Source of the DNA: Fidelibacterota bacterium
GTDB lineage: Bacteria; Fidelibacterota; Fidelibacteria; Fidelibacterales; Fidelibacteraceae
Direction of reading: 5' to 3'
DNA: 52,422 bases
Assembly (NCBI GenBank): GCA_018400915.1
Contig: JAGYLW010000002.1
Span: 1-52,422 of the forward strand
Part shown: piece by piece, positions 1 through 52,422 of the stretch
Numbering within the stretch: the first letter of the stretch is position 1
How the letters are laid out: each line of letters starts with the position of its first letter
Program-made: the position numbers and the translations under genes
The notes under the pieces: generated by a model
Databases searched by the model: none
Told to the model about the DNA's origin: nothing
The model's input: only the letters and a program-made list of their open reading frames with translations

Positions 1-56
1 GCTTCCCGGCTTCTTCGCTTCTTTGCTTCTCCGCTTCTTTGCTTCTCCGCTTCTTC
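1..56. repeat. 8-bp tandem repeat array, GCTTCNNN x7
   Basis: Seven consecutive 8-bp units share the core GCTTC followed by three variable bases (CCG, TTC, TTT, TCC, TTT, TCC, TTC). The array may start before the window. It is the reverse complement of the array at 4079-4182, so the two lie in opposite orientation on either side of a three-gene block. It encodes nothing recognisable. Confidence 0.9.
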
Positions 57-80
57 GCTAAAAAACCATAATGGCTTATA

Positions 81-1091
81 TTAATAATGCCGTATCCCGG
101 AGGTCAATTCCTTCTCCGGCAGGCATCTTCTGATACTGGTCGTCCGGGAAGCGGCGAAATCGGCCAGCGCTTCTTTGGCACGGTAGGGGGTATACAGGCC
201 GCCCTCGCTCAGCGTGCCCCCGCCGGATTCCAGGAAATAGAGTGCTTCGTTTATCTCTACAAGGATCCCCGCATGTCCGTGCTTGATGACCAGGTCCCCC
301 GCCTGCATCATCTCCATCTGGGCATCCGTCGGCGTTGTTCCCGCCGGGATCGTGGTGACGGTCTCTCCCACTTTTTCCATGTCGGAGACCTCAAGCCGGA
401 AATGGTTGGTGGAACCGTTCCTTCCGCCGCCGTCCGAGATCTCCGGATCGGTCTGGCAGATGTATTTGAAACCGAAGCAGGAAAAGGCGGATTCGTATTC
501 CGTGGAATCCAGAATGCCCAGAAGCACGGCCGTTTCATAGGGAGATGCGGCAAATCCGGAGCAGTCCATCCCGTAACGCCGGGTCGAGCGCGTATATCCC
601 GGCGGCTGCGGCTGGTCGCGGTCCGTGATGTCTCCGCCCCAGCGGTAATAGCTCAGGCCGTAAAACTCCTGAAAACTTTCATGAATGAACAGGGTCAGCG
701 CATTGACCGCCCGGTATTTCTGCAGGCTTCTGAGCGAATCGAGATACGGCTCGACGGCGGGACGGAGCACTTCCGTAAAAAAACTGCGATTATCCGTCAC
801 ATAGCCGTCAAGGGTATCCGCCATGTCCGATTGCGTATATTCGGCAATAAAGTCACCCTCCGCATCGGCATGGTATATTGCGGCAAGTTCCCCGGACACT
901 TCCGGTACGGGGATCGCCCGCGGAAAGTCACCGAAATCCAGGCGCAGAGGCGGTGTTAGCAGTGTTTTGGGGGCCTCCCCGGTGCTGCCGCTGGCGCCGG
1001 ACAGCGTTCCTTCTTCGTTGCCGGGGGCGTACATGCCGTCCTGACAGGAGAAGCATAGAAGCAGGGAAAAAAGGTAAATACGTTTTTTCAT
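81..1091 (-). CDS. NlpC/P60-like cysteine peptidase lipoprotein
   Basis: A 336-residue protein with a lipoprotein-type signal (MKKRIYLFSLLLCFSC, lipidated Cys about 16), so probably anchored in the envelope. The C-terminal half shows an NlpC/P60-like layout: DCSGF with the presumed catalytic Cys at about 177, and a GDLVIKHGHAGILVEI block with His 271/273 in the place of the second catalytic residue. Members of this clan cut peptidoglycan stem peptides or related amide bonds. Residues 20-160 match nothing I recognise. The start overlaps the stop of the upstream nucleotidase gene by ATGA, so the two are probably co-translated. The fold call rests on two motifs only; the substrate is unknown. 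Confidence 0.6.
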   Translation of the reverse strand: MKKRIYLFSLLLCFSCQDGMYAPGNEEGTLSGASGSTGEAPKTLLTPPLRLDFGDFPRAIPVPEVSGELAAIYHADAEGDFIAEYTQSDMADTLDGYVTDNRSFFTEVLRPAVEPYLDSLRSLQKYRAVNALTLFIHESFQEFYGLSYYRWGGDITDRDQPQPPGYTRSTRRYGMDCSGFAASPYETAVLLGILDSTEYESAFSCFGFKYICQTDPEISDGGGRNGSTNHFRLEVSDMEKVGETVTTIPAGTTPTDAQMEMMQAGDLVIKHGHAGILVEINEALYFLESGGGTLSEGGLYTPYRAKEALADFAASRTTSIRRCLPEKELTSGIRHY

Positions 1092-2551
1092 TGATAGATG
1101 ATCCGTCCTTCCACTTCCGTATTGATATCGGGATTTTCCCTGACGGCCCGGATCATCACCTCGCGGTCCAGCCAGCCGGTGTCCTTGTAGTCCGGGACCG
1201 GCATATCAAAATAATTGGGCGCCTGGCTCGCCGAATAATCGTTGGTGGCGATCGTGTAGGTGCTGCCGGGATCGACAGGATCGCCGTCAACGGCCGCACC
1301 GACAAGCCCTCCGCCATCTTCCAGCACCAGGCGTATACCGGAGAACTGCAGATGGCGGCGTTTTACTGCCATATTGTTGAGCGCTTCCAGCAGTTCCTCC
1401 CCGGTCCATTCAAAGGTCACGAGGCGGTTCCCGAAGGGAGCGATCTCCCAGATGTCGCGCACCGTAACGGGGCCTGCCTCCAGGTTCTTCCGGATGCCTC
1501 CGTTGTTCATGATGGCGATATCGGCGCCGCTTGCTTCGCGGTAAGCATCCGCGATCCAGTTGCCGATGTTCGACTCACCGCTGCGCCGGACCCAGGGGAT
1601 TTTCAGTTCACCGATCGTTTCGTCCATTTGCTCCGCCAGCTCTTCTTCGTAAGCGGAGATCAGGGCCTCCACGTCTTTCGAAGGTTTCAGTTTCCCGGCA
1701 ACGGTCTCGACATAATCCATTTCCAGGGAAGTGATCTCCCCTTTTTCCGCATGGAAACGGGTCAGTCCCACATAACGGCCCTGGTCGTCCGCTTGCACGA
1801 TCCATACGCCGTTCACCTGTTCCGGCTCGCGCATGTAGGTGTGGCTGTGCCCCCCAATGATCAGATCGATCTCCGGCACCGCCTCCGCCAGTTCACGGTC
1901 ACCCTCGATGCCGATATGGGAGACGACGATAAAAGTGTGCAGCCCGCGTTTTTTCAACTGTCTGATCAGGTTCTTTGCCGAGCTCACCGGGTCATCCACT
2001 TTTACGCCCTCCAGGTTTTCGGGCATCGTCAGGAAATCCAGCCGGGGGTGGGTCAGGCCGATCAGCACCACGGGATAGCGCCGGATCCTGAACACCTTGT
2101 ACTGCGGCAGGGCGCTTTCACCGTTTCGCGTATCGACAAGATTTGCGGCATACATCCCGAAGTCCGCCAGATGCCGCCGCAGGGAGTCCACATGCCGCCA
2201 GGAATAGTCAAATTCATGATTTCCGATGGTGAAGAAGTCGGGCTCAACAAGGTTCAGGATCTTGATCTGCGACACGCCCTTTGTCACCGCACAGACCGGC
2301 GATCCCTGGAAATCGTCACCCGCATGCACGCGCAGCGCGGTGGGATACTCGTTTTCCAGGCTGTCAAGATAGGCGTCGAACAGGGCATAGCCCCCGACCG
2401 TATGGCCTTCGTCATTATACGCCGTGGGCGTCCAGGGAAGGTTCTGGCTGTGGAAATCATTCCAGTGCAGGATAACGATATCCCCGGAGGGCGCGGTACA
2501 GCTGCTGAGAACAATGATGAGAGCGAAAAGGATCGAATTGAAATACTTCAT
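1088..2551 (-). CDS. 5'-nucleotidase / UshA-family metallophosphoesterase lipoprotein
   Basis: A 487-residue secreted enzyme with a lipoprotein signal (VLSSC, Cys 18). The N-terminal metallophosphatase domain has the dimetal motifs in order: HWNDFH (29-34), GDDFQGS (78-84), GNHEFD (110-115), a SHIG motif near 212 and GGHSHT near 233. The C-terminal half (from about 310) is the 5'-nucleotidase substrate-binding domain, with NNGGIRKNLEAGPVT and an ATNDY segment. The family hydrolyses nucleoside 5'-monophosphates or UDP-sugars outside the inner membrane for salvage; the exact substrate cannot be read from sequence. Shine-Dalgarno GGAAGGA lies 6 bases before ATG. It lies 41 bp downstream of the aminopeptidase gene and overlaps the next gene by 4 bp. 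Confidence 0.85.
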   Translation of the reverse strand: MKYFNSILFALIIVLSSCTAPSGDIVILHWNDFHSQNLPWTPTAYNDEGHTVGGYALFDAYLDSLENEYPTALRVHAGDDFQGSPVCAVTKGVSQIKILNLVEPDFFTIGNHEFDYSWRHVDSLRRHLADFGMYAANLVDTRNGESALPQYKVFRIRRYPVVLIGLTHPRLDFLTMPENLEGVKVDDPVSSAKNLIRQLKKRGLHTFIVVSHIGIEGDRELAEAVPEIDLIIGGHSHTYMREPEQVNGVWIVQADDQGRYVGLTRFHAEKGEITSLEMDYVETVAGKLKPSKDVEALISAYEEELAEQMDETIGELKIPWVRRSGESNIGNWIADAYREASGADIAIMNNGGIRKNLEAGPVTVRDIWEIAPFGNRLVTFEWTGEELLEALNNMAVKRRHLQFSGIRLVLEDGGGLVGAAVDGDPVDPGSTYTIATNDYSASQAPNYFDMPVPDYKDTGWLDREVMIRAVRENPDINTEVEGRIIYQ

Positions 2552-2592
2552 GTTTTATCCTTCCAAACGGCGTTGTGAATATTCCCGGTTTT

Positions 2593-4005
2593 TCAGCTTT
2601 TCAGAAAAGCTCCGAACGCCCGGTACATCATCCAGATATCCGCTTTCGAGGTGATCTCGAACGGTGAGTGCATGTCCAGAACGCCAACACCGGCATCAAT
2701 GACCTTCATGCAATAGTAGGACATGAATTTCGCGATGGTCCCGCCGCCGCCTTCATCCGTCTTTCCCAGTTCGGCGACCCGCCACACAATATTATTGCGG
2801 TCAAAAAGGTCCCGCAGCTGTGCAACATACTCTGCCGGCGCTTCATTGGAACCGCCCTTGCCGCGAACACCGGTAAATTTCGAGAGGGTAAGTCCGCCGT
2901 TGATATAGGCGGCGTTCCGCAGCTCGTGCACCTCTTTCCAGTCCGGGTGCACCGCCGCGTTCACATCGGCGGAAAGGCATTGGGCATTTGCCAGCAGGCG
3001 GCGGACGACCCCTGACTGGTCAAGGCCGTGCCGCGCCAGGATATAGCCCAGCACCAGCTCGGCGATCCAGGTGTTCGCACCGGAGGCGCCTTCACTGCCG
3101 ATTTCCTCCTTGTCCAGGAGCAGGATCAGCGACGAAACGTCCGGGTCGTCGGTGTCGGTCACGGCACGCAGCGCGGAAAAAGCGCAGACCCTGTCGTCCT
3201 GTCCGTATGCACCGATCAGGGCACGGTCAAGCCCCACATCACGGGCCTTTCCGGCGGGAACGATCTCCAGGTCCGCAGAGATAAAATCATCTTCCGTAAT
3301 ACCGTAGGCTTCGTTCAGCAGGGAAAGCACATGCAGCTTGACGCGGTCCTTTACTTCCTTGTCATCGGTGAAAGGACGGCCCCCGAAAAGAATGTTCAGT
3401 TTTTCGGCGGGAATGAATTCATCGGCCTTCTTTCCCATTTGCGCTTTTTTCGCAAGATGCGGCAGGAGGTCGGAGACCGTAAAGACAGGATCGTCCTCGG
3501 CTTCACCGATCACAATGCTGTCCACCGTTCCGTCCGGAAAGGCGATGACGCCGTGCAGTGCCATCGGCCTTGATACCCACTGATATTTCTTGATCCCGCC
3601 GTAATAATGGGTCTTCAGCATGGCAAGTTCTTCATCTTCATACAGCGGATATTGCTTCAGGTCCAGGCGCGGTGAATCCACGTGCGCCACAATGATGCGC
3701 AGGTCCTTCTGGATCGGGGCCTTTCCCTGGCGGAACACCGCCAGTGCGCGGTCGTGGTGATTATAGTAGATCTTTCCGGTGTCCTTGGTCGTCCGTATAT
3801 TGCTGAACCCGGCCTTTTCCAGCATTTCGACCGCGGTCTCCACGGATTCGCGCTCGGTTTTCGCAAGGTCCAGAAAACTGCGGTATTCCCGCATATAATT
3901 TTCCAGGTGTTTCATCTGGGGATCGGGAATATGGTCCCAGGCATTTTTCCTTTCCCAGAACAGGGCTTCTTTCAGTTCTTTGGGGTCGGTTTTTTTCCCT
4001 AACAT
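2593..4005 (-). CDS. M18 family aminopeptidase
   Basis: A 470-residue cytoplasmic zinc aminopeptidase of the aspartyl aminopeptidase / aminopeptidase I type (MEROPS M18). Motifs seen: HVDSPRLDLK (metal-binding His about 108), GQDDRVCAFSALRA (bridging Asp and active-site region), LLDKEEIGSEGASGAN (catalytic and metal Glu) and a C-terminal DMHSPFEITSKAD with the last metal His. The start at 4005 is chosen over the upstream in-frame ATG at 4056 because AAGGAG sits 6 bases before it and homology begins there. It leads a probable operon with the nucleotidase and NlpC-like genes, suggesting peptide and nucleotide scavenging, though that link is inferred. Confidence 0.9.
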   Translation of the reverse strand: MLGKKTDPKELKEALFWERKNAWDHIPDPQMKHLENYMREYRSFLDLAKTERESVETAVEMLEKAGFSNIRTTKDTGKIYYNHHDRALAVFRQGKAPIQKDLRIIVAHVDSPRLDLKQYPLYEDEELAMLKTHYYGGIKKYQWVSRPMALHGVIAFPDGTVDSIVIGEAEDDPVFTVSDLLPHLAKKAQMGKKADEFIPAEKLNILFGGRPFTDDKEVKDRVKLHVLSLLNEAYGITEDDFISADLEIVPAGKARDVGLDRALIGAYGQDDRVCAFSALRAVTDTDDPDVSSLILLLDKEEIGSEGASGANTWIAELVLGYILARHGLDQSGVVRRLLANAQCLSADVNAAVHPDWKEVHELRNAAYINGGLTLSKFTGVRGKGGSNEAPAEYVAQLRDLFDRNNIVWRVAELGKTDEGGGGTIAKFMSYYCMKVIDAGVGVLDMHSPFEITSKADIWMMYRAFGAFLKS

Positions 4006-4069
4006 GTACAACTCCTTTTTTTCTACGTCTAATATAGGACTTTCAGTGTAAAACAAAAATGAAAAAGAA

Positions 4070-4079
4070 GGGGGGGGGG
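4070..4079. repeat. Homopolymer run of 10 G
   Basis: Ten consecutive G residues end at 4079, directly joined to the tandem array at 4079-4182 and about 65 bp upstream of the M18 start codon at 4005. Such tracts are prone to slippage. No consensus promoter could be placed firmly between it and the gene. Confidence 0.85.
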
Positions 4080-4182
4080 AAGCTAAGAAGCAAAGAAGCG
4101 AAGAAGCGAAGAAGCGAAGAAGCTAAGAAGCTAAGAAGCGGAGAAGCCGGGAAGCAGGGAAGCAGGGAAGCAGGGAAGCAGC
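4079..4182. repeat. 8-bp tandem repeat array, GAAGCNNN x13
   Basis: Thirteen consecutive units of the form GAAGC plus three variable bases (TAA, AAA, GAA x3, TAA x2, GGA, CGG, AGG x3, AGC). Units drift from A-rich to G-rich along the array, as expected from local duplication. It is the same repeat as at 1-56 but in the opposite orientation. It fills most of the 253-bp gap between the M18 gene and the prolyl oligopeptidase gene; the rest of that gap (4183-4258) shows nothing else. Confidence 0.95.
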
Positions 4183-4258
4183 GGGGGGAGCGAAGAGGCG
4201 GCCGTCCCGCTCTCTGCCGCTGCAGGACTTCCCGCGACTTACTATTTACTTCTTACTG

Positions 4259-6355
4259 TTAATCCACGATCTTCAAAATAAACGCATACTCAAATGCGAC
4301 CTCTTTATACACCTGAAATCTTCCGGAGGCCCCGCCGTGACCGTAATCCATTTCCGTTTTCAGCAGCAGGAGATTGTCATCGGTCTTCATATCGCGCAAT
4401 TTTGCGGTCCATTTCGCGGGCTCCCAGTACTGCACCTGGGAATCGTGCAGGCCGGTCGTGATCAGCATGTGGGGGTAATCCTGCGCTTTGACATTGTCAT
4501 ACGGCGAATAGCGCAACATGTACTCATAATATTTTTTCTCGTTGGGATCGCCCCACTCGTCGTATTCGCTGGTCGTAAGCGGAATGCTTTCATCCAGCAT
4601 GGTCGTCACCACATCCACAAAAGGGACCTGCGCTACGATGCCGGCGAATTTCTCCGGCGCCATATTGGCAACGGCACCCATCAGAAGTCCTCCCGCACTG
4701 CCGCCCATCGCGACCAGTTTTCCGTATGTCGTATACCCTTCTTTGACAAGATGGTCCGCACAGTCGATAAAGTCGGTGAAGGTGTTCATTTTATTGAGCA
4801 GCTTTCCCTCCTCATACCATTCTCGCCCCCTCTCCTGACCGCCGCGGATATGCGCGATCACATAGATAAAGCCGCGGTCAAGGAGACTCAGCCGTACGGA
4901 ACTGAAATAGGGATCCATGTTCATGCCGTAAGACCCGTAGCCGTAAAGCACCAGCGGCGCACTGCCGTCCTGCGGCGTGTCTTTCCTGTATACCATGGAC
5001 ATTGGAACACCGGTGCCGTCATCCGCTTTTGCCCGGATCCGGCGGGTTTCATAATCGGCGGGATCGAAATCTCCCAGCACCTCGCGCTGTTTTTTCAATT
5101 CCTGTTCCCCGGTGATCATGTGATAATCGTAGGTAGTGTTCGGGGTTGTCATGGATTCATATCCGTAACGCAATATTTGCGTATCAAATTCCGGATTGGT
5201 GCCGATCCATACGTCGTACGCCTCCTCATCAAACTGAATATACTCGTCCACCTTCCCCCGGTAACCCAGGATCCGGAGACGCGGGAGCGCATTGCTGCGT
5301 TCCTGCACGACATAGCGGTCCTCAAAGAACTCTGCGCGTTCCAGCAGGACCTCTTCGCGGTGCGGAATGATCTCCTTCCAGTTCCCGCGCCCGGGATGTT
5401 TCGCCGGCGCGGCGACCAGTTTAAAATTCTTTGCATTGTCGTTGGTAAGGATATAGAAAACATCCCCCACATCACTGGGATGATATTCCAGTCCCCGCAC
5501 GCGTTCCTGGATGACGACCGGTGCCGCAAGCGGATCGTCTGCCGGGATATAACGGTATTCCGTTGTCAGTGTGGATTCGGACACCAGCATGATGTACTTT
5601 CCGCTCTTCGAGCGGTACACGCCGTGATAAAAGGTGCTCTCCTTCTCGTCAAAGACAAGAGCGTCCTCACCGGGGGATGTTCCCAGGCGGTGGCGCCGGG
5701 TCGCCGAGGGGCGCAGGGTCTCGTCCCGGGTGTTGTAGAAGACGGTCTTGCTGTCGTTCGCCCAGGCGGCGGAACCGGGCGTATTCTCAATGCGGTCGGG
5801 CAGGAACTCCCCGGTCTCGAGGTCCAGGAAACGCAGGGTGTATTTCCGGCGGCTCAGCGTATCTTCCCCAAAGGCAAGTATCCGGTTGTCGGGGGAAACA
5901 TAAAGGCCGGAGACATGATAGTAGGCGTAACCTTCCGCCATCTTGTTCACATCCAGCAGGATCTCCTCTGCGGCATTTTCACTTTTTTTGCGGCAGTAGA
6001 CGGGATATTCTTTGCCTTTCTCATAGCGGTGATAGTACAGGTATCCGTGCTTCCGGTAGGGAACCGAGACGTCGTCCTGTTTGATACGGGCCACCATTTC
6101 CCTGTATAATTTTTCCTGCAGTCTTTTGGTGCGCTTCATTTGCGCTTCGGTATACGCATTCTCCGCCTCCAGGTATTCGATGACCGCGGGATCTTCACGG
6201 TCGCGGAGCCAGTAATAGGGATCCGTGCGTGTATGCCCGTGTATCGTGAGCTCCTTGTCGATCTTTTCTGCGTTGGGTGCTTCTGTCATGGTATCTCCGC
6301 ATGAATGAAATATCAGCAGTGAAACGAACACCACGATGCCGGATAGCTTTTTCAT
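4259..6355 (-). CDS. Prolyl oligopeptidase (S9A, oligopeptidase B type), lipoprotein
   Basis: A 698-residue serine peptidase with a lipoprotein-like signal (LLIFHSC, Cys about 19). An N-terminal beta-propeller (about 75-410) precedes an alpha/beta hydrolase domain with the triad Ser 553 (GGSAGGLLMGA), Asp 638 (TGLHDSQVQYWEPAKW) and His 673 (DYGHGG). The sequence around the Ser and the YWEPAKW block are typical of PtrB/oligopeptidase B, which cuts after basic residues in short peptides; specificity here is inferred. Length matches the family. Shine-Dalgarno GGGGAG lies 6 bases before ATG, and the gene starts 16 bp after the UPF0316 gene. Confidence 0.9.
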   Translation of the reverse strand: MKKLSGIVVFVSLLIFHSCGDTMTEAPNAEKIDKELTIHGHTRTDPYYWLRDREDPAVIEYLEAENAYTEAQMKRTKRLQEKLYREMVARIKQDDVSVPYRKHGYLYYHRYEKGKEYPVYCRKKSENAAEEILLDVNKMAEGYAYYHVSGLYVSPDNRILAFGEDTLSRRKYTLRFLDLETGEFLPDRIENTPGSAAWANDSKTVFYNTRDETLRPSATRRHRLGTSPGEDALVFDEKESTFYHGVYRSKSGKYIMLVSESTLTTEYRYIPADDPLAAPVVIQERVRGLEYHPSDVGDVFYILTNDNAKNFKLVAAPAKHPGRGNWKEIIPHREEVLLERAEFFEDRYVVQERSNALPRLRILGYRGKVDEYIQFDEEAYDVWIGTNPEFDTQILRYGYESMTTPNTTYDYHMITGEQELKKQREVLGDFDPADYETRRIRAKADDGTGVPMSMVYRKDTPQDGSAPLVLYGYGSYGMNMDPYFSSVRLSLLDRGFIYVIAHIRGGQERGREWYEEGKLLNKMNTFTDFIDCADHLVKEGYTTYGKLVAMGGSAGGLLMGAVANMAPEKFAGIVAQVPFVDVVTTMLDESIPLTTSEYDEWGDPNEKKYYEYMLRYSPYDNVKAQDYPHMLITTGLHDSQVQYWEPAKWTAKLRDMKTDDNLLLLKTEMDYGHGGASGRFQVYKEVAFEYAFILKIVD

Positions 6356-6371
6356 GCTGAACTCCCCGGGG

Positions 6372-6971
6372 TTATTTTCTCTTTAATGAAAACCGGAACC
6401 TGCTGCTTATGAACTGCCGGTTTGGTGTCTTGGGAGGAATGTGGCTTTTGCTCAATGTCCGGACGTCTTCAACGGACACATAGGCTCTGGGATTGTATTT
6501 GTCAACGATCTTGAGGAAAAAGGGAATGTCTTTCCGTTTGATCACCGCGAACAGCAGGCGGACCTCGCCGCTCTTGCCACTGGCCGCAATGCTCGTCACG
6601 CCGTGGTATTCCTGCTTGAGGTTCTCAATAAGCTTATCGGCGGACTTGTTGGTAATGACCCGCATGGCGACCATCCCCATTGCAAGATGATTCTCCAGCG
6701 TGATCCCGAGATAATTGCCGATGGCAAATCCTGCGGCGTAGGCAAGATAGTTGACCCAGCATCCCATATTGTTGATGATCTGCGACACCACAACGATCCA
6801 GATCAGCACTTCGATAAAACCCATGACGGACGCCAGCAAACGCTCTCCGCGGGACACGAAGATAATGCGTATCGTCCCGATGCTCACATCACAGATCCTG
6901 GCCAGCATGATAAGCAGGGGGATGATAAGATATCGCGTGAGCTGGGGTGGAAATACTTCTAAAACGTCCAT
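6372..6971 (-). CDS. UPF0316/DUF2179-type membrane protein
   Basis: A 199-residue protein with three predicted membrane segments in the first 110 residues (about 14-36, 46-66, 72-92) including LARICDVSIGTIRIIFVSRG, followed by a soluble C-terminal domain (about 105-180) of the DUF2179 type with RVITNKSADKL and a VEDVRTL ending. This is the layout of the UPF0316 (YebE-like) family, whose function is unknown; the soluble domain is suspected of ligand binding. Shine-Dalgarno AAAGGAA precedes ATG. It probably shares a transcript with the prolyl oligopeptidase 16 bp downstream. Confidence 0.8.
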   Translation of the reverse strand: MDVLEVFPPQLTRYLIIPLLIMLARICDVSIGTIRIIFVSRGERLLASVMGFIEVLIWIVVVSQIINNMGCWVNYLAYAAGFAIGNYLGITLENHLAMGMVAMRVITNKSADKLIENLKQEYHGVTSIAASGKSGEVRLLFAVIKRKDIPFFLKIVDKYNPRAYVSVEDVRTLSKSHIPPKTPNRQFISSRFRFSLKRK

Positions 6972-7194
6972 GCTGTTCCTTTTATTTACCCGGAAATTTA
7001 CAACACAAAATTCATGAAAGCAAAATACTTCAGGTCCAAAAGATCAGTGTATCCGCCGTATGCGGGAATCCCGGTCACCCCCTGCGGGTTCCCCTGCGAA
7101 CGGCGGGCCGCTCCGCGGTTTCCGGTTCGCGATTAATCGCTTGCCCCCTCTTTTCCGAAAAGCGTATATTACGGCAGAGGATAAAGGAGATACC
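6972..7194. other. Divergent intergenic region
   Basis: 223 bp between the UPF0316 gene (minus) and the PLP enzyme gene (plus), expected to hold both promoters. GC-rich inverted segments occur around 7075-7135, but no terminator, RNA gene or known leader was recognised. Confidence 0.6.
7141..7170 (+). promoter_or_regulatory. Candidate sigma-70 promoter for the PLP acyltransferase gene
   Basis: TTGCCC (7141-7146), an 18-bp spacer and TATATT (7165-7170) lie 25 bp before the start codon, with AAAGGAG (7184-7190) in the short leader. The -35 box is imperfect. Confidence 0.35.
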
Positions 7195-8277
7195 ATGTCG
7201 TCAGCACCGGTCTTAAAGCCTGAAAACAAGGTTCACATTATCTGGGAAGGAAAAAAATATCTTTTTTTCGGCGGGTACGACTATTACCGGCTTTCCTGTG
7301 ACCCCGGCATCCTGAAGGCGGCCCGGGACGCCCTTTCCGGGTACGGTCTCAATTGCGGCGGGTCAAGGGTCACGACCGGGAATCATCCCCTGCACCTGCA
7401 GCTGGAAAAGGTGCTGAGTGAATTCCTCGGCACGGAAGATACCGCGCTCCTTCCCGCCGGTTACATGGCGAACCTGGCCCTGTTCGAGGTACTGGGAACC
7501 CGGGATCTTGTGTGTTTTTACCACCCCCTGTGCCACCCCAGCCTCAAAACCGCGATCACCATGAGCGGACTTCCCGCACGGGAAATCCCCGCTGATCCCG
7601 AAGCTTTCGACGGGGTCATCCGGGAAAAGGGGAAAAGGCCGCTTATCGTTACCGACGGCACCTATGATGAGCTTCCGCCGCTGCCCGCATACGATGGCCT
7701 CGCGGAAAAATATGACGGCGTGCTGCTTCTCGATGAAGCGCACACCCTGGGGATCCTCGGCAAGCACGGACGGGGGGCTTTCGAACATTACGGCCTTGAC
7801 ACCGGACGCCTGCTTCTGACAGGCTCGCTTTCCAAGGCATGCGGAACTTCGGGAGGCTTTGTTTCGGGTCCCGGCAGGTGCATCAGAGCCGTGCGTGAAA
7901 CCTGCGCCTATGCGACCACCTCCGCTCCGTCCCTGCCCCTGGTCGCCGCCGGCATCGCATCCCTCCGTTTTTTCCGCGACCATCCCGGCCGGATACGGGA
8001 CCTTCAGGAACGCTGCGTTGACGTAAAACAGCGGCTCGTCGCTATGGGATTCGATGTTCCGGTGATACCTACGCCCGTGGCCGGGATATATCTCCCCGGC
8101 ACGGAACAGGCCGGAGCGCTGAAAGAAGCGTTGAAATACGCCGGTATCTATCCTCCCCTCATCCGTTATCCGGGCAAACCCGATTATTTCCGCTTCGCCT
8201 TCTCCTCCGCCCACAGCGATGAGGACATTGAGCGGCTGCTGGAAGTCCTCAGGGTGTTCCGTTCGCAGATGTCGTGA
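7195..8277 (+). CDS. Class I/II PLP enzyme, AONS/KBL-like acyltransferase
   Basis: A 360-residue cytoplasmic protein of the alpha-oxoamine synthase family, which joins an amino acid to an acyl-CoA with loss of CO2 (8-amino-7-oxononanoate synthase, 2-amino-3-ketobutyrate ligase, serine palmitoyltransferase). Visible: glycine-rich GLNCGGSRVTTG (51-62), DEAHTLGILGKHGRG (Asp 180 for the PLP ring) and TGSLSKACG with Lys 214 for the Schiff base. The start at 7195 is set by AAAGGAG 4 bases upstream. It is somewhat short for the family, and no biotin or sphingolipid gene is next to it, so the product cannot be named. Confidence 0.8.
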   Translation: MSSAPVLKPENKVHIIWEGKKYLFFGGYDYYRLSCDPGILKAARDALSGYGLNCGGSRVTTGNHPLHLQLEKVLSEFLGTEDTALLPAGYMANLALFEVLGTRDLVCFYHPLCHPSLKTAITMSGLPAREIPADPEAFDGVIREKGKRPLIVTDGTYDELPPLPAYDGLAEKYDGVLLLDEAHTLGILGKHGRGAFEHYGLDTGRLLLTGSLSKACGTSGGFVSGPGRCIRAVRETCAYATTSAPSLPLVAAGIASLRFFRDHPGRIRDLQERCVDVKQRLVAMGFDVPVIPTPVAGIYLPGTEQAGALKEALKYAGIYPPLIRYPGKPDYFRFAFSSAHSDEDIERLLEVLRVFRSQMS

Positions 8278-8279
8278 CC

Positions 8280-8384
8280 CCCGGCACTTCGTACCGGGCT
8301 ATCAACATTCAACCCCTCATCTTCGTTCGGGGTTGTGGGATATTGGATGGCACTTCGCAGTCCCGGCACTTCGTACCGGGCTAT
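8280..8384. repeat. 23-bp direct repeat containing a small hairpin, two copies
   Basis: Identical 23-bp copies lie at 8280-8302 and 8362-8384. Each contains CCCGGCACTTCGTACCGGG, a 5-bp stem around a TTCG-containing loop. Between them, CAACCCC (8310-8316) pairs with GGGGTTG (8329-8335), and a third partial copy of GGCACTTCG is at 8349-8357. Confidence 0.85.
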
Positions 8385-8391
8385 TTATATT

Positions 8392-8416
8392 CAGCCCTTC
8401 GACAAGCTCAGGGCTG
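8392..8416. repeat. Palindromic REP-like element (CTTCGACAAGCTCAG type)
   Basis: CAGCCCT (8392-8398) pairs with AGGGCTG (8410-8416) around TCGACAAGCTC. The motif CCTTCGACAAGCTCAGG is, from memory, a widespread interspersed element in many unrelated bacterial genomes. It could act as a weak terminator or mRNA end here. Confidence 0.7.
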
Positions 8417-8446
8417 CAAGGTATCCATGCAATGTTTCTCTTGGTC

Positions 8447-8494
8447 TCAACAAATTAACAAATTAACGAATCAACGACTCAACATTTCAACGCT
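8447..8494. repeat. 8-bp tandem repeat array, TYAACNNN x6
   Basis: Six units: core TCAAC or TTAAC plus three variable bases (AAA, AAA, GAA, GAC, ATT, GCT). The period and the 5+3 structure match the GAAGC arrays at the left of the window but the core differs. It lies 70 bp before serS, within a 289-bp spacer that is otherwise hairpins. Confidence 0.8.
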
Positions 8495-8566
8495 TCCCCT
8501 ATGTAAATTTTTTTATGGGTATTTCTGCTTAGTCTTTGTATTTTTCACCGATAAAGGAAGGAGCCT

Positions 8567-9832
8567 ATGCTGGACATTAAAAAAATACGTGAACATCCCG
8601 ATGCGGTCCGGAAAGGGATCGCGGACAAGCAGTTGAACATTGATATTGACGCTATTCGGATCCTGGACGACGAACGCCGGAACCTGAGCAAGGAAACCGA
8701 CGACATGAAACATCGCCGGAATACCGTCAGCAAGGCCATCAGCGCCAAAAAGCGCAACAGGGAGAACGCGGACCCCGAAATACGGGACATGCAGGAACTC
8801 AGCACGAAGATCAAGGAGAACGATGCGCGGCTGGCAAGTATTCAGGAGGACCTCAGTACCCGGCTCCTGGCGGTCCCGAACTGTCCCGCTCCCGAAGTTC
8901 CCGTCGGCAAAAATGAGCAGGATAACGTGGAGGTATCCTCCTGGGGAAAGATCCCAGAATTTGCTTTTAAAATAAAAGATCATCTTGATATCGCGGAAAA
9001 CCTGGGCATGCTCGATATGAAGCGCGGCGCAAAGATCGCCGGCAGCGGATTCCCGCTTTATACCGGATGGGGCGCCCGACTGGAACGGGCCCTGATCAAT
9101 TTCATGCTGGACCTCCATATTACCGAACACGGCTATACGGAGATCTTCCCGCCTTTTCTCGTGCATTCGGATTCGGCTACGGGAACGGGCCAGCTGCCGA
9201 AACTGGCGGAAGACATGTATTATCTCAGGGAGGATGACCTCTGGCTGATCCCCACGGCGGAGGTGCCGGTCACCAACATGCACCGCGAAGAGATCCTTTC
9301 CGCAAAGGACCTTCCCCTTAAATATGTCGCTTTTTCCGGCTGTTTCCGCCGGGAAGCGGGATCCTACGGCAAAGACACCCGGGGACTGCAGCGCCTGCAC
9401 CAGTTCAACAAGGTGGAGATGGTGCAGTTCACGCATCCGGACGATTCCTGCCGGTGCTGGGAAGCACTGACCGGCCATGCGGAACAGGTCCTGCGGAAGC
9501 TGGAACTTCCCTACCGCATCCTGGAATTATGTACGGGAGACCTGAGTTTTGCCGCCGCCCGCTGCCGGGATATCGAGCTGTGGGCGCCCGGAAGCGGAAA
9601 ATGGCTTGAGGTCTCTTCCTGCAGCAACTTTGAAGATTTTCAGGCGCGGCGCGCCGGCATCCGCTTTAAAGACGACAAAGGCGTCCGTTATGCGCATACC
9701 ATCAACGGTTCCGGTGTGGCGACCCCGCGGCTGATGATCGCCCTTATTGAAAATTACCAGCAGGAAGACGGCAGCCTGGCCGTTCCCGCTGCGCTGCGGA
9801 ACTATCTCGGAACCGACCGCATTGAAGCGTAA
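8567..9832 (+). CDS. serS: Seryl-tRNA synthetase
   Basis: A 421-residue class II aminoacyl-tRNA synthetase that charges tRNA-Ser in the cytoplasm. The N-terminal tRNA-binding coiled-coil arm (about 1-105) begins MLDIKKIREHPDAVRKGIAD, typical of SerS. The catalytic domain carries motif 2 (FRREAGSYGKDTRG, with the following QFNKVEM) and motif 3 (NGSGVATPRLMIALIENYQ), plus the serine-binding TAEVPVTN region. Length matches the bacterial enzyme. A strong GGAAGGAG site precedes ATG. plsC follows after 2 bp. Confidence 0.97.
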   Translation: MLDIKKIREHPDAVRKGIADKQLNIDIDAIRILDDERRNLSKETDDMKHRRNTVSKAISAKKRNRENADPEIRDMQELSTKIKENDARLASIQEDLSTRLLAVPNCPAPEVPVGKNEQDNVEVSSWGKIPEFAFKIKDHLDIAENLGMLDMKRGAKIAGSGFPLYTGWGARLERALINFMLDLHITEHGYTEIFPPFLVHSDSATGTGQLPKLAEDMYYLREDDLWLIPTAEVPVTNMHREEILSAKDLPLKYVAFSGCFRREAGSYGKDTRGLQRLHQFNKVEMVQFTHPDDSCRCWEALTGHAEQVLRKLELPYRILELCTGDLSFAAARCRDIELWAPGSGKWLEVSSCSNFEDFQARRAGIRFKDDKGVRYAHTINGSGVATPRLMIALIENYQQEDGSLAVPAALRNYLGTDRIEA

Positions 9833-9834
9833 CT

Positions 9835-10584
9835 ATGCTGAAAAAGGTCCTGAGAAATATTTACATTTATCTCCATGTCTATCTCGGAAATGTTTTTCTG
9901 GGCGGGCTGTTGATCCTTTGCTCCTTTTTTATCCGGCGCATATCCTTTTACAACCGTATGATCTCCGCCTGGGGGAAATGGGCCCTCCTGGCACTGCCGG
10001 GAACGGTCCGGGTCAGGGGGCTTGAGAACATCGAGGCCGGAAGGTCCTATGTGATCATCGCAAACCATGAAAGTTCGGTCGACATTTTTCTCCTGCTGGG
10101 AAAGATCCCCGTCCCGATGCGCATGATGGCAAAAGAGGAGCTGAAAAAGACCTTTATTCTCGGCATGGCCATGCAGCGCTCCGGCTTTATTTTTGTCGAC
10201 AACAAGAACCGGGGACGCTCCATCGAACATCTCAACCGGAGTTTCGGGCAGCTGAAAAAAGAGGGCTTGTCCTTAATGGTCTTTCCGGAAGGGAGCCGGT
10301 ACAAGAACGAAATGCTGTCCCCTTTCCGGCTCGGCGCCTTTGTGATGGCCATTCAGAACGATCTCCCGATCCTGCCCGTCGTCCTCAAAGGACCGCGCAA
10401 AATGCTGCCCCCGCACAAAAGACTGTTCACAAAGACCGATATCGACATCGATGTGCTTCCTCCCGTAGATACCGCTTCTTATACTTACGAAGACCGCAGG
10501 GAGCTTATGCACAAATGCCGCAACATGATCCGTGATCATTTAAAGGAAATGCACGCGGCGGACGGCCGCACGGAATATCCATGA
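9835..10584 (+). CDS. plsC: 1-acyl-sn-glycerol-3-phosphate acyltransferase
   Basis: A 249-residue membrane-associated acyltransferase that makes phosphatidic acid from lysophosphatidic acid. The HX4D catalytic motif NHESSVD (His 78, Asp 83), the FVDNKNRG block (about 120-127) and FPEGSR (150-155) are the standard motifs I, II and III in order. A hydrophobic segment spans about 10-35. It begins 2 bp after serS and overlaps lspA by 4 bp, so serS-plsC-lspA-rluD look co-transcribed. Confidence 0.92.
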   Translation: MLKKVLRNIYIYLHVYLGNVFLGGLLILCSFFIRRISFYNRMISAWGKWALLALPGTVRVRGLENIEAGRSYVIIANHESSVDIFLLLGKIPVPMRMMAKEELKKTFILGMAMQRSGFIFVDNKNRGRSIEHLNRSFGQLKKEGLSLMVFPEGSRYKNEMLSPFRLGAFVMAIQNDLPILPVVLKGPRKMLPPHKRLFTKTDIDIDVLPPVDTASYTYEDRRELMHKCRNMIRDHLKEMHAADGRTEYP

Positions 10585-11120
10585 ACAAAAACCGGAAAAT
10601 CTTCTGGCTGATCCTCTGCCTGGTCCTCTTCTCCGGAATGGTGGGGCTTGACCAGTGGAGCAAACACCACATCCGCAATATCATGCCGATGGACAATTAT
10701 TACGCATGGGATGATATCTCCGTATCCGGGGACTGGCTGACCTTCACGCATGCGGAAAACACGGGAGTGGCTTTCAGTATCTCCGTCCCCCTTCTAAAAT
10801 ACATCTCCATTTTCGCCCTGCTTTTCATTCTTTTCTTTTTTTACCGTATCATCCGGGAAAATCCCGGCAAATGGATCAATTTCATTGCCTTCACACTGAT
10901 ACTCGCCGGAGCGGTCGGAAATTTTATCGACCGTTTCACACGGGGGCAGGTAACGGACTTCGTCAAGGTTGATCTCGGCTTCTGGCCCTTTAATCCCTTT
11001 GCCATTTTCAATGTCGCCGATGCCTGCATCACCGTGGGGGTTTTCCTGTACCTGATCTTTACGGTCGCCGAAGAGATCCGGGCAAAACGCAGTCAGAAAA
11101 AATCTGAAAAAATCCAATGA
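10581..11120 (+). CDS. lspA: Signal peptidase II (prolipoprotein signal peptidase)
   Basis: A 179-residue inner-membrane aspartyl protease that removes signal peptides from lipidated prolipoproteins. All hallmark motifs are present: VGLDQWSKHHI (near 21), ENTGVAFSI (near 59), GNFIDRFTRGQVTDFV with catalytic Asp 117, and FNVADACIT with catalytic Asp 147. Four membrane segments are visible, the last at about 140-168. Starts inside the plsC stop (ATGA). Several lipoproteins in this window are potential substrates. Confidence 0.96.
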   Translation: MNKNRKIFWLILCLVLFSGMVGLDQWSKHHIRNIMPMDNYYAWDDISVSGDWLTFTHAENTGVAFSISVPLLKYISIFALLFILFFFYRIIRENPGKWINFIAFTLILAGAVGNFIDRFTRGQVTDFVKVDLGFWPFNPFAIFNVADACITVGVFLYLIFTVAEEIRAKRSQKKSEKIQ

Positions 11121-12133
11121 CCGAAACACTTTTCACGGAAACGGACCATTACGATACGTACTGTATTGCGGTTCGCGACGCACAAAAGCCCACCCGTATC
11201 GACACCTTTATCACGGAATCCGTCAGGGACATCTCGCGCAGCAAAGTGAAACAGCTTATTGAACGCAATTTGATCTCTGTAAACGGAAGTCCGGAGGTAA
11301 AACCCTCCTATAAGGTAACCCCCAAAGATATGATCACGGTCAGGGTTCCCCGTTTCATCCCCCTGGAAGTGGAGGCGGAGAACATTCCCCTGGACGTGAT
11401 CTATGAAGACGATGACCTGATCGTGATCAACAAGCCGCCCGGGCTGGTAGTGCATCCGGCGGTCGGGAATCGTACGGGCACGCTGGTCAATGCCCTTGCG
11501 CACCGCTGTACGACCCTTTCGAATACGGGCGGCGAATACCGTCCCGGCATCGTTCACCGTCTGGACAAGGACACTTCCGGAGCGATCATTGCGGCGAAGA
11601 ACAATATCGTGCATACCCGGATGGCGCATAAGTTCGAGTACCGGAAGATACGGAAATTCTATGTTGCCCTGGCCTGGGGAGATATCAGGGAAAAGTCCGG
11701 CCGGATCGTGAAATATATCGGCCGGCACAAAAACGACAGGCAGAAATATGCGGCTTACACTGATGGAACGAAAGGAAAATCGGCGGAAACACGTTTTGAG
11801 GTACTGGAGTCCTTCGGCTTCGTGACACTGCTCCGGGTGCAGATCATGACCGGACGAACCCATCAGATCCGGGTACATCTGAGCGACGCGGGACATCCGG
11901 TGTTCGGGGACCTTATGTACGGCGGACGGACGCAGAAACTCGGAGGACTTCCGCCGCATTACCGGAAGCAGGCCGTTCATCTTCTTGATATGATCAAACG
12001 CCAGGCGCTGCATTGTTCGGAGATGCATTTCACGCATCCGGTCTCCGGAGACGATATCTGCATAAGCGCACCGCTTCCGGAAGACATGGATAAAGCACTG
12101 AATTTTCTTCGGAAAAACGCGGAGAATTCGTAA
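11117..12133 (+). CDS. rluD: RluD-family large-subunit pseudouridine synthase
   Basis: A 338-residue RNA-modifying enzyme that isomerises uridine to pseudouridine, most likely in 23S rRNA. An S4 RNA-binding domain occupies about 27-75 (RIDTFITES through VNGSPEVKPSYKV). The catalytic domain carries PGIVHRLDKDTSG with catalytic Asp 150 and the later GRTHQIRVHL motif. It overlaps lspA by ATGA, the common lspA-rluD arrangement. RluD is the most likely paralogue but site specificity is not readable. Confidence 0.9.
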   Translation: MTETLFTETDHYDTYCIAVRDAQKPTRIDTFITESVRDISRSKVKQLIERNLISVNGSPEVKPSYKVTPKDMITVRVPRFIPLEVEAENIPLDVIYEDDDLIVINKPPGLVVHPAVGNRTGTLVNALAHRCTTLSNTGGEYRPGIVHRLDKDTSGAIIAAKNNIVHTRMAHKFEYRKIRKFYVALAWGDIREKSGRIVKYIGRHKNDRQKYAAYTDGTKGKSAETRFEVLESFGFVTLLRVQIMTGRTHQIRVHLSDAGHPVFGDLMYGGRTQKLGGLPPHYRKQAVHLLDMIKRQALHCSEMHFTHPVSGDDICISAPLPEDMDKALNFLRKNAENS

Positions 12134-12175
12134 TATAGCACGATGCCGGACCCTTTCCGGCGGGGGACCTGAGAT

Positions 12176-13102
12176 ATGGACTTTTCAGATACGATCCGGG
12201 ATTTTCTGGATTACGAACACTCCGTACGCGCGTATTCGGCGCACACGCTTGACGCCTACTTCCGTGACCTGTGGCAGTTTTATCTTTTCTGCCGCGATTA
12301 TTACCAGCGGAATGATGTCCGGCTGCAGGATGTGGACAAGGTCAGCATACGGCATTTTCTCGGCATGCTGACGGAACAGGGGTATGCCCCGCGTTCCGCG
12401 GCGCGGAAACTTGCCGCACTGAAATCTTTTTTCCGTTACGCCCTGCAGCAGAAATTCATCACGAAAAATCCCGCTTACGCGATCAGATCGCCGAAGGTCC
12501 CGCGGACCCTCCCCTCCGTGTTGAGCAAGGAACAGACCGGAAAGCTGTTCCGTCTTTTCGAGGTAAAGGATTTTGTCACGGCAAGGGATTCGGCGATCAT
12601 TGAACTTTTTTACGATTGCGGCATTCGATTAAGTGAACTGCTGAACCTGCGGCTGAAGGATGTACAGTTCCGGAGAATGCTGATCTCGGTGATCGGCAAA
12701 GGCGACAAACAGCGGATACTGCCCCTGGGAGAAAGCAGCCGCCGGGCACTTGAAAAATATCTGGACTACTATGAAAATGATTTCGGAAAACCTTCCCGTG
12801 AAGATCCGCTTTTCATTTCCCGGCAGGGAAAAGCGATCTCCGTACGAAACGTGCGCCTGCGCGTTGAAAAATACCTGCGGCAGGTTTCCGACGGCGCCAA
12901 AAAGAACAGCCCGCATGTACTGCGGCACAGTTTCGCGACCCACATGCTGGATGAAGGGGCGGACCTGGAGTCGGTACGCATGATACTCGGACACGAAAGC
13001 CTGTCAACGACCCAGATATATACGCACGTTGAAATGGGACGCCTGAAGAGCACCTACGCCAGGGCGCATCCGCGTGCCGGCAAACAGGAAGATGAGCATT
13101 AA
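12176..13102 (+). CDS. Tyrosine recombinase XerC/XerD
   Basis: A 308-residue site-specific recombinase of the size of chromosomal Xer proteins, which resolve chromosome dimers at dif. N-terminal SAM-like core-binding domain (about 1-95), then the catalytic domain with the complete set Arg 151 (CGIRLSELL), Lys 175 (GKGDKQR), His 247 and Arg 250 (HVLRHSFATHML), His 273 (LGHESLS) and nucleophile Tyr 282 (IYTHV). The 42-bp gap after rluD and the housekeeping surroundings suggest Xer rather than an integrase; no element ends or att-like repeats were seen. Confidence 0.9.
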   Translation: MDFSDTIRDFLDYEHSVRAYSAHTLDAYFRDLWQFYLFCRDYYQRNDVRLQDVDKVSIRHFLGMLTEQGYAPRSAARKLAALKSFFRYALQQKFITKNPAYAIRSPKVPRTLPSVLSKEQTGKLFRLFEVKDFVTARDSAIIELFYDCGIRLSELLNLRLKDVQFRRMLISVIGKGDKQRILPLGESSRRALEKYLDYYENDFGKPSREDPLFISRQGKAISVRNVRLRVEKYLRQVSDGAKKNSPHVLRHSFATHMLDEGADLESVRMILGHESLSTTQIYTHVEMGRLKSTYARAHPRAGKQEDEH

Positions 13103-13113
13103 TTTTTTTCGTA

Positions 13114-13142
13114 TTGAAACAATACCGTTGTATATTTATCTA
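13114..13142 (+). promoter_or_regulatory. Candidate sigma-70 promoter for hpf-hprK
   Basis: TTGAAA (13114-13119), a 17-bp spacer and TATCTA (13137-13142) lie 34 bp before the hpf start codon; AAAGGAG is in the leader. Confidence 0.45.
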
Positions 13143-13176
13143 TGACCATCCAACAAAAGAAACAAAGGAGAAAGCT

Positions 13177-13470
13177 ATGAAAGTTTTAATCACGGCAAGA
13201 CATTTTAGTATCTCCGAAGAAACCCGGGAATACGCCGGTCAGGAAGTTCGCAGGCTTGAAAAGGTCTTTGACCGGCTGGTTTCCGTTCATGTCATACTTG
13301 AAAAGATCAAGGACTATATATATCAGACCGAACTTGTTGTGAAGGTGCCGCTGAAAGTGCTTACCATCCACGAACGGGATGAAGAACTGACAAAATCCAT
13401 CGATCTTGCTGTGGATAAAATGATGCGTCAATTAAAAAAATATAAAGAACAGTTAAGGGCCCACCCATGA
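13177..13470 (+). CDS. hpf: Ribosome hibernation-promoting factor, short form
   Basis: A 97-residue member of the HPF/RaiA family (sigma-54 modulation protein), which binds the small subunit between A and P sites and silences ribosomes in stationary phase. It has the single beta-alpha-beta-beta-beta-alpha domain with no long C-terminal dimerisation domain. The start MKVLITARHFSISEETREY is set by AAAGGAG 6 bases upstream; the longer frame from 13114 has no such site. It overlaps hprK by ATGA. Confidence 0.92.
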   Translation: MKVLITARHFSISEETREYAGQEVRRLEKVFDRLVSVHVILEKIKDYIYQTELVVKVPLKVLTIHERDEELTKSIDLAVDKMMRQLKKYKEQLRAHP

Positions 13471-14441
13471 AAAAACTCACCATCAACGAACTCATCTCCG
13501 AAACAGAGAAAAAACTGCAGCTGGAACACATCAACCCCGGGGTCGGAGGGGATGTCCTCATCCGCTCCTCTGCGCTCAATATCCCGGGACTGGAGCTGAC
13601 CGGATTCTGGGAGGATTTCCCCAAACACAAGCTTCAGGTCTTCAGCAAAAAGGAGATGCAGTTCATCTCCACCCTCTCTCCTTCCGCCATGGAAAATCTT
13701 TTCCGGAAGATGTTCTCGTACAAGGTCCCGGGGGTGATCTTCGTGGATACGCCGAATATCCAGCCGATCATCATTGAGCTGGCATGCGAAGCAGGCGTCC
13801 CGCTTCTGAGGACACGGATCAATATCATGCAGTTCCTGCAGGATGCCGGAACATACCTGTACAAAAAATTCGCCCCCACCACCATTATACACGGCGGACT
13901 GGTCGATGTCTATGGGGTTGGAATATTGCTCACCGGGAAAAGCGGGATCGGGAAGAGCGAGATCGCCCTGGAGATCGTGGACCGCGGTCACCGGCTTGTG
14001 GCCGACGACGTCGTGGACATTCAGCGTACCGCGAAGAACGTACTGATCGGGAAACCCGAAAAGCTTCTGCAGGATACCATCGAGGTCCGGGCTCTCGGGA
14101 TCGTCAATATCCGTAAAATGTTCGGCGCCAGGGCCGTGCGCGTACAAAAACGTGTGGAACTGATGATAGAACTGCTCTACTGGGATCCCGAAGTCGCTTA
14201 TGAACGCTTCGGGCTCAACGAAAACTATACGAATATTCTCGGTGTGGATATCCCGCATATCCGCCTGCCCATAAACCCCGGGAAGAACATCTCCGTCATT
14301 GTCGAGACCATCGCGCTGAACTATCTGCTGAAGATCACCGGGGAAGATCCCGCCAAGGAGATGCAGGAAAAGCTTCTCAAAGAACTTAAACAGAAGTCGA
14401 TCAATCTCAATGAGGACATCATTGAGAATGATACGGAGTGA
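13467..14441 (+). CDS. hprK: HPr kinase/phosphorylase
   Basis: A 324-residue bifunctional enzyme that phosphorylates and dephosphorylates the regulatory serine of HPr. The N-terminal domain (about 1-128) precedes the kinase domain with His 142 (IHGGLVDVYG), the P-loop GKSGIGKSE (157-165), DRGHRLVADD and the family signature VRALGIVNIRKMFG (about 208-221). The length is usual. It is coupled to hpf by a 4-bp overlap. No HPr or PTS gene is present here, so a signalling role in carbon or nitrogen control is inferred. It ends 2 bp from a convergent gene, with no terminator between. Confidence 0.95.
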   Translation: MKKLTINELISETEKKLQLEHINPGVGGDVLIRSSALNIPGLELTGFWEDFPKHKLQVFSKKEMQFISTLSPSAMENLFRKMFSYKVPGVIFVDTPNIQPIIIELACEAGVPLLRTRINIMQFLQDAGTYLYKKFAPTTIIHGGLVDVYGVGILLTGKSGIGKSEIALEIVDRGHRLVADDVVDIQRTAKNVLIGKPEKLLQDTIEVRALGIVNIRKMFGARAVRVQKRVELMIELLYWDPEVAYERFGLNENYTNILGVDIPHIRLPINPGKNISVIVETIALNYLLKITGEDPAKEMQEKLLKELKQKSINLNEDIIENDTE

Positions 14442-14443
14442 AT

Positions 14444-15406
14444 TTACTCAACGGCAGGGATGTCATCCTCCGGAAGGGGGCCAAGGTCCGAAGCGGCAAT
14501 ATTGTCCAGGACCTGCTGTTCCGTCTTTGCTCCGGGGATCGCCACATGAGTGGCGGGATGGGAGATGCAGAAACGCAACGCGAGCTGCGCCTTGGTCTGG
14601 CCGGGATATTTTTCATACAGCGGCCGCATTTTTTCCAGTTGCTGCAGATATTTTTCCAGTTTGTCCGGCGACAGGTTCATACTGCGGTGATCCTCTTCCT
14701 CAAAGCGCGTGTGCCTGTCGAATTTTCCCGTCAGAAAACCAAAAAGCAGCGGAATGCGCACGATCACCCCGATCCCGTACTCCTGTGACTTTTTGAACAA
14801 CACGTTTTCCGCTTCCCGCTCCAGCAGATTATACCGTACCTGGATCACGTCAAGAAGATCGCGGTGTTCGTCAAGCAAAAAGGCCTGGTTCGTCTCCTGA
14901 AAAGACTGCACGCTCCAGCCGGCATGTCTGATCTTGCCGTCCTGCTTCAGTTTTTCCAGCGCCCTCCAGGGATCGTCGCGCCGCAGCTTTTCCGTATCGG
15001 GACTGTGCAGCTGGAGAATGTCCAGAGCTTCGACGTTCAGGCGCTTCAGGCTTTTTTCCGCTGCGGAGATGATGTAATCGTAGTCCGCATTCTGCTTGAT
15101 CGGGCCGTAGCCCTTATCGTCCTCCTTCGCGGTATTGTAGAAATCGTTCCCGGCCTTTGTCGCGACCACGATCTTGTCCTTCACGCCCTTTTCTTCGAGC
15201 ACCTCGCGGACAAGTTCCTCCGAATGCCCGAAACCGTAAACATCGGCGGTATCGATAAAGGTCACGCCGTTCTCGATAGCTTTCCTCAGGGCGTTCCTCG
15301 ACACCTCATCATCGGTTTTCCCCCAGTTCATTCCTCCGATGGCCCAGGCGCCGAAACCGATCGTGGAGACCCGCGGGCCGCGTTTTCCCAGTGTTGTGTA
15401 CCGCAT
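14444..15406 (-). CDS. Aldo/keto reductase
   Basis: A 320-residue NAD(P)H-dependent oxidoreductase with a TIM-barrel fold. The catalytic tetrad region is visible: IDTADVYGFGHSE (Asp 52 or 55, Tyr 57), VVATKAG with the catalytic Lys near 84, and LQLHSPD for His. The NADP-binding C-terminal block reads THVAIPGAKTEQQV near 290. It belongs to the YajO/YakC-like group acting on aldehydes or sugars; the substrate is unknown. AGAGGAG precedes ATG. It stands 141 bp downstream of the S9 peptidase gene and is probably separately transcribed. Confidence 0.88.
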   Translation of the reverse strand: MRYTTLGKRGPRVSTIGFGAWAIGGMNWGKTDDEVSRNALRKAIENGVTFIDTADVYGFGHSEELVREVLEEKGVKDKIVVATKAGNDFYNTAKEDDKGYGPIKQNADYDYIISAAEKSLKRLNVEALDILQLHSPDTEKLRRDDPWRALEKLKQDGKIRHAGWSVQSFQETNQAFLLDEHRDLLDVIQVRYNLLEREAENVLFKKSQEYGIGVIVRIPLLFGFLTGKFDRHTRFEEEDHRSMNLSPDKLEKYLQQLEKMRPLYEKYPGQTKAQLALRFCISHPATHVAIPGAKTEQQVLDNIAASDLGPLPEDDIPAVE

Positions 15407-15547
15407 GATATTCTCCTCTTTTTATTTATTTATATCTTGAATAAACGCTCTTGTTCCCATGGCCGCGTTGCTCAGGTCGCTGCGTCATGCATTATCGCCT
15501 TTCCGGCAAGCTTTTCCTGCGCTCGCTGTCTGATCCTCCCCTCCGGC

Positions 15548-17521
15548 TTACTGCTTTGCGTTGAACCATTCCGTGATCAGCTCCAGACGCCGGATCCGCC
15601 GGTCGGGACGCCCGCCGCGGCTCAGGCCGTGCGAGGATTCCGGGAAGCGGACCAGCCGCACATCGCGGCCCATGTATTTTAAGGGGGCGTAGAGCCGTTC
15701 CGCCTGTTCCATGGGGCAGCGGAGATCCTTCTCGGAATGGATGAGCATCAGCGGGGTCCTGATATTCTCCAGATAGTTCAGCGGCGACCATTCCGCATAT
15801 TTTTCAGGCTTCTCCCAGGGCAATGCCTTGAATTCGTTGATGAGGTCCCAGCCGATATCCGAGGTGCCGAAAAAAGTCCCGAGATCACTGATGGAACGCT
15901 GGGCCACCGCCGCCCGGAAACGGTCTGTCTGTGAAACGATCCAGTTGGTCATGTAACCGCCGTAACTGCCGCCGGTAACATAAAGACGTTCCTCATCAAT
16001 ATAGGGCCTTCCGGCCATCTCGTCCGTCACGGCCATCAGGTCATCGAAAGCGGGCTGGCCCCATTTCCCGGTAATGGCATCGGCAAATGTCTTCCCGTAT
16101 CCCTGGCTTCCGCGGGGATTGGAATACACGACCACAAACCCCTTCGCGGCGAACACATGCATTTCGTGAAACCAGGTATATCCGTACTGGGTGCGCGGGC
16201 CGCCGTGGATATTCAGGATCAGCGGATAGGTCTTTGTTTCATCGAATCCGGGCGGGAATTGTATCCACGCGGGGATCGCGGCATCGTTCGCCTTGACGGT
16301 GATCTTTTCCGGCAAACGGAAGCGGACATCCTCCAGATATTTGTCATTGGCGAAGCTCATGCGCACCAGGCGCTTTGCATCCTGCAGGTCCAGAAGCCAG
16401 ATCTCATCGGGGCGTTCCGCCTGGGCGAGATGCAGGGCCAGCTGTTTTCCGCCTGCGGAAGCGGAATAGGAGATCACGCATTCGGGACCTTCAAGGATAT
16501 GTCCGATGTCTCCGGATACGAGGTCCAGGGAGTACAGGGGGTTCGAGCCCTCCGAACTTACCGTGAAGAGCATTTTTCCTTCCGATATCACCGGCTCCTG
16601 AGGAACAAAGGAGGGCGTAATATCCCCCAGGGTCAGCATGTCCGTCGTGCGGTCCAGTTTTTCTGTCAGATTTTTCAGGTCGCCGGTTTCAAGGTCCAGG
16701 GCATGAATATCCATGTTCTCCGCACCCCAGCTGTGATGCGGATGAAAATGCCCGCTGAAATACAGGACTTTCCCGTCCGGTGAAAAATGCAGAAAGCCCA
16801 CAGGTCCCGCAGGTTTGTCCAGTTTGGACACCCTTTTGTCACTGAGACGAAGTAAAAAGATGTCCTCTTCCTCCATGTGAAGCTCCGGGCGGGCTTTGTC
16901 CACCGTCGTATAGGCGAGATACTTTCCGTCCGGGCTCCAGCTGAAATTTCCGATATCGAAAGCGGCGTCGCTGATCTTTTTCATCTTCCCGCCCGATGCT
17001 TTCAGCAGATATAGCTGAGCAGGGTCCTCGTCAATGAAGCCGTGGCCGTCAAGGCGGTAGAAGAGATCGTCGATCTCCCGGCAGACGGGCTCCCGGGGTT
17101 TATCCTTCTCATAGGGAATATGCTCCCGCTTCCTTGCAAAAAGCACTGCCAGGTGCTTGCCGTCCGGTGCGAATTTCATGTGCTTCAGCTCCCCTTTGGG
17201 CAAATCGCATGCCTCGCCGGATTCACCGCCGTGCATGCTGATCGTGCGCAGGGAAGGGATCCCGTCCTTTACGCGGAGGAAGAACAGATGACGGCCGTCG
17301 GGACTGATGCGCGGCATGCTGTCCTGATGTTTTCCGCAGACCGTGAAATCCGTGTCCGTTTTGCTCTGAACATGGATGCAGTGCAGGTTGGAATAATAGC
17401 ATTTGTCTTTTTTGTCAGCGTGTTTCCTTACATAAACGATCTTGTCCCCTTTGGGGGTGATCTGCGGAGAAGCAACAAAATGCAGGCGGTAAATATCCTC
17501 GCTTCTGACAGTTTTTTTCAT
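15548..17521 (-). CDS. S9 family peptidase (acylaminoacyl-peptidase / DPP type)
   Basis: A 657-residue serine peptidase without an obvious signal peptide. An N-terminal beta-propeller (about 10-390) carries repeated SPDGKYLAY-like blades, as in TolB/WD40-like propellers of S9C. The hydrolase domain has GGSYGGYMTNW with Ser 519, HSEKDLRCP with Asp 599 and FPESSHGLS with His 631. The family releases N-blocked amino acids or dipeptides from short peptides. AAAGGAG lies 6 bases before ATG. It begins 11 bp after mntP. Confidence 0.92.
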   Translation of the reverse strand: MKKTVRSEDIYRLHFVASPQITPKGDKIVYVRKHADKKDKCYYSNLHCIHVQSKTDTDFTVCGKHQDSMPRISPDGRHLFFLRVKDGIPSLRTISMHGGESGEACDLPKGELKHMKFAPDGKHLAVLFARKREHIPYEKDKPREPVCREIDDLFYRLDGHGFIDEDPAQLYLLKASGGKMKKISDAAFDIGNFSWSPDGKYLAYTTVDKARPELHMEEEDIFLLRLSDKRVSKLDKPAGPVGFLHFSPDGKVLYFSGHFHPHHSWGAENMDIHALDLETGDLKNLTEKLDRTTDMLTLGDITPSFVPQEPVISEGKMLFTVSSEGSNPLYSLDLVSGDIGHILEGPECVISYSASAGGKQLALHLAQAERPDEIWLLDLQDAKRLVRMSFANDKYLEDVRFRLPEKITVKANDAAIPAWIQFPPGFDETKTYPLILNIHGGPRTQYGYTWFHEMHVFAAKGFVVVYSNPRGSQGYGKTFADAITGKWGQPAFDDLMAVTDEMAGRPYIDEERLYVTGGSYGGYMTNWIVSQTDRFRAAVAQRSISDLGTFFGTSDIGWDLINEFKALPWEKPEKYAEWSPLNYLENIRTPLMLIHSEKDLRCPMEQAERLYAPLKYMGRDVRLVRFPESSHGLSRGGRPDRRIRRLELITEWFNAKQ

Positions 17522-17532
17522 GATCGACTCCT

Positions 17533-18105
17533 TTATGCGGCTTGTAAATGACTGACCAGGATCCGTATCCCGATGGCGATCAGGATCAGGCCTCCGAGGA
17601 TCTCAACTTTCCGGCCGAAAAACCTATGCAGGACATGACCGGCCTTTACGCCGGTCATGGAGAACACAAGGGTGACCAGGGCAATGATCAGGGATGCGCG
17701 CAGGATGCGCACCTCCAGCAGAGCGAAACTCAATCCGACCGCCAGGGCGTCAATGCTTGTTGCAACGGAAAGAAGCAAAAGCCGGCGCAGATCGATGGCT
17801 TCCGGGTCGATGAGTTCACACCGGTCTTCACTGCTGAACGCTTCCCGTATCATCTTTCCCCCGATAAAAACCAGCAGTCCGAACGCAACAAAATGGTCAA
17901 AGGCTTCAATGTATCCCGAAAAGGCACTGCCGGCCAGAAAGCCCAGTAAGGTCATTCCGCCCTGAAAAACGGCAAAGGCGGCGGCGACCCAGAGCATGAC
18001 TTTCAGGCTGAATGTGCGGAGGCCGCAGCCGTATGAGATTGAGACCGCAAAGGCATCCATCGCCAGGCCGACGGCAATTCCCAGTACTGTGAGCGTTGAA
18101 AGCAT
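17533..18105 (-). CDS. mntP: Manganese efflux pump MntP
   Basis: A 190-residue inner-membrane protein with six membrane segments and the duplicated acidic motif of the MntP/YebN family: AMDAFAVSISYG near residue 17 and SIDALAVGLSFA near 118. These Asp residues are needed for Mn(II) export in characterised members. The start at 18105 (MLSTLTVLGIA) is chosen because homology begins there; an upstream in-frame start at 18264 would add a 53-residue extension without family resemblance. No yybP-ykoY manganese riboswitch was recognised in the 198 bp upstream. Confidence 0.9.
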   Translation of the reverse strand: MLSTLTVLGIAVGLAMDAFAVSISYGCGLRTFSLKVMLWVAAAFAVFQGGMTLLGFLAGSAFSGYIEAFDHFVAFGLLVFIGGKMIREAFSSEDRCELIDPEAIDLRRLLLLSVATSIDALAVGLSFALLEVRILRASLIIALVTLVFSMTGVKAGHVLHRFFGRKVEILGGLILIAIGIRILVSHLQAA

Positions 18106-18303
18106 GATCCGTGCATCCCGTACGTTTTTTTCAGCGTCTGAAATGTAAGGACTTATCCCGACAAGTAAAAACAAATAAGCGGCGGGGATCTCCGTATTCT
18201 TTCCGTTCAACGCTGCTGCGGCCTTTGCAGGCTTCCCGGCACCGGATGCTTGTATTTTCCGCAAAAAGTTTTTATTCTTTCATACCATTAACGTGAGGTG
18301 CAT

Positions 18304-19443
18304 ATGCAATACAGAGATTTCGGGCGTACCGGCGTAACGCTTTCCGCACTGGGTATGGGCTGCATGCGCCTTCCCGTGACCGGCAATGATCCGGAACGGA
18401 TCAATGCACCGGAGGCGATCTCCCTCATACGCCGCGCCATCGACGGCGGGGTGAACTACATCGACACCGCCTGGGGCTATCACGGCGGCAACAGCGAGCC
18501 GCTGGTCGCAAAGGCCCTGAAGGACGGATACCGGGAAAAGGTGTACCTTGCCACCAAACTGCCCTGCTACCTGGTCAACAAACGCGAAGACATGGACGAC
18601 TATCTCAACCGGCAGCTTAAGCGTCTGGAAACGGATCATATTGATTTCTATTTACTGCACGCCCTGAATGCAAAGACCTGGAAAACCGTCCGGGATAACG
18701 GGATATTCGCATTTATTGAGAAGGCACGGAAGGAAGGAAAGATCCGCTTTATCGGTTTTTCCTTCCACGATGACTATCCCGTATTTGAAGAGATCCTTAC
18801 TTCCTTCGACTGGGATCTCTGCCAGATCCAGTACAATATCATCGACGAGGAATTTCAGGCGGGACAAAAAGGATTACGGCTCGCGGATTCCCGCGGGATC
18901 GGGGTGGTGATCATGGAGCCCCTGCGCGGCGGCGGACTGACGAACAATATCCCGGACAACATCCGGAGGGCCTGGAAGGTCCTGAAACCCGAGCGCTCGC
19001 CGGCGGACTGGTGCCTGAGCTGGCTGTGGGACCAGCCGGAGGTGGGCGTCGTGCTGAGCGGGATGACGAAGCCGGAACATGTGGAGGAAAATCTGAAGAT
19101 CGCGGACCGCTCCGGTGTGCATACGCTGAAAAAATTTCAGAAGGACCATATCAAAAAGATCCGGGACATGTACCACAACCGCACGATCATCAACTGCACC
19201 GGCTGCGGCTACTGTATGCCCTGTCCCCACGGTGTGGATATTCCCAACAGTTTCCAGTACCTGAATCTTGCTTCAATGATCAATAACTGGAACGAGGGCC
19301 GGCGCCTCTATCAGCTGCTGGTTGTTGACAAGGGGAAAGCGGCTTCCCAATGCGTTGAATGCGGTGAGTGCCTGGAAAAATGTCCGCAGCATCTTCCCAT
19401 CCCCGAAACCCTGAAAACGGTCGTACAAAAACTCGAGTCCTGA
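18304..19443 (+). CDS. Aldo/keto reductase with C-terminal 4Fe-4S ferredoxin domain
   Basis: A 379-residue two-domain oxidoreductase. The barrel (about 1-275) has the AKR motifs (DTAWGYHGGNSE, ATKLPC, YLLHALN). The C-terminal part carries two cysteine clusters, CTGCGYCMPCPHGVDIP (near 300) and CVECGECLEKCPQHLPIP (near 355), typical of two [4Fe-4S] centres. This architecture occurs in many anaerobes, where iron-sulfur centres may feed electrons to the reductase; the substrate is unknown. ATG at 18304 is preferred over GTG at 18298 because GAGG lies 5 bases before it. Confidence 0.9.
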   Translation: MQYRDFGRTGVTLSALGMGCMRLPVTGNDPERINAPEAISLIRRAIDGGVNYIDTAWGYHGGNSEPLVAKALKDGYREKVYLATKLPCYLVNKREDMDDYLNRQLKRLETDHIDFYLLHALNAKTWKTVRDNGIFAFIEKARKEGKIRFIGFSFHDDYPVFEEILTSFDWDLCQIQYNIIDEEFQAGQKGLRLADSRGIGVVIMEPLRGGGLTNNIPDNIRRAWKVLKPERSPADWCLSWLWDQPEVGVVLSGMTKPEHVEENLKIADRSGVHTLKKFQKDHIKKIRDMYHNRTIINCTGCGYCMPCPHGVDIPNSFQYLNLASMINNWNEGRRLYQLLVVDKGKAASQCVECGECLEKCPQHLPIPETLKTVVQKLES

Positions 19444-19474
19444 TCAGAAGCCCGGGACGCTGCCTGCTTTTTAT

Positions 19475-20473
19475 TTACGGCTGTGCTTTTGTCTTTTTAT
19501 CGCTTTCGATCTCATTCTCGTCCCCGGTGTTCAGCCTTCCGCTGAAACCGGATACCACGGCCTTCCGGCCGACAATGGAATCCGAAAGCCGGACGCCTTC
19601 CAGTCTTGCCCCTTCAAAGATCATGGAGTTGGTGATCTCCGAATTCTTTATAGTCACGTTTTTGCCGATCGCGACATCCGGACCGATCGCGGAATTTTCG
19701 ATCCTGCTTCCCTCGTCGATATATACCGGATCCTGAAGGGTGCAGTTGACGCACTCGCCCCTATTCCCGCTGCGCCTGCTCAGAATGAAACGGTTGGTGG
19801 ACAAAAGCGTGCCGGGTTTGCCGCAATCGTACCAGTCGTTGATCGGCATCGCCCTGAAACGCTCGCCGTCTTTCATCATGATCGCGAGCGCATCGGTCAG
19901 CTGGAATTCACCCCGTGTGCGGATCCCTTTGTCGATAAGTTCCTCGATCGCGGCCTTCAAACGGCGCTGGCTTTTGAGGAAATAGGCGCCGGCGATGGCA
20001 AGATCGCTTTGCGGGTGCTCGGGTTTTTCCACCATGCCCGTGATAAAACCCTCCCTGTCCGTTTCCACGATCCCGAAACGGGAAGGATCTTCCACTCTGA
20101 CCACGGCAATAATGTTTTCGTTGCTGTCCTGAAAGCGACGGAGGTCCATATCAATGATCGTGTCTCCCAGAATGATAAGCGCCGGCTCATCCCGGTCTTC
20201 CAGTCCCATAAGGACGGCATGTGCCAGTCCCTCCATCTTTTCCTGAACAAAAAACCGGCAGCGGCCGGGATAATGTTCTTCAAAATGGTCAATGACCGTT
20301 GCTTTCTGGTAACCGACGATCACGGACAGTTCGTTAAAACCGGATTCAAAAAGCGCCCCGGCAATATGCTCCAGAATGGGTTTCCCGGCAACGGGCACCA
20401 TGACCTTGGGCCGGTTAAAAGTATGGGGACGAAGACGTTTGCCGATTCCGGCGGCGGGAATGATCGCTTTCAT
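19475..20473 (-). CDS. Sugar-phosphate nucleotidyltransferase
   Basis: A 332-residue enzyme that activates a sugar phosphate to NDP-sugar. It starts with the nucleotide-binding signature AAGIGKRLRPHTFNRPKVM (about 7-25), has the metal Asp in ILGDTIID (near 108), and VEKPEHP (near 149). The C-terminal part (from about 245) has hexapeptide repeats (YIDEGSRIENSAIGPDVAIG, NVTIKNSEI) forming a left-handed beta helix. The sugar could be glucose (UTP or dTTP), mannose (GTP) or GlcNAc-1-P. Starts inside the stop of the permease gene (ATGA) with AAAGGAA upstream. Confidence 0.85.
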   Translation of the reverse strand: MKAIIPAAGIGKRLRPHTFNRPKVMVPVAGKPILEHIAGALFESGFNELSVIVGYQKATVIDHFEEHYPGRCRFFVQEKMEGLAHAVLMGLEDRDEPALIILGDTIIDMDLRRFQDSNENIIAVVRVEDPSRFGIVETDREGFITGMVEKPEHPQSDLAIAGAYFLKSQRRLKAAIEELIDKGIRTRGEFQLTDALAIMMKDGERFRAMPINDWYDCGKPGTLLSTNRFILSRRSGNRGECVNCTLQDPVYIDEGSRIENSAIGPDVAIGKNVTIKNSEITNSMIFEGARLEGVRLSDSIVGRKAVVSGFSGRLNTGDENEIESDKKTKAQP

Positions 20474-21741
20474 AGGATTCCTTTGACGTTATAACCTGAA
20501 TGCTTAACGGCTGCTTTTATTGCTTCCTTCTCGGGTGTACCGCTTACACGGGCGGTACCCGCCTCCAAATTTACGTCAACGGCGGTCACTCCGTCAAGGG
20601 AAGAAAGCCCTTTTTCCACATTCATCACGCAATGCTGACAGCTCATGCCCTCGATCATGACAAGGTATCCGCCGCCGCGGCCTTCCGTTGCGGGGGCCTC
20701 GCAGGAATCCTTCTCTGAAGGTTTTCCCTGAAGGCGTTTGACCATTTTGTTCAGAAGCGTATAGATGATAAGGAGGGCAAGTATGATCGCAGATACGGTC
20801 TTCAGCCACACCGGAAGCATCTGATGCTGATGATCTCCGGACATATAGACGCCGAACCAGGAAGCGGGAAGAAACTGGTCAAGAAGAATACCGCCGCCGA
20901 AAGCGCCCAGAAGGATCGTTGCCAGATATACGGCCAGTGAGCGTTTCCCGAGCGTATTGCCGATCACGGAGATCGTAGCGGCATTGGTCGCGGGACCGGC
21001 CATGAGAAAAACCAGGGCGGCACCCGGAGAGAGGCCCTTCATAAGCAGGGCGGCCGCAATGGGCACGGAGCCCGTTGCGCAGACGTAGAGCGGGACCGAG
21101 ACCGCCAGCATCACCAGCATGGACAAATAGGGATTCGAAAGATACTGCAGAAAGAAATCATCGGGAAGCAACACCGAGATCAGGCCCGCGATCAGGATAC
21201 CGATCACCAGCCACTTTGCGATATCGGCCATAAAATCGATAAATGCATATCTCAGCATGGCCGGAACCTTTTTCCAGCCCCGGGGATACGCTTCTGCCTT
21301 TGTATTTGCATAGGGATGCGGTTTTTCACCCTCAACGAGATTGCTTGCGACACCCCCGAAAAGGCCCGTGACAAACGCCAGCAGCGGCCGGATAATCGCG
21401 AAGGGCAGCCCCAGTAAAGAGTAGGTGACCATAATGGAATCCACCCCTGTCTGCGGGGTGGAGATCAGGAAGGACTGCGCGGCGCCTTTGGAGGCCCCGT
21501 TGCGGTACAGACTGACACCGGTGGGGATCACCCCGCAGGAACACAGCGGCAGGGGCACTCCGAGAAGGGAGGCATAAAACACGGACCGCAGGTCCGCCCC
21601 GCCAAGATAGTGCTTCAGGCGCCCCGGCCGGAAACTGTATTTCAGGATTCCGGCGATCAGGAAACCCAGTAAAAGGTAGGGTGCCATCTCCAGAAGCAGA
21701 CGGTATATCTCAACAAAATATGATCTTATGAACTGCATCAT
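20470..21741 (-). CDS. SO_0444-type Cu/Zn efflux permease with fused HMA domain
   Basis: A 423-residue membrane protein of the UPF0718/DUF318 permease family, with about eight membrane segments and the metal-site motif PLCSCGVIPTGVSLYRNGAS; PQTGVDS follows. A C-terminal heavy-metal-associated domain carries GMSCQHC (about 362-368). Related fusions are assigned to copper/zinc efflux; the HMA domain probably delivers or senses the metal. The start at 21741 has GAGGA 7 bases upstream; an alternative at 21765 overlaps the MATE stop by ATGA and would add 8 residues. Next to a MATE pump and a nucleotidyltransferase in a coupled operon. Confidence 0.85.
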   Translation of the reverse strand: MMQFIRSYFVEIYRLLLEMAPYLLLGFLIAGILKYSFRPGRLKHYLGGADLRSVFYASLLGVPLPLCSCGVIPTGVSLYRNGASKGAAQSFLISTPQTGVDSIMVTYSLLGLPFAIIRPLLAFVTGLFGGVASNLVEGEKPHPYANTKAEAYPRGWKKVPAMLRYAFIDFMADIAKWLVIGILIAGLISVLLPDDFFLQYLSNPYLSMLVMLAVSVPLYVCATGSVPIAAALLMKGLSPGAALVFLMAGPATNAATISVIGNTLGKRSLAVYLATILLGAFGGGILLDQFLPASWFGVYMSGDHQHQMLPVWLKTVSAIILALLIIYTLLNKMVKRLQGKPSEKDSCEAPATEGRGGGYLVMIEGMSCQHCVMNVEKGLSSLDGVTAVDVNLEAGTARVSGTPEKEAIKAAVKHSGYNVKGIL

Positions 21742-21761
21742 GCTCCATTCCTCTATTTCCG

Positions 21762-23225
21762 TCATTGAACGCCTGGAGAATGCTTTGTTCCGGAAAATGC
21801 CGGTTCTTTTTCCGGCGTGCCGAGGCCGGCAACGCCCGGTTTTTTCTCTATCATATGTATCTCCTTCCACTTTCCGCCCCGGTAGCGCAAATAGAACACG
21901 ACGGAAAAAAGGAAAAAGACCGACACGACCACCACCCAGGCGGCCTCTGCGGACATGTTCAGGACCTTCAGCACAAAAACAAGTCCGGCAACCATAAGGT
22001 AATGCAGAACGACGGAGGCCATCATGGACCAGCGGGTGTCGCCGGCGCCGCGCAGCGCACCGATAAAGGTGGCGATCGCCGCTTCGATCACGACATAAAT
22101 GGAGGCCACCCGCAGCATAAAAACGGCAGTCGGGACCGCTTCATCGAAGACCGTGCTGCTCCCCGCGGGCCGGAAGACCATTGCCAGATGCTCCGGGAAA
22201 AAGACAAAAAGCACAAGGACAACCGAGGAATAGACCGCCCCGGTCTTCAGACCGGACATGATCGCCCGGTTCGCGGTATGAACATCGCCGGACCCCATAT
22301 AGCGGCCCACCAGGCTGGTCACCGCCACCTCGATGCCGATCAGCGGCACGTAAGAGACCATGTCCCAGTTGAACATGATCGTCGTGGCCGTGGCGGTGAC
22401 ACTTCCCATGGAATGAAAGATCAGGATCATCAGGTTGAACGCAAAAAAGGTAAGGATAAATTCCAGTCCCGCCGGATATCCGTAATACAGCAGTTTTTTC
22501 ATGATCTTTCCCGAAAAACGGAATGCCCGCATGACGGCGAATTCACGGCGGTTTTCCCTGCTGAAATAGGATACCGCCAGAATAAGCACCCCAAAGATAC
22601 CGCCGATGATCGTTCCGTATGCGGCTCCCCGTATTCCCATTGCCGGGAATCCCAGTTTCCCGAATATCAGTACATAATTCACCCCCACATTGATGATCAT
22701 GGAGCCGATGCCGGCGAACATCACGATACGCGTCCGTCCGATACCGGAGAAATATGAGGAAAGGGCCATGCGGAAGAGACCGGCAAGCGTCCCGTAGATC
22801 AGAATATTGAAATACACCCGCTGTGCCTCTATCTGCTGTGCGGGAAGTTCCATGACAATGAAGAATCTCTCCGCCAGGGGTCTGAGAAGCAAAATGACCG
22901 GATAAGCCGCCAGGGCGATCAGAAAAGCCTGCGTGGTGACCCGGGGACATGTGCCTTTTCTTCCGGCGCCCAGGTACTGGGCCACAAGGGCGGTCGAATA
23001 CCCGATCAGCCCCATAAAAAAGGTCATCATCATCATGGCGGTCATCCCGCCGCCCATGGCGGCGTTCATGATCTCGGGCCCCAGGCGTGACAGGAACATG
23101 CGGTCTGTGAATGTCATGACCATGTCGCAGGCGTAGGAAATGACCATGGGAAGGGCGATCGCGAGCATCTCGCGGATGCCCCCGGGTTCATTTTTTCCTG
23201 GATGTATTCTTATTGCATTGTCCAT
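21762..23225 (-). CDS. MATE family efflux protein
   Basis: A 487-residue inner-membrane antiporter with about twelve membrane segments in two similar halves. The sequence begins with a polar stretch and then IALPMVISYACDMVMTFTDR, the usual MATE helix 1, and has the ALRGAGDTRWSM motif in the second half (near 397). The family exports cationic drugs or metabolites using Na+ or H+ gradients. The cargo is unknown. It is the first gene of the three-gene operon; the Shine-Dalgarno is weak. The last 40 residues are polar and not conserved in the family. Confidence 0.88.
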   Translation of the reverse strand: MDNAIRIHPGKNEPGGIREMLAIALPMVISYACDMVMTFTDRMFLSRLGPEIMNAAMGGGMTAMMMMTFFMGLIGYSTALVAQYLGAGRKGTCPRVTTQAFLIALAAYPVILLLRPLAERFFIVMELPAQQIEAQRVYFNILIYGTLAGLFRMALSSYFSGIGRTRIVMFAGIGSMIINVGVNYVLIFGKLGFPAMGIRGAAYGTIIGGIFGVLILAVSYFSRENRREFAVMRAFRFSGKIMKKLLYYGYPAGLEFILTFFAFNLMILIFHSMGSVTATATTIMFNWDMVSYVPLIGIEVAVTSLVGRYMGSGDVHTANRAIMSGLKTGAVYSSVVLVLFVFFPEHLAMVFRPAGSSTVFDEAVPTAVFMLRVASIYVVIEAAIATFIGALRGAGDTRWSMMASVVLHYLMVAGLVFVLKVLNMSAEAAWVVVVSVFFLFSVVFYLRYRGGKWKEIHMIEKKPGVAGLGTPEKEPAFSGTKHSPGVQ

Positions 23226-23274
23226 TTACCGGCCTTAAGCAAATGATCGGAAATACCCGTGCCCTTTTCTTATG

Positions 23275-23307
23275 AAAAAAACCCGGCCCGGCAGGAAAAG
23301 AGCCGGG
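23275..23307 (-). terminator. Rho-independent terminator for the nucleosidase/ACT-like operon
   Basis: Read on the minus strand, CCCGGC (23307-23302) pairs with GCCGGG (23287-23282), followed by seven T (23281-23275). It lies downstream of the small ACT-like gene and upstream of the MATE gene. A second small stem, CCGTAT/ATACGG, sits at about 23323-23341. Confidence 0.7.
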
Positions 23308-23372
23308 AGCTTTCATCTGCCCCGTATCCTTCAAATACGGTTACGATGCAGCTGATGTTTTTTTCGTTATAA

Positions 23373-23636
23373 TTACCTGTCCGGATGGTCCAGCTCGACG
23401 ATCCGGGATTCAACACCGGGAATAAGCTCCACTTTCCGTGCCAGTTCCGCATTGTCCTTGTCGCTGCCGCAAAGCTCTAAAAACAGCAGTCCGCTTTCCG
23501 AACAGTCTTCCATCACGCCGGAGTGAAGTCCGAGGCGGGTTTTAATGAGGCAGCCCCAGGCGGTGAGCACTTTCTGCAGTTTTACGGCGGCCTCCTTGCG
23601 TTTCCCGACCAGGACCAGTAAAACGGTCTTTTTCAT
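23373..23636 (-). CDS. Small TM1266-like (ACT/ferredoxin-fold) protein
   Basis: An 87-residue protein. The start MKKTVLLVLVGKRKEAAVKL at 23636 is set by GGGAG 7 bases upstream. Its pattern (beta strand, helix with KLQKVLTAWG, then IKTRLGLHSG, FLELCG and KVELIPGVES) resembles the TM1266 group of ACT-like proteins, named iron-only hydrogenase system regulators. That name is by resemblance only: no hydrogenase gene is in view. It starts 13 bp after the nucleosidase gene and ends before a clear terminator, so the two genes form one unit. Confidence 0.6.
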   Translation of the reverse strand: MKKTVLLVLVGKRKEAAVKLQKVLTAWGCLIKTRLGLHSGVMEDCSESGLLFLELCGSDKDNAELARKVELIPGVESRIVELDHPDR

Positions 23637-23649
23637 GACGATCTCCCTG

Positions 23650-24240
23650 TTATGACATTTTAATAAACCGTTCAAGGCATATTTCCGTCAGCTGTTTTAC
23701 CGCCGGCTGCAGGGTGGCGGCAAAGCGCGCCTCCGTTGCTTCATCCGCGGCATCCGTCGTCACCTTGAGAGCAGACATTTTGATCCCGTTTTGCCGTGCC
23801 GTCTCCGCCAGGGCGAAGCATTCCATATCCACCAACCCCGCACCGCTGCGTTCAAAAAGCTGCCTCCTTTTATTCATATAGACCAAAGGCCTGCTTACCG
23901 TAACGCATTCTGCCGTCTGTCCGCCTTCTTTCAAACAGAGTGTTTCATGCCGGGTAAGCGCTTCGTTATAACAACCGGGGATCTCAAATACCGCGTTGAG
24001 GGAAAGGCCAGGATCAAGCATGCCCGCCGTCCCGATATTCAGCAGGAAGGCGGGATGTGTTCTTTCCATATAGCGGAGCAGCGTACGCTCCGCCATCTTC
24101 GCGCCGATGCCCGTGATCAGGATATCGTGCCCATGGCAACGGTACAATCCCGTATTTTTACTGTATTTTTCGATCCTTCGGGCGTTCAGCGCTGATATCA
24201 GCGGTTCTGCTTCCACAAATAAGGCGACGGCGATCAACAT
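23650..24240 (-). CDS. PNP/UDP phosphorylase-family nucleosidase (MTAN-like)
   Basis: A 196-residue cytoplasmic protein of the nucleoside phosphorylase superfamily. MLIAVALFVEAEPLISAL is the typical first strand; NIGTAGMLDPGLSLNAVFEI matches the glycine-rich binding segment; GLVDMECFALAETARQNG corresponds to the DME ribose-binding motif; KVTTDAADEAT carries the purine-binding Asp. It could be methylthioadenosine/S-adenosylhomocysteine nucleosidase or futalosine hydrolase; it is shorter than usual (about 230). A further in-frame start at 24315 adds a 25-residue basic stretch with no family match, so 24240 is used. Confidence 0.72.
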   Translation of the reverse strand: MLIAVALFVEAEPLISALNARRIEKYSKNTGLYRCHGHDILITGIGAKMAERTLLRYMERTHPAFLLNIGTAGMLDPGLSLNAVFEIPGCYNEALTRHETLCLKEGGQTAECVTVSRPLVYMNKRRQLFERSGAGLVDMECFALAETARQNGIKMSALKVTTDAADEATEARFAATLQPAVKQLTEICLERFIKMS

Positions 24241-24263
24241 ATGCAAATTTAACGCCGCCTGTC

Positions 24264-24292
24264 TTGAAATGGAAGCGTTAAGTCGGTATTTC
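24264..24292 (+). promoter_or_regulatory. Candidate promoter for the outer-membrane operon
   Basis: TTGAAA (24264-24269), 17-bp spacer, TATTTC (24287-24292), in the 90-bp divergent gap before the propeller-like gene. The -10 box is poor. Confidence 0.3.
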
Positions 24293-24330
24293 CTGTTTGG
24301 TATTCCGGTCTTCATCCGCTAAATTTTCAT

Positions 24331-25125
24331 ATGAAGCGTCTAAAGACCGTGTTGTATTTTTTTCTGCTGGCCGGCATGGCCGCCGGGCAGGTCCCCGATA
24401 CGCTGCTGATCGCTCCCTGCGATGAGGCGACGCTCAGTCCCTTCGGCGATATCTTCACCTTGTCGCGTTCCGGCGGCATCCTGCGGCGCTATCAGAACGG
24501 CAAACTGCTGAATACTTATTCCGGAAGCCGTTCGGCGGATAAGTTCATCCTGCAGGATCCCGTCAGGCCCGTTTCCGAAGGAGCGGATAAGATCTATGTG
24601 CTCGACGCCGCCAACAACCACGTCCTTGTCTGGGACCGTTTCCTGAATCTTCATTCGCTTACACCACTGCACCGGGATATTGTTTCAGCAGCGGACTTTA
24701 CGGTCAATTCCGAAAGCGAATGGCTGATCTATGACGATTATCATCAGGTGATCCTGCAGGTCTTCCCGAATGAGCATTATTCGCACCCCTGGGGAGACCG
24801 GAACGTGTCGGGAAACGTCGGCCTTTACCGCATTGACCAGTACATACTCCTGTATCTGAAAGACCTTCAGCAGCTTCGCATTGCAAACAACAACGGTACG
24901 ACCCTCGCTGAATATCCCCTGCCCGATTCCCTTGACGTCCACCGGGTCTTTCCGCTGGGCCTGCACGTTTTCGGGCTTTCATGCGGCGGCGGAACCTATA
25001 TATGGGAACCCCGGAAAGCACGCTGCCGTTACCTCAGTGATCTTCCGGACCCCGTCTTTATGCAGCGGGAAGGAGACCGTTATTTGCTGATCAACCGCCA
25101 AGGCCTTGTGATCCGTATCCCATGA
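24331..25125 (+). CDS. Secreted propeller-like protein of unknown function
   Basis: A 264-residue protein with a cleavable signal peptide (hydrophobic 6-18, GMAAGQ cleavage region). The mature part has evenly spaced short beta-strand motifs such as GDIFTLSRSGGILRRY, DKIYVLDAANNHVLVWDR and EWLIYDDYHQVILQV, suggesting a beta-propeller of four to six short blades. I do not recognise a named family. It is the first gene of a tightly coupled operon: its TGA overlaps the start of the big barrel gene (ATGA). Periplasmic location and a role with the two barrel proteins are inferred from signal peptide and coupling. Confidence 0.65.
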   Translation: MKRLKTVLYFFLLAGMAAGQVPDTLLIAPCDEATLSPFGDIFTLSRSGGILRRYQNGKLLNTYSGSRSADKFILQDPVRPVSEGADKIYVLDAANNHVLVWDRFLNLHSLTPLHRDIVSAADFTVNSESEWLIYDDYHQVILQVFPNEHYSHPWGDRNVSGNVGLYRIDQYILLYLKDLQQLRIANNNGTTLAEYPLPDSLDVHRVFPLGLHVFGLSCGGGTYIWEPRKARCRYLSDLPDPVFMQREGDRYLLINRQGLVIRIP

Positions 25126-28100
25126 TCCCCTCAAGAAAAATATTTTCCCGCCTGAGCTTCCTCTGCGTTTTTCTGTTTCTTTATATACAGCCCTGTCCGG
25201 CTTCACAGCAGCGGGAAACGGTGATCCTTCAGCCCGGGAAAACGGTTTATCCGCTGCAGCATCCGCTGATCGTCGTGGATTCCCTTTCCGGGGCCGGCGA
25301 CCTTTCGGTGCTTTTCGATGAGCTTTACGGCAGACTCATTATCCTGCAGCCACCCGATGAACACGATACCCTTCTTGTCCATTACCGCTACAGTGATGCG
25401 GACGTCCCGCAAAAAATGGACCTGGGGATCGGAAAAATTTCCGGCTGGTTTCCGGAGGAACGTGACGCAAAGGATGCCGGTCCCGGAAAGGATCTCAGCA
25501 ACGTCAGCACCACGGGGTCCGTGTCCCGGAAACTGGAAGTGGGCTCCACGGGGCAGAGCATGCTGAGCGGCGGCCTGGACCTCAGGATCTCCGGAGAATT
25601 GTCGCCGGGCATCGGGATCAAGGGGGTCATTTCCGATAATGACGCGCCTTTTGAAGATTACGCATCCACCCAGTCGGTACAGGATGTCGATAATGTGCTG
25701 ATCAATATCTATTCCGATCAATTTGACGCGCAGATCGGTGATGTGTTCGTAAACAGCGAATGGAACCACTGGAACCGTTTCCACCGCAAACTGATCGGGG
25801 CCCGGTTTTCATACCGCGGAGACCGTTATACCGGCGCGGCATTTGCGGGAAGCGCCCGCGGGCGCTTTCAGCGTCAGGAGATCCCCGCCCGCGAGGGCGA
25901 CCAGGGGCCCTACCGCCTGCTTGCCGATAACGGCGACAATGCCATCATGATCGTGCCGGAATCCGAACAGATCTATGTTGACGGGGTTCCGCTTGACAGA
26001 TCTTTGTACACGATCTATTACCGGGACGCCGAGCTCTTCTTCTCCTCCGGGATCATGATCTCGGAAAGATCCCGTATTGTTGCGGAATTCAACTACGTAA
26101 ATGAATTCTACGCCCGTGCTTCCCTGGGCGCCGCTTCTTCCTGGCGGTTCGGAAAACATATCCGGCTCCAGGCGTCCTTCGTGCGGGAAAAGGATGACGA
26201 GAACAACCCCGTCGATGTCCATCTTTCCAATATTCCCGCTGACTCCCTTGCCGCGATCGTTTCCGGTGACGGCCATTTCACGATCTCCACGGCGATCGCC
26301 GACAGCGCGGGGGACTACGAATCCGTTGACGGAATATGGAGTTACGCCGGAGAAGGAAAAGGGACGCATACCGTTTATTTCTACCGGGAAAACCGCAACG
26401 GCGGGTATATCCGCAGCTATGACGCCGAGGGAAAGACCGTGTACCGTTATGCGCCGGAGGATCCCCTTTCCCAGTATTTTCCGCGGCGGAAGATCACACT
26501 GCCCTCCACGCAATGGATCGGTGCCATGCAGCTGGAACTGGGGCAGGAGGAGAAGGCCCACGCTGTGATCGAGGGCGCATACTCCGGATTCGACCCCAAC
26601 AATTACAATACGGAAAGCGGAACGATCACCCCCGCGTTCAAATGGGACGCGGAACTGCCCCTGGGAAAGGTCTTCCGCGTACGGACGGACGGCTGGATGA
26701 AAGATCCCCTTTTCAGCACTTTTTCCCGCCTGACGCGGCCGGATTACGAACGTTACCTCGGATTCTCCGCCTCCGATACCATCACGCAAACGGCATCGTT
26801 CACGGCGGAAACGGCGCATGAACTTTTACGCTCGACAACGTCGCTGGAATACGTAAGCGATGTCCGGAAGCAGAAGCGGACGAGGCTCCTGGCAAAGGGC
26901 ACGGGGAACATAAAGGGGATGGAATTCCGTTATGACGGGTCACGGCTCATCGCGCAGGGATCCCTGCCGTATTACAGTTTCAGCACTTCTGCAAAGGTCC
27001 CCGCCGGCGAGGCGCTCGTGTTTTCCGCGTCCTGGCTGCAGGATCATTTCGGACCGGTCTTCACCGGGGTGACCCCCTACCGCACCGAGTCTGCAGGCGC
27101 AGGCCTTTCATGGAATAAATGGGAACTGCAATATACCTACCGGAAAGATTACGACTGGGCGGAAGCGGATTCGGCGTTCTCCGCGTATTCACGGAAACAT
27201 GACCTTGCCCTGCGCTTTGATCAGTCATTCTTTAAGGAGCGCATCAACTGGGAGGCCACGGCAAGCTACCGTTTCGATCAGCGGGAAACGGTCAAAAACC
27301 ATTACCTTCTTTCCGGAAGCCGCATGGGTTTTCAGTTCAAAAAGATCGGACTGAGCGGGAATCTGAAGACAAATATCAACCGGACTTCCGAGACCCGGAA
27401 TGAAGCGGTCTTTATTTTCGTCGGGGACGGCCTCGGCAATTACCGGCTGGATGATTACGGGCAATACGTTCCCGATGACATGGGGAATTTCATCATGCGG
27501 AACGAGCTGACCAATGAGCGGCAGGATCAGTACGTGTCGAAATTCGGCAGCACCCTTAACTGGAAAAAAGACCTGAAGAAAGTGCGCGTTCAGTTTTCAC
27601 ACAGCGGCAGCAGCGATTTGCGCACTCCGGACCTGAACCTTTATGCGTCTGTTGATATCAATGATCCGGATACCAGTGTCTTTTACAACAATATGCGTTT
27701 CAAGCATGAACTGCGTGTCGGCAGTACCGACGGGAAAAGACTGCTTTCCCTCTTACTGGAGGATATCCGGAGCCAGAACTTTCAAACCGCCTATAACGAA
27801 AATATCCACACCCGGTCCGCCCGCTGGGTCAAGTACCGGGTAAGGCCCGGGGACCTTACCCTGGACTTCTATTACAAATACGGTTCCCGTCAGCAGCACC
27901 GCATGCCGCTGAACAGTTACCGTGTCCGCACTTCATCGCACGGACTCGGTACGGAAGCCGAATATCTTTTTTCCGGGAAATTCCGCATCTCCGCGAAAGG
28001 GAAATACGAACGTATAAAAACGGATTTCCGGGAAACCTTCATCGCCCACTGGATCTCCGCAGGAACGCAGTGGATATGGTACCGGGTGGCCGGCGAACGG

Positions 28101-28325
28101 CTGTTCTTCTCCGGGGGGCTGGACCGGGTTGTCAGCGATTACGCCGGAAGCCTGCCCTATGAAACGGCGAACGGACTCCCCGCCGGCTGGTCGTGGACCG
28201 GTGCGGTGCGCTATGAAAAAAGCATCAATCAGTTCCTCTCGGCCGGCACCTTCGTTCAGTTCAGGAAACGGGCGGAACAGAAAAGCATTATCACGGCAAA
28301 CCTTGAAGTGAAGGCATATTTTTAA
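25122..28325 (+). CDS. Large outer-membrane beta-barrel protein
   Basis: A 1067-residue exported protein (signal peptide about 1-26, ending CPASQQ). After a short N-terminal domain (about 27-100), residues 125-330 contain SGGLDLRISGELSPGIGIKG, DNVLINIYSDQFDAQIGDVF and ILSERSRIVAEF-like strands, resembling the periplasmic and first-barrel part of large FCB outer-membrane proteins, as I recall them. From about 440 onward there are many amphipathic strands with alternating aromatic residues, and it ends in a terminal Phe (LEVKAYF), the usual BAM signal. It is coupled at both ends: ATGA with the propeller gene, TAATG with the Omp85-like gene. Function unknown. Confidence 0.75.
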   Translation: MIPSRKIFSRLSFLCVFLFLYIQPCPASQQRETVILQPGKTVYPLQHPLIVVDSLSGAGDLSVLFDELYGRLIILQPPDEHDTLLVHYRYSDADVPQKMDLGIGKISGWFPEERDAKDAGPGKDLSNVSTTGSVSRKLEVGSTGQSMLSGGLDLRISGELSPGIGIKGVISDNDAPFEDYASTQSVQDVDNVLINIYSDQFDAQIGDVFVNSEWNHWNRFHRKLIGARFSYRGDRYTGAAFAGSARGRFQRQEIPAREGDQGPYRLLADNGDNAIMIVPESEQIYVDGVPLDRSLYTIYYRDAELFFSSGIMISERSRIVAEFNYVNEFYARASLGAASSWRFGKHIRLQASFVREKDDENNPVDVHLSNIPADSLAAIVSGDGHFTISTAIADSAGDYESVDGIWSYAGEGKGTHTVYFYRENRNGGYIRSYDAEGKTVYRYAPEDPLSQYFPRRKITLPSTQWIGAMQLELGQEEKAHAVIEGAYSGFDPNNYNTESGTITPAFKWDAELPLGKVFRVRTDGWMKDPLFSTFSRLTRPDYERYLGFSASDTITQTASFTAETAHELLRSTTSLEYVSDVRKQKRTRLLAKGTGNIKGMEFRYDGSRLIAQGSLPYYSFSTSAKVPAGEALVFSASWLQDHFGPVFTGVTPYRTESAGAGLSWNKWELQYTYRKDYDWAEADSAFSAYSRKHDLALRFDQSFFKERINWEATASYRFDQRETVKNHYLLSGSRMGFQFKKIGLSGNLKTNINRTSETRNEAVFIFVGDGLGNYRLDDYGQYVPDDMGNFIMRNELTNERQDQYVSKFGSTLNWKKDLKKVRVQFSHSGSSDLRTPDLNLYASVDINDPDTSVFYNNMRFKHELRVGSTDGKRLLSLLLEDIRSQNFQTAYNENIHTRSARWVKYRVRPGDLTLDFYYKYGSRQQHRMPLNSYRVRTSSHGLGTEAEYLFSGKFRISAKGKYERIKTDFRETFIAHWISAGTQWIWYRVAGERLFFSGGLDRVVSDYAGSLPYETANGLPAGWSWTGAVRYEKSINQFLSAGTFVQFRKRAEQKSIITANLEVKAYF

Positions 28326-29689
28326 TGGTCCCGAAAAGAAACATATCCCTCCTGTGCCTTTCCGTCCTGACGGCGGTGTCCCTGGGCGCCGGTCCCTCGT
28401 ATTTCTGTATCATTGAACAGGATACTTTCCGTGTGGACCATGACACGGAGATCAGGGAGGTTTTATCGGAGCAGCTTGTCAATTACGGGGACAAAGGATA
28501 TCCCTTTGCGGAACTTGTCCTCGATTCCTATGAAAAGACCGGTGATTCGGAGTATTTCCATTACCGCCTGTCCCGCGGAGAAAGCACAGAGATCGACACC
28601 GTGGTTTTCGGAGATTATTCTCCGCGTGAGATCTCCCTGCTTTCCCGCTACATTTCCCTGCCGGAATCCGGAAAATTTCATTATTCAAAGGTCCGGGAAA
28701 TGATAGGCGAACTCCGCAGCAACCCGCTTCTCGAGGTGGAAGAGCGGGCCGATATTTACCGGAACGGCCTTCGTCTGTACACGGAAGCCAGGCAGGATAT
28801 CCGTTTTGATGCGGTGGCGGCTTACAAAGAAGAAGCCGCAAAGAAGGGGATCATCGGAAATATTTCCTGTGAGCTGGCCAATCTCGGCGGTCTCGGCCGG
28901 CAGGCAAGCTTTTACTGGTCCCGTCCTTCGCTGGGGGTCAATGCCATCGATATTTCATACACCGAACCCTATGTGTTCAACAAACCCTTTTCCCTGCAGG
29001 GCGCCTTTACGCAGCGCTACCAGGACAGCCTGTATGTGAAGCGCGACCTTGATCTCGGCCTTGTCTATCATCTCGGCCGGCGCTCCCGTTTCCGGATCAG
29101 CTATCAGAATGAGCACATCAGCACCGCAGTTTCCGGAAGTGATTCCGGGTTTGCCGTACAGCGCCGCTCCGGTTCGGATATTGCTTTCGAATGGATGACG
29201 CCCGTCAGCGGGGTTTACGGGTATGTCAACGTTCGTTCCGGCATTACACTCGCGCTTAACAATCTTATTTCGCGTTCCCGGCTGGAGGCACAGCTTTCCG
29301 TCCGCAGATCCCGCTGGGGCGGCAATGTCCGGCTTCTGGGAGCATTGCTTGTCTCCCGCGAACCCCTTGCGCTTTACGATAAATTCAGGCTCGGCGGCGC
29401 GGATTTCCTGCGGGGCGCATATTTTGAACAGTTCGTCACGGATAAATTCGCCGGCTGGCAGGTAGAAAGCGGTTATTTCCATAACAGGACCCGCCTCTTC
29501 CTGTTTTACGACGGCGCCGTTCTGAGTGGCGGGCAGGGGCTGGTCCATCATACCGGTATCGGATTCTCCCTGCCGGCTGCGAGGAACCGCATCACGATCG
29601 CCATCGGTGTTGACCCGGCCCTGAACCTGCAGCAGGCAAAATTCCATTTCTCGTGGGAAAGGGGCAATAATACGGTCTTCACTCCCTGA
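28325..29689 (+). CDS. Minimal Omp85/TamA-like outer-membrane protein
   Basis: A 454-residue exported protein (signal peptide about 1-22). Residues 30-160 look like one or two POTRA-like domains (STEIDTVVFGDY, YSKVREMIGELRSNPLLEVEE, matching the K-x-hydrophobic LRSNPLF pattern). The rest is a 16-strand-sized barrel with the conserved Omp85 block FRLGGADFLRGAYF (about 355-368), cf. GG-x-x-LRGY. Members insert or export outer-membrane proteins or lipids. It starts within the stop of the 1067-residue barrel gene (TAATG), so the two are made together. Much shorter than BamA (about 800) and TamA (about 580). Confidence 0.75.
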   Translation: MVPKRNISLLCLSVLTAVSLGAGPSYFCIIEQDTFRVDHDTEIREVLSEQLVNYGDKGYPFAELVLDSYEKTGDSEYFHYRLSRGESTEIDTVVFGDYSPREISLLSRYISLPESGKFHYSKVREMIGELRSNPLLEVEERADIYRNGLRLYTEARQDIRFDAVAAYKEEAAKKGIIGNISCELANLGGLGRQASFYWSRPSLGVNAIDISYTEPYVFNKPFSLQGAFTQRYQDSLYVKRDLDLGLVYHLGRRSRFRISYQNEHISTAVSGSDSGFAVQRRSGSDIAFEWMTPVSGVYGYVNVRSGITLALNNLISRSRLEAQLSVRRSRWGGNVRLLGALLVSREPLALYDKFRLGGADFLRGAYFEQFVTDKFAGWQVESGYFHNRTRLFLFYDGAVLSGGQGLVHHTGIGFSLPAARNRITIAIGVDPALNLQQAKFHFSWERGNNTVFTP

Positions 29690-29807
29690 ACAGACAGACA
29701 GGGGAAATACCGTTGACCGCATATTTCCCGGCCTCCGGCCTCTTCCCGCTGTCCGGATCCTTTACCGTCACGTTTCTGCAACCGGAAAATCCGTATCAAA
29801 TTACGAA

Positions 29808-29832
29808 GGGGGCGGAAATCCTGTCCGCCCCC
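29808..29832. other. GC-rich hairpin between convergent genes
   Basis: GGGGGCGGA (29808-29816) pairs with TCCGCCCCC (29824-29832) around a 7-base loop. It lies between the convergent Omp85-like gene and ssb. There is no T run on either side, so it is not a classical terminator, though it may end both transcripts. Confidence 0.6.
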
Positions 29833-29857
29833 TCCGTTCCCCCTCGGCCACATTTGT

Positions 29858-30259
29858 TCAAAACGGGGTTTCATCTCCCGTTTTTTCATTCGGACCGGCT
29901 TCGGCACCCTCTTCTTCAGGCGCTTTCAACTTTCCCAGCGGGGTCAGCATATCCGCATATACCTCGGTAATGTAACGCTTTATCTTATTTTCATCCGTCC
30001 ATTCCCGTGTGCGCAGACTGCCTTCGATGTAGAGCTGCTGTCCTTTGGCAAAACGCCTGCTGTATTCGGCCATGTTTCCCCAGCAGACAATGCGGTGCCA
30101 GTCCGTCCGGTTTTGATATTCCCCCTCCGGGTCCTTCCAGCGGTAATTGCTGGCAACCGTGAAATGCGAGACTTTCCGGTCGTTCTTCACGGTTTTGACT
30201 TCCGGGACCATGCCGATGTGTCCGACAAGGATCACCCGGTTCGCTGAATTCCTGTTCAT
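29858..30259 (-). CDS. ssb: Single-stranded DNA-binding protein
   Basis: A 133-residue OB-fold protein that coats single-stranded DNA in replication and repair. MNRNSANRVILVGHIGMVPE and KDPEGEYQNRTDWHRIVCWG followed by KGQQLYIEGSLRTREW are the standard SSB strands. The C-terminal tail is acidic and ends GDETPF, the partner-binding tip (usually DDDIPF). The length is slightly short. Shine-Dalgarno GGAGG lies before ATG. It is divergent from uvrC, with a 105-bp gap that should hold both promoters. Confidence 0.95.
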   Translation of the reverse strand: MNRNSANRVILVGHIGMVPEVKTVKNDRKVSHFTVASNYRWKDPEGEYQNRTDWHRIVCWGNMAEYSRRFAKGQQLYIEGSLRTREWTDENKIKRYITEVYADMLTPLGKLKAPEEEGAEAGPNEKTGDETPF

Positions 30260-30364
30260 ATCCCCCTCCTTTCTTTTTCAGGTAAACAGGAGCATGTCAG
30301 ATCGGTTTTGGTTGCATTTCTCGCATAAATGTATGATTTTCCGTCTTGGAGTGCAAGCGGACCT

Positions 30365-32191
30365 ATGAATAATGTGACAGACATCACCGCATCAAAACGA
30401 AAAATCCTGCCGGACAGGCCCGGCGTCTACCTTTATTACGATATCAACAAAACGGTCATTTATGTCGGCAAGGCAAGGTCCCTGCGGAAGCGGGTGGCTT
30501 CCTATTTCCGTGAAAAGGTGCCGGACCCGAAAACCCGGGTGCTGGTATCAAAGATCGCCGATCTCGACTGGATCATCACCCATTCCGAGGTGGAGGCGCT
30601 GTTGCTGGAGAACAATCTGATCAAACAATATGCGCCGCGCTATAACGTGATGCTCAAAGACGATAAAAGCTATCCCTATATCTGCATCACCGACGAACCC
30701 TTCCCGCGCGTGTTTTCCACCCGCAACGTCATACAGAACGGATCGCGCTATTTCGGCCCTTATACCGATTCGAGACATATCAGGAACCTGCTGAGGACGA
30801 TCTACCGGATATTCCCGGTGCGCACCTGCAGCAAAAAGATCGCGCCGCAGGGGAACCCCGGCGACGAGCCCTGCCTGCAGTACCATCTGAAAAACTGCGA
30901 CGCTCCCTGTACCGGCAATATCTCACCGGAAGTCTACCGGGGCATCATTGAGGAGATTGTGCGCTTTCTCAACGGCAACACCCGGCCCGTCATTACGCGT
31001 CTGAAAAACGCAATGGATGCCGCTTCCGCCGAGATGCGTTATGAGGATGCCGCCATTCTCCGGGACCGCCTCCGGATCCTGAAAAAATACAAAAACCGGC
31101 AGACGGTGATCCAGACCGATTTTAAAAGCCGGGATGTCATTGCGCTTGCAACGGCGGAACATGACGCCATTGTGGTGGTGTTCCGCCTGCGGGAGGGCAT
31201 CCTGATCGGCCGTGAACGCTTTCACCTGAAAAACATCGAGCAGCAGCACGATCAGGAGATCCTCAAGGATTTCATCCGCAGGTACTACGAAAGAACAAGC
31301 CTGTACCCCGAAGAGGTCTTTCTGGACCTCAACGAGGATATTGCCCTTTTCGAAAGCTATCTGAAAGTCCTGTCGGACAGGAACATCCGCATTGTCCGCC
31401 CCGAACGCGGAAAGAAGGCCCGCCTTTTCACCCTGGCCAAAAAGAATGCGGATATGCTGCTGAAAGATGTGCTCCTGCAAAAAATGAAACGTTCCATCCA
31501 GCCGGGTAAAATGGTGGAATCCCTGCAGCAATCGCTTAATCTTTCCGCTCCCCCTCTGCATATCGAAGGCTTCGACATATCCCATTTTCAGGGGGAGGAG
31601 ACCGTCGCTTCCATGGTCTATTTTGAGAACGGGGACCCCAGACGCTCGAAATACCGGAAATTCACGATCCGATCCGTTGAAAGACCGGATGACTTTGAAA
31701 GCATGCGGGAGGTGATCGGCAGGCGTTACCGGAGGCTGATGAATGAGAACGCACTTCTGCCCGACCTCATCCTTGTGGACGGCGGCAAGGGACAGCTGAA
31801 TGCCGCCAAGACGGTGCTGGACGGTCTGGGGCTGAACAATATCCCGGTAATCGGCCTCGCCAAGCGCCTTGAAGAGGTCTTCGTTCCCGGTTATTCCCAG
31901 GCTCAGAATATTCCCAAAGGCGCACCGGCGCTCATCCTGCTCCGGCGCATTCGTGATGAGGCCCACCGTTTTGCCATCCGTTTTCACCGAAGCAAGCGGA
32001 GGAAGCACATGAAAAAAAGCATTCTGGACGACATTCCGGGGATCGGTGAAACACGGAGGAAAAAACTGCTGTCCGCTTTCGGCTCGGTCAAAGCGATGCG
32101 GAAAGAGAATGCGGAGGCGATCGCCGAAAAAGCGGGGATCCCCCTGAAACTGGCAAAAACCCTGCTGAAGACCCTGAACGATGGATCATAA
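30365..32191 (+). CDS. uvrC: Excinuclease ABC subunit C
   Basis: A 608-residue nuclease that makes both incisions in nucleotide excision repair with UvrA and UvrB. Domains in order: GIY-YIG (PGVYLYYDINKTVIYVGKAR, about 20-90), UVR/UvrB-contact (MDAASAEMRYEDAAILRDRL, about 208-240), the RNase H-like nuclease with IEGFDISHFQGEE and LILVDGGKGQLNAA, and two helix-hairpin-helix motifs at the end (LDDIPGIGETRRKKLLSAFG). The start at 30365 is preferred by homology; ATG at 30329 would add 12 residues. Its end overlaps the next gene by 11 bp. Confidence 0.95.
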   Translation: MNNVTDITASKRKILPDRPGVYLYYDINKTVIYVGKARSLRKRVASYFREKVPDPKTRVLVSKIADLDWIITHSEVEALLLENNLIKQYAPRYNVMLKDDKSYPYICITDEPFPRVFSTRNVIQNGSRYFGPYTDSRHIRNLLRTIYRIFPVRTCSKKIAPQGNPGDEPCLQYHLKNCDAPCTGNISPEVYRGIIEEIVRFLNGNTRPVITRLKNAMDAASAEMRYEDAAILRDRLRILKKYKNRQTVIQTDFKSRDVIALATAEHDAIVVVFRLREGILIGRERFHLKNIEQQHDQEILKDFIRRYYERTSLYPEEVFLDLNEDIALFESYLKVLSDRNIRIVRPERGKKARLFTLAKKNADMLLKDVLLQKMKRSIQPGKMVESLQQSLNLSAPPLHIEGFDISHFQGEETVASMVYFENGDPRRSKYRKFTIRSVERPDDFESMREVIGRRYRRLMNENALLPDLILVDGGKGQLNAAKTVLDGLGLNNIPVIGLAKRLEEVFVPGYSQAQNIPKGAPALILLRRIRDEAHRFAIRFHRSKRRKHMKKSILDDIPGIGETRRKKLLSAFGSVKAMRKENAEAIAEKAGIPLKLAKTLLKTLNDGS

Positions 32192-32894
32192 CAAAGCACT
32201 GATTGTCCCCTACGGGGAACGCCTTATGCACGTCGGCATTGAATACGGCGCAAGGAAACGTTTATCCCTGACGGTATACCCGCACGGGAAAATACTGGCA
32301 AAAGTCCCCTTGGGCTTGCCCGTCCGCAAAGCGGAAAGCTTTATCCGCAAACGCGCCGCCTGGATGGACAAACATCTGCGGCACTTTGAGCAGCACCCGC
32401 CGGAACCGCCGAAACGCTATGCGGAAGACGAGCTTCATCCTTTTCTGGGAAAGCACTACCGCCTGCGCCTGCGGAGATCTCCGTCCTCATCCGTTCAGCG
32501 GGGAAAGGATCATCTGGAAGTCGCCCTCCGGGACCCCGGCGACCCGGCCGCAGTGGAAAAAGTACTGCGGAAATGGTACCGCGAGGAGGCGCTGCGCTAC
32601 ATGAAGCCCCGTTTCCGTGAGCTTTCCTCTTCCCTCTCTTTTCTCGGGCTTCCGGCACATTCCCTGCGCTTCTACCGTATGAAACGGCGCTGGGGAAGCT
32701 GCAGCGCCAGGGGCGTGATCACCCTGAACACACGGCTTGTTCAGCAGGCGCCGGCATCCATCGATTACGTCATCATCCACGAGCTTTGTCATCTCCGGGT
32801 CCCGGCGCACAACCGCGAGTTCTATGCTCTGCTGGAGAGCGTGCTGCCCGACTGGAAAACACGGAGGCGTGAACTGAATGAGAAATCATATTGA
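32181..32894 (+). CDS. YgjP/DUF45 zinc metallopeptidase-like protein
   Basis: A 237-residue cytoplasmic protein of the YgjP-like family (DUF45, SprT-like). The Zn motif is HELCHLRVPAHNREFY (about 196-211), with two His and Glu as in HExxH, and a downstream His. RMKRRWGSCSARGVITLNTRL (about 167-187) is the family's other conserved block. Some relatives are found with type I restriction systems, but there is none here. It overlaps uvrC by 11 bp, so coupled translation is likely; a link to DNA repair is a guess. Biochemical role is not established. Confidence 0.88.
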   Translation: MDHNKALIVPYGERLMHVGIEYGARKRLSLTVYPHGKILAKVPLGLPVRKAESFIRKRAAWMDKHLRHFEQHPPEPPKRYAEDELHPFLGKHYRLRLRRSPSSSVQRGKDHLEVALRDPGDPAAVEKVLRKWYREEALRYMKPRFRELSSSLSFLGLPAHSLRFYRMKRRWGSCSARGVITLNTRLVQQAPASIDYVIIHELCHLRVPAHNREFYALLESVLPDWKTRRRELNEKSY

Positions 32895-32942
32895 ACCCGG
32901 CAACCCATACCGTGAACCCTAAGCTTCGGAAGGAACAACGAT

Positions 32943-34364
32943 ATGGCGGACATCAAAAAGCACGATCTTCTCGAGCTGGAGATCGAAAGTATCGCCTTCG
33001 GCGGCAAGGGTGTGGCGAAGATCGACAATTTTGTCATCTTTGTGCGTGACACCCTTCCGGGACAGCGTGTCCGGGCCCTTGTCATCAAGAAGAAAGCCGC
33101 TTTCGCCGAGGCCCTTGTCCGGGAAATGCTGAGGCCGGCGCCGGGGCAGATCCAGGCGCCCTGCCCGTACTTTGCGGACTGCGGCGGCTGCAAATTCCAG
33201 AACCTTCTTTATGAAAAGCAGCTGGAAATGAAGAAGCGGCAGGTCCGGGAGGTCTATGCCCATCTTGCCGGGATGCCGGATATCCCCGTGTCAGAGGTGC
33301 TCCCTGCACCCGCGATCTATGCTTACCGGAACAAGATGGATTTTTCAACCGGGGTATCACGATGGCTTTTAAGGGAGAACGATCCCGGAACGGACCTCCG
33401 TTTTGCCATCGGGCTTCACGCCCCGGGCCGCTTTGACAGGATCCTGGATATCGACCGCTGCCTTCTGCAGGATGAAGAACGGAACGCTATTTTCCGGACC
33501 GTCCGTGAGTGGGTAAGGCAAAACGGCATTACGCTGAATGATCAGCGTACACACCGCGGCTTCCTGAGGAATGTGATCATCCGCAAAGGAGAGCACAGCG
33601 GTGAGATCATGATCAACCTGGTCACCCGTTTCAGGAAACCGGAGCAATTCGCCCCTCTGGTAAAACTCCTGAAAGAAAAATATCCCGTCGTGACTTCCGT
33701 TGTGAATAATATCACCGCTTCGAAAGGAGATCACTCGATCGGGGAACATGAGCTGCTGCTGTACGGCGATCCCGTCATCCATGACCGCCTGGGAAAATAT
33801 GATTACCAGATCTCGGCGAACGCCTTTTTCCAGACCAATACCCGCGGAGCGGAACAACTGTATGACACCCTTGTGGATATGGCGGCATTCAAAGAGAGTG
33901 ACGTGGTCTGGGACCTGTACTGCGGCACGGGGACGATCTCCCTCTATGCCGCGGACCACGTACGGAAGGTTGTCGGCTTTGAGCTTGTGCGCGATGCCGT
34001 AAACAACGCCCGGGAAAATGCCCGCCGTAATAAGGTCAAGAATTGTGCGTTCCATCAGGCGGACCTGGATCATTTTTGGCGTGACCATAATGACCTGCTT
34101 ACATCGCTTGAAAAACCCGACATCGCCGTCGTGGACCCTCCCCGGGCGGGGCTGAGCCCGAAATTTATCAGGCAGTTGACGGCGCTGGGGCCCTCCCGCA
34201 TTGTGTATGTCAGCTGCAATCCTTCAACGCAGGCCCGGGACATCCTGCTTCTGACGGAAGAGAATTATCAGACCCGGGAGATCCGTCCGGTGGACATGTT
34301 CCCGCATACCGCCCATATTGAGACCATTGCGCTGTTGATACGGAAACGGCATGCGGACGTGTGA
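32943..34364 (+). CDS. 23S rRNA (uracil-5-)-methyltransferase, RumA/RlmD family
   Basis: A 473-residue SAM-dependent RNA methyltransferase. TRAM domain (about 1-62), [4Fe-4S] cysteines CPYFADCGGC (about 76-85) plus a fourth Cys in DIDRC near 172, then the Rossmann fold with LYCGTGTISLYAAD (about 325-338), PPRAGLSPKF and the catalytic YVSCNPST (Cys about 424). It forms 5-methyluridine in 23S rRNA; RlmD/RlmCD choice or tRNA specificity cannot be read. GGAAGGAA precedes ATG. Spacing after the YgjP gene is 48 bp. Confidence 0.93.
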   Translation: MADIKKHDLLELEIESIAFGGKGVAKIDNFVIFVRDTLPGQRVRALVIKKKAAFAEALVREMLRPAPGQIQAPCPYFADCGGCKFQNLLYEKQLEMKKRQVREVYAHLAGMPDIPVSEVLPAPAIYAYRNKMDFSTGVSRWLLRENDPGTDLRFAIGLHAPGRFDRILDIDRCLLQDEERNAIFRTVREWVRQNGITLNDQRTHRGFLRNVIIRKGEHSGEIMINLVTRFRKPEQFAPLVKLLKEKYPVVTSVVNNITASKGDHSIGEHELLLYGDPVIHDRLGKYDYQISANAFFQTNTRGAEQLYDTLVDMAAFKESDVVWDLYCGTGTISLYAADHVRKVVGFELVRDAVNNARENARRNKVKNCAFHQADLDHFWRDHNDLLTSLEKPDIAVVDPPRAGLSPKFIRQLTALGPSRIVYVSCNPSTQARDILLLTEENYQTREIRPVDMFPHTAHIETIALLIRKRHADV

Positions 34365-34432
34365 CCGGGATACCGGACAAAGAAAAAATTTTACTGGCGA
34401 AAACGGATTTTTTTATTATTATACATACACAA

Positions 34433-34455
34433 GCGCCGCAGCCGCGGAGCGGCGC
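34433..34455 (+). other. 7-bp perfect hairpin just upstream of tRNA-Ala
   Basis: GCGCCGC (34433-34439) pairs with GCGGCGC (34449-34455) around a 9-base loop, ending 10 bases before the tRNA. It follows an AT-rich stretch (34408-34426) that could hold the tRNA promoter -10, so it may be the 5' leader processed by RNase P. Confidence 0.6.
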
Positions 34456-34465
34456 AAAACGTCAC

Positions 34466-34538
<73 letters not shown>

Positions 34539-34809
34539 CTTCACCGTATATCCCGTGTCCGTCCCTCCGGGAACCACCGTCGCCGGGCACTGATCCATGA
34601 TCCCGTTCATGATGCTTCCGGGCATATTCCCTGTTTATGCTTTCAATGTACAGGTGTCCGGCCGAAAACCGATCCTGCGTCCGCAATACTATCCCCCCGT
34701 ATTCCCGGCAAATCTTCCCGTCCGCGGTAAAGCGGTGAAAAAAAGCTTCTTTCTCCGGGAATAAATCTTGTATTTTACCGGTTGATGCAAAAAACAAAGG
34801 TGAAAGACC

Positions 34810-36441
34810 ATGAGTGAACTGAAAGCGCAGCTGCACAATATCTTCGGCCGGGAGCCGGAGGCAATGGAGTTAAAGGCGTTTGCCTGTTTTGACCCGGAGG
34901 CGAAAGACCGCAAAAAGCGCTTCCGGAAATACAGCGAATCACAGCCCCTGTTCCTGAATATCGATGATGAACATTATTTGTATGTCAGCCACCATACGAA
35001 CCGCCTCCGCTGCAAGCTCGACATGGCCACCCGGCACCTGGACACGGTGCTTTGCTACCCGCACGGCAGGGGGAGTATTATGCTGGGGGTCACCCGTCCG
35101 GAGAAAGAACGCCATCTGCATTCGCGGAAAACGAAATACCGCATTTTTGTGCAGAACGCAAGGCAGATCGACGAGGACCTCCTGCATGCAGCCAGCGAAT
35201 ATGCCGACCATATGGCGCTCATTCAGGATGAGAGTCCCTGGGAACGGCTTTGCAGGGTTTGCATTGATACCGGGACGGGAGGCCATATCACCGCATCCGC
35301 CCGGCGGCTTTTCGCCGATTACGAAAGCGGGATACTATATGTCGTTCCCGAACACCACAATACCGCCTTTAAAAAAATCTCCGCCGGTTTTGAACTGCAA
35401 CCGCAGTTTCTCGGGACAAGCGTTCCCTTTCCCATACTGAGCCTCGATAATGAAGACGGTCTTCTGGAGATCCCGCTCAGCACCCTGCGCAGTCTCCGGG
35501 ATTCCATGCAACGATACCGGGAAAACCGGACACCCTACCGTGAAAAGGCCGGCAAGACCCCCCTGCCCGACATCAGACCTTCCTATCGGGAGCAAACCGA
35601 TCTGCTTCTGGACTTTCTGAAGAAGGAAAACGAAAAGGATCCTTCGCGGAATTATAAGGTCCCCGGGAATGCGCCGGACCTTCAGATCGATCCTTTTCCC
35701 CTGAGGGGCCTTGCTTTCAGTGAGAACGGGATCCAGCTGCACGTCCTCTCCGCCATCGTCAATCTGTATTCGCGGGGTTTGCAGCCGCTCGCATTAAGCT
35801 ACTATATGGAAAGCACGGTCACAGCGCCGCAAAAGCTTGACCAGCTTCTGGAAGCAATGAAAAAAGGTGCGGAGCTTTTTGAGGTCCCCATCGCCAATCA
35901 CTGTATCGTACCGGGCGATGCGAACCGGCTGAAACTCTTTTTTGTTTCCAGACACCGGAAAACAGCCGTTCCGCAGGTCTTTCAGGACGCCGGGGATTTC
36001 ATCTGCCTCCTGGGCGATCCCGGCGGTACGATCAGGGGTTCCGCCTATGCCGAAGCGCTCGGATACCAAAGCGTATATTCCCCTCCGGGAGTGATGCGCG
36101 GTACGATCGCGGCAATGATCAACGTACTCGAAGAGTGCGAAAGAAAGGAAATATTATCCTCCGTCAATGCCATACAGCGGGGAGGGCTCTTTGCCGCTCT
36201 GCACCGTGCCTGCGGCCCGGACCTGGGCGCCTCCGTCTATTCGGAACGGAAAAGTCCGGAGCAGGTCTTTATCTTCGGGGAACCGCAGGCGGCGCTCCTG
36301 GTCAGTATCAAAGAGAAAAATCTTATTGATCTTGCCAGGATCACCTCCAATTATAATCTTACCTCGACAACGATCGGGCGTGTCCGGGAGGCCGGGGAGA
36401 TCAATATCAACAACGTCCTTCATTACAGGACCGGACGCTGA
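34810..36441 (+). CDS. Strongly diverged PurL-like protein (PurM fold)
   Basis: A 543-residue cytoplasmic protein. Its second half resembles the A2-B2 half of phosphoribosylformylglycinamidine synthase PurL: PLALSYYMESTVTAPQKLDQ (about 325-344) matches the PLA-x-x-x-LN-x-GNP segment; LLGDPGGTIRGSAYAEALG (about 397-415) matches the LLG...GGSEY block; IQRGGLFAALHRACG (about 454-468) matches the SEGGL helix; FGEPQAALLVSI near 484 and TIGRV near 525 match the end. The usual active-site and ATP-binding sequences of PurL were not found in the N-terminal half, which I do not recognise. It may be a catalytically altered paralogue or regulator. AAAGGTG before ATG. Confidence 0.55.
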   Translation: MSELKAQLHNIFGREPEAMELKAFACFDPEAKDRKKRFRKYSESQPLFLNIDDEHYLYVSHHTNRLRCKLDMATRHLDTVLCYPHGRGSIMLGVTRPEKERHLHSRKTKYRIFVQNARQIDEDLLHAASEYADHMALIQDESPWERLCRVCIDTGTGGHITASARRLFADYESGILYVVPEHHNTAFKKISAGFELQPQFLGTSVPFPILSLDNEDGLLEIPLSTLRSLRDSMQRYRENRTPYREKAGKTPLPDIRPSYREQTDLLLDFLKKENEKDPSRNYKVPGNAPDLQIDPFPLRGLAFSENGIQLHVLSAIVNLYSRGLQPLALSYYMESTVTAPQKLDQLLEAMKKGAELFEVPIANHCIVPGDANRLKLFFVSRHRKTAVPQVFQDAGDFICLLGDPGGTIRGSAYAEALGYQSVYSPPGVMRGTIAAMINVLEECERKEILSSVNAIQRGGLFAALHRACGPDLGASVYSERKSPEQVFIFGEPQAALLVSIKEKNLIDLARITSNYNLTSTTIGRVREAGEININNVLHYRTGR

Positions 36442-36477
36442 AATATCTGTGTATCGGTTTTTTCAGAGATATTGTCA

Positions 36478-36506
36478 TTGACAGACGGCTTAATATCATG
36501 TAAATT
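36478..36506 (+). promoter_or_regulatory. Strong candidate sigma-70 promoter
   Basis: A perfect TTGACA (36478-36483), a 17-bp spacer and TAAATT (36501-36506) lie 22 bp before the coiled-coil protein's start codon, with GGAG in the leader. This is the closest match to consensus that I saw in the window. Confidence 0.6.
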
Positions 36507-36528
36507 CCCTGGTTGTTTGGAGTAGTGT

Positions 36529-36870
36529 ATGAAAACAGAAGAGAATACCAAAAGCAGGCTCGCTCAGTGGTGGGAAAGCATCAGTCCCAGGATCGATGAA
36601 GCCTACAAGACCACCAAGGAGAAAGCGGAAGACTTCGGCCGTATCGGCAAGCTCAAATATGATATTTATCAGACACGCCGGATCTTACAGAAATGTTATC
36701 AGGAACTGGGTGAAAAGGTCGCTGCATGGGTGGACGAGAAACAGGATTACAACATGCAGGAACTGGAACATATCGATGATATGCTGACCCAGATCCGTGA
36801 CCTGAAGGAAAAGATCTCCTTACTTGAAAAAGAAGTGCTGGAACTTCAGGCGGAAGAAAAGATAAAATAG
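36529..36870 (+). CDS. Small coiled-coil protein of unknown function
   Basis: A 113-residue hydrophilic protein without signal peptide. The first 40 residues are polar and partly amphipathic (ISPRIDEAYKTTKEKAEDFG), then heptad-like helices fill about 45-113, ending EKISLLEKEVLELQAEEKIK. The N-terminal half resembles short helical stretches in many unrelated bacterial proteins. No family recognised. GGAG is 6 bases before ATG and a strong promoter precedes it, so it is likely well expressed and monocistronic or with the tRNA 21 bp downstream. Confidence 0.7.
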   Translation: MKTEENTKSRLAQWWESISPRIDEAYKTTKEKAEDFGRIGKLKYDIYQTRRILQKCYQELGEKVAAWVDEKQDYNMQELEHIDDMLTQIRDLKEKISLLEKEVLELQAEEKIK

Positions 36871-36891
36871 CCGTTGCTTGAAAAATGATCC

Positions 36892-36974
36892 GCCCGGGTG
36901 GCGAAATCGGCAGACGCGCTAGGTTCAGGGTCTAGTGTCCATCGGACATGCGGGTTCAAATCCGCCCCGGGGCT
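36892..36974 (+). tRNA. tRNA-Leu (anticodon CAG) with abnormal 3' end
   Basis: A type II tRNA: acceptor 5' strand GCCCGGG, D stem GCG/CGC, anticodon stem CTAGG/TCTAG with loop TTCAGGG giving anticodon CAG, and a long variable arm TGTCC/GGACA, all as in bacterial tRNA-Leu(CAG). The 3' part is off: in the canonical register, G5-G68, C50-C64 and G51-G63 are mismatched, and base 73 is T rather than the A that leucyl-tRNA synthetase needs. A strong terminator follows at once, so it is transcribed. CCA is not encoded. It may be a decayed or altered tRNA, or a local sequence error. Confidence 0.75.
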
Positions 36975-36976
36975 GG

Positions 36977-37006
36977 AACGGCAGGTTCACCTGCCGTTTT
37001 TTTTTT
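36977..37006 (+). terminator. Rho-independent terminator after tRNA-Leu
   Basis: AACGGCAGG (36977-36985) pairs perfectly with CCTGCCGTT (36990-36998) around TTCA, followed by a run of ten T (36997-37006). It lies 2 bp after the tRNA. Confidence 0.92.
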
Positions 37007-37090
37007 ATATCCTGTTTTACGGTGCATCGTGCGCCGCCGGTCCCCGGAAGGCATACCATGCTCCGGGAAGACCTCACGCCTGTGCGCTCT

Positions 37091-37846
37091 TTATTTCCGT
37101 ATCCGGAAACGCGCCGTAAGCGGCCGGTGATCGGAGGCCGTTGTTTCGGGAATGACGCGGATCTCCCGGCACTGCAGGCCGCGTCCGGGCGAATAGTAAA
37201 TATGGTCGATCACGCGCTCCGGATCGTCTGCCGGATACGTTTTCTCTTCGGAGCCGCAGCGGCTCAGATACCTGCCCAGCCTCTCCAGGGGCTCACTTCC
37301 CGGCTGACAGTTCAGGTCGCCCAGCAGAATGATCTTTTGCCCGTCGGCGGCAAGCTCCTCCGTGATCCTCCTCATCTGCGCCGGCCGGTCGGAATCACCG
37401 GCGTGATGATCAAGATGCGTGTTGTAGAAATGCAGGGTGTCACCGCGCTCCGTCCGAACGCTGACCATCATCAGCAGGCGCGGCTCATACTCCATCCGGG
37501 AAGGCAGCCGGACCTCTTTGGTTTCGATCACCGGGTAGCGGGAAAGCACCATATTCCCGAAAGCGCCTCCCTGATAGTCGAAGGTCTTCCTGTAGACCAC
37601 GTGCATGCCGCAGTGATCCTCAAAGAAGGAAAGCACATCCATTTTTCCGCTGCGTTCCGTCAGGTGGTCCACTTCCTGCAGTCCCACCAGGTCGGGATCC
37701 TCCGCGAGGATCACGTCCGCAATGCGCTGCGCATCCAGGGTCCCGTCCATACCTCGCATGGCATGGATATTGTAGCTCATGACCTTCACCTCATTGCAGG
37801 CGGTGAGGAAAAAAAGCAGAAAAACAAATGTAATAAGCCGTTTCAT
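37091..37846 (-). CDS. Endonuclease/exonuclease/phosphatase (EEP) family lipoprotein
   Basis: A 251-residue secreted enzyme with a lipoprotein signal (MKRLITFVFLLFFLTAC). The EEP fold motifs are complete: MSYNIHAMRG (about 23-32), LVGLQEVD (metal Glu), NTHLDHHAGDS, LGDLNCQPGSEPL, and SDHRPLTARF at the end. It may cleave phosphodiester bonds in lipids, sugars or nucleic acids; small EEP lipoproteins of this size are usually uncharacterised. The start at 37846 has GGGAGG 6 bases upstream; the extended frame to 37921 has no such site. Confidence 0.85.
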   Translation of the reverse strand: MKRLITFVFLLFFLTACNEVKVMSYNIHAMRGMDGTLDAQRIADVILAEDPDLVGLQEVDHLTERSGKMDVLSFFEDHCGMHVVYRKTFDYQGGAFGNMVLSRYPVIETKEVRLPSRMEYEPRLLMMVSVRTERGDTLHFYNTHLDHHAGDSDRPAQMRRITEELAADGQKIILLGDLNCQPGSEPLERLGRYLSRCGSEEKTYPADDPERVIDHIYYSPGRGLQCREIRVIPETTASDHRPLTARFRIRK

Positions 37847-38011
37847 GAAGGACCTCCCGTTGATTGATACCCGGATAAATATAACGCCTTTTCCGGCCCG
37901 TATCAACCTAATGAACTGCATCCGGGTCCCGGAAAGCCGGGATCGCAGCGGCGGGTGACGGCGCTCAGTGTTCCGCTGAAGGTTCTATATCCGCGGCGCC
38001 TCTCTGTCCGC

Positions 38012-39222
<1,211 letters not shown>

Positions 39223-39226
<4 letters not shown>

Positions 39227-39498
39227 GATTCCTTCTCCATGTTGTTCAGCATTTTCAGACTGACCGCATTGGGGTTTTTGAGTATTCTGGAACCCCGCGT
39301 GATCTTGCAGAGACTGATATGGTGTTTTTCCGCAATGTGACGCTGGGTCTCACCGTGATAGAGATCCTTCATGAGGCGCCATCGGAACACCAGTGCCTCC
39401 AGTTCGCTTTCCGTCAGTATTTCCCCGAGAAATTGTTTCATTTCCTCCGCTTCCGTGATGCGGCAGAAAACCTTTACGATCTCATTATAGGTATGCAT
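39223..39498 (-). CDS. TrpR/YerC-family transcriptional regulator
   Basis: A 91-residue helical DNA-binding protein of the Trp repressor superfamily. Conserved features: [43 protein letters not shown] spans the core helices and helix-turn-helix (given here in pieces: [30 protein letters not shown]). The start at 39498 is set by GGAG 5 bases upstream. The overlap with trpB and a candidate operator upstream suggest true TrpR function (L-tryptophan corepressor) rather than the YerC group; this is inference. Confidence 0.85.
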
Positions 39499-39515
39499 GG
39501 TTACTCCGCTTGTTA

Positions 39516-39533
39516 CTATGGATAGAAACATAG
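39516..39533 (-). promoter_or_regulatory. Candidate TrpR operator
   Basis: An inverted repeat CTATG-N8-CATAG overlaps the -10 box of the candidate promoter of the trpR-like/trpB pair, the position expected for a repressor site. A repeated GTTACT (39500-39505 and 39512-39517) is adjacent. It is not the E. coli operator sequence. Confidence 0.4.
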
Positions 39534-39555
39534 GGTAAAAAACCGGGGCTTCCAA
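39527..39555 (-). promoter_or_regulatory. Candidate sigma-70 promoter for the trpR-like/trpB pair
   Basis: On the minus strand TTGGAA (39555-39550), a 17-bp spacer and TATGTT (39532-39527) lie 28 bp before the start codon. Confidence 0.45.
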
Positions 39556-39686
39556 GGATTATTTGTTCTTATGTAAAGAAACACCTCGCCGGCTTTTTGG
39601 GATCTTCCGTTTTTTCTCCTTCATGACCGTTATCACCGTCCCGCTTTTTCTGTTGAAAATCCGCGGGAATCCGGGTAACTTTCACA

Positions 39687-42053
39687 ATGTATTGTTCCAT
39701 TGCTTTTCCGAATAACGTGTACAAGACCTTTACCTATTCCGTCCCGGAAGGAATGCAGGAGGATCTCCGGCCCGGCATGCGGGTAAAGGCTCCTTTCGGC
39801 GCCCGTTCGCAGATCGGGTACTGTGTGAAATGTTTCAGCTCGCTTCCCGGAACATCGTCCTACAGGATCAAGGCGATCGAAGGGGTGCCGGACCGTAAGC
39901 CGCTCTTTACCCGGGCACTGATCCGCCTGATCACATGGATTTCCGAATACTACATGGCACCGCCGGGAATATGCTTCCGTGCCGCACATCCTTCCGAACT
40001 CGGTTACAAACGTGTCGAATACTGTTTTGTAAGCCCGGAAGAAGATCCCGGGAACTGGCCGGAAATACCCGTTACAGGCCTTTCCACGCTTGCCTTTTTC
40101 GACCTGCCCGAAGCACGGCGGAAAGCGGTAAAACAGGGACTTGATTCCGGCGCCCTGTACATTGACAACATCTTTCCCAAAGCAAAGCGGTCCCGGCGGG
40201 TGACGGCGGTCAGGCTCCTCGATACGGATGCGAAGGTCAGCGAACGCCAGCAGGAAGTGGTGGATCTTCTTTCTTCCCTGGATCAGCCGCTGGAAGCGAT
40301 CAGTATGATCCGGAAAAAACTCCGCGTGTCGGTCTCGGTGATCAATACGCTGATCAAAAACGGTGTTCTGGAAAAATGTGAGATGGAGGTTCCCGCCGAC
40401 CCCTTTGACCATCTTTCCTCGGAGCGCCGGCGGGACGTGCGTTTGTCCGCAGAGCAGAAGCGGGTCATTGATGAGATCGTCCGGCACGAAAACCGCTTTT
40501 ATCCCGTGTTGCTGCACGGTATTACGGGCAGCGGCAAAACGGAGATCTACATTCAGCTTGCAAAGCGCCAGCTGGAGCAGGGGAAAAGCGTACTGATCCT
40601 GGTGCCCGAGATCGCTATCACACCCCAGATCGCGGCGCGCTTCCGCTCGGCCTTCGGCGGCGATGTCGCCATCTGGCACAGTCAGATGAGTGATGCGGAA
40701 CGCCTGTGGACCTGGAATCAGATGCTTCTCGGCACGATACGCCTGGTCGTGGGAGCCCGCAGCGCGCTCTTTGCGCCGATCCCGGATATCGGGCTGATCG
40801 TTGTCGACGAGGAACAGGAATCTTCCTTTAAACAGGACGATCCGGCACCGCGCTACCATGCCCGCGATGCCGCCGTCATGTATGCGCATATTCTTAAGGT
40901 CCCCGTCATACTGGGATCCGCAACGCCGAGCCTGGAGTCCTATTACCAGTCCGCGCTTCACAGGTACCGGCGCATGGAGCTGAAAGAACGTTTCGGCGGT
41001 GCAAGGCTCCCGCGGGTGTCCCTCATTGATATGAATACGGCGGAACGCAGGGGGATATTCAGTGAAAAACTGCTGGAGGCGGTCTGGCGCACCGTTGAGA
41101 AAGGCAAGCAGGCAATCATCCTTCAGAACCGGCGGGGCTTCAATACCGTCTTCGTCTGCAGTGAATGCGGAAAGGTGCTTCAATGCCCCAAGTGCAGTGT
41201 CTCGCTCACCTATCACAAGCGCCTGAACAAGCTCATGTGCCATGTATGCAATGCGAGCTACCCCGTTACAAAGACCTGCCCCGACTGCGGCAGGAATACA
41301 CTGAAGCCCGCGGGCAGCGGCACACAGCGGATCGAGGATGAACTGCAGACGTTTTTCCCCGATGCCCGGATCGCACGCATGGACCTTGACACCACAAGGA
41401 CCCGGCACGCCCATGCGCGTATCCTGACGGAATTTGAAGCACACCGGTATGATATTTTGCTGGGTACGCAAATGATCGCAAAGGGACTTGACTTTCCGGA
41501 CGTAACGCTTGTCGGCATTATCAATGCGGACACGGGCATTGGCATTCCGGATTACCGGGCCGGGGAACGGCTGTTCCAGCTGATCTATCAGGTCAGCGGA
41601 CGCAGCGGACGGGGCCGTCATCCGGGGGACGTGCTCGTTCAGACCTATTCTCCCGACGAGCCGCTCATTCAGATGGCTTCCCGGCTTCAGCTGCGAGAAT
41701 ATTACAACCTGGAGCTTTTCCAGCGGAAGACCCTGCACTATCCGCCCTTCAGCAGGCTTTTCCTGATCCGTATCAGCGGCGGGGATGCGGCGAAAGTCGA
41801 ATCCGCCGCGAGGCGTATCCATCGCTCCCTCACCTCAACATTATCCGGGGGCAGCTGCATCGGTCCCGCCCCCGCACCCATCGAACGCATAAAGAACAAA
41901 ACCCGCTGGCAGATCCTTGTCAAGGCGGGGCGCAAATACGACCCGAACGGCAACCGGGCGGCAAAGGTGCTGATGAAGGTGATCACACAGAAACAACAGG
42001 AAGAAAGAAGCGTGCAGATCCTGGTGAACCGGGATCCCGTATCGCTGATGTAA
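39687..42053 (+). CDS. priA: Primosomal protein N' (replication restart helicase)
   Basis: A 788-residue superfamily 2 helicase that reloads replisomes at stalled forks. N-terminal 3'-binding domain (MYCSIAFPNNVYKTFTYSVP...), Walker A GITGSGKTEIY (about 279-289), DEEQ box in VVDEEQESSFKQ, motif RYHARDAA, and the zinc site with four paired Cys groups (CSECGKVLQCPKC, CHVC, CPDC) at about 490-535; QMIAKGLDFPDVTLVGI and QVSGRSGRG are helicase motifs V and VI. The length matches. mutS2 starts 3 bp after its stop. Confidence 0.95.
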   Translation: MYCSIAFPNNVYKTFTYSVPEGMQEDLRPGMRVKAPFGARSQIGYCVKCFSSLPGTSSYRIKAIEGVPDRKPLFTRALIRLITWISEYYMAPPGICFRAAHPSELGYKRVEYCFVSPEEDPGNWPEIPVTGLSTLAFFDLPEARRKAVKQGLDSGALYIDNIFPKAKRSRRVTAVRLLDTDAKVSERQQEVVDLLSSLDQPLEAISMIRKKLRVSVSVINTLIKNGVLEKCEMEVPADPFDHLSSERRRDVRLSAEQKRVIDEIVRHENRFYPVLLHGITGSGKTEIYIQLAKRQLEQGKSVLILVPEIAITPQIAARFRSAFGGDVAIWHSQMSDAERLWTWNQMLLGTIRLVVGARSALFAPIPDIGLIVVDEEQESSFKQDDPAPRYHARDAAVMYAHILKVPVILGSATPSLESYYQSALHRYRRMELKERFGGARLPRVSLIDMNTAERRGIFSEKLLEAVWRTVEKGKQAIILQNRRGFNTVFVCSECGKVLQCPKCSVSLTYHKRLNKLMCHVCNASYPVTKTCPDCGRNTLKPAGSGTQRIEDELQTFFPDARIARMDLDTTRTRHAHARILTEFEAHRYDILLGTQMIAKGLDFPDVTLVGIINADTGIGIPDYRAGERLFQLIYQVSGRSGRGRHPGDVLVQTYSPDEPLIQMASRLQLREYYNLELFQRKTLHYPPFSRLFLIRISGGDAAKVESAARRIHRSLTSTLSGGSCIGPAPAPIERIKNKTRWQILVKAGRKYDPNGNRAAKVLMKVITQKQQEERSVQILVNRDPVSLM

Positions 42054-42056
42054 GCT

Positions 42057-44405
42057 ATGCAGGACCTGTATCAACAACTCGGCTTTGAAGCAGTGCGGAA
42101 AAAAATTGCCGCTTATGCCGTGACGGAAGGCGGAAAACGGTCCGTTGAAACCTCCGTTTCCTTCCTGCCCCGGGAACAGTATGAACGGCGTCAGCGCACC
42201 GTACTGGAAATGCGGGACCTTCTTGCCCTGGACAGACCGTTGCCGCTTGTTGCCTTTCCCTCCCAGAACGGAGCGGTAAAGGAGCTCGGGGTTGAGGGCA
42301 GTGCGCTGAATGCAGCGGAACTCTGGACGCTGGCGGAAATACTCCGCCACGGACGGCTCTGCAGTAACTATTTTGAAAAACGCAAGGATCAATATCCCGC
42401 ACTGCAGGAACGGGTCCGGGCCTATGACCCGGAACTTGAAACTGCGGAAGGGTCCGTCAGGAAGATCTTCGATGCCGACAGGAACATTGCCGACAACGCG
42501 TCCCCCGCTTTGCTCGCACTGCGGCGGAAGATCGCCGGGACGGAAAGCTCCATCAGCCGGAAGGTCCGCCAGATCTCCGGAAAATGGCTGAAAGACGGGA
42601 TCGCTCAGGATGACCCGGTGGCCTTCCGCAACGGGAGGCAGGTCATCCCGGTCCGCGCTTCCCGGCGCTCCAAAGCGCCCGGCATCATCCACGACCAGTC
42701 CCAGACCGGCCAGACCGTCTATGTGGAGCCGATGGTCATTGTTGAAATGAACAATGCGCTTTACCAGGCCCGCCGGGAAGAACGTGATGAGATCCGGCGC
42801 ATTCTGATGGAAAAGACCGGTGAGCTCCGTTCCCGCCTTCCGCAGCTCCGCGAAACGATCCGCATGCTGGAAGCCCTCGACGGCGTTCAGGCGGCCGCAA
42901 AGCTCGCCCTTGAATACCGCTGCGACAAGCCCCAGCCGGCAGAAGGCCTTCTGCGGATCAAAAACGGCCGCAACCTTGAACTTCAATTTTCACGGGAGCC
43001 GGTACCGCTGAACCTGACATTGCCGGAAAACAAGCACGGCATCATTATCACCGGGCCGAATGCCGGCGGAAAAACGGTTGCCCTCAAGACCATCGGACTG
43101 CTCGCCCTGATGCATCAGGCCGGTTTCCTCATACCGGCGGAAGCCTCCACATCCCTTCCCGAATTTGACAATATCTTCGTGGATATCGGCGACAACCAGT
43201 CCATCGACGGCGGCCTGTCGACCTTTTCCTCGCATATCCTTTCGCTGAAAAATATTCTGGAGCATGCCACCTCCGGGAGCCTGGTGCTTATCGATGAACT
43301 CGGTACCGGCACGGATCCCGATGAAGGCGCCGCACTGGCGGAAGGCGTACTGCAGGTCCTGAGTGAACGCGGCGCAACGGTGATCGCCACCACGCACCAC
43401 GGCGCATTAAAAACCCTGGCTTTTGAAAACCCGTATTTTGAGAACGGGAGCATGAGCTTCGACGATCGCGATCTGGAACCGACATATGAATTCATTCCAG
43501 GGATCCCCGGAAGTTCCTACGCGCTGGAGATCGCCAGACGCTACGAAATGGATGAAGCGGTACTCCGTTACGCACGTTCCCGCATCGGAGAACAGCGTGA
43601 AAAGCTGGAGCGCCTGATCGTCGATCTCCAGCGAAAGATCGGCCGTTACGACGCTCTGCTGAAGGATACCCGGGAAAAGGCGGAGTATTACCGGCGTACG
43701 CTCAGCGGCATTGAAGAAAGAAAAAAGGAGATCGACCGGAAATACAGCCGGGCGGAAAAGGAGGCCATGAAACGCGCCGGGACCATGGTGTCCGACCTGC
43801 GCAAAGCACTGGAAGCGAATATCCGGGAGGTCCGCGAAAGGCAGGCAAGCAAGGCCGCTATCAACAAAGCGCAAATCCGTTTTCAGGAGGCGGAAAAGAC
43901 CCTCGGCGAAAAGGGCCGGGAAGCAGAAGGCGACATCCCAGAAAGATCGCTCAGGCTCGAAGACCTGCACACCGGCATGCGGGTTTACGTCAGGAGCCTG
44001 CAGCAGAACGGGACCGTCCTGGAGATCAATCCCCGGACCCGGAAGGTCTGGGTGGACGTTGACGGTTCGCGATTGCGGCTTCAGCCCGGCTGGCTGGAGG
44101 CGGCAAAAGCAAAAACACAGAAAACACATACCTCGGTCACGCATTCGCAGGCTGCGTCGAACTACCATCTGGACCTCCGCGGAAAACGCGCCGAGGAGGC
44201 GTTGCGGGAGACCGACAAATTTATCGATAACGCCGTATTGTCCGGACTGAGCACCCTGGAGATCCTGCACGGCACGGGGCAGGGTATCCTCCAGGAAGTG
44301 ATCCGTGATTTTCTTTCAGGGGATTCCCGGGTGCGCAGCTATGAATTCGCTCCTCCGGAACAGGGCGGCACGGGGGTGACGTATGTCCACCTGCATAACG
44401 GGTGA
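42057..44405 (+). CDS. mutS2: MutS2 family ATPase with Smr endonuclease domain
   Basis: A 782-residue protein with the MutS2 layout: core and clamp domains (about 1-310), an ABC-type ATPase with Walker A GPNAGGKTVALKT, DNQSIDGGLSTFSSH signature and ELGTGTDPDEGAAL Walker B, a coiled coil (about 510-620) and a C-terminal Smr domain (YHLDLRGKRAEEAL, LEILHGTGQGILQ with HGxG). It suppresses recombination and in some bacteria splits collided ribosomes. Paired with priA by a 3-bp gap. No mutL is visible. Confidence 0.95.
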   Translation: MQDLYQQLGFEAVRKKIAAYAVTEGGKRSVETSVSFLPREQYERRQRTVLEMRDLLALDRPLPLVAFPSQNGAVKELGVEGSALNAAELWTLAEILRHGRLCSNYFEKRKDQYPALQERVRAYDPELETAEGSVRKIFDADRNIADNASPALLALRRKIAGTESSISRKVRQISGKWLKDGIAQDDPVAFRNGRQVIPVRASRRSKAPGIIHDQSQTGQTVYVEPMVIVEMNNALYQARREERDEIRRILMEKTGELRSRLPQLRETIRMLEALDGVQAAAKLALEYRCDKPQPAEGLLRIKNGRNLELQFSREPVPLNLTLPENKHGIIITGPNAGGKTVALKTIGLLALMHQAGFLIPAEASTSLPEFDNIFVDIGDNQSIDGGLSTFSSHILSLKNILEHATSGSLVLIDELGTGTDPDEGAALAEGVLQVLSERGATVIATTHHGALKTLAFENPYFENGSMSFDDRDLEPTYEFIPGIPGSSYALEIARRYEMDEAVLRYARSRIGEQREKLERLIVDLQRKIGRYDALLKDTREKAEYYRRTLSGIEERKKEIDRKYSRAEKEAMKRAGTMVSDLRKALEANIREVRERQASKAAINKAQIRFQEAEKTLGEKGREAEGDIPERSLRLEDLHTGMRVYVRSLQQNGTVLEINPRTRKVWVDVDGSRLRLQPGWLEAAKAKTQKTHTSVTHSQAASNYHLDLRGKRAEEALRETDKFIDNAVLSGLSTLEILHGTGQGILQEVIRDFLSGDSRVRSYEFAPPEQGGTGVTYVHLHNG

Positions 44406-44409
44406 CATA

Positions 44410-44439
44410 TTGAAAATAGTTTGTATATTTCGATAAGAT
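44410..44439 (+). promoter_or_regulatory. Candidate promoter of the flavodiiron gene
   Basis: TTGAAA (44410-44415), an 18-bp spacer and TAAGAT (44434-44439), 25 bp before ATG; GGAAAGGAG is in the leader. An inverted repeat overlaps it (see next entry). Confidence 0.45.
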
Positions 44440-44446
44440 ACACAAA
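44420..44446. promoter_or_regulatory. Inverted repeat overlapping the flavodiiron promoter
   Basis: TTTGTATA (44420-44427) and TACACAAA (44439-44446) are complementary with one mismatch, 11 bp apart, spanning the -10 box. This is the position for a repressor; it does not match the Rex or FNR consensus closely. Confidence 0.4.
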
Positions 44447-44464
44447 TTCGGGAAAGGAGCCGTA

Positions 44465-45658
44465 ATGGACCGTCACATAAAACTTACCGCGAACATTCAC
44501 TATGTCGGCGTCAATGACCGCCGCACCGAACTTTTTGAAAACCTCTGGCCGCTGCCGGAAGGGATCTCGTATAACGCCTACTTGATCCGGGACAGGAAAA
44601 ACGTGCTCATCGACACGGTGGAGATCTCAAAGACCGACGCACTGATCCGTGAGATCCGCTCCGTTCTCGGCGACCGTCCCCTGGACTATCTGGTGGTGAA
44701 CCATACGGAGCCGGATCATTCCGGTGCGCTCGGTGCCCTGCTGAAAGAATGGCCCGGCCTGTGCATTGTAGGCAACAAAGTAACCTTCCGTTTTCTCGAC
44801 GGTTTCTACGGGGAATGGAAGCACAAAAAGATCATCGAACACGGTGACACGCTGGATACGGGCAGGCACCGTCTGCGTTTCTTCTCAACCCCCATGATCC
44901 ACTGGCCGGAGACGATGATGACCTTTGAAGAACACGAAGGCATCCTTTTTTCCGGAGATGCTTTCGGGGGTTTCAAGACCCTCGACGCCTCGATCTTTGA
45001 CGACGAGGTGGACCTGCAGGCTTTTGACAATGAAATGCGTCGCTACTATACGAATATCGTCGGGAAATACGGAAAGAACGTTCAGCGTGCCTTTGCACTG
45101 CTGAAACCGCTTCCCGTAAAGATGATCGCTTCCACCCACGGTCCCGTTTTCCGCAGCGACCCCGAATGGGTGCTGTCGCGTTACGACCGCTGGAGCCGGG
45201 AAGAGACCGGTCCCGGCGTTACCGTGATCTTCGGCTCCATGTACGGACATACGGAAGCAATGGCGGAACACCTTGCACGGGCGCTCAGGGCATACGGGGT
45301 GCCGGACGTGAAGGTGTTCGACGCTTCCAAGACCCATTCCTCCTATATACTGAGCGCCGTCTGGGAATGCCGCGGCGTGGTCCTTGCCTCGCCGGCATAC
45401 AATAATGACCTTTTCCCCTCCGTAAAGAACGTGGTGGACAAATTCCTGGAACGTAAAATGCACAAGCGCTGCGCCGCGGTGATCGGCACCGCCACCTGGA
45501 GCGGAGGCGGAGTGAAACAGCTGATCAAACGGGTCGGGGAACTGGGCTGGGAGACCGTCGGTGACCCCGTGGAAGCGAAATATTCCGCGGATGAAAGCGA
45601 CCTTGATGCCTGCAAGCGCCTTGCGAAAGCCATGGCGGAAAAGGTATTGTCCGGGTAA
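44465..45658 (+). CDS. Flavodiiron protein (A-type flavoprotein)
   Basis: A 397-residue cytoplasmic oxidoreductase that reduces O2 to water and/or NO to N2O. The N-terminal metallo-beta-lactamase-like domain carries the diiron ligands HTEPDHSG (His 80, Glu 82, Asp 84, His 85), HWPETM and the FSGDAFGG Asp and later THGP His. The C-terminal flavodoxin domain (about 255-397) has VIFGSMYGHTEAMAEHLA for FMN and a GTATWSGGG loop. No rubredoxin domain or gene follows. Often protective in anaerobes or microaerophiles. Confidence 0.95.
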   Translation: MDRHIKLTANIHYVGVNDRRTELFENLWPLPEGISYNAYLIRDRKNVLIDTVEISKTDALIREIRSVLGDRPLDYLVVNHTEPDHSGALGALLKEWPGLCIVGNKVTFRFLDGFYGEWKHKKIIEHGDTLDTGRHRLRFFSTPMIHWPETMMTFEEHEGILFSGDAFGGFKTLDASIFDDEVDLQAFDNEMRRYYTNIVGKYGKNVQRAFALLKPLPVKMIASTHGPVFRSDPEWVLSRYDRWSREETGPGVTVIFGSMYGHTEAMAEHLARALRAYGVPDVKVFDASKTHSSYILSAVWECRGVVLASPAYNNDLFPSVKNVVDKFLERKMHKRCAAVIGTATWSGGGVKQLIKRVGELGWETVGDPVEAKYSADESDLDACKRLAKAMAEKVLSG

Positions 45659-45716
45659 CTTTTTTGCTTTTCCCCTCTGTGGTTTATTCCTTACCCGGAT
45701 CAGGATCCGTTCCCAT

Positions 45717-45756
45717 AAAAAAAGCACCCCGCGATCTTTTCCTGCGGGGTGCTTTT
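45717..45756 (-). terminator. Bidirectional rho-independent terminator
   Basis: AAAAGCACCCCGC (45720-45732) pairs with GCGGGGTGCTTTT (45744-45756) around an 11-base loop. On the minus strand it is followed by a run of seven T (45723-45717 as A on plus), ending the sigma/Spy operon; on the plus strand four T follow, ending the flavodiiron transcript. Confidence 0.9.
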
Positions 45757-45779
45757 CACGTTCTGATGACCGCTTGGTC

Positions 45780-46292
45780 TTATCTGCGGCTGCGCGGGCG
45801 GCCACTGCCGTACATGCAGCTCTCGTAGCGCCGGTTGCTGCGGTAATTCCTTTCCATGCGGGGATCCGGTCCCGCGCCGCGTCCGGAATCATTGCGCCGG
45901 CGCCCCATCTGCAGGTAGTAGTCCTCACCGACAAGCTCCCGGGTCGCGATCCGGTGGCCGATCATTTCCTCATTCAGCGAAGCCCTCAGATCATTCAGCT
46001 TCTTTACATGCCCGCGGATATCCTTTTCGGACTTTCCTTCGCGGATCATGTTATCGATCTCCATCCGCAGAACGCGCATTTCCGCGCGCAGGGGCACCAC
46101 CTTTTTCTGATGGTCCAGCTTTGCTTCATCAAACGCCTTCTGCTGGTCTTCCGTCAGAACGGAGGTCCGTGCGTTCACGCCCATTCCGGGACCCGGAACG
46201 TAGGGTTTGTCCTGACGGTATCTTCCGCTGGCGGCAAAGACAAGGCCCGCTGCCAGCAAAAAAACCGTGAAGATGAGTGCGGTTTGTTTCAT
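45780..46292 (-). CDS. Spy/CpxP-like periplasmic protein 2
   Basis: A 170-residue exported protein (signal peptide about 1-20, VFAAS). The middle (about 42-130) is helical, with LTEDQQKAFDEAKLDHQKKV matching the LTxxQ-type Spy/CpxP/ZraP pattern and amphipathic helices following. The last 40 residues are Arg/Gly-rich and disordered. Relatives are chaperones or metal-binding sensors in the periplasm. It is the last gene of the sigma-factor operon, 16 bp after the first Spy-like gene, with a strong terminator after it. Confidence 0.75.
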   Translation of the reverse strand: MKQTALIFTVFLLAAGLVFAASGRYRQDKPYVPGPGMGVNARTSVLTEDQQKAFDEAKLDHQKKVVPLRAEMRVLRMEIDNMIREGKSEKDIRGHVKKLNDLRASLNEEMIGHRIATRELVGEDYYLQMGRRRNDSGRGAGPDPRMERNYRSNRRYESCMYGSGRPRSRR

Positions 46293-46308
46293 GTTTATCT
46301 CCTTTTTA

Positions 46309-46812
46309 TTATTTCCTGTTTCCCGGCCAGAGGCCTTTCCTTTTATCGCTGTCTTCTTCCGGCCCCCCGTAACGCTTCTTCAGTTCCCTGTACATTTCCC
46401 GGCGGAAATGATGTTCGAAAAAGAGAAAACGTACGACCTGTTCGGCACTGAGAAAGTTCTCAAGCTCATCATAAAAGTCCGAATCCAGTTCCCTTTCCTC
46501 CTGATGCAGACGCCTGATTTCTTCCCGGTAATGCCGCAGATCCTCTTCCCCGATATCCTCCCTTTCATAGGCCGCTTCACTTAATGCGGCCATATCGAGG
46601 TGGCACTGATGCTTTGCATCCTGATAACGGCGGTGCAGGGGAAAGAACTTCTCCGCCTGGGCGTCCGTCAGTTCCAGTTCCTCCGTCATGCGGAAGACCA
46701 TGTATTTGTAATACTGGGGGTCCTGGCGTCCGCCGTGCTGCATCAGCCCCGCCGCGGACAGTCCGCCGGCAAGCAGGACGAATACAAGGACCGCTTTCAC
46801 TGTGATTTTCAT
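46309..46812 (-). CDS. Spy/CpxP-like periplasmic protein 1
   Basis: A 167-residue exported protein (signal peptide about 1-21, LLAGGLSAAG). Mature part: helices with MTEELELTDAQAEKFFPLHR (LTxxQ-type motif at about 42-61), then EDIGEEDLRHYREEIRRLHQ and a third helix to about 140. It resembles the Spy/CpxP fold and also the small LTxxQ proteins encoded beside ECF sigma factors in Bacteroidota. The start at 46812 is set by AAGGAG 6 bases upstream. It begins 23 bp after the end of the anti-sigma gene. Confidence 0.75.
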   Translation of the reverse strand: MKITVKAVLVFVLLAGGLSAAGLMQHGGRQDPQYYKYMVFRMTEELELTDAQAEKFFPLHRRYQDAKHQCHLDMAALSEAAYEREDIGEEDLRHYREEIRRLHQEERELDSDFYDELENFLSAEQVVRFLFFEHHFRREMYRELKKRYGGPEEDSDKRKGLWPGNRK

Positions 46813-46834
46813 TTTTATCTCCTTACCGATCATG

Positions 46835-47284
46835 TTAAAACAATGCTCCCAGGTACTCGATGGGTTCATTCTGCGCAAGGTATTCGATTACGGCCTCTTC
46901 ATCGATCACGGGTTCGCCCGCGATCTCCATGTCCGATTCAAAGTACAGGACCTCATCCGGAATATCCGCCAGGGTGGGCGCCGTGCCCGTATTCACACGG
47001 AACACGGAGAAAAGAACGATCAGAAAAAGGGCGGCGACGCCGGTGACTCTCCGGGTAAACACGAAAATATCATGCCGGTGCATCTTTTTATAGATCTTCC
47101 TGCAGTTTTCCTCCCGTGTTGCGTCCGTCAGATATTGTGCGGGCTCGTCGCTGTCAAGACCGCGGAAAAGGGAAAACAGGGTCCTGCAGGAAGCGCAGTG
47201 CTTCAGATGCTCCCGGGCCTCCGGAAAGGCATCCGGCCGGCTCAGCAGTTCGGGAAATAATTCTTGTACGTGTTCACATTTCAT
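46835..47284 (-). CDS. Zinc-finger anti-sigma factor
   Basis: A 149-residue single-pass membrane protein. The N-terminal zinc-binding anti-sigma domain has His-x3-Cys-x2-Cys (HLKHCASCRTLF, about 26-37, with C3 and H5 before it: MKCEHVQELFPELL). A membrane segment follows at about 82-96 (VAALFLIVLFSVFRV) and a short acidic outside part to the end. It holds the sigma factor at the membrane until a signal destroys or alters it. Start overlaps the sigma gene stop by ATGA. Confidence 0.88.
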   Translation of the reverse strand: MKCEHVQELFPELLSRPDAFPEAREHLKHCASCRTLFSLFRGLDSDEPAQYLTDATREENCRKIYKKMHRHDIFVFTRRVTGVAALFLIVLFSVFRVNTGTAPTLADIPDEVLYFESDMEIAGEPVIDEEAVIEYLAQNEPIEYLGALF

Positions 47285-47757
47285 TTTACGACCTGTTGCA
47301 GTTTCTTTACGGCTCTGTGGTAGAGGACTTTTGCGCTGTTCTCCGTGGTGTTCAGGCGCTCGGCCACTTCACGGAACGACTTCCTTTCGAAAACCCGGAC
47401 CTCAATGACCCGGCGCTCCGTTTTTGAAAGATGCTGAAGCCATTCCCTGCGAAAACTGCGCATCTGCGCTGTATCGTCTTCGGTGTCGGCTTCCTGTCCG
47501 CGTTCCTGAAGGGTATCCCAGGTCTTCGTTCTGTTCCGGCTTACAAAATTCAGGGCATGATTGTTCGCGATCCTGTACAGCCAGGTATAGGGGGAAGCCT
47601 CCCCGCGGAAAGCCCCGCGCTTTTTGTATGCTTTCAGAAATACTTCCTGTGTGCAGTCCAGCGCATCATCCTCGTTTCCCACAATATGAAAGATCGTTGC
47701 GTAGATACGGTCATGGTAATCGTTCACCCATTTTTCAAATGTTTTCTTTTTTACCAT
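47281..47757 (-). CDS. ECF (RpoE-like) sigma factor
   Basis: A 158-residue extracytoplasmic-function sigma-70 factor. Region 2 has YHDRIYATIFHIVGNEDDALDCTQEVFLKAYK, pieces YATIFHIVGN and DCTQEVFLKAY (about 18-53) followed by RGEASPYTWLYRIANNHALN; region 4 has LSKTERRVIEVRVFERKSFR and the HTH LNTTENSAKVLYHRAVKKL at the C-terminus. It directs RNA polymerase to envelope-stress-type promoters. It leads the operon with its anti-sigma factor and two Spy-like genes, and a candidate promoter of its own type lies upstream. Confidence 0.93.
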   Translation of the reverse strand: MVKKKTFEKWVNDYHDRIYATIFHIVGNEDDALDCTQEVFLKAYKKRGAFRGEASPYTWLYRIANNHALNFVSRNRTKTWDTLQERGQEADTEDDTAQMRSFRREWLQHLSKTERRVIEVRVFERKSFREVAERLNTTENSAKVLYHRAVKKLQQVVK

Positions 47758-47779
47758 GCCCTGACCTGTTGCTCAATGA

Positions 47780-47809
47780 TTAGACCCGGCGATCCCCGCA
47801 ATGTTAACA
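47780..47809 (-). promoter_or_regulatory. Candidate ECF-type autoregulatory promoter
   Basis: On the minus strand TGTTAACA (47809-47802), a 16-bp spacer and GTCTAA (47785-47780). The -10 matches the RpoE-type GTCTAA exactly and the -35 has the AAC core common to ECF promoters. The sigma gene ATG is 22 bp downstream of the -10. Confidence 0.5.
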
Positions 47810-47817
47810 AAATAATG

Positions 47818-49002
47818 TTATGAGGATGAAGAAGGGAGCTGTTTTGAGGCCCGTGCGCCCATGTTCTTGAGTTCTTCCGCCCTGTCGATGAGATTTCCCC
47901 TGCCCGTCTTCATTTTATTCACGGCATCGTCATAGGTCTTGCGCGTCAGGCGCAAATGATTGCCGATCTTTTCAATATCCCTGTAGAAAAGCACGAACTT
48001 GTCATAAAGCGCGCCGCTTTTGACGGCAATGTCGATCGCATGTTTTGCCTGGTTCTCCTGCTGCCAGATAAAGGAGACCGTCCGCAGGGACGCCAGAAGC
48101 GACGAGGGGCCGATCATGATCACATTCTTTTTGATCGCATACTGATAGAGGGACATGTCCTGTTCCATAACGGTGGCAAAGACGCCTTCAACGGGGATGA
48201 ACATGAACACGTAATCGGGGGAATTGATGTGCTTGAGGTTTTGATAATGCTTTTCATGCAGGCCGTCGATATGGCGTTTCATGGCGTAAATGAGCGCCTT
48301 CTTATGTTTTTTCCTGTCCGTTTCATTTTCGGCTTGCAGAAATTTATCATAATCCATGAAGGATACCTTGGAATCAATGACAAGATGCTTGTCCTGGGGA
48401 AGCCTGATGATCACATCCGGCTGAAGGCGGCTTCCCTCTTCACTGAAGGACGATTGCGTCTCGTATTCGTGATCCTTCCGCAGTCCGGACATCTCAAGCA
48501 GGCGTTCAAGGATGAGCTCGCCCCAGTTCCCCTGTTTTTTCATGTCGCCTTTCAGCGCTTTTGTAAGATTGCTCGTTTCTTCCGTAATGAGCTTGTTGAG
48601 CTTTTCAAGGTCTTCGATCTTCGTCGTCAATACGGTCATTCTGTCGCTCGTTCCGGTATGAAGTTCCTCGATTTTTTTTCGGAAACCGGCAATGTCCTTT
48701 TCGATCGGCTCCAGCACCAGTTTGATCTTGTCGGTGCTTTTCCTGTCCTTCTCGTCAAAGATCTTGTTCGCCAGGTTCTCGAATTTTTCACTCAGCGCCT
48801 TGCGGATCTCTTCGTTCTGTTCCGTTTTCTCCTTCAGCATGCGGTTTTCCGTTTCAAAACGTATCAGCTGTTCCTGGACCTCCGCGGTTTTTATCCGCCG
48901 GGCTTCCAGTTGTTGCCGGTCCTTTTTCCTCAGGAAAAGAAAAACGAAAAAAATCACTGCTGCACCCAGCAGCATCCCGGACACAAAATAGATATATTCC
49001 AT
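47818..49002 (-). CDS. rmuC: RmuC family DNA recombination protein
   Basis: A 394-residue protein with an N-terminal membrane segment (about 4-25), a long coiled coil (about 25-150) and the RmuC domain (KKQGNWGELILERLLEMSGL, RLPQDKHLVIDSKVSFMDYD; about 155-350), a PD-(D/E)xK nuclease-like fold with the VIDSK strand. E. coli RmuC suppresses inversion rearrangements at short repeats. AAGGGG precedes ATG. It is followed, 60 bp on, by the ECF sigma operon, whose promoter lies in that gap. Confidence 0.93.
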   Translation of the reverse strand: MEYIYFVSGMLLGAAVIFFVFLFLRKKDRQQLEARRIKTAEVQEQLIRFETENRMLKEKTEQNEEIRKALSEKFENLANKIFDEKDRKSTDKIKLVLEPIEKDIAGFRKKIEELHTGTSDRMTVLTTKIEDLEKLNKLITEETSNLTKALKGDMKKQGNWGELILERLLEMSGLRKDHEYETQSSFSEEGSRLQPDVIIRLPQDKHLVIDSKVSFMDYDKFLQAENETDRKKHKKALIYAMKRHIDGLHEKHYQNLKHINSPDYVFMFIPVEGVFATVMEQDMSLYQYAIKKNVIMIGPSSLLASLRTVSFIWQQENQAKHAIDIAVKSGALYDKFVLFYRDIEKIGNHLRLTRKTYDDAVNKMKTGRGNLIDRAEELKNMGARASKQLPSSSS

Positions 49003-49033
49003 GGGATCCCCTTGCTTGTATTTTATACCGCAG

Positions 49034-49819
49034 TTAACTGTTCTCTTTATCCGTTGCGGCCTTGTGTTTTTTACAGCGCTCGATCATGATATAGCTTGCC
49101 TTGTCCTCTGCGATCCGGGAAAAAAAATGAATGGCCCGGTCCCAGTTTCCGCTGCGGTAATGTTCGAGCCCTTTCTCATAATATTCCTTCCGCTGAAATG
49201 CTTTCTCCGAACAGTGTACCGCAGGAGTCAGCACCTCATAAACGGGCAGGGTTCCCGAGCATCCGCTGATCTTCACCCTGTCCAGTTTTCTCGTGAGAAC
49301 ACCGGTTTTAATATAAGCAAAGGTGGACGCATCTATCAAGATATTCGTTCCGTATCGTTTATTTATTTCCTGCAGGCGGAAAGCGATATTGACCTTCCTG
49401 CCGAGGACGGTATATTCTTTCCTGTCCGGCAGCGCATTGTAACACGCATACATCGGTCCCGAGCTGATGCCGATCCTTACCGAAAGCGGGATCCTGTAGT
49501 CACTGATAAGGACCGGATTCAGTTTCTGAACTTCCGTGCGCTGCTCCCGGGCGCATTGCACGGCGTTGCGCGCATGGCCGGAAGACGTATCGTCATGGCC
49601 GAAAACGGCCATGATGGCATCTCCCTGGACCTGGCAGACATACCCGTTATGCTTTTTTACGCATTCGGTCAGCGGCAGGATGACCTTGCGGATGAACTGA
49701 TACGTCTCTCCGGGGCAAAGAATCTCCGTGATGCCCGTAAAATTCTCAATGTCGAGGAACAAAACCGTCGCTTCGATCTCACCGGTATGAAAATTCTCCA
49801 TGCTTTGCTCATTATTCAT
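49034..49819 (-). CDS. Class III adenylate/guanylate cyclase domain protein
   Basis: A 261-residue cytoplasmic cyclase. The catalytic domain (about 15-185) has both metal Asp residues in LFLDIENFTG (about 20-29) and GDAIMAVFG (about 67-75), and VLGRKVNIAFRLQ with the transition-state Asn and Arg. No sensor domain precedes it. A short helical tail (about 205-261, KEYYEKGLEHYRSGNWDRA) looks like a TPR pair. ATP versus GTP preference cannot be settled by eye. The start at 49819 has AGGGG 9 bases upstream; a GTG at 49855 has a site too close. Confidence 0.82.
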   Translation of the reverse strand: MNNEQSMENFHTGEIEATVLFLDIENFTGITEILCPGETYQFIRKVILPLTECVKKHNGYVCQVQGDAIMAVFGHDDTSSGHARNAVQCAREQRTEVQKLNPVLISDYRIPLSVRIGISSGPMYACYNALPDRKEYTVLGRKVNIAFRLQEINKRYGTNILIDASTFAYIKTGVLTRKLDRVKISGCSGTLPVYEVLTPAVHCSEKAFQRKEYYEKGLEHYRSGNWDRAIHFFSRIAEDKASYIMIERCKKHKAATDKENS

Positions 49820-49894
49820 ACAGAAAATCCCCTTTTTTTTACATTTTTGATTCACTCCTTTTATTATTTCCGTAACGGTACGTCGCGCTCAATT

Positions 49895-50581
49895 TCACAA
49901 CCGGCGCGGACTGAAAACAAAGGTCCCGAAACATGCGGGCTGATGAAAATTCAGCGTTCTGACCGGATTCCAGGCCGCCCAGTGAGGATAAGCCGTTTTA
50001 TCTCCGCATTTATATAAATTCCCTTTCCAGACGGTGTTGTCGATGACCTGCAGCGGCGAATACAGTGAAAAAAAGCTGAACGGAATATGCGCGGCAAGGC
50101 ACCAGCGCACTTCCCCGTTGCTTTCTTCCGGTACGGTATCCGCCGTCAGGCTGCTTCTGATGCGGATCTGCCGGGCATGTGCGGGCGGGATCTTCCGCAC
50201 GTCCTTCCGTTTTCCGTGTTCGTCCCTCTCCGGATCGAGAATAAAGTTCACATGCAGCGTGCCGATGCAGTTCATCTCAATATTGTAGTACCCTTTAGAA
50301 CCCGGCGGCTGTATAAACCATTCAACACAGCTGTCCTCGTTCACCTTTGCATTATAGGCCGTATGGCGGCAGCGCACATAACGGTCCAATACCGTGAACA
50401 GCAGGTTGATTCCCTTCTGATGGTAGCATATCCTTGCTTTGGTTTCCGGGCGGTGCCGGGAGCTTTCGGGATGAAAATGCGTGATCCCGGCAATCTCCGC
50501 CTGCTGCCATTCCGCTGCGTTCCAGTCCGGACGCATATCAGGGGTCTCCGGGCATTTATGTATGAAATACCGATTATTCAT
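49895..50581 (-). CDS. CBM9-like carbohydrate-binding family protein
   Basis: A 228-residue protein without a clear signal peptide, resembling the CBM9-like (DUF1083) single-domain proteins: DWNAAEWQQAE near the N-terminus, EDSCVEWFIQPPGSKGYYNIEMNCIGTLHV as two central strands (SCVEWFIQPPG; YYNIEMNCIGTLH), WCLAAHIPFSFF and WAAWNPVRTLNFHQPACFGT near the end. Such proteins bind or process glycan fragments; the absence of a signal peptide is atypical. AGGGA precedes ATG. It is 53 bp after the M28 peptidase gene. Confidence 0.72.
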   Translation of the reverse strand: MNNRYFIHKCPETPDMRPDWNAAEWQQAEIAGITHFHPESSRHRPETKARICYHQKGINLLFTVLDRYVRCRHTAYNAKVNEDSCVEWFIQPPGSKGYYNIEMNCIGTLHVNFILDPERDEHGKRKDVRKIPPAHARQIRIRSSLTADTVPEESNGEVRWCLAAHIPFSFFSLYSPLQVIDNTVWKGNLYKCGDKTAYPHWAAWNPVRTLNFHQPACFGTFVFSPRRL

Positions 50582-50634
50582 AACATTCCCTATCTAATTA
50601 ATATACTATTAAAACTGATGAATATCAAATTGTT

Positions 50635-51531
50635 TTATTGTTCTGTGATCCAGGTCACTAAAACCTCCCCGATGATCTGCAGGCTCCGGGGGGAGCAATA
50701 CGAAGGGAGGTCCCGTGTTGTATGCCAGAGATTCCTTCCGCGGGCGGTGTAATGAAAATCGATGACATTGATGGTCGGGATACCGGCCGTTTCATTCAGG
50801 GGAACATGGTCGTCGTACACTTCGGGACCCGTTTCCAGGGGGAATACCTCCCGGTAACCGAGCCTGCGGGCGATCTCCCACACCTCCGCGACCAGCTGCG
50901 GCGCATACCTCATGCTGTTTGCCTCCACCGGGATGCGAAGCTCATGATCGCCGATCATGTCGATAAGAATGCCTTTTTCAGGAAGCGGCTCCACGGGATG
51001 GCGGGCATAATATTCCGAACCCTGGCAGAATCCTTCCCCGCTGCCGGCAATGCCCATGTCCTCGGCATCCCAGAAGACAACGTCAATACCGGTATCTCCC
51101 GGCAGCATCGGGATATGCTCCATCATTTCCATCAGCACCGCCGTGCCGCTGGCCCCGTCGTTCGCTCCCGGAACGGGCCGGCCGGGAGAAAGAGGGTCCC
51201 GATCCGCAAAGGGTCTTGTATCCCAGTGCGTGCTGAGCATGACGCGCTTTGCTCCTCCTGCATGAAAGCGGGCGATGATATTGAAAGCATCAACGGTGTC
51301 CCCGGTGACGGGACGGTATGCCCTGAACTGCTGTACGATCACCGTATCGGCAAATGCTTCCGCATGCGCGACGATCCAGTCCCTGCAGGCGAGGTGCTCT
51401 CTGCTTCCGGGGATCCGCGGGCCGAACTGCACCTGTTTTTCCAAATAACCGAATGCCCGGTGTGCGTCCCAGGGAACGTTCTGGGCGTAAAGGCCTGCGG
51501 CCATGGTGAAGCAAAGCAGAAAATATTTCAT
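50635..51531 (-). CDS. M28 family peptidase / glutaminyl cyclase-like
   Basis: A 298-residue secreted Zn enzyme (signal peptide about 1-16). Metal and catalytic motifs: STHWDTRPFAD (His, Asp; about 99-109), GANDGASGTAV (Asp near 124), DVVFWDAEDMG (Glu-type), MIGDHELRIP (Asp near 194) and DDHVPLNE (His near 252). The arrangement with STHWDTR and FWDAED is that of secreted glutaminyl-peptide cyclotransferases, which make N-terminal pyroglutamate; an aminopeptidase role is the alternative. It starts 4 bp after the SprA-like gene's stop. Confidence 0.88.
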   Translation of the reverse strand: MKYFLLCFTMAAGLYAQNVPWDAHRAFGYLEKQVQFGPRIPGSREHLACRDWIVAHAEAFADTVIVQQFRAYRPVTGDTVDAFNIIARFHAGGAKRVMLSTHWDTRPFADRDPLSPGRPVPGANDGASGTAVLMEMMEHIPMLPGDTGIDVVFWDAEDMGIAGSGEGFCQGSEYYARHPVEPLPEKGILIDMIGDHELRIPVEANSMRYAPQLVAEVWEIARRLGYREVFPLETGPEVYDDHVPLNETAGIPTINVIDFHYTARGRNLWHTTRDLPSYCSPRSLQIIGEVLVTWITEQ

Positions 51532-51535
51532 TGTA

Positions 51536-52422
51536 TCAGCCCCGTATGCGGATCGTCACGGTGACCCCGAAGTCCTTATAATCGTCCTTCTTGTACTCAT
51601 CGTCCAGGATCTGCGTCTTGTCGATACGCTGACCGTATTTAAAGAAAAATTTGCCGTCGATATTCTTGCTGAAGCGGTAGCTCAGCTGCGGTTCGACCTC
51701 CCAGTTGACACGGAAATTCTTCGGATCGCCAAAGTCCGTTTTTCCGCTCGATTTCACGATCTTCTTGTCCATGCCGTATTTCCCCTGCAGGGAAAAGGTG
51801 ATCTCGTTCTGCATATTGATCACGTCGATCTTTTTCAGGAACGGCACCGGAATGGTGATGCCTTTGTTATAGGAATAGGAGACGTTCAGGGTCATATTGT
51901 CCTGATAGGTCTTTGTGACGCTGGCATTGCTGAAATTTATCGTCACATCGCCCTGATTGTCGGTTTTAATGGTCTTGTTGTAGCCGATACCCGTACGCAG
52001 ATTGCCGGCAAAGGTGAGGTCGGCCTTGATCAGCGGACTGAAACTCAGCGTATAGGTGGACGATTCCTCGCCGATGAAATACCGGCCGTTCTCCTCGTTG
52101 AAACGGTACCGGACGCTTTCACTGCTTGACATCTGATGCTGCAGGGTAATGCTCTTGATAAAATCCAGTTTCCCTTTCAGCCATTTGTACTGACCGGGAT
52201 TGATCCTCCAGTTCAGCGAATAATTCGGAGCGGTAAAGCCTTCCTTGCCGGTGGGCCCCAGCGGCAGATAATTCCGGGTCAGTGAAGAATCGTAAGGCAG
52301 CAGTTCAAGGGTGTCCTCGAATGCGATAATATGAATGATCTCGTCATAATAATCGCCCGAAGTGGTCTTGAACTGATATTTTCTCCCCGTGGACATATTC
52401 TGTTTATAATCCAGGCGCAGCT
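51536..52422 (-). CDS. sprA: SprA-like outer-membrane protein, C-terminal part (runs off the window)
   Basis: The frame is open to the right edge (LRLDYKQN precedes the first internal Met), so only the last 295 or so residues are visible. They are amphipathic barrel strands with IPVPFLKKIDVINMQNEITF and WEVEPQLSYRFSKNIDGKFFFKYGQR near the end (in pieces: PQLSYRFSKNIDG; FFFKYGQR), as I recall from the C-terminal ends of SprA/Sov of the type 9 secretion system. SprA forms the outer-membrane channel. A full gene should be over 2000 residues. Paired with the M28 gene after 4 bp. Confidence 0.7.
   Translation of the reverse strand, partial: LRLDYKQNMSTGRKYQFKTTSGDYYDEIIHIIAFEDTLELLPYDSSLTRNYLPLGPTGKEGFTAPNYSLNWRINPGQYKWLKGKLDFIKSITLQHQMSSSESVRYRFNEENGRYFIGEESSTYTLSFSPLIKADLTFAGNLRTGIGYNKTIKTDNQGDVTINFSNASVTKTYQDNMTLNVSYSYNKGITIPVPFLKKIDVINMQNEITFSLQGKYGMDKKIVKSSGKTDFGDPKNFRVNWEVEPQLSYRFSKNIDGKFFFKYGQRIDKTQILDDEYKKDDYKDFGVTVTIRIRG

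Follow-up and report, generated by a model that had tools for sequence, protein, structure and literature searches.

What could three exported proteins do together when their genes run end to end and overlap at both junctions? The question is raised by a locus in a Fidelibacterota bacterium (assembly GCA_018400915.1, contig JAGYLW010000002.1), of which positions 1 to 52,422 of the forward strand were analysed and are referred to here as the window. The consecutive genes code for protein A (propeller), protein B (giant barrel) and protein C (small Omp85), and we refer to them together as the trio (Table 1). A sequence-only reading had described three exported reading frames with ATGA and TAATG overlaps, and these are indeed present, with an overlap of 4 nt at the A/B junction and of 1 nt at the B/C junction. 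Read by eye, each of the three N-termini has a hydrophobic stretch resembling a signal peptide and lacks a lipobox. Promoter and terminator scans across the trio region gave no signal above chance level. The genome is a 1.72 Mb assembly that is 88% complete and has one copy of B. Elsewhere in the window there is a 543-aa open reading frame between two tRNA genes (34810-36438), with no Pfam match at 1e-5.

Table 1. Coordinates of the trio genes and of predicted features within them, in window positions.
Feature	Position	Strand	Description
Protein A ORF	24331..25125	+	264 aa, exported, predicted member of an NHL-type beta-propeller family
Protein B ORF	25122..28325	+	1067 aa, putative giant outer-membrane barrel, family unnamed
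N-terminal diverged copy of SprA-type module, B residues 30-98	25209..25415	+	matches the second copy in a profile-profile comparison, P ~8e-6
SprA-type module, B residues 258-340	25893..26141	+	inserted after the first barrel-like segments; P 7.8e-9 against SprA of the phylum
Protein C ORF	28325..29689	+	454 aa, small Omp85 protein
About 1.5 predicted POTRA domains, C residues 42-165	28448..28819	+	aligned to BamA POTRA5 and the last part of POTRA4
Omp85 loop-6 signature FRLGGADFLRGAY, C residues 354-366	29384..29422	+	R363 and G364 identical in all 32 members
D396 of C, predicted partner aspartate of the Omp85 RG motif	29510..29512	+	identical in all 32 members; equivalent to TamA D521 in the alignment

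The window copy of protein A matches no family on its own, and its assignment is made at the level of the family, in which 14 of 35 members match Pfam NHL (best 7e-17) and whose profile matches NHL propeller structures in the PDB down to 2e-41. As judged by these matches, A belongs to an NHL-type beta-propeller family. Protein B has no match in Pfam, NCBIfam or PDB families. The sequence-only reading had recognised a propeller, a giant barrel and an Omp85-type protein, and these broad identities are right; its further statement that neither of the first two proteins belongs to a nameable family stands for B but not for A. It had also considered that the 1067-residue protein might turn out to be a known transporter, and no known transporter was matched.

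By homology of its barrel, the RG motif with its aspartate, and the presence of at least one predicted POTRA domain, protein C clearly belongs to the Omp85 superfamily. The window copy alone is below threshold for Pfam Omp85 (17.7 of 24 bits, E 0.0026), and 19 of 32 members of the C family match it (PF01103; best 3.9e-26). The C profile matches a POTRA-domain protein (8.6e-20), BamA (5.5e-19) and TamA (4.3e-8) in the PDB, and R363 aligns with R661 of Escherichia coli BamA and R477 of TamA. The POTRA alignment has a P value of 8e-7 with the whole family and a weaker one (6e-4) with the window lineage alone. The very short POTRA-like part noted in the sequence-only reading is borne out: in the window lineage the barrel begins after approximately 170 residues, and in others after up to 269. 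C is predicted to carry about 1.5-2 POTRAs. In a maximum-likelihood tree C forms one clade (99/97) apart from the ~800-aa BamA and ~610-aa TamA-like proteins of the phylum, although the branches of this Omp85 tree are long and the exact placement of C in it is unsure.

Comparison with the known Omp85 systems shows several likenesses, none of which extends to identity. In the BAM complex an Omp85 protein with POTRAs (BamA) works with a periplasmic propeller (BamB), an architecture to which C and A are similar. However, BamA has five POTRAs and is encoded by a separate gene here, and the short region before the barrel of C and its separate clade argue against C being BamA; likewise A differs from BamB in being NHL-type, in lacking a lipobox and in having no match to PQQ/BamB families. 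TamA of the TAM system (TamA-TamB) is also an Omp85 superfamily barrel with few POTRAs, but TamB adjoins the ~610-aa TamA-like proteins and not C, and with the separate clade this argues against C being TamA. Two-partner secretion (TpsB-TpsA) similarly has a short-POTRA Omp85 encoded beside a very large exported partner; B differs from TpsA in its membrane-barrel pattern, and neither a TPS nor a haemagglutination-type domain was found in it; ShlB/FhaC matches in the C family are rare and weak (3/32), and we do not regard C as a TpsB. The Bacteroidota BAM complex, from the same superphylum, has a second outer-membrane barrel beside its Omp85 (BamA with BamG/BamH; PMC12611786), but BamG, a 14-strand FadL-type barrel, is much smaller than B, and its Omp85 partner is BamA, which C is not.

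Protein B is 1025-1207 aa long across the phylum, and its C-terminal residue is phenylalanine in 33 of 39 members and leucine in the other six. A C-terminal phenylalanine is what one expects of a barrel that relies on an Omp85 machine for its insertion. Segments of alternating hydrophobicity were counted on alignments with a home-made scan, which gives 35-44 for B as against ~14-24 in shuffled B. Calibrated on C, whose barrel should comprise 16 strands, the scan gives 14-15, and the B-to-C ratio is still 2.8-3.1 when only four sequences are used. This crude scan supports B being a very large barrel, although an exact strand count, to set against the approximately 36 strands of SprA, is beyond it. 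AlphaFold2 models from shallow alignments have a pLDDT of 27 for B (three sequences) and 31 for C (two sequences).

A link to SprA, the translocon of type 9 secretion (SprA/Sov), comes from the B profile itself, which also matched proteins of ~2000-2200 aa in the phylum. Four copies of these match Pfam SprA_N at 1e-35 to 1e-43 (down to 6.5e-43), and one copy compared with the PDB matches Flavobacterium johnsoniae SprA (6H3I/6H3J) at 5e-76, identifying them as SprA. What B and SprA have in common is a module of ~80 residues (profile-profile P 7.8e-9; 6e-11 by sequence search). A profile of the module alone, run against 19 genomes, matched only B and SprA-sized proteins at E < 0.05, with one further match at 0.068. 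B is nonetheless not SprA: SprA is ~2000-2400 aa long and has the SprA_N domain (PF14349), which was not found in B among 39 members at E 0.1, and it has no private adjacent Omp85, unlike B. Moreover, SprA is encoded separately in 144 of 149 genomes regardless of the trio, and B is thus an additional giant barrel and not the type 9 pore; for the same reason we reject the trio as a type 9 accessory. A literature search found no description of SprA relatives of B's kind.

The distribution of the trio was surveyed in 149 genomes of the Neomarinimicrobiota, the phylum of the window's own genome, and all distribution counts refer to these. A single B sequence used as query finds relatives in 116 genomes, and the profile built from 39 members has matches in 125, of which six are matches to SprA only; after curation, B is present in 119 genomes, C in 116, and both in 115. 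The sequence-only reading had asked whether the genes co-occur elsewhere or are scattered and never adjacent, and they prove to be neighbours almost throughout: C lies directly downstream of B on the same strand in 111 of the 115 genomes with both, and the exceptions are mostly on split or short contigs. A is immediately upstream of B in 50 of 61 loci (37/41 in a first sample and 13/20 in a second), and the remaining 11 comprise three contig ends, seven loci of family f5, and one in genome G092, discussed below. Across the phylum the genes are repeatedly found in this order with almost no space between them, and chance is therefore excluded.

The losses follow the same pattern. A and C are missing as well from 20 genomes without B, and a search for A in 30 genomes gave matches in 10 of 10 that contain B and in none of 20 that lack it. 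Matches of the C profile in B-less genomes are weak (E > 1e-20) and, where detailed, are mostly to Omp85 proteins of BamA or TamA length. One genome (G096, 63% complete) is an exception, with C at a contig edge and B not found. The B-less lineages are families f7, f15, f16 and f26, together with single or incomplete genomes. A is the only member of the trio seen to be lost by itself: at the seven f5 loci (L128-L133 and L074) B and C are adjacent and A is missing, and in one f5 genome (G003) there is only a weak A match elsewhere in the genome, probably a paralogue. B and C are thus the core of the unit, from which A is sometimes lost. At the f5 loci the match of the B profile begins late, and the N-terminal module seems to be missing or very diverged; a link between its loss and that of A was considered and rejected, as the match also begins late in f11 and f12, yet A is missing only in f5. 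The B profile has no match in viral contigs, nor the B protein in plasmid records. Similar unnamed proteins are presumably present in other FCB genomes. We found no publication on the trio, and its joint inheritance and loss point to an undescribed outer-membrane machine.

The genomes of family f7 (G006, G028, G102 and others), from which the whole trio is missing, are streamlined (0.7-1.0 Mb). They retain SprA, an Omp85 protein of BamA length and LpxC, and TamB is weak or not detected in those tested.

The genes around the trio vary. In many families its neighbours are lgt on one side and rnr (RNase R) on the other, with DUF4837, an Rce1-like protease and sugar enzymes nearby, and in the window family it is flanked by a nucleoside phosphorylase and MATE gene on one side and by SSB and UvrC on the other. 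The trio is intact in either setting, which argues that selection acts on the trio as a unit and not on the neighbourhood. The DUF4837 protein (L050:13807-14886 and homologues), encoded 3' of rnr, is a frequent neighbour (20 loci, all outside the window family), and a literature search found no publication on it.

Genome G092 provides a natural separation of the three genes (L125:220-9151; L071:6732-12611). B has remained behind lgt, with one C25 peptidase gene after it. A and C have moved as a pair to another contig, where they are preceded by a second C25 peptidase gene (with a FlgD_ig domain) and by the gene for an unnamed 363-aa exported-looking protein. All three genes are kept despite the split. 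By analogy, the pairing of A and C without B fits what may be expected of an Omp85-propeller unit comparable to BamA-BamB.

Our preferred explanation, offered tentatively and with rather less than even confidence, is that B is a SprA-like pore which C assembles or gates with the help of A. The three proteins would constitute one outer-membrane unit in which B is a barrel of SprA size forming a large pore, with the SprA-type module after its first strands probably acting as a plug or cap. C would be an Omp85 foldase of the active type reserved for B, using its short POTRA arm to take up B in the periplasm and its gate as a template for inserting or closing B. A would be a periplasmic propeller binding C, B or both during assembly of B, with a role like that of BamB for BamA. 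The data establish the gene order, the joint inheritance and loss, the Omp85 identity of C with its signature residues, the propeller family of A, the module in common with SprA and a barrel-like pattern of about 35-44 segments in B; the action of C on B, the binding of A to C and the role of B as a pore for large cargo such as proteins are what we infer. The Omp85 proteins that have been studied mostly handle polypeptides, with PlpD the exception (PMC4104836, PMC11116518), and a polypeptide is therefore the most plausible substrate of C. B, which is translationally coupled to C and co-inherited with it, is then the natural candidate. The strongest point against a dedicated foldase is that SprA, a giant barrel too, is present in lineages without C, so that size by itself is no reason for a barrel to need a private Omp85. 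A is not essential, since B and C are kept in family f5, where A is missing.

The main rival is a permanent two-barrel export machine, in which B would be a SprA-like translocon for a set of proteins and C and A, instead of serving assembly, would be working subunits that dock, gate or insert cargo; we consider this somewhat unlikely, though the closest competitor to C as a foldase of B. The module that B has in common with SprA alone among the 19 genomes, the SprA-like scale of its barrel pattern and the strict co-inheritance of B and C are all consistent with it, and paired barrels have precedents in SprA-PorV (PMC10994853) and BamA-BamG (PMC12611786). The A-C pair of G092 adjoins a gene for a C25 peptidase, a family used in type 9 secretion, but this association is seen in that single genome, where B is moreover encoded apart from its supposed partners. 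No cargo or sorting signal has been identified, and SprA itself occurs independently of the trio.

Transport of a lipid, LPS or another glycan, with B as the pore through which an envelope lipid or polymer leaves and the propeller as a periplasmic adaptor, is improbable. A large pore would suit such a role, and Lgt and glycosyltransferases are encoded near the trio in other families, but the window lineage has no such neighbours, TamB is paired with another Omp85, and the Omp85 proteins that have been studied act mostly on polypeptides. Of 27 genomes tested, 26 have LpxC, whether or not they have the trio (the exception being the window's own incomplete genome), which argues against the trio being essential for LPS. 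B has no match to the LptD family (PF04453), and in G001 and G060 there are separate loci with LptD-family matches above cut-off in addition to B; we therefore reject B as LptD. The presence of LpxC irrespective of the trio and of LptD alongside B makes an LPS exit pore unlikely.

An ordinary operon, in which three envelope proteins are transcribed together yet work independently, is the least probable explanation. Gene order can persist by descent, and there is a strong correlation among the distances for B, C and RNase R (14 loci), but A, B and C are missing together in several families, stay together when the flanks change and are all kept after the split in G092, and the distance correlations are still positive after allowing for RNase R (0.65-0.76 in a rough estimate from the 14 loci, which is only compatible with coevolution).

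The trio might even represent an undescribed outer-membrane secretion system, with a second giant pore of the SprA type, a private Omp85 and propeller, and a set of cargo separate from that of type 9 secretion; we regard this as speculative and rather unlikely. Omp85 proteins are usually seen either as insertion machines of general use (BAM) or as exporters of soluble partner proteins (TPS). Strict inheritance of a private Omp85 together with a single giant barrel would be a pairing of a new kind, one that makes testable the question of whether very large barrels need an insertase of their own. The module common to B and SprA also offers a way into the question of where SprA, the pore of type 9 secretion, came from.

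Follow-up and report, generated by a model that had tools for sequence, protein, structure and literature searches.

The window analyzed here is a 52,422-nucleotide stretch of DNA from a member of the Fidelibacterota, the phylum previously called Ca. Marinimicrobia (SAR406; also Neomarinimicrobiota), which has an isolate, Fidelibacter multiformis IA91 (PMC11652737). A forward-strand ORF at 34810-36441 (ATG at 34810 preceded by a Shine-Dalgarno-like AAAGGTG; stop codon at 36439-36441) encodes a protein of 543 residues that has homologues across the phylum (dN/dS 0.08-0.2 among them) and is referred to below as pPurL, for degenerate PurL. As an earlier note made from the sequence alone had stated, the gene lies between two tRNA genes, and ARAGORN places these on the same strand at 34466-34539 (tRNA-Ala, CGC) and 36892-36973 (tRNA-Leu, CAG). 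The interval is shared with a second forward-strand ORF (36529-36870) that encodes a 113-residue protein of unassigned function without a confident Pfam match. This protein, which is possibly a coiled coil, is encoded directly 3' of pPurL and recurs at this place in two congeners (cluster cl18; L061 and L064). Upstream, uvrC (30329-32191, forward strand, assigned by Pfam) adjoins both native and degenerate PurL genes in relatives and is the synteny marker for the native PurL locus; the order in the window is uvrC, two genes, the tRNA gene, and pPurL. Further downstream on the reverse strand (38012-39555), trpB follows a small ORF that, judged by eye, resembles TrpR/YerC-type regulators, with an overlap of 4 bp.

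Similarity of pPurL to PurL in sequence and predicted structure

Searches of Pfam-A with the window protein gave no match even at E≤10, and the FGAR-AT linker domain (PF18072), not detected in pPurL, had its sole match in the genome in a purL gene on another contig, C188. Matches to the NCBIfam PurL models are confined to residues 383-533. NF002290 scores 59.9 bits (E=1.4e-16) against a cut-off of 648, over model positions 545-696, which correspond to the B2 domain, and TIGR01736 scores 38.4 bits (E=4.6e-10) against a cut-off of 525.75. Hence the B2 domain is recognizable as PurL by sequence and the protein as a whole falls short of the NCBIfam cut-offs. The nearest PurL found by phmmer in the PDB was that of Thermus thermophilus (E=1, pPurL residues 389-512). 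The herpesvirus v-FGAM-synthase model TIGR01739 did not match the window protein at E≤1; one relative, L080, matches it weakly in B2 (E=2e-5).

The similarity to PurL is nonetheless more than chance, because five congeneric genomes have full-length copies with 50-54% identity and PurL is the top match of the predicted structure. An AlphaFold model of pPurL (m8f6596f256e7, built from 13 aligned sequences) had a mean pLDDT of 79.4 and a pTM of 0.54. When compared with the PDB by Foldseek it returned PurL structures first (3viu, E=1.6e-27) and then PurM, HypE, and ThiL (E ~1e-11), so the structure prediction suggested in the earlier note places pPurL, as a predicted fold, in the PurM superfamily. 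The TM-score is modest (0.45), which calls for caution in reading the domain arrangement from this model. A second model, for the 666-residue g3 form, was poorer (pLDDT 67.6). By predicted structure pPurL has a fold in common with PurM, HypE, ThiL, and SelD (AIRS/AIRS_C). However, those proteins are active ATP-using enzymes with a single A-B pair, whereas pPurL, a descendant of the duplicated PurL, no longer has the nucleotide motifs.

Domains and motifs lost or kept

Alignment to the linker of native PurLs identifies pPurL residues 1-40, FGREPEAMELKAFACFDP (34810-34929, forward strand, as are all features of the gene), as a remnant of the N-terminal linker that lies below Pfam detection. The A1 and B1 domains (residues ~46-222; 34945-35475) are shrunken and, by the motif table and the secondary structure of the model, lack FGAM-synthase motifs. 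They are followed by an A2-like domain (residues ~280-382; 35647-35955), which retains the fold in model m8f6596f256e7 and has lost its motifs in the alignment, and by the B2 domain (residues 391-535; 35980-36414), delimited by the NF002290 match and the per-domain identity. The identities to a native PurL were 7/63 for A1, 13/115 for B1, 12/104 for A2, and 58/151 (38%) for B2, and the other degenerate lineages gave the same trend. B2 is therefore the only part of pPurL with clear PurL sequence similarity, and it is also the part best conserved between lineages. The reported motif-by-motif agreement of the C-terminal half with the PurL A2-B2 layout holds for B2 but not for A2, in which the motifs TDGNGRY, ESARN, NCLNFGNP, and TGGNVSFYNES could not be recognized by alignment of the window protein.

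Native PurLs contain ESHNHPSA, the catalytic motif of A1, and the ATP/metal motifs of B1. All A1 and B1 motifs are absent from the window protein, as had been proposed for its ATP and active-site sequences. The same loss was seen in every family member aligned: ESHNHPSA, TGRDG, VQVGDP, QDxGAAG, and SESQER are gone in 33 sequences from 13 families (32 degenerate sequences plus the intermediate G077). Across these sequences the linker is either gone or a remnant, the A2 motifs are at best partial, and the residues that replace the lost A1, B1, and A2 motifs differ between lineages. The G077 protein (L131, 8967-11096) is a PurL of 709 residues encoded at the uvrC locus and caught in mid-degeneration, with a linker that is still weakly recognizable and active-site motifs that are gone. 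Although the overall fold prediction is PurL-like, we give hardly any credence to the possibility that pPurL continues to make FGAM by means of other residues, given the disappearance of the linker, the catalytic His region, TGRDG, VQVGDP, QDxGAAG, and SESQER, a model score one-tenth of the PurL cut-off, and the presence of a complete PurL in the genome.

Origin of pPurL and the replacement PurLs

Only one PurL, of 740-780 residues, is found in many of the phylum's other families, and T. thermophilus PurL matches a 744-residue PurL of the phylum at E=1.5e-182. An intact PurL of 744-750 residues is encoded beside or near uvrC in families f3, f6, f8, and f9, and in f2 and f8 a gene of the FAA-hydrolase family (FAH) lies 3' of the intact PurL. 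The degenerate loci read uvrC-pPurL-FAH in genus g3 of the host family, f1, uvrC-pPurL in f10, f17, and f18, and recA-recX-pPurL, with or without FAH, in f12 and other families. As the degenerate genes have the same place as the intact PurLs, they are the phylum's own PurL (745 residues) rather than a paralogue from elsewhere. A degenerate gene is carried by genome G015, which is a single contig of 2,788,509 bases. pPurL thus shares its locus, its descent, and its predicted PurM/PurL fold with the native enzyme, a small-type PurL (FGAM synthase II; TIGR01736/NF002290), but it has 543 rather than ~745 residues, lacks a detectable linker domain and the catalytic motifs, is not in a pur operon, and coexists with a second, complete PurL. 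Viral contigs scanned for relatives of PurL yielded a single copy, from a phage.

The standard purL that the earlier note advised looking for is on contig C188 of the host genome, where a gene for 995-1002 residues adjoins purM, purQ, and the start of purH in the order purM-purL-purQ-purH. Over 807 residues the 1002-residue protein shares 65% identity with a PurL from a Saprospira plasmid. It is the sole complete PurL found in the host genome (L073, 2205-5189, G000) and has THNSPS where other PurLs have SHNHPS (Ser in place of the second His), a feature shared with the Saprospira relative; its N-terminus gives a weak PurS-like match (E=0.058). Replacement PurLs are of ~1002 residues in f1 and mostly of 777-832 residues in f10-f12, f17, and other families. 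These types are only distantly related, as the longer type's Saprospira relative has 28.5% identity to the shorter one.

We took a census of 150 genomes at least 85% complete by comparing the B2 profile and the PurL linker domain genome by genome, with 15 f5 genomes, whose PurL sits in a purine operon, left out. The counts come from hand-entered lists, in which G130 was reclassified as having an intact gene that is split, and G077 as having a degenerate one. An intact native PurL was the only PurL in 46 genomes and was accompanied by another PurL in one (G133, 4% contamination), and hence stands alone in 46/47, whereas a degenerate gene was found with another PurL in 41/51 genomes and without one in 10/51; these genomes are not independent events, and most are MAGs in which an absence may be an assembly gap. 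Auxotrophy in all ten of the purL-less genomes was considered and rejected, in that G101 keeps purE-B-F-D-N-H and probably lacks a contig; some of the ten absences are probably due to gaps of this kind. No native-locus gene was detected in 37 genomes. The gene is absent from the streamlined genomes of f7 and from part of f12 and f25, and the function must therefore be dispensable in those lineages. Most of the f7 genomes (0.8-1.0 Mb), with no detectable native or degenerate gene, encode only a PurL of ~778 residues, and in three no PurL was detected.

Selection on the degenerate genes

The frame is open in every degenerate copy examined, and dN/dS was 0.08-0.21 among pairs with dS<1 (Nei-Gojobori, calculated with our own script), which indicates that the degenerate genes encode intact proteins under selection. 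The shrinkage from 745 to 543 residues, the missing catalytic motifs, and the loss of the gene in some lineages are what would be expected of a decaying pseudogene of the displaced native PurL. That reading is contradicted by the selection data together with B2 residues that are invariant in 32/32 sequences, and we consider it very improbable.

A genome that retains the degenerate gene without the purine pathway

Genome G034 is 96% complete in about 10 contigs, and no purM was found in it. Its congener G099 has the cluster purA-purL-purM-purQ-purC-purE-purB-purF-purD-purN, whereas contig C4 of G034 reads purA-purB followed by purF residues 1-141 fused to purN, an in-contig deletion. In L165 (G034 C4:336001-350000) the region 2362-6309 shows purL-M-Q-C-E removed between purA and purB, and the purF-purN fusion is in frame. 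G034 is thus probably a natural purine auxotroph within the phylum, and of the ten genomes where a degenerate gene was found without a second PurL, it is the only one shown to have an in-contig deletion. A superfamily scan of G034 returned the degenerate gene plus a single protein of 331 residues, which is probably ThiL. The degenerate gene is intact (579 residues) and under selection, with a dN/dS of about 0.11-0.12, a value that is approximate as dS is near 2. Retention of the gene in the absence of purL, purM, purQ, purC, and purE indicates that the retained role does not need FGAM synthesis.

This genome bears on the possibility that the dead PurL is an accessory or regulatory subunit that binds the replacement PurL, PurQ, or another enzyme of the pathway to tune FGAM synthesis. 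Homology to PurL and the second PurL present in 41/51 genomes fit such a role, and the PurL pseudoenzymes of herpesviruses recruit active PFAS (PMC10820379). However, G034 keeps the gene intact without PurL, PurM, PurQ, PurC, or PurE; the replacement PurLs are of two distant types (1002 and 780 residues); and no purine operon examined contains the degenerate gene, in keeping with the isolation from purine genes noted previously. We therefore regard a regulatory subunit as quite unlikely. The herpesvirus vGATs, tegument homologues of v-FGAM-synthase (TIGR01739), are, like pPurL, PFAS/PurL homologues without catalytic residues, and they are kept for protein-protein functions (PMC10820379). They differ in being viral, larger (the model has 1206 positions), and active against host defense, whereas pPurL is a native bacterial gene that has lost length and kept only B2 well, and the two are not close kin. 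Retention of the gene in G034 without a PurL also argues against a vGAT-style action by recruitment of an active PurL.

A B2 signature shared with intact native PurLs

Five positions of B2 (F397, K481, E502, R524, and N534) do not vary among the degenerate sequences (32/32), and they were compared with 10 native PurLs and 10 external PurLs from other phyla or phages. F397 (35998-36000) and N534 (36409-36411) are present in all 10 native PurLs and in 0/10 and 1/10 external PurLs, respectively. E502 (36313-36315) likewise gave 10/10 native and 1/10 external. In the pair R480-K481 (36247-36252), K481 is found in 9/10 native, 0/10 external, and none of the replacement PurLs, and in T521-I-G-R524 (36370-36381), the IGRV motif, R524 is found in 8/10 native and 3/10 external PurLs. 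The seven replacement PurLs examined lack K481, E502, F397, and R524. The signature is carried by intact native PurLs and missing from replacement PurLs, which makes it probable that the proposed second function was already present in the native enzyme. The signature could also be structural, for example by stabilizing the native version of the domain.

Members of the PurM superfamily catalyze diverse reactions. The invariant charged and polar residues of B2 raise the possibility of a new enzyme in which the PurM fold is re-used and an active site is built from K481, E491, E502, R524, and N534. Yet the PurL motifs of A1, B1, and A2 are lost with substitutes that differ between lineages, and the same B2 residues are present in intact native PurLs and thus did not arise for a new reaction. 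A new enzyme seems to us unlikely.

One or several degenerations

The host family shares its order with family f2, in which PurL is intact and FAH lies 3' of it. A tree of UvrC proteins groups all sampled degenerate lineages but cannot decide the matter, as f2 has no uvrC on its contig. In AU tests on B2 alone a single clade of degenerate genes was not rejected (p 0.16 and 0.12), and proven separate origins were downgraded on that result. In trees, however, the FAH proteins of f2 and g3 are sisters (100/99) and their B2 domains group together (92/98). These groupings plus the two kinds of replacement PurL favor at least two degenerations. It is likely, but not proven, that the degeneration of PurL took place in parallel, in at least two lineages.

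Discussion

We propose, with a probability of roughly two in three, that the native Fidelibacterota PurL became a pseudoenzyme that is kept for a non-catalytic function of B2, a function that the native enzyme probably already had. In the host family FGAM synthesis would have passed to a different, Bacteroidota-like PurL of 1002 residues, encoded in the purM-purL-purQ-purH cluster. The copy left at the uvrC/FAH locus would then have lost its linker, the A1/B1 catalytic site, and the nucleotide-site motifs of A2, with purifying selection preserving the fold and B2. What is retained would be a non-catalytic function that does not depend on de novo purine synthesis. B2 would most likely be a binding or scaffold module that presents F397, R480-K481, E502, T521, R524, and N534 to a partner. 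We infer that the role is one of binding, that it is seated in B2, and that it is older than the displacement. The earlier suggestion of a repurposed PurM-fold protein with a regulatory or new catalytic job is thus borne out in its first part. Retention of the gene where de novo purine synthesis has been lost favors a non-catalytic role over that of a regulator of purine synthesis, and new catalysis is less likely.

A broader version, on which we are evenly divided, is that native PurL was a two-function protein and that at each foreign takeover (by at least two different replacements) the catalytic part was shed and the pseudoenzyme kept, so that the functions were separated repeatedly. In either form, much of a phylum has kept the dead orthologue of a core metabolic enzyme after that enzyme was displaced, and one species has done so despite having lost the pathway. 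To our knowledge, PurL pseudoenzymes are known from herpesviruses only. A search of open-access text found no paper on a bacterial PurL pseudoenzyme, nor any that joins Marinimicrobia with PurL or purine biosynthesis. Retention of pPurL points to an unrecognized second function of PurL, and the losses narrow the search to one domain and a handful of residues.

The neighboring uvrC, recX, and FAH genes are the first partner candidates, but synteny is weak evidence here because intact relatives have a similar gene order. In several lineages (L069-L072, L076, L082, and L131) uvrC and pPurL overlap by 4-20 bp, which suggests translational coupling.
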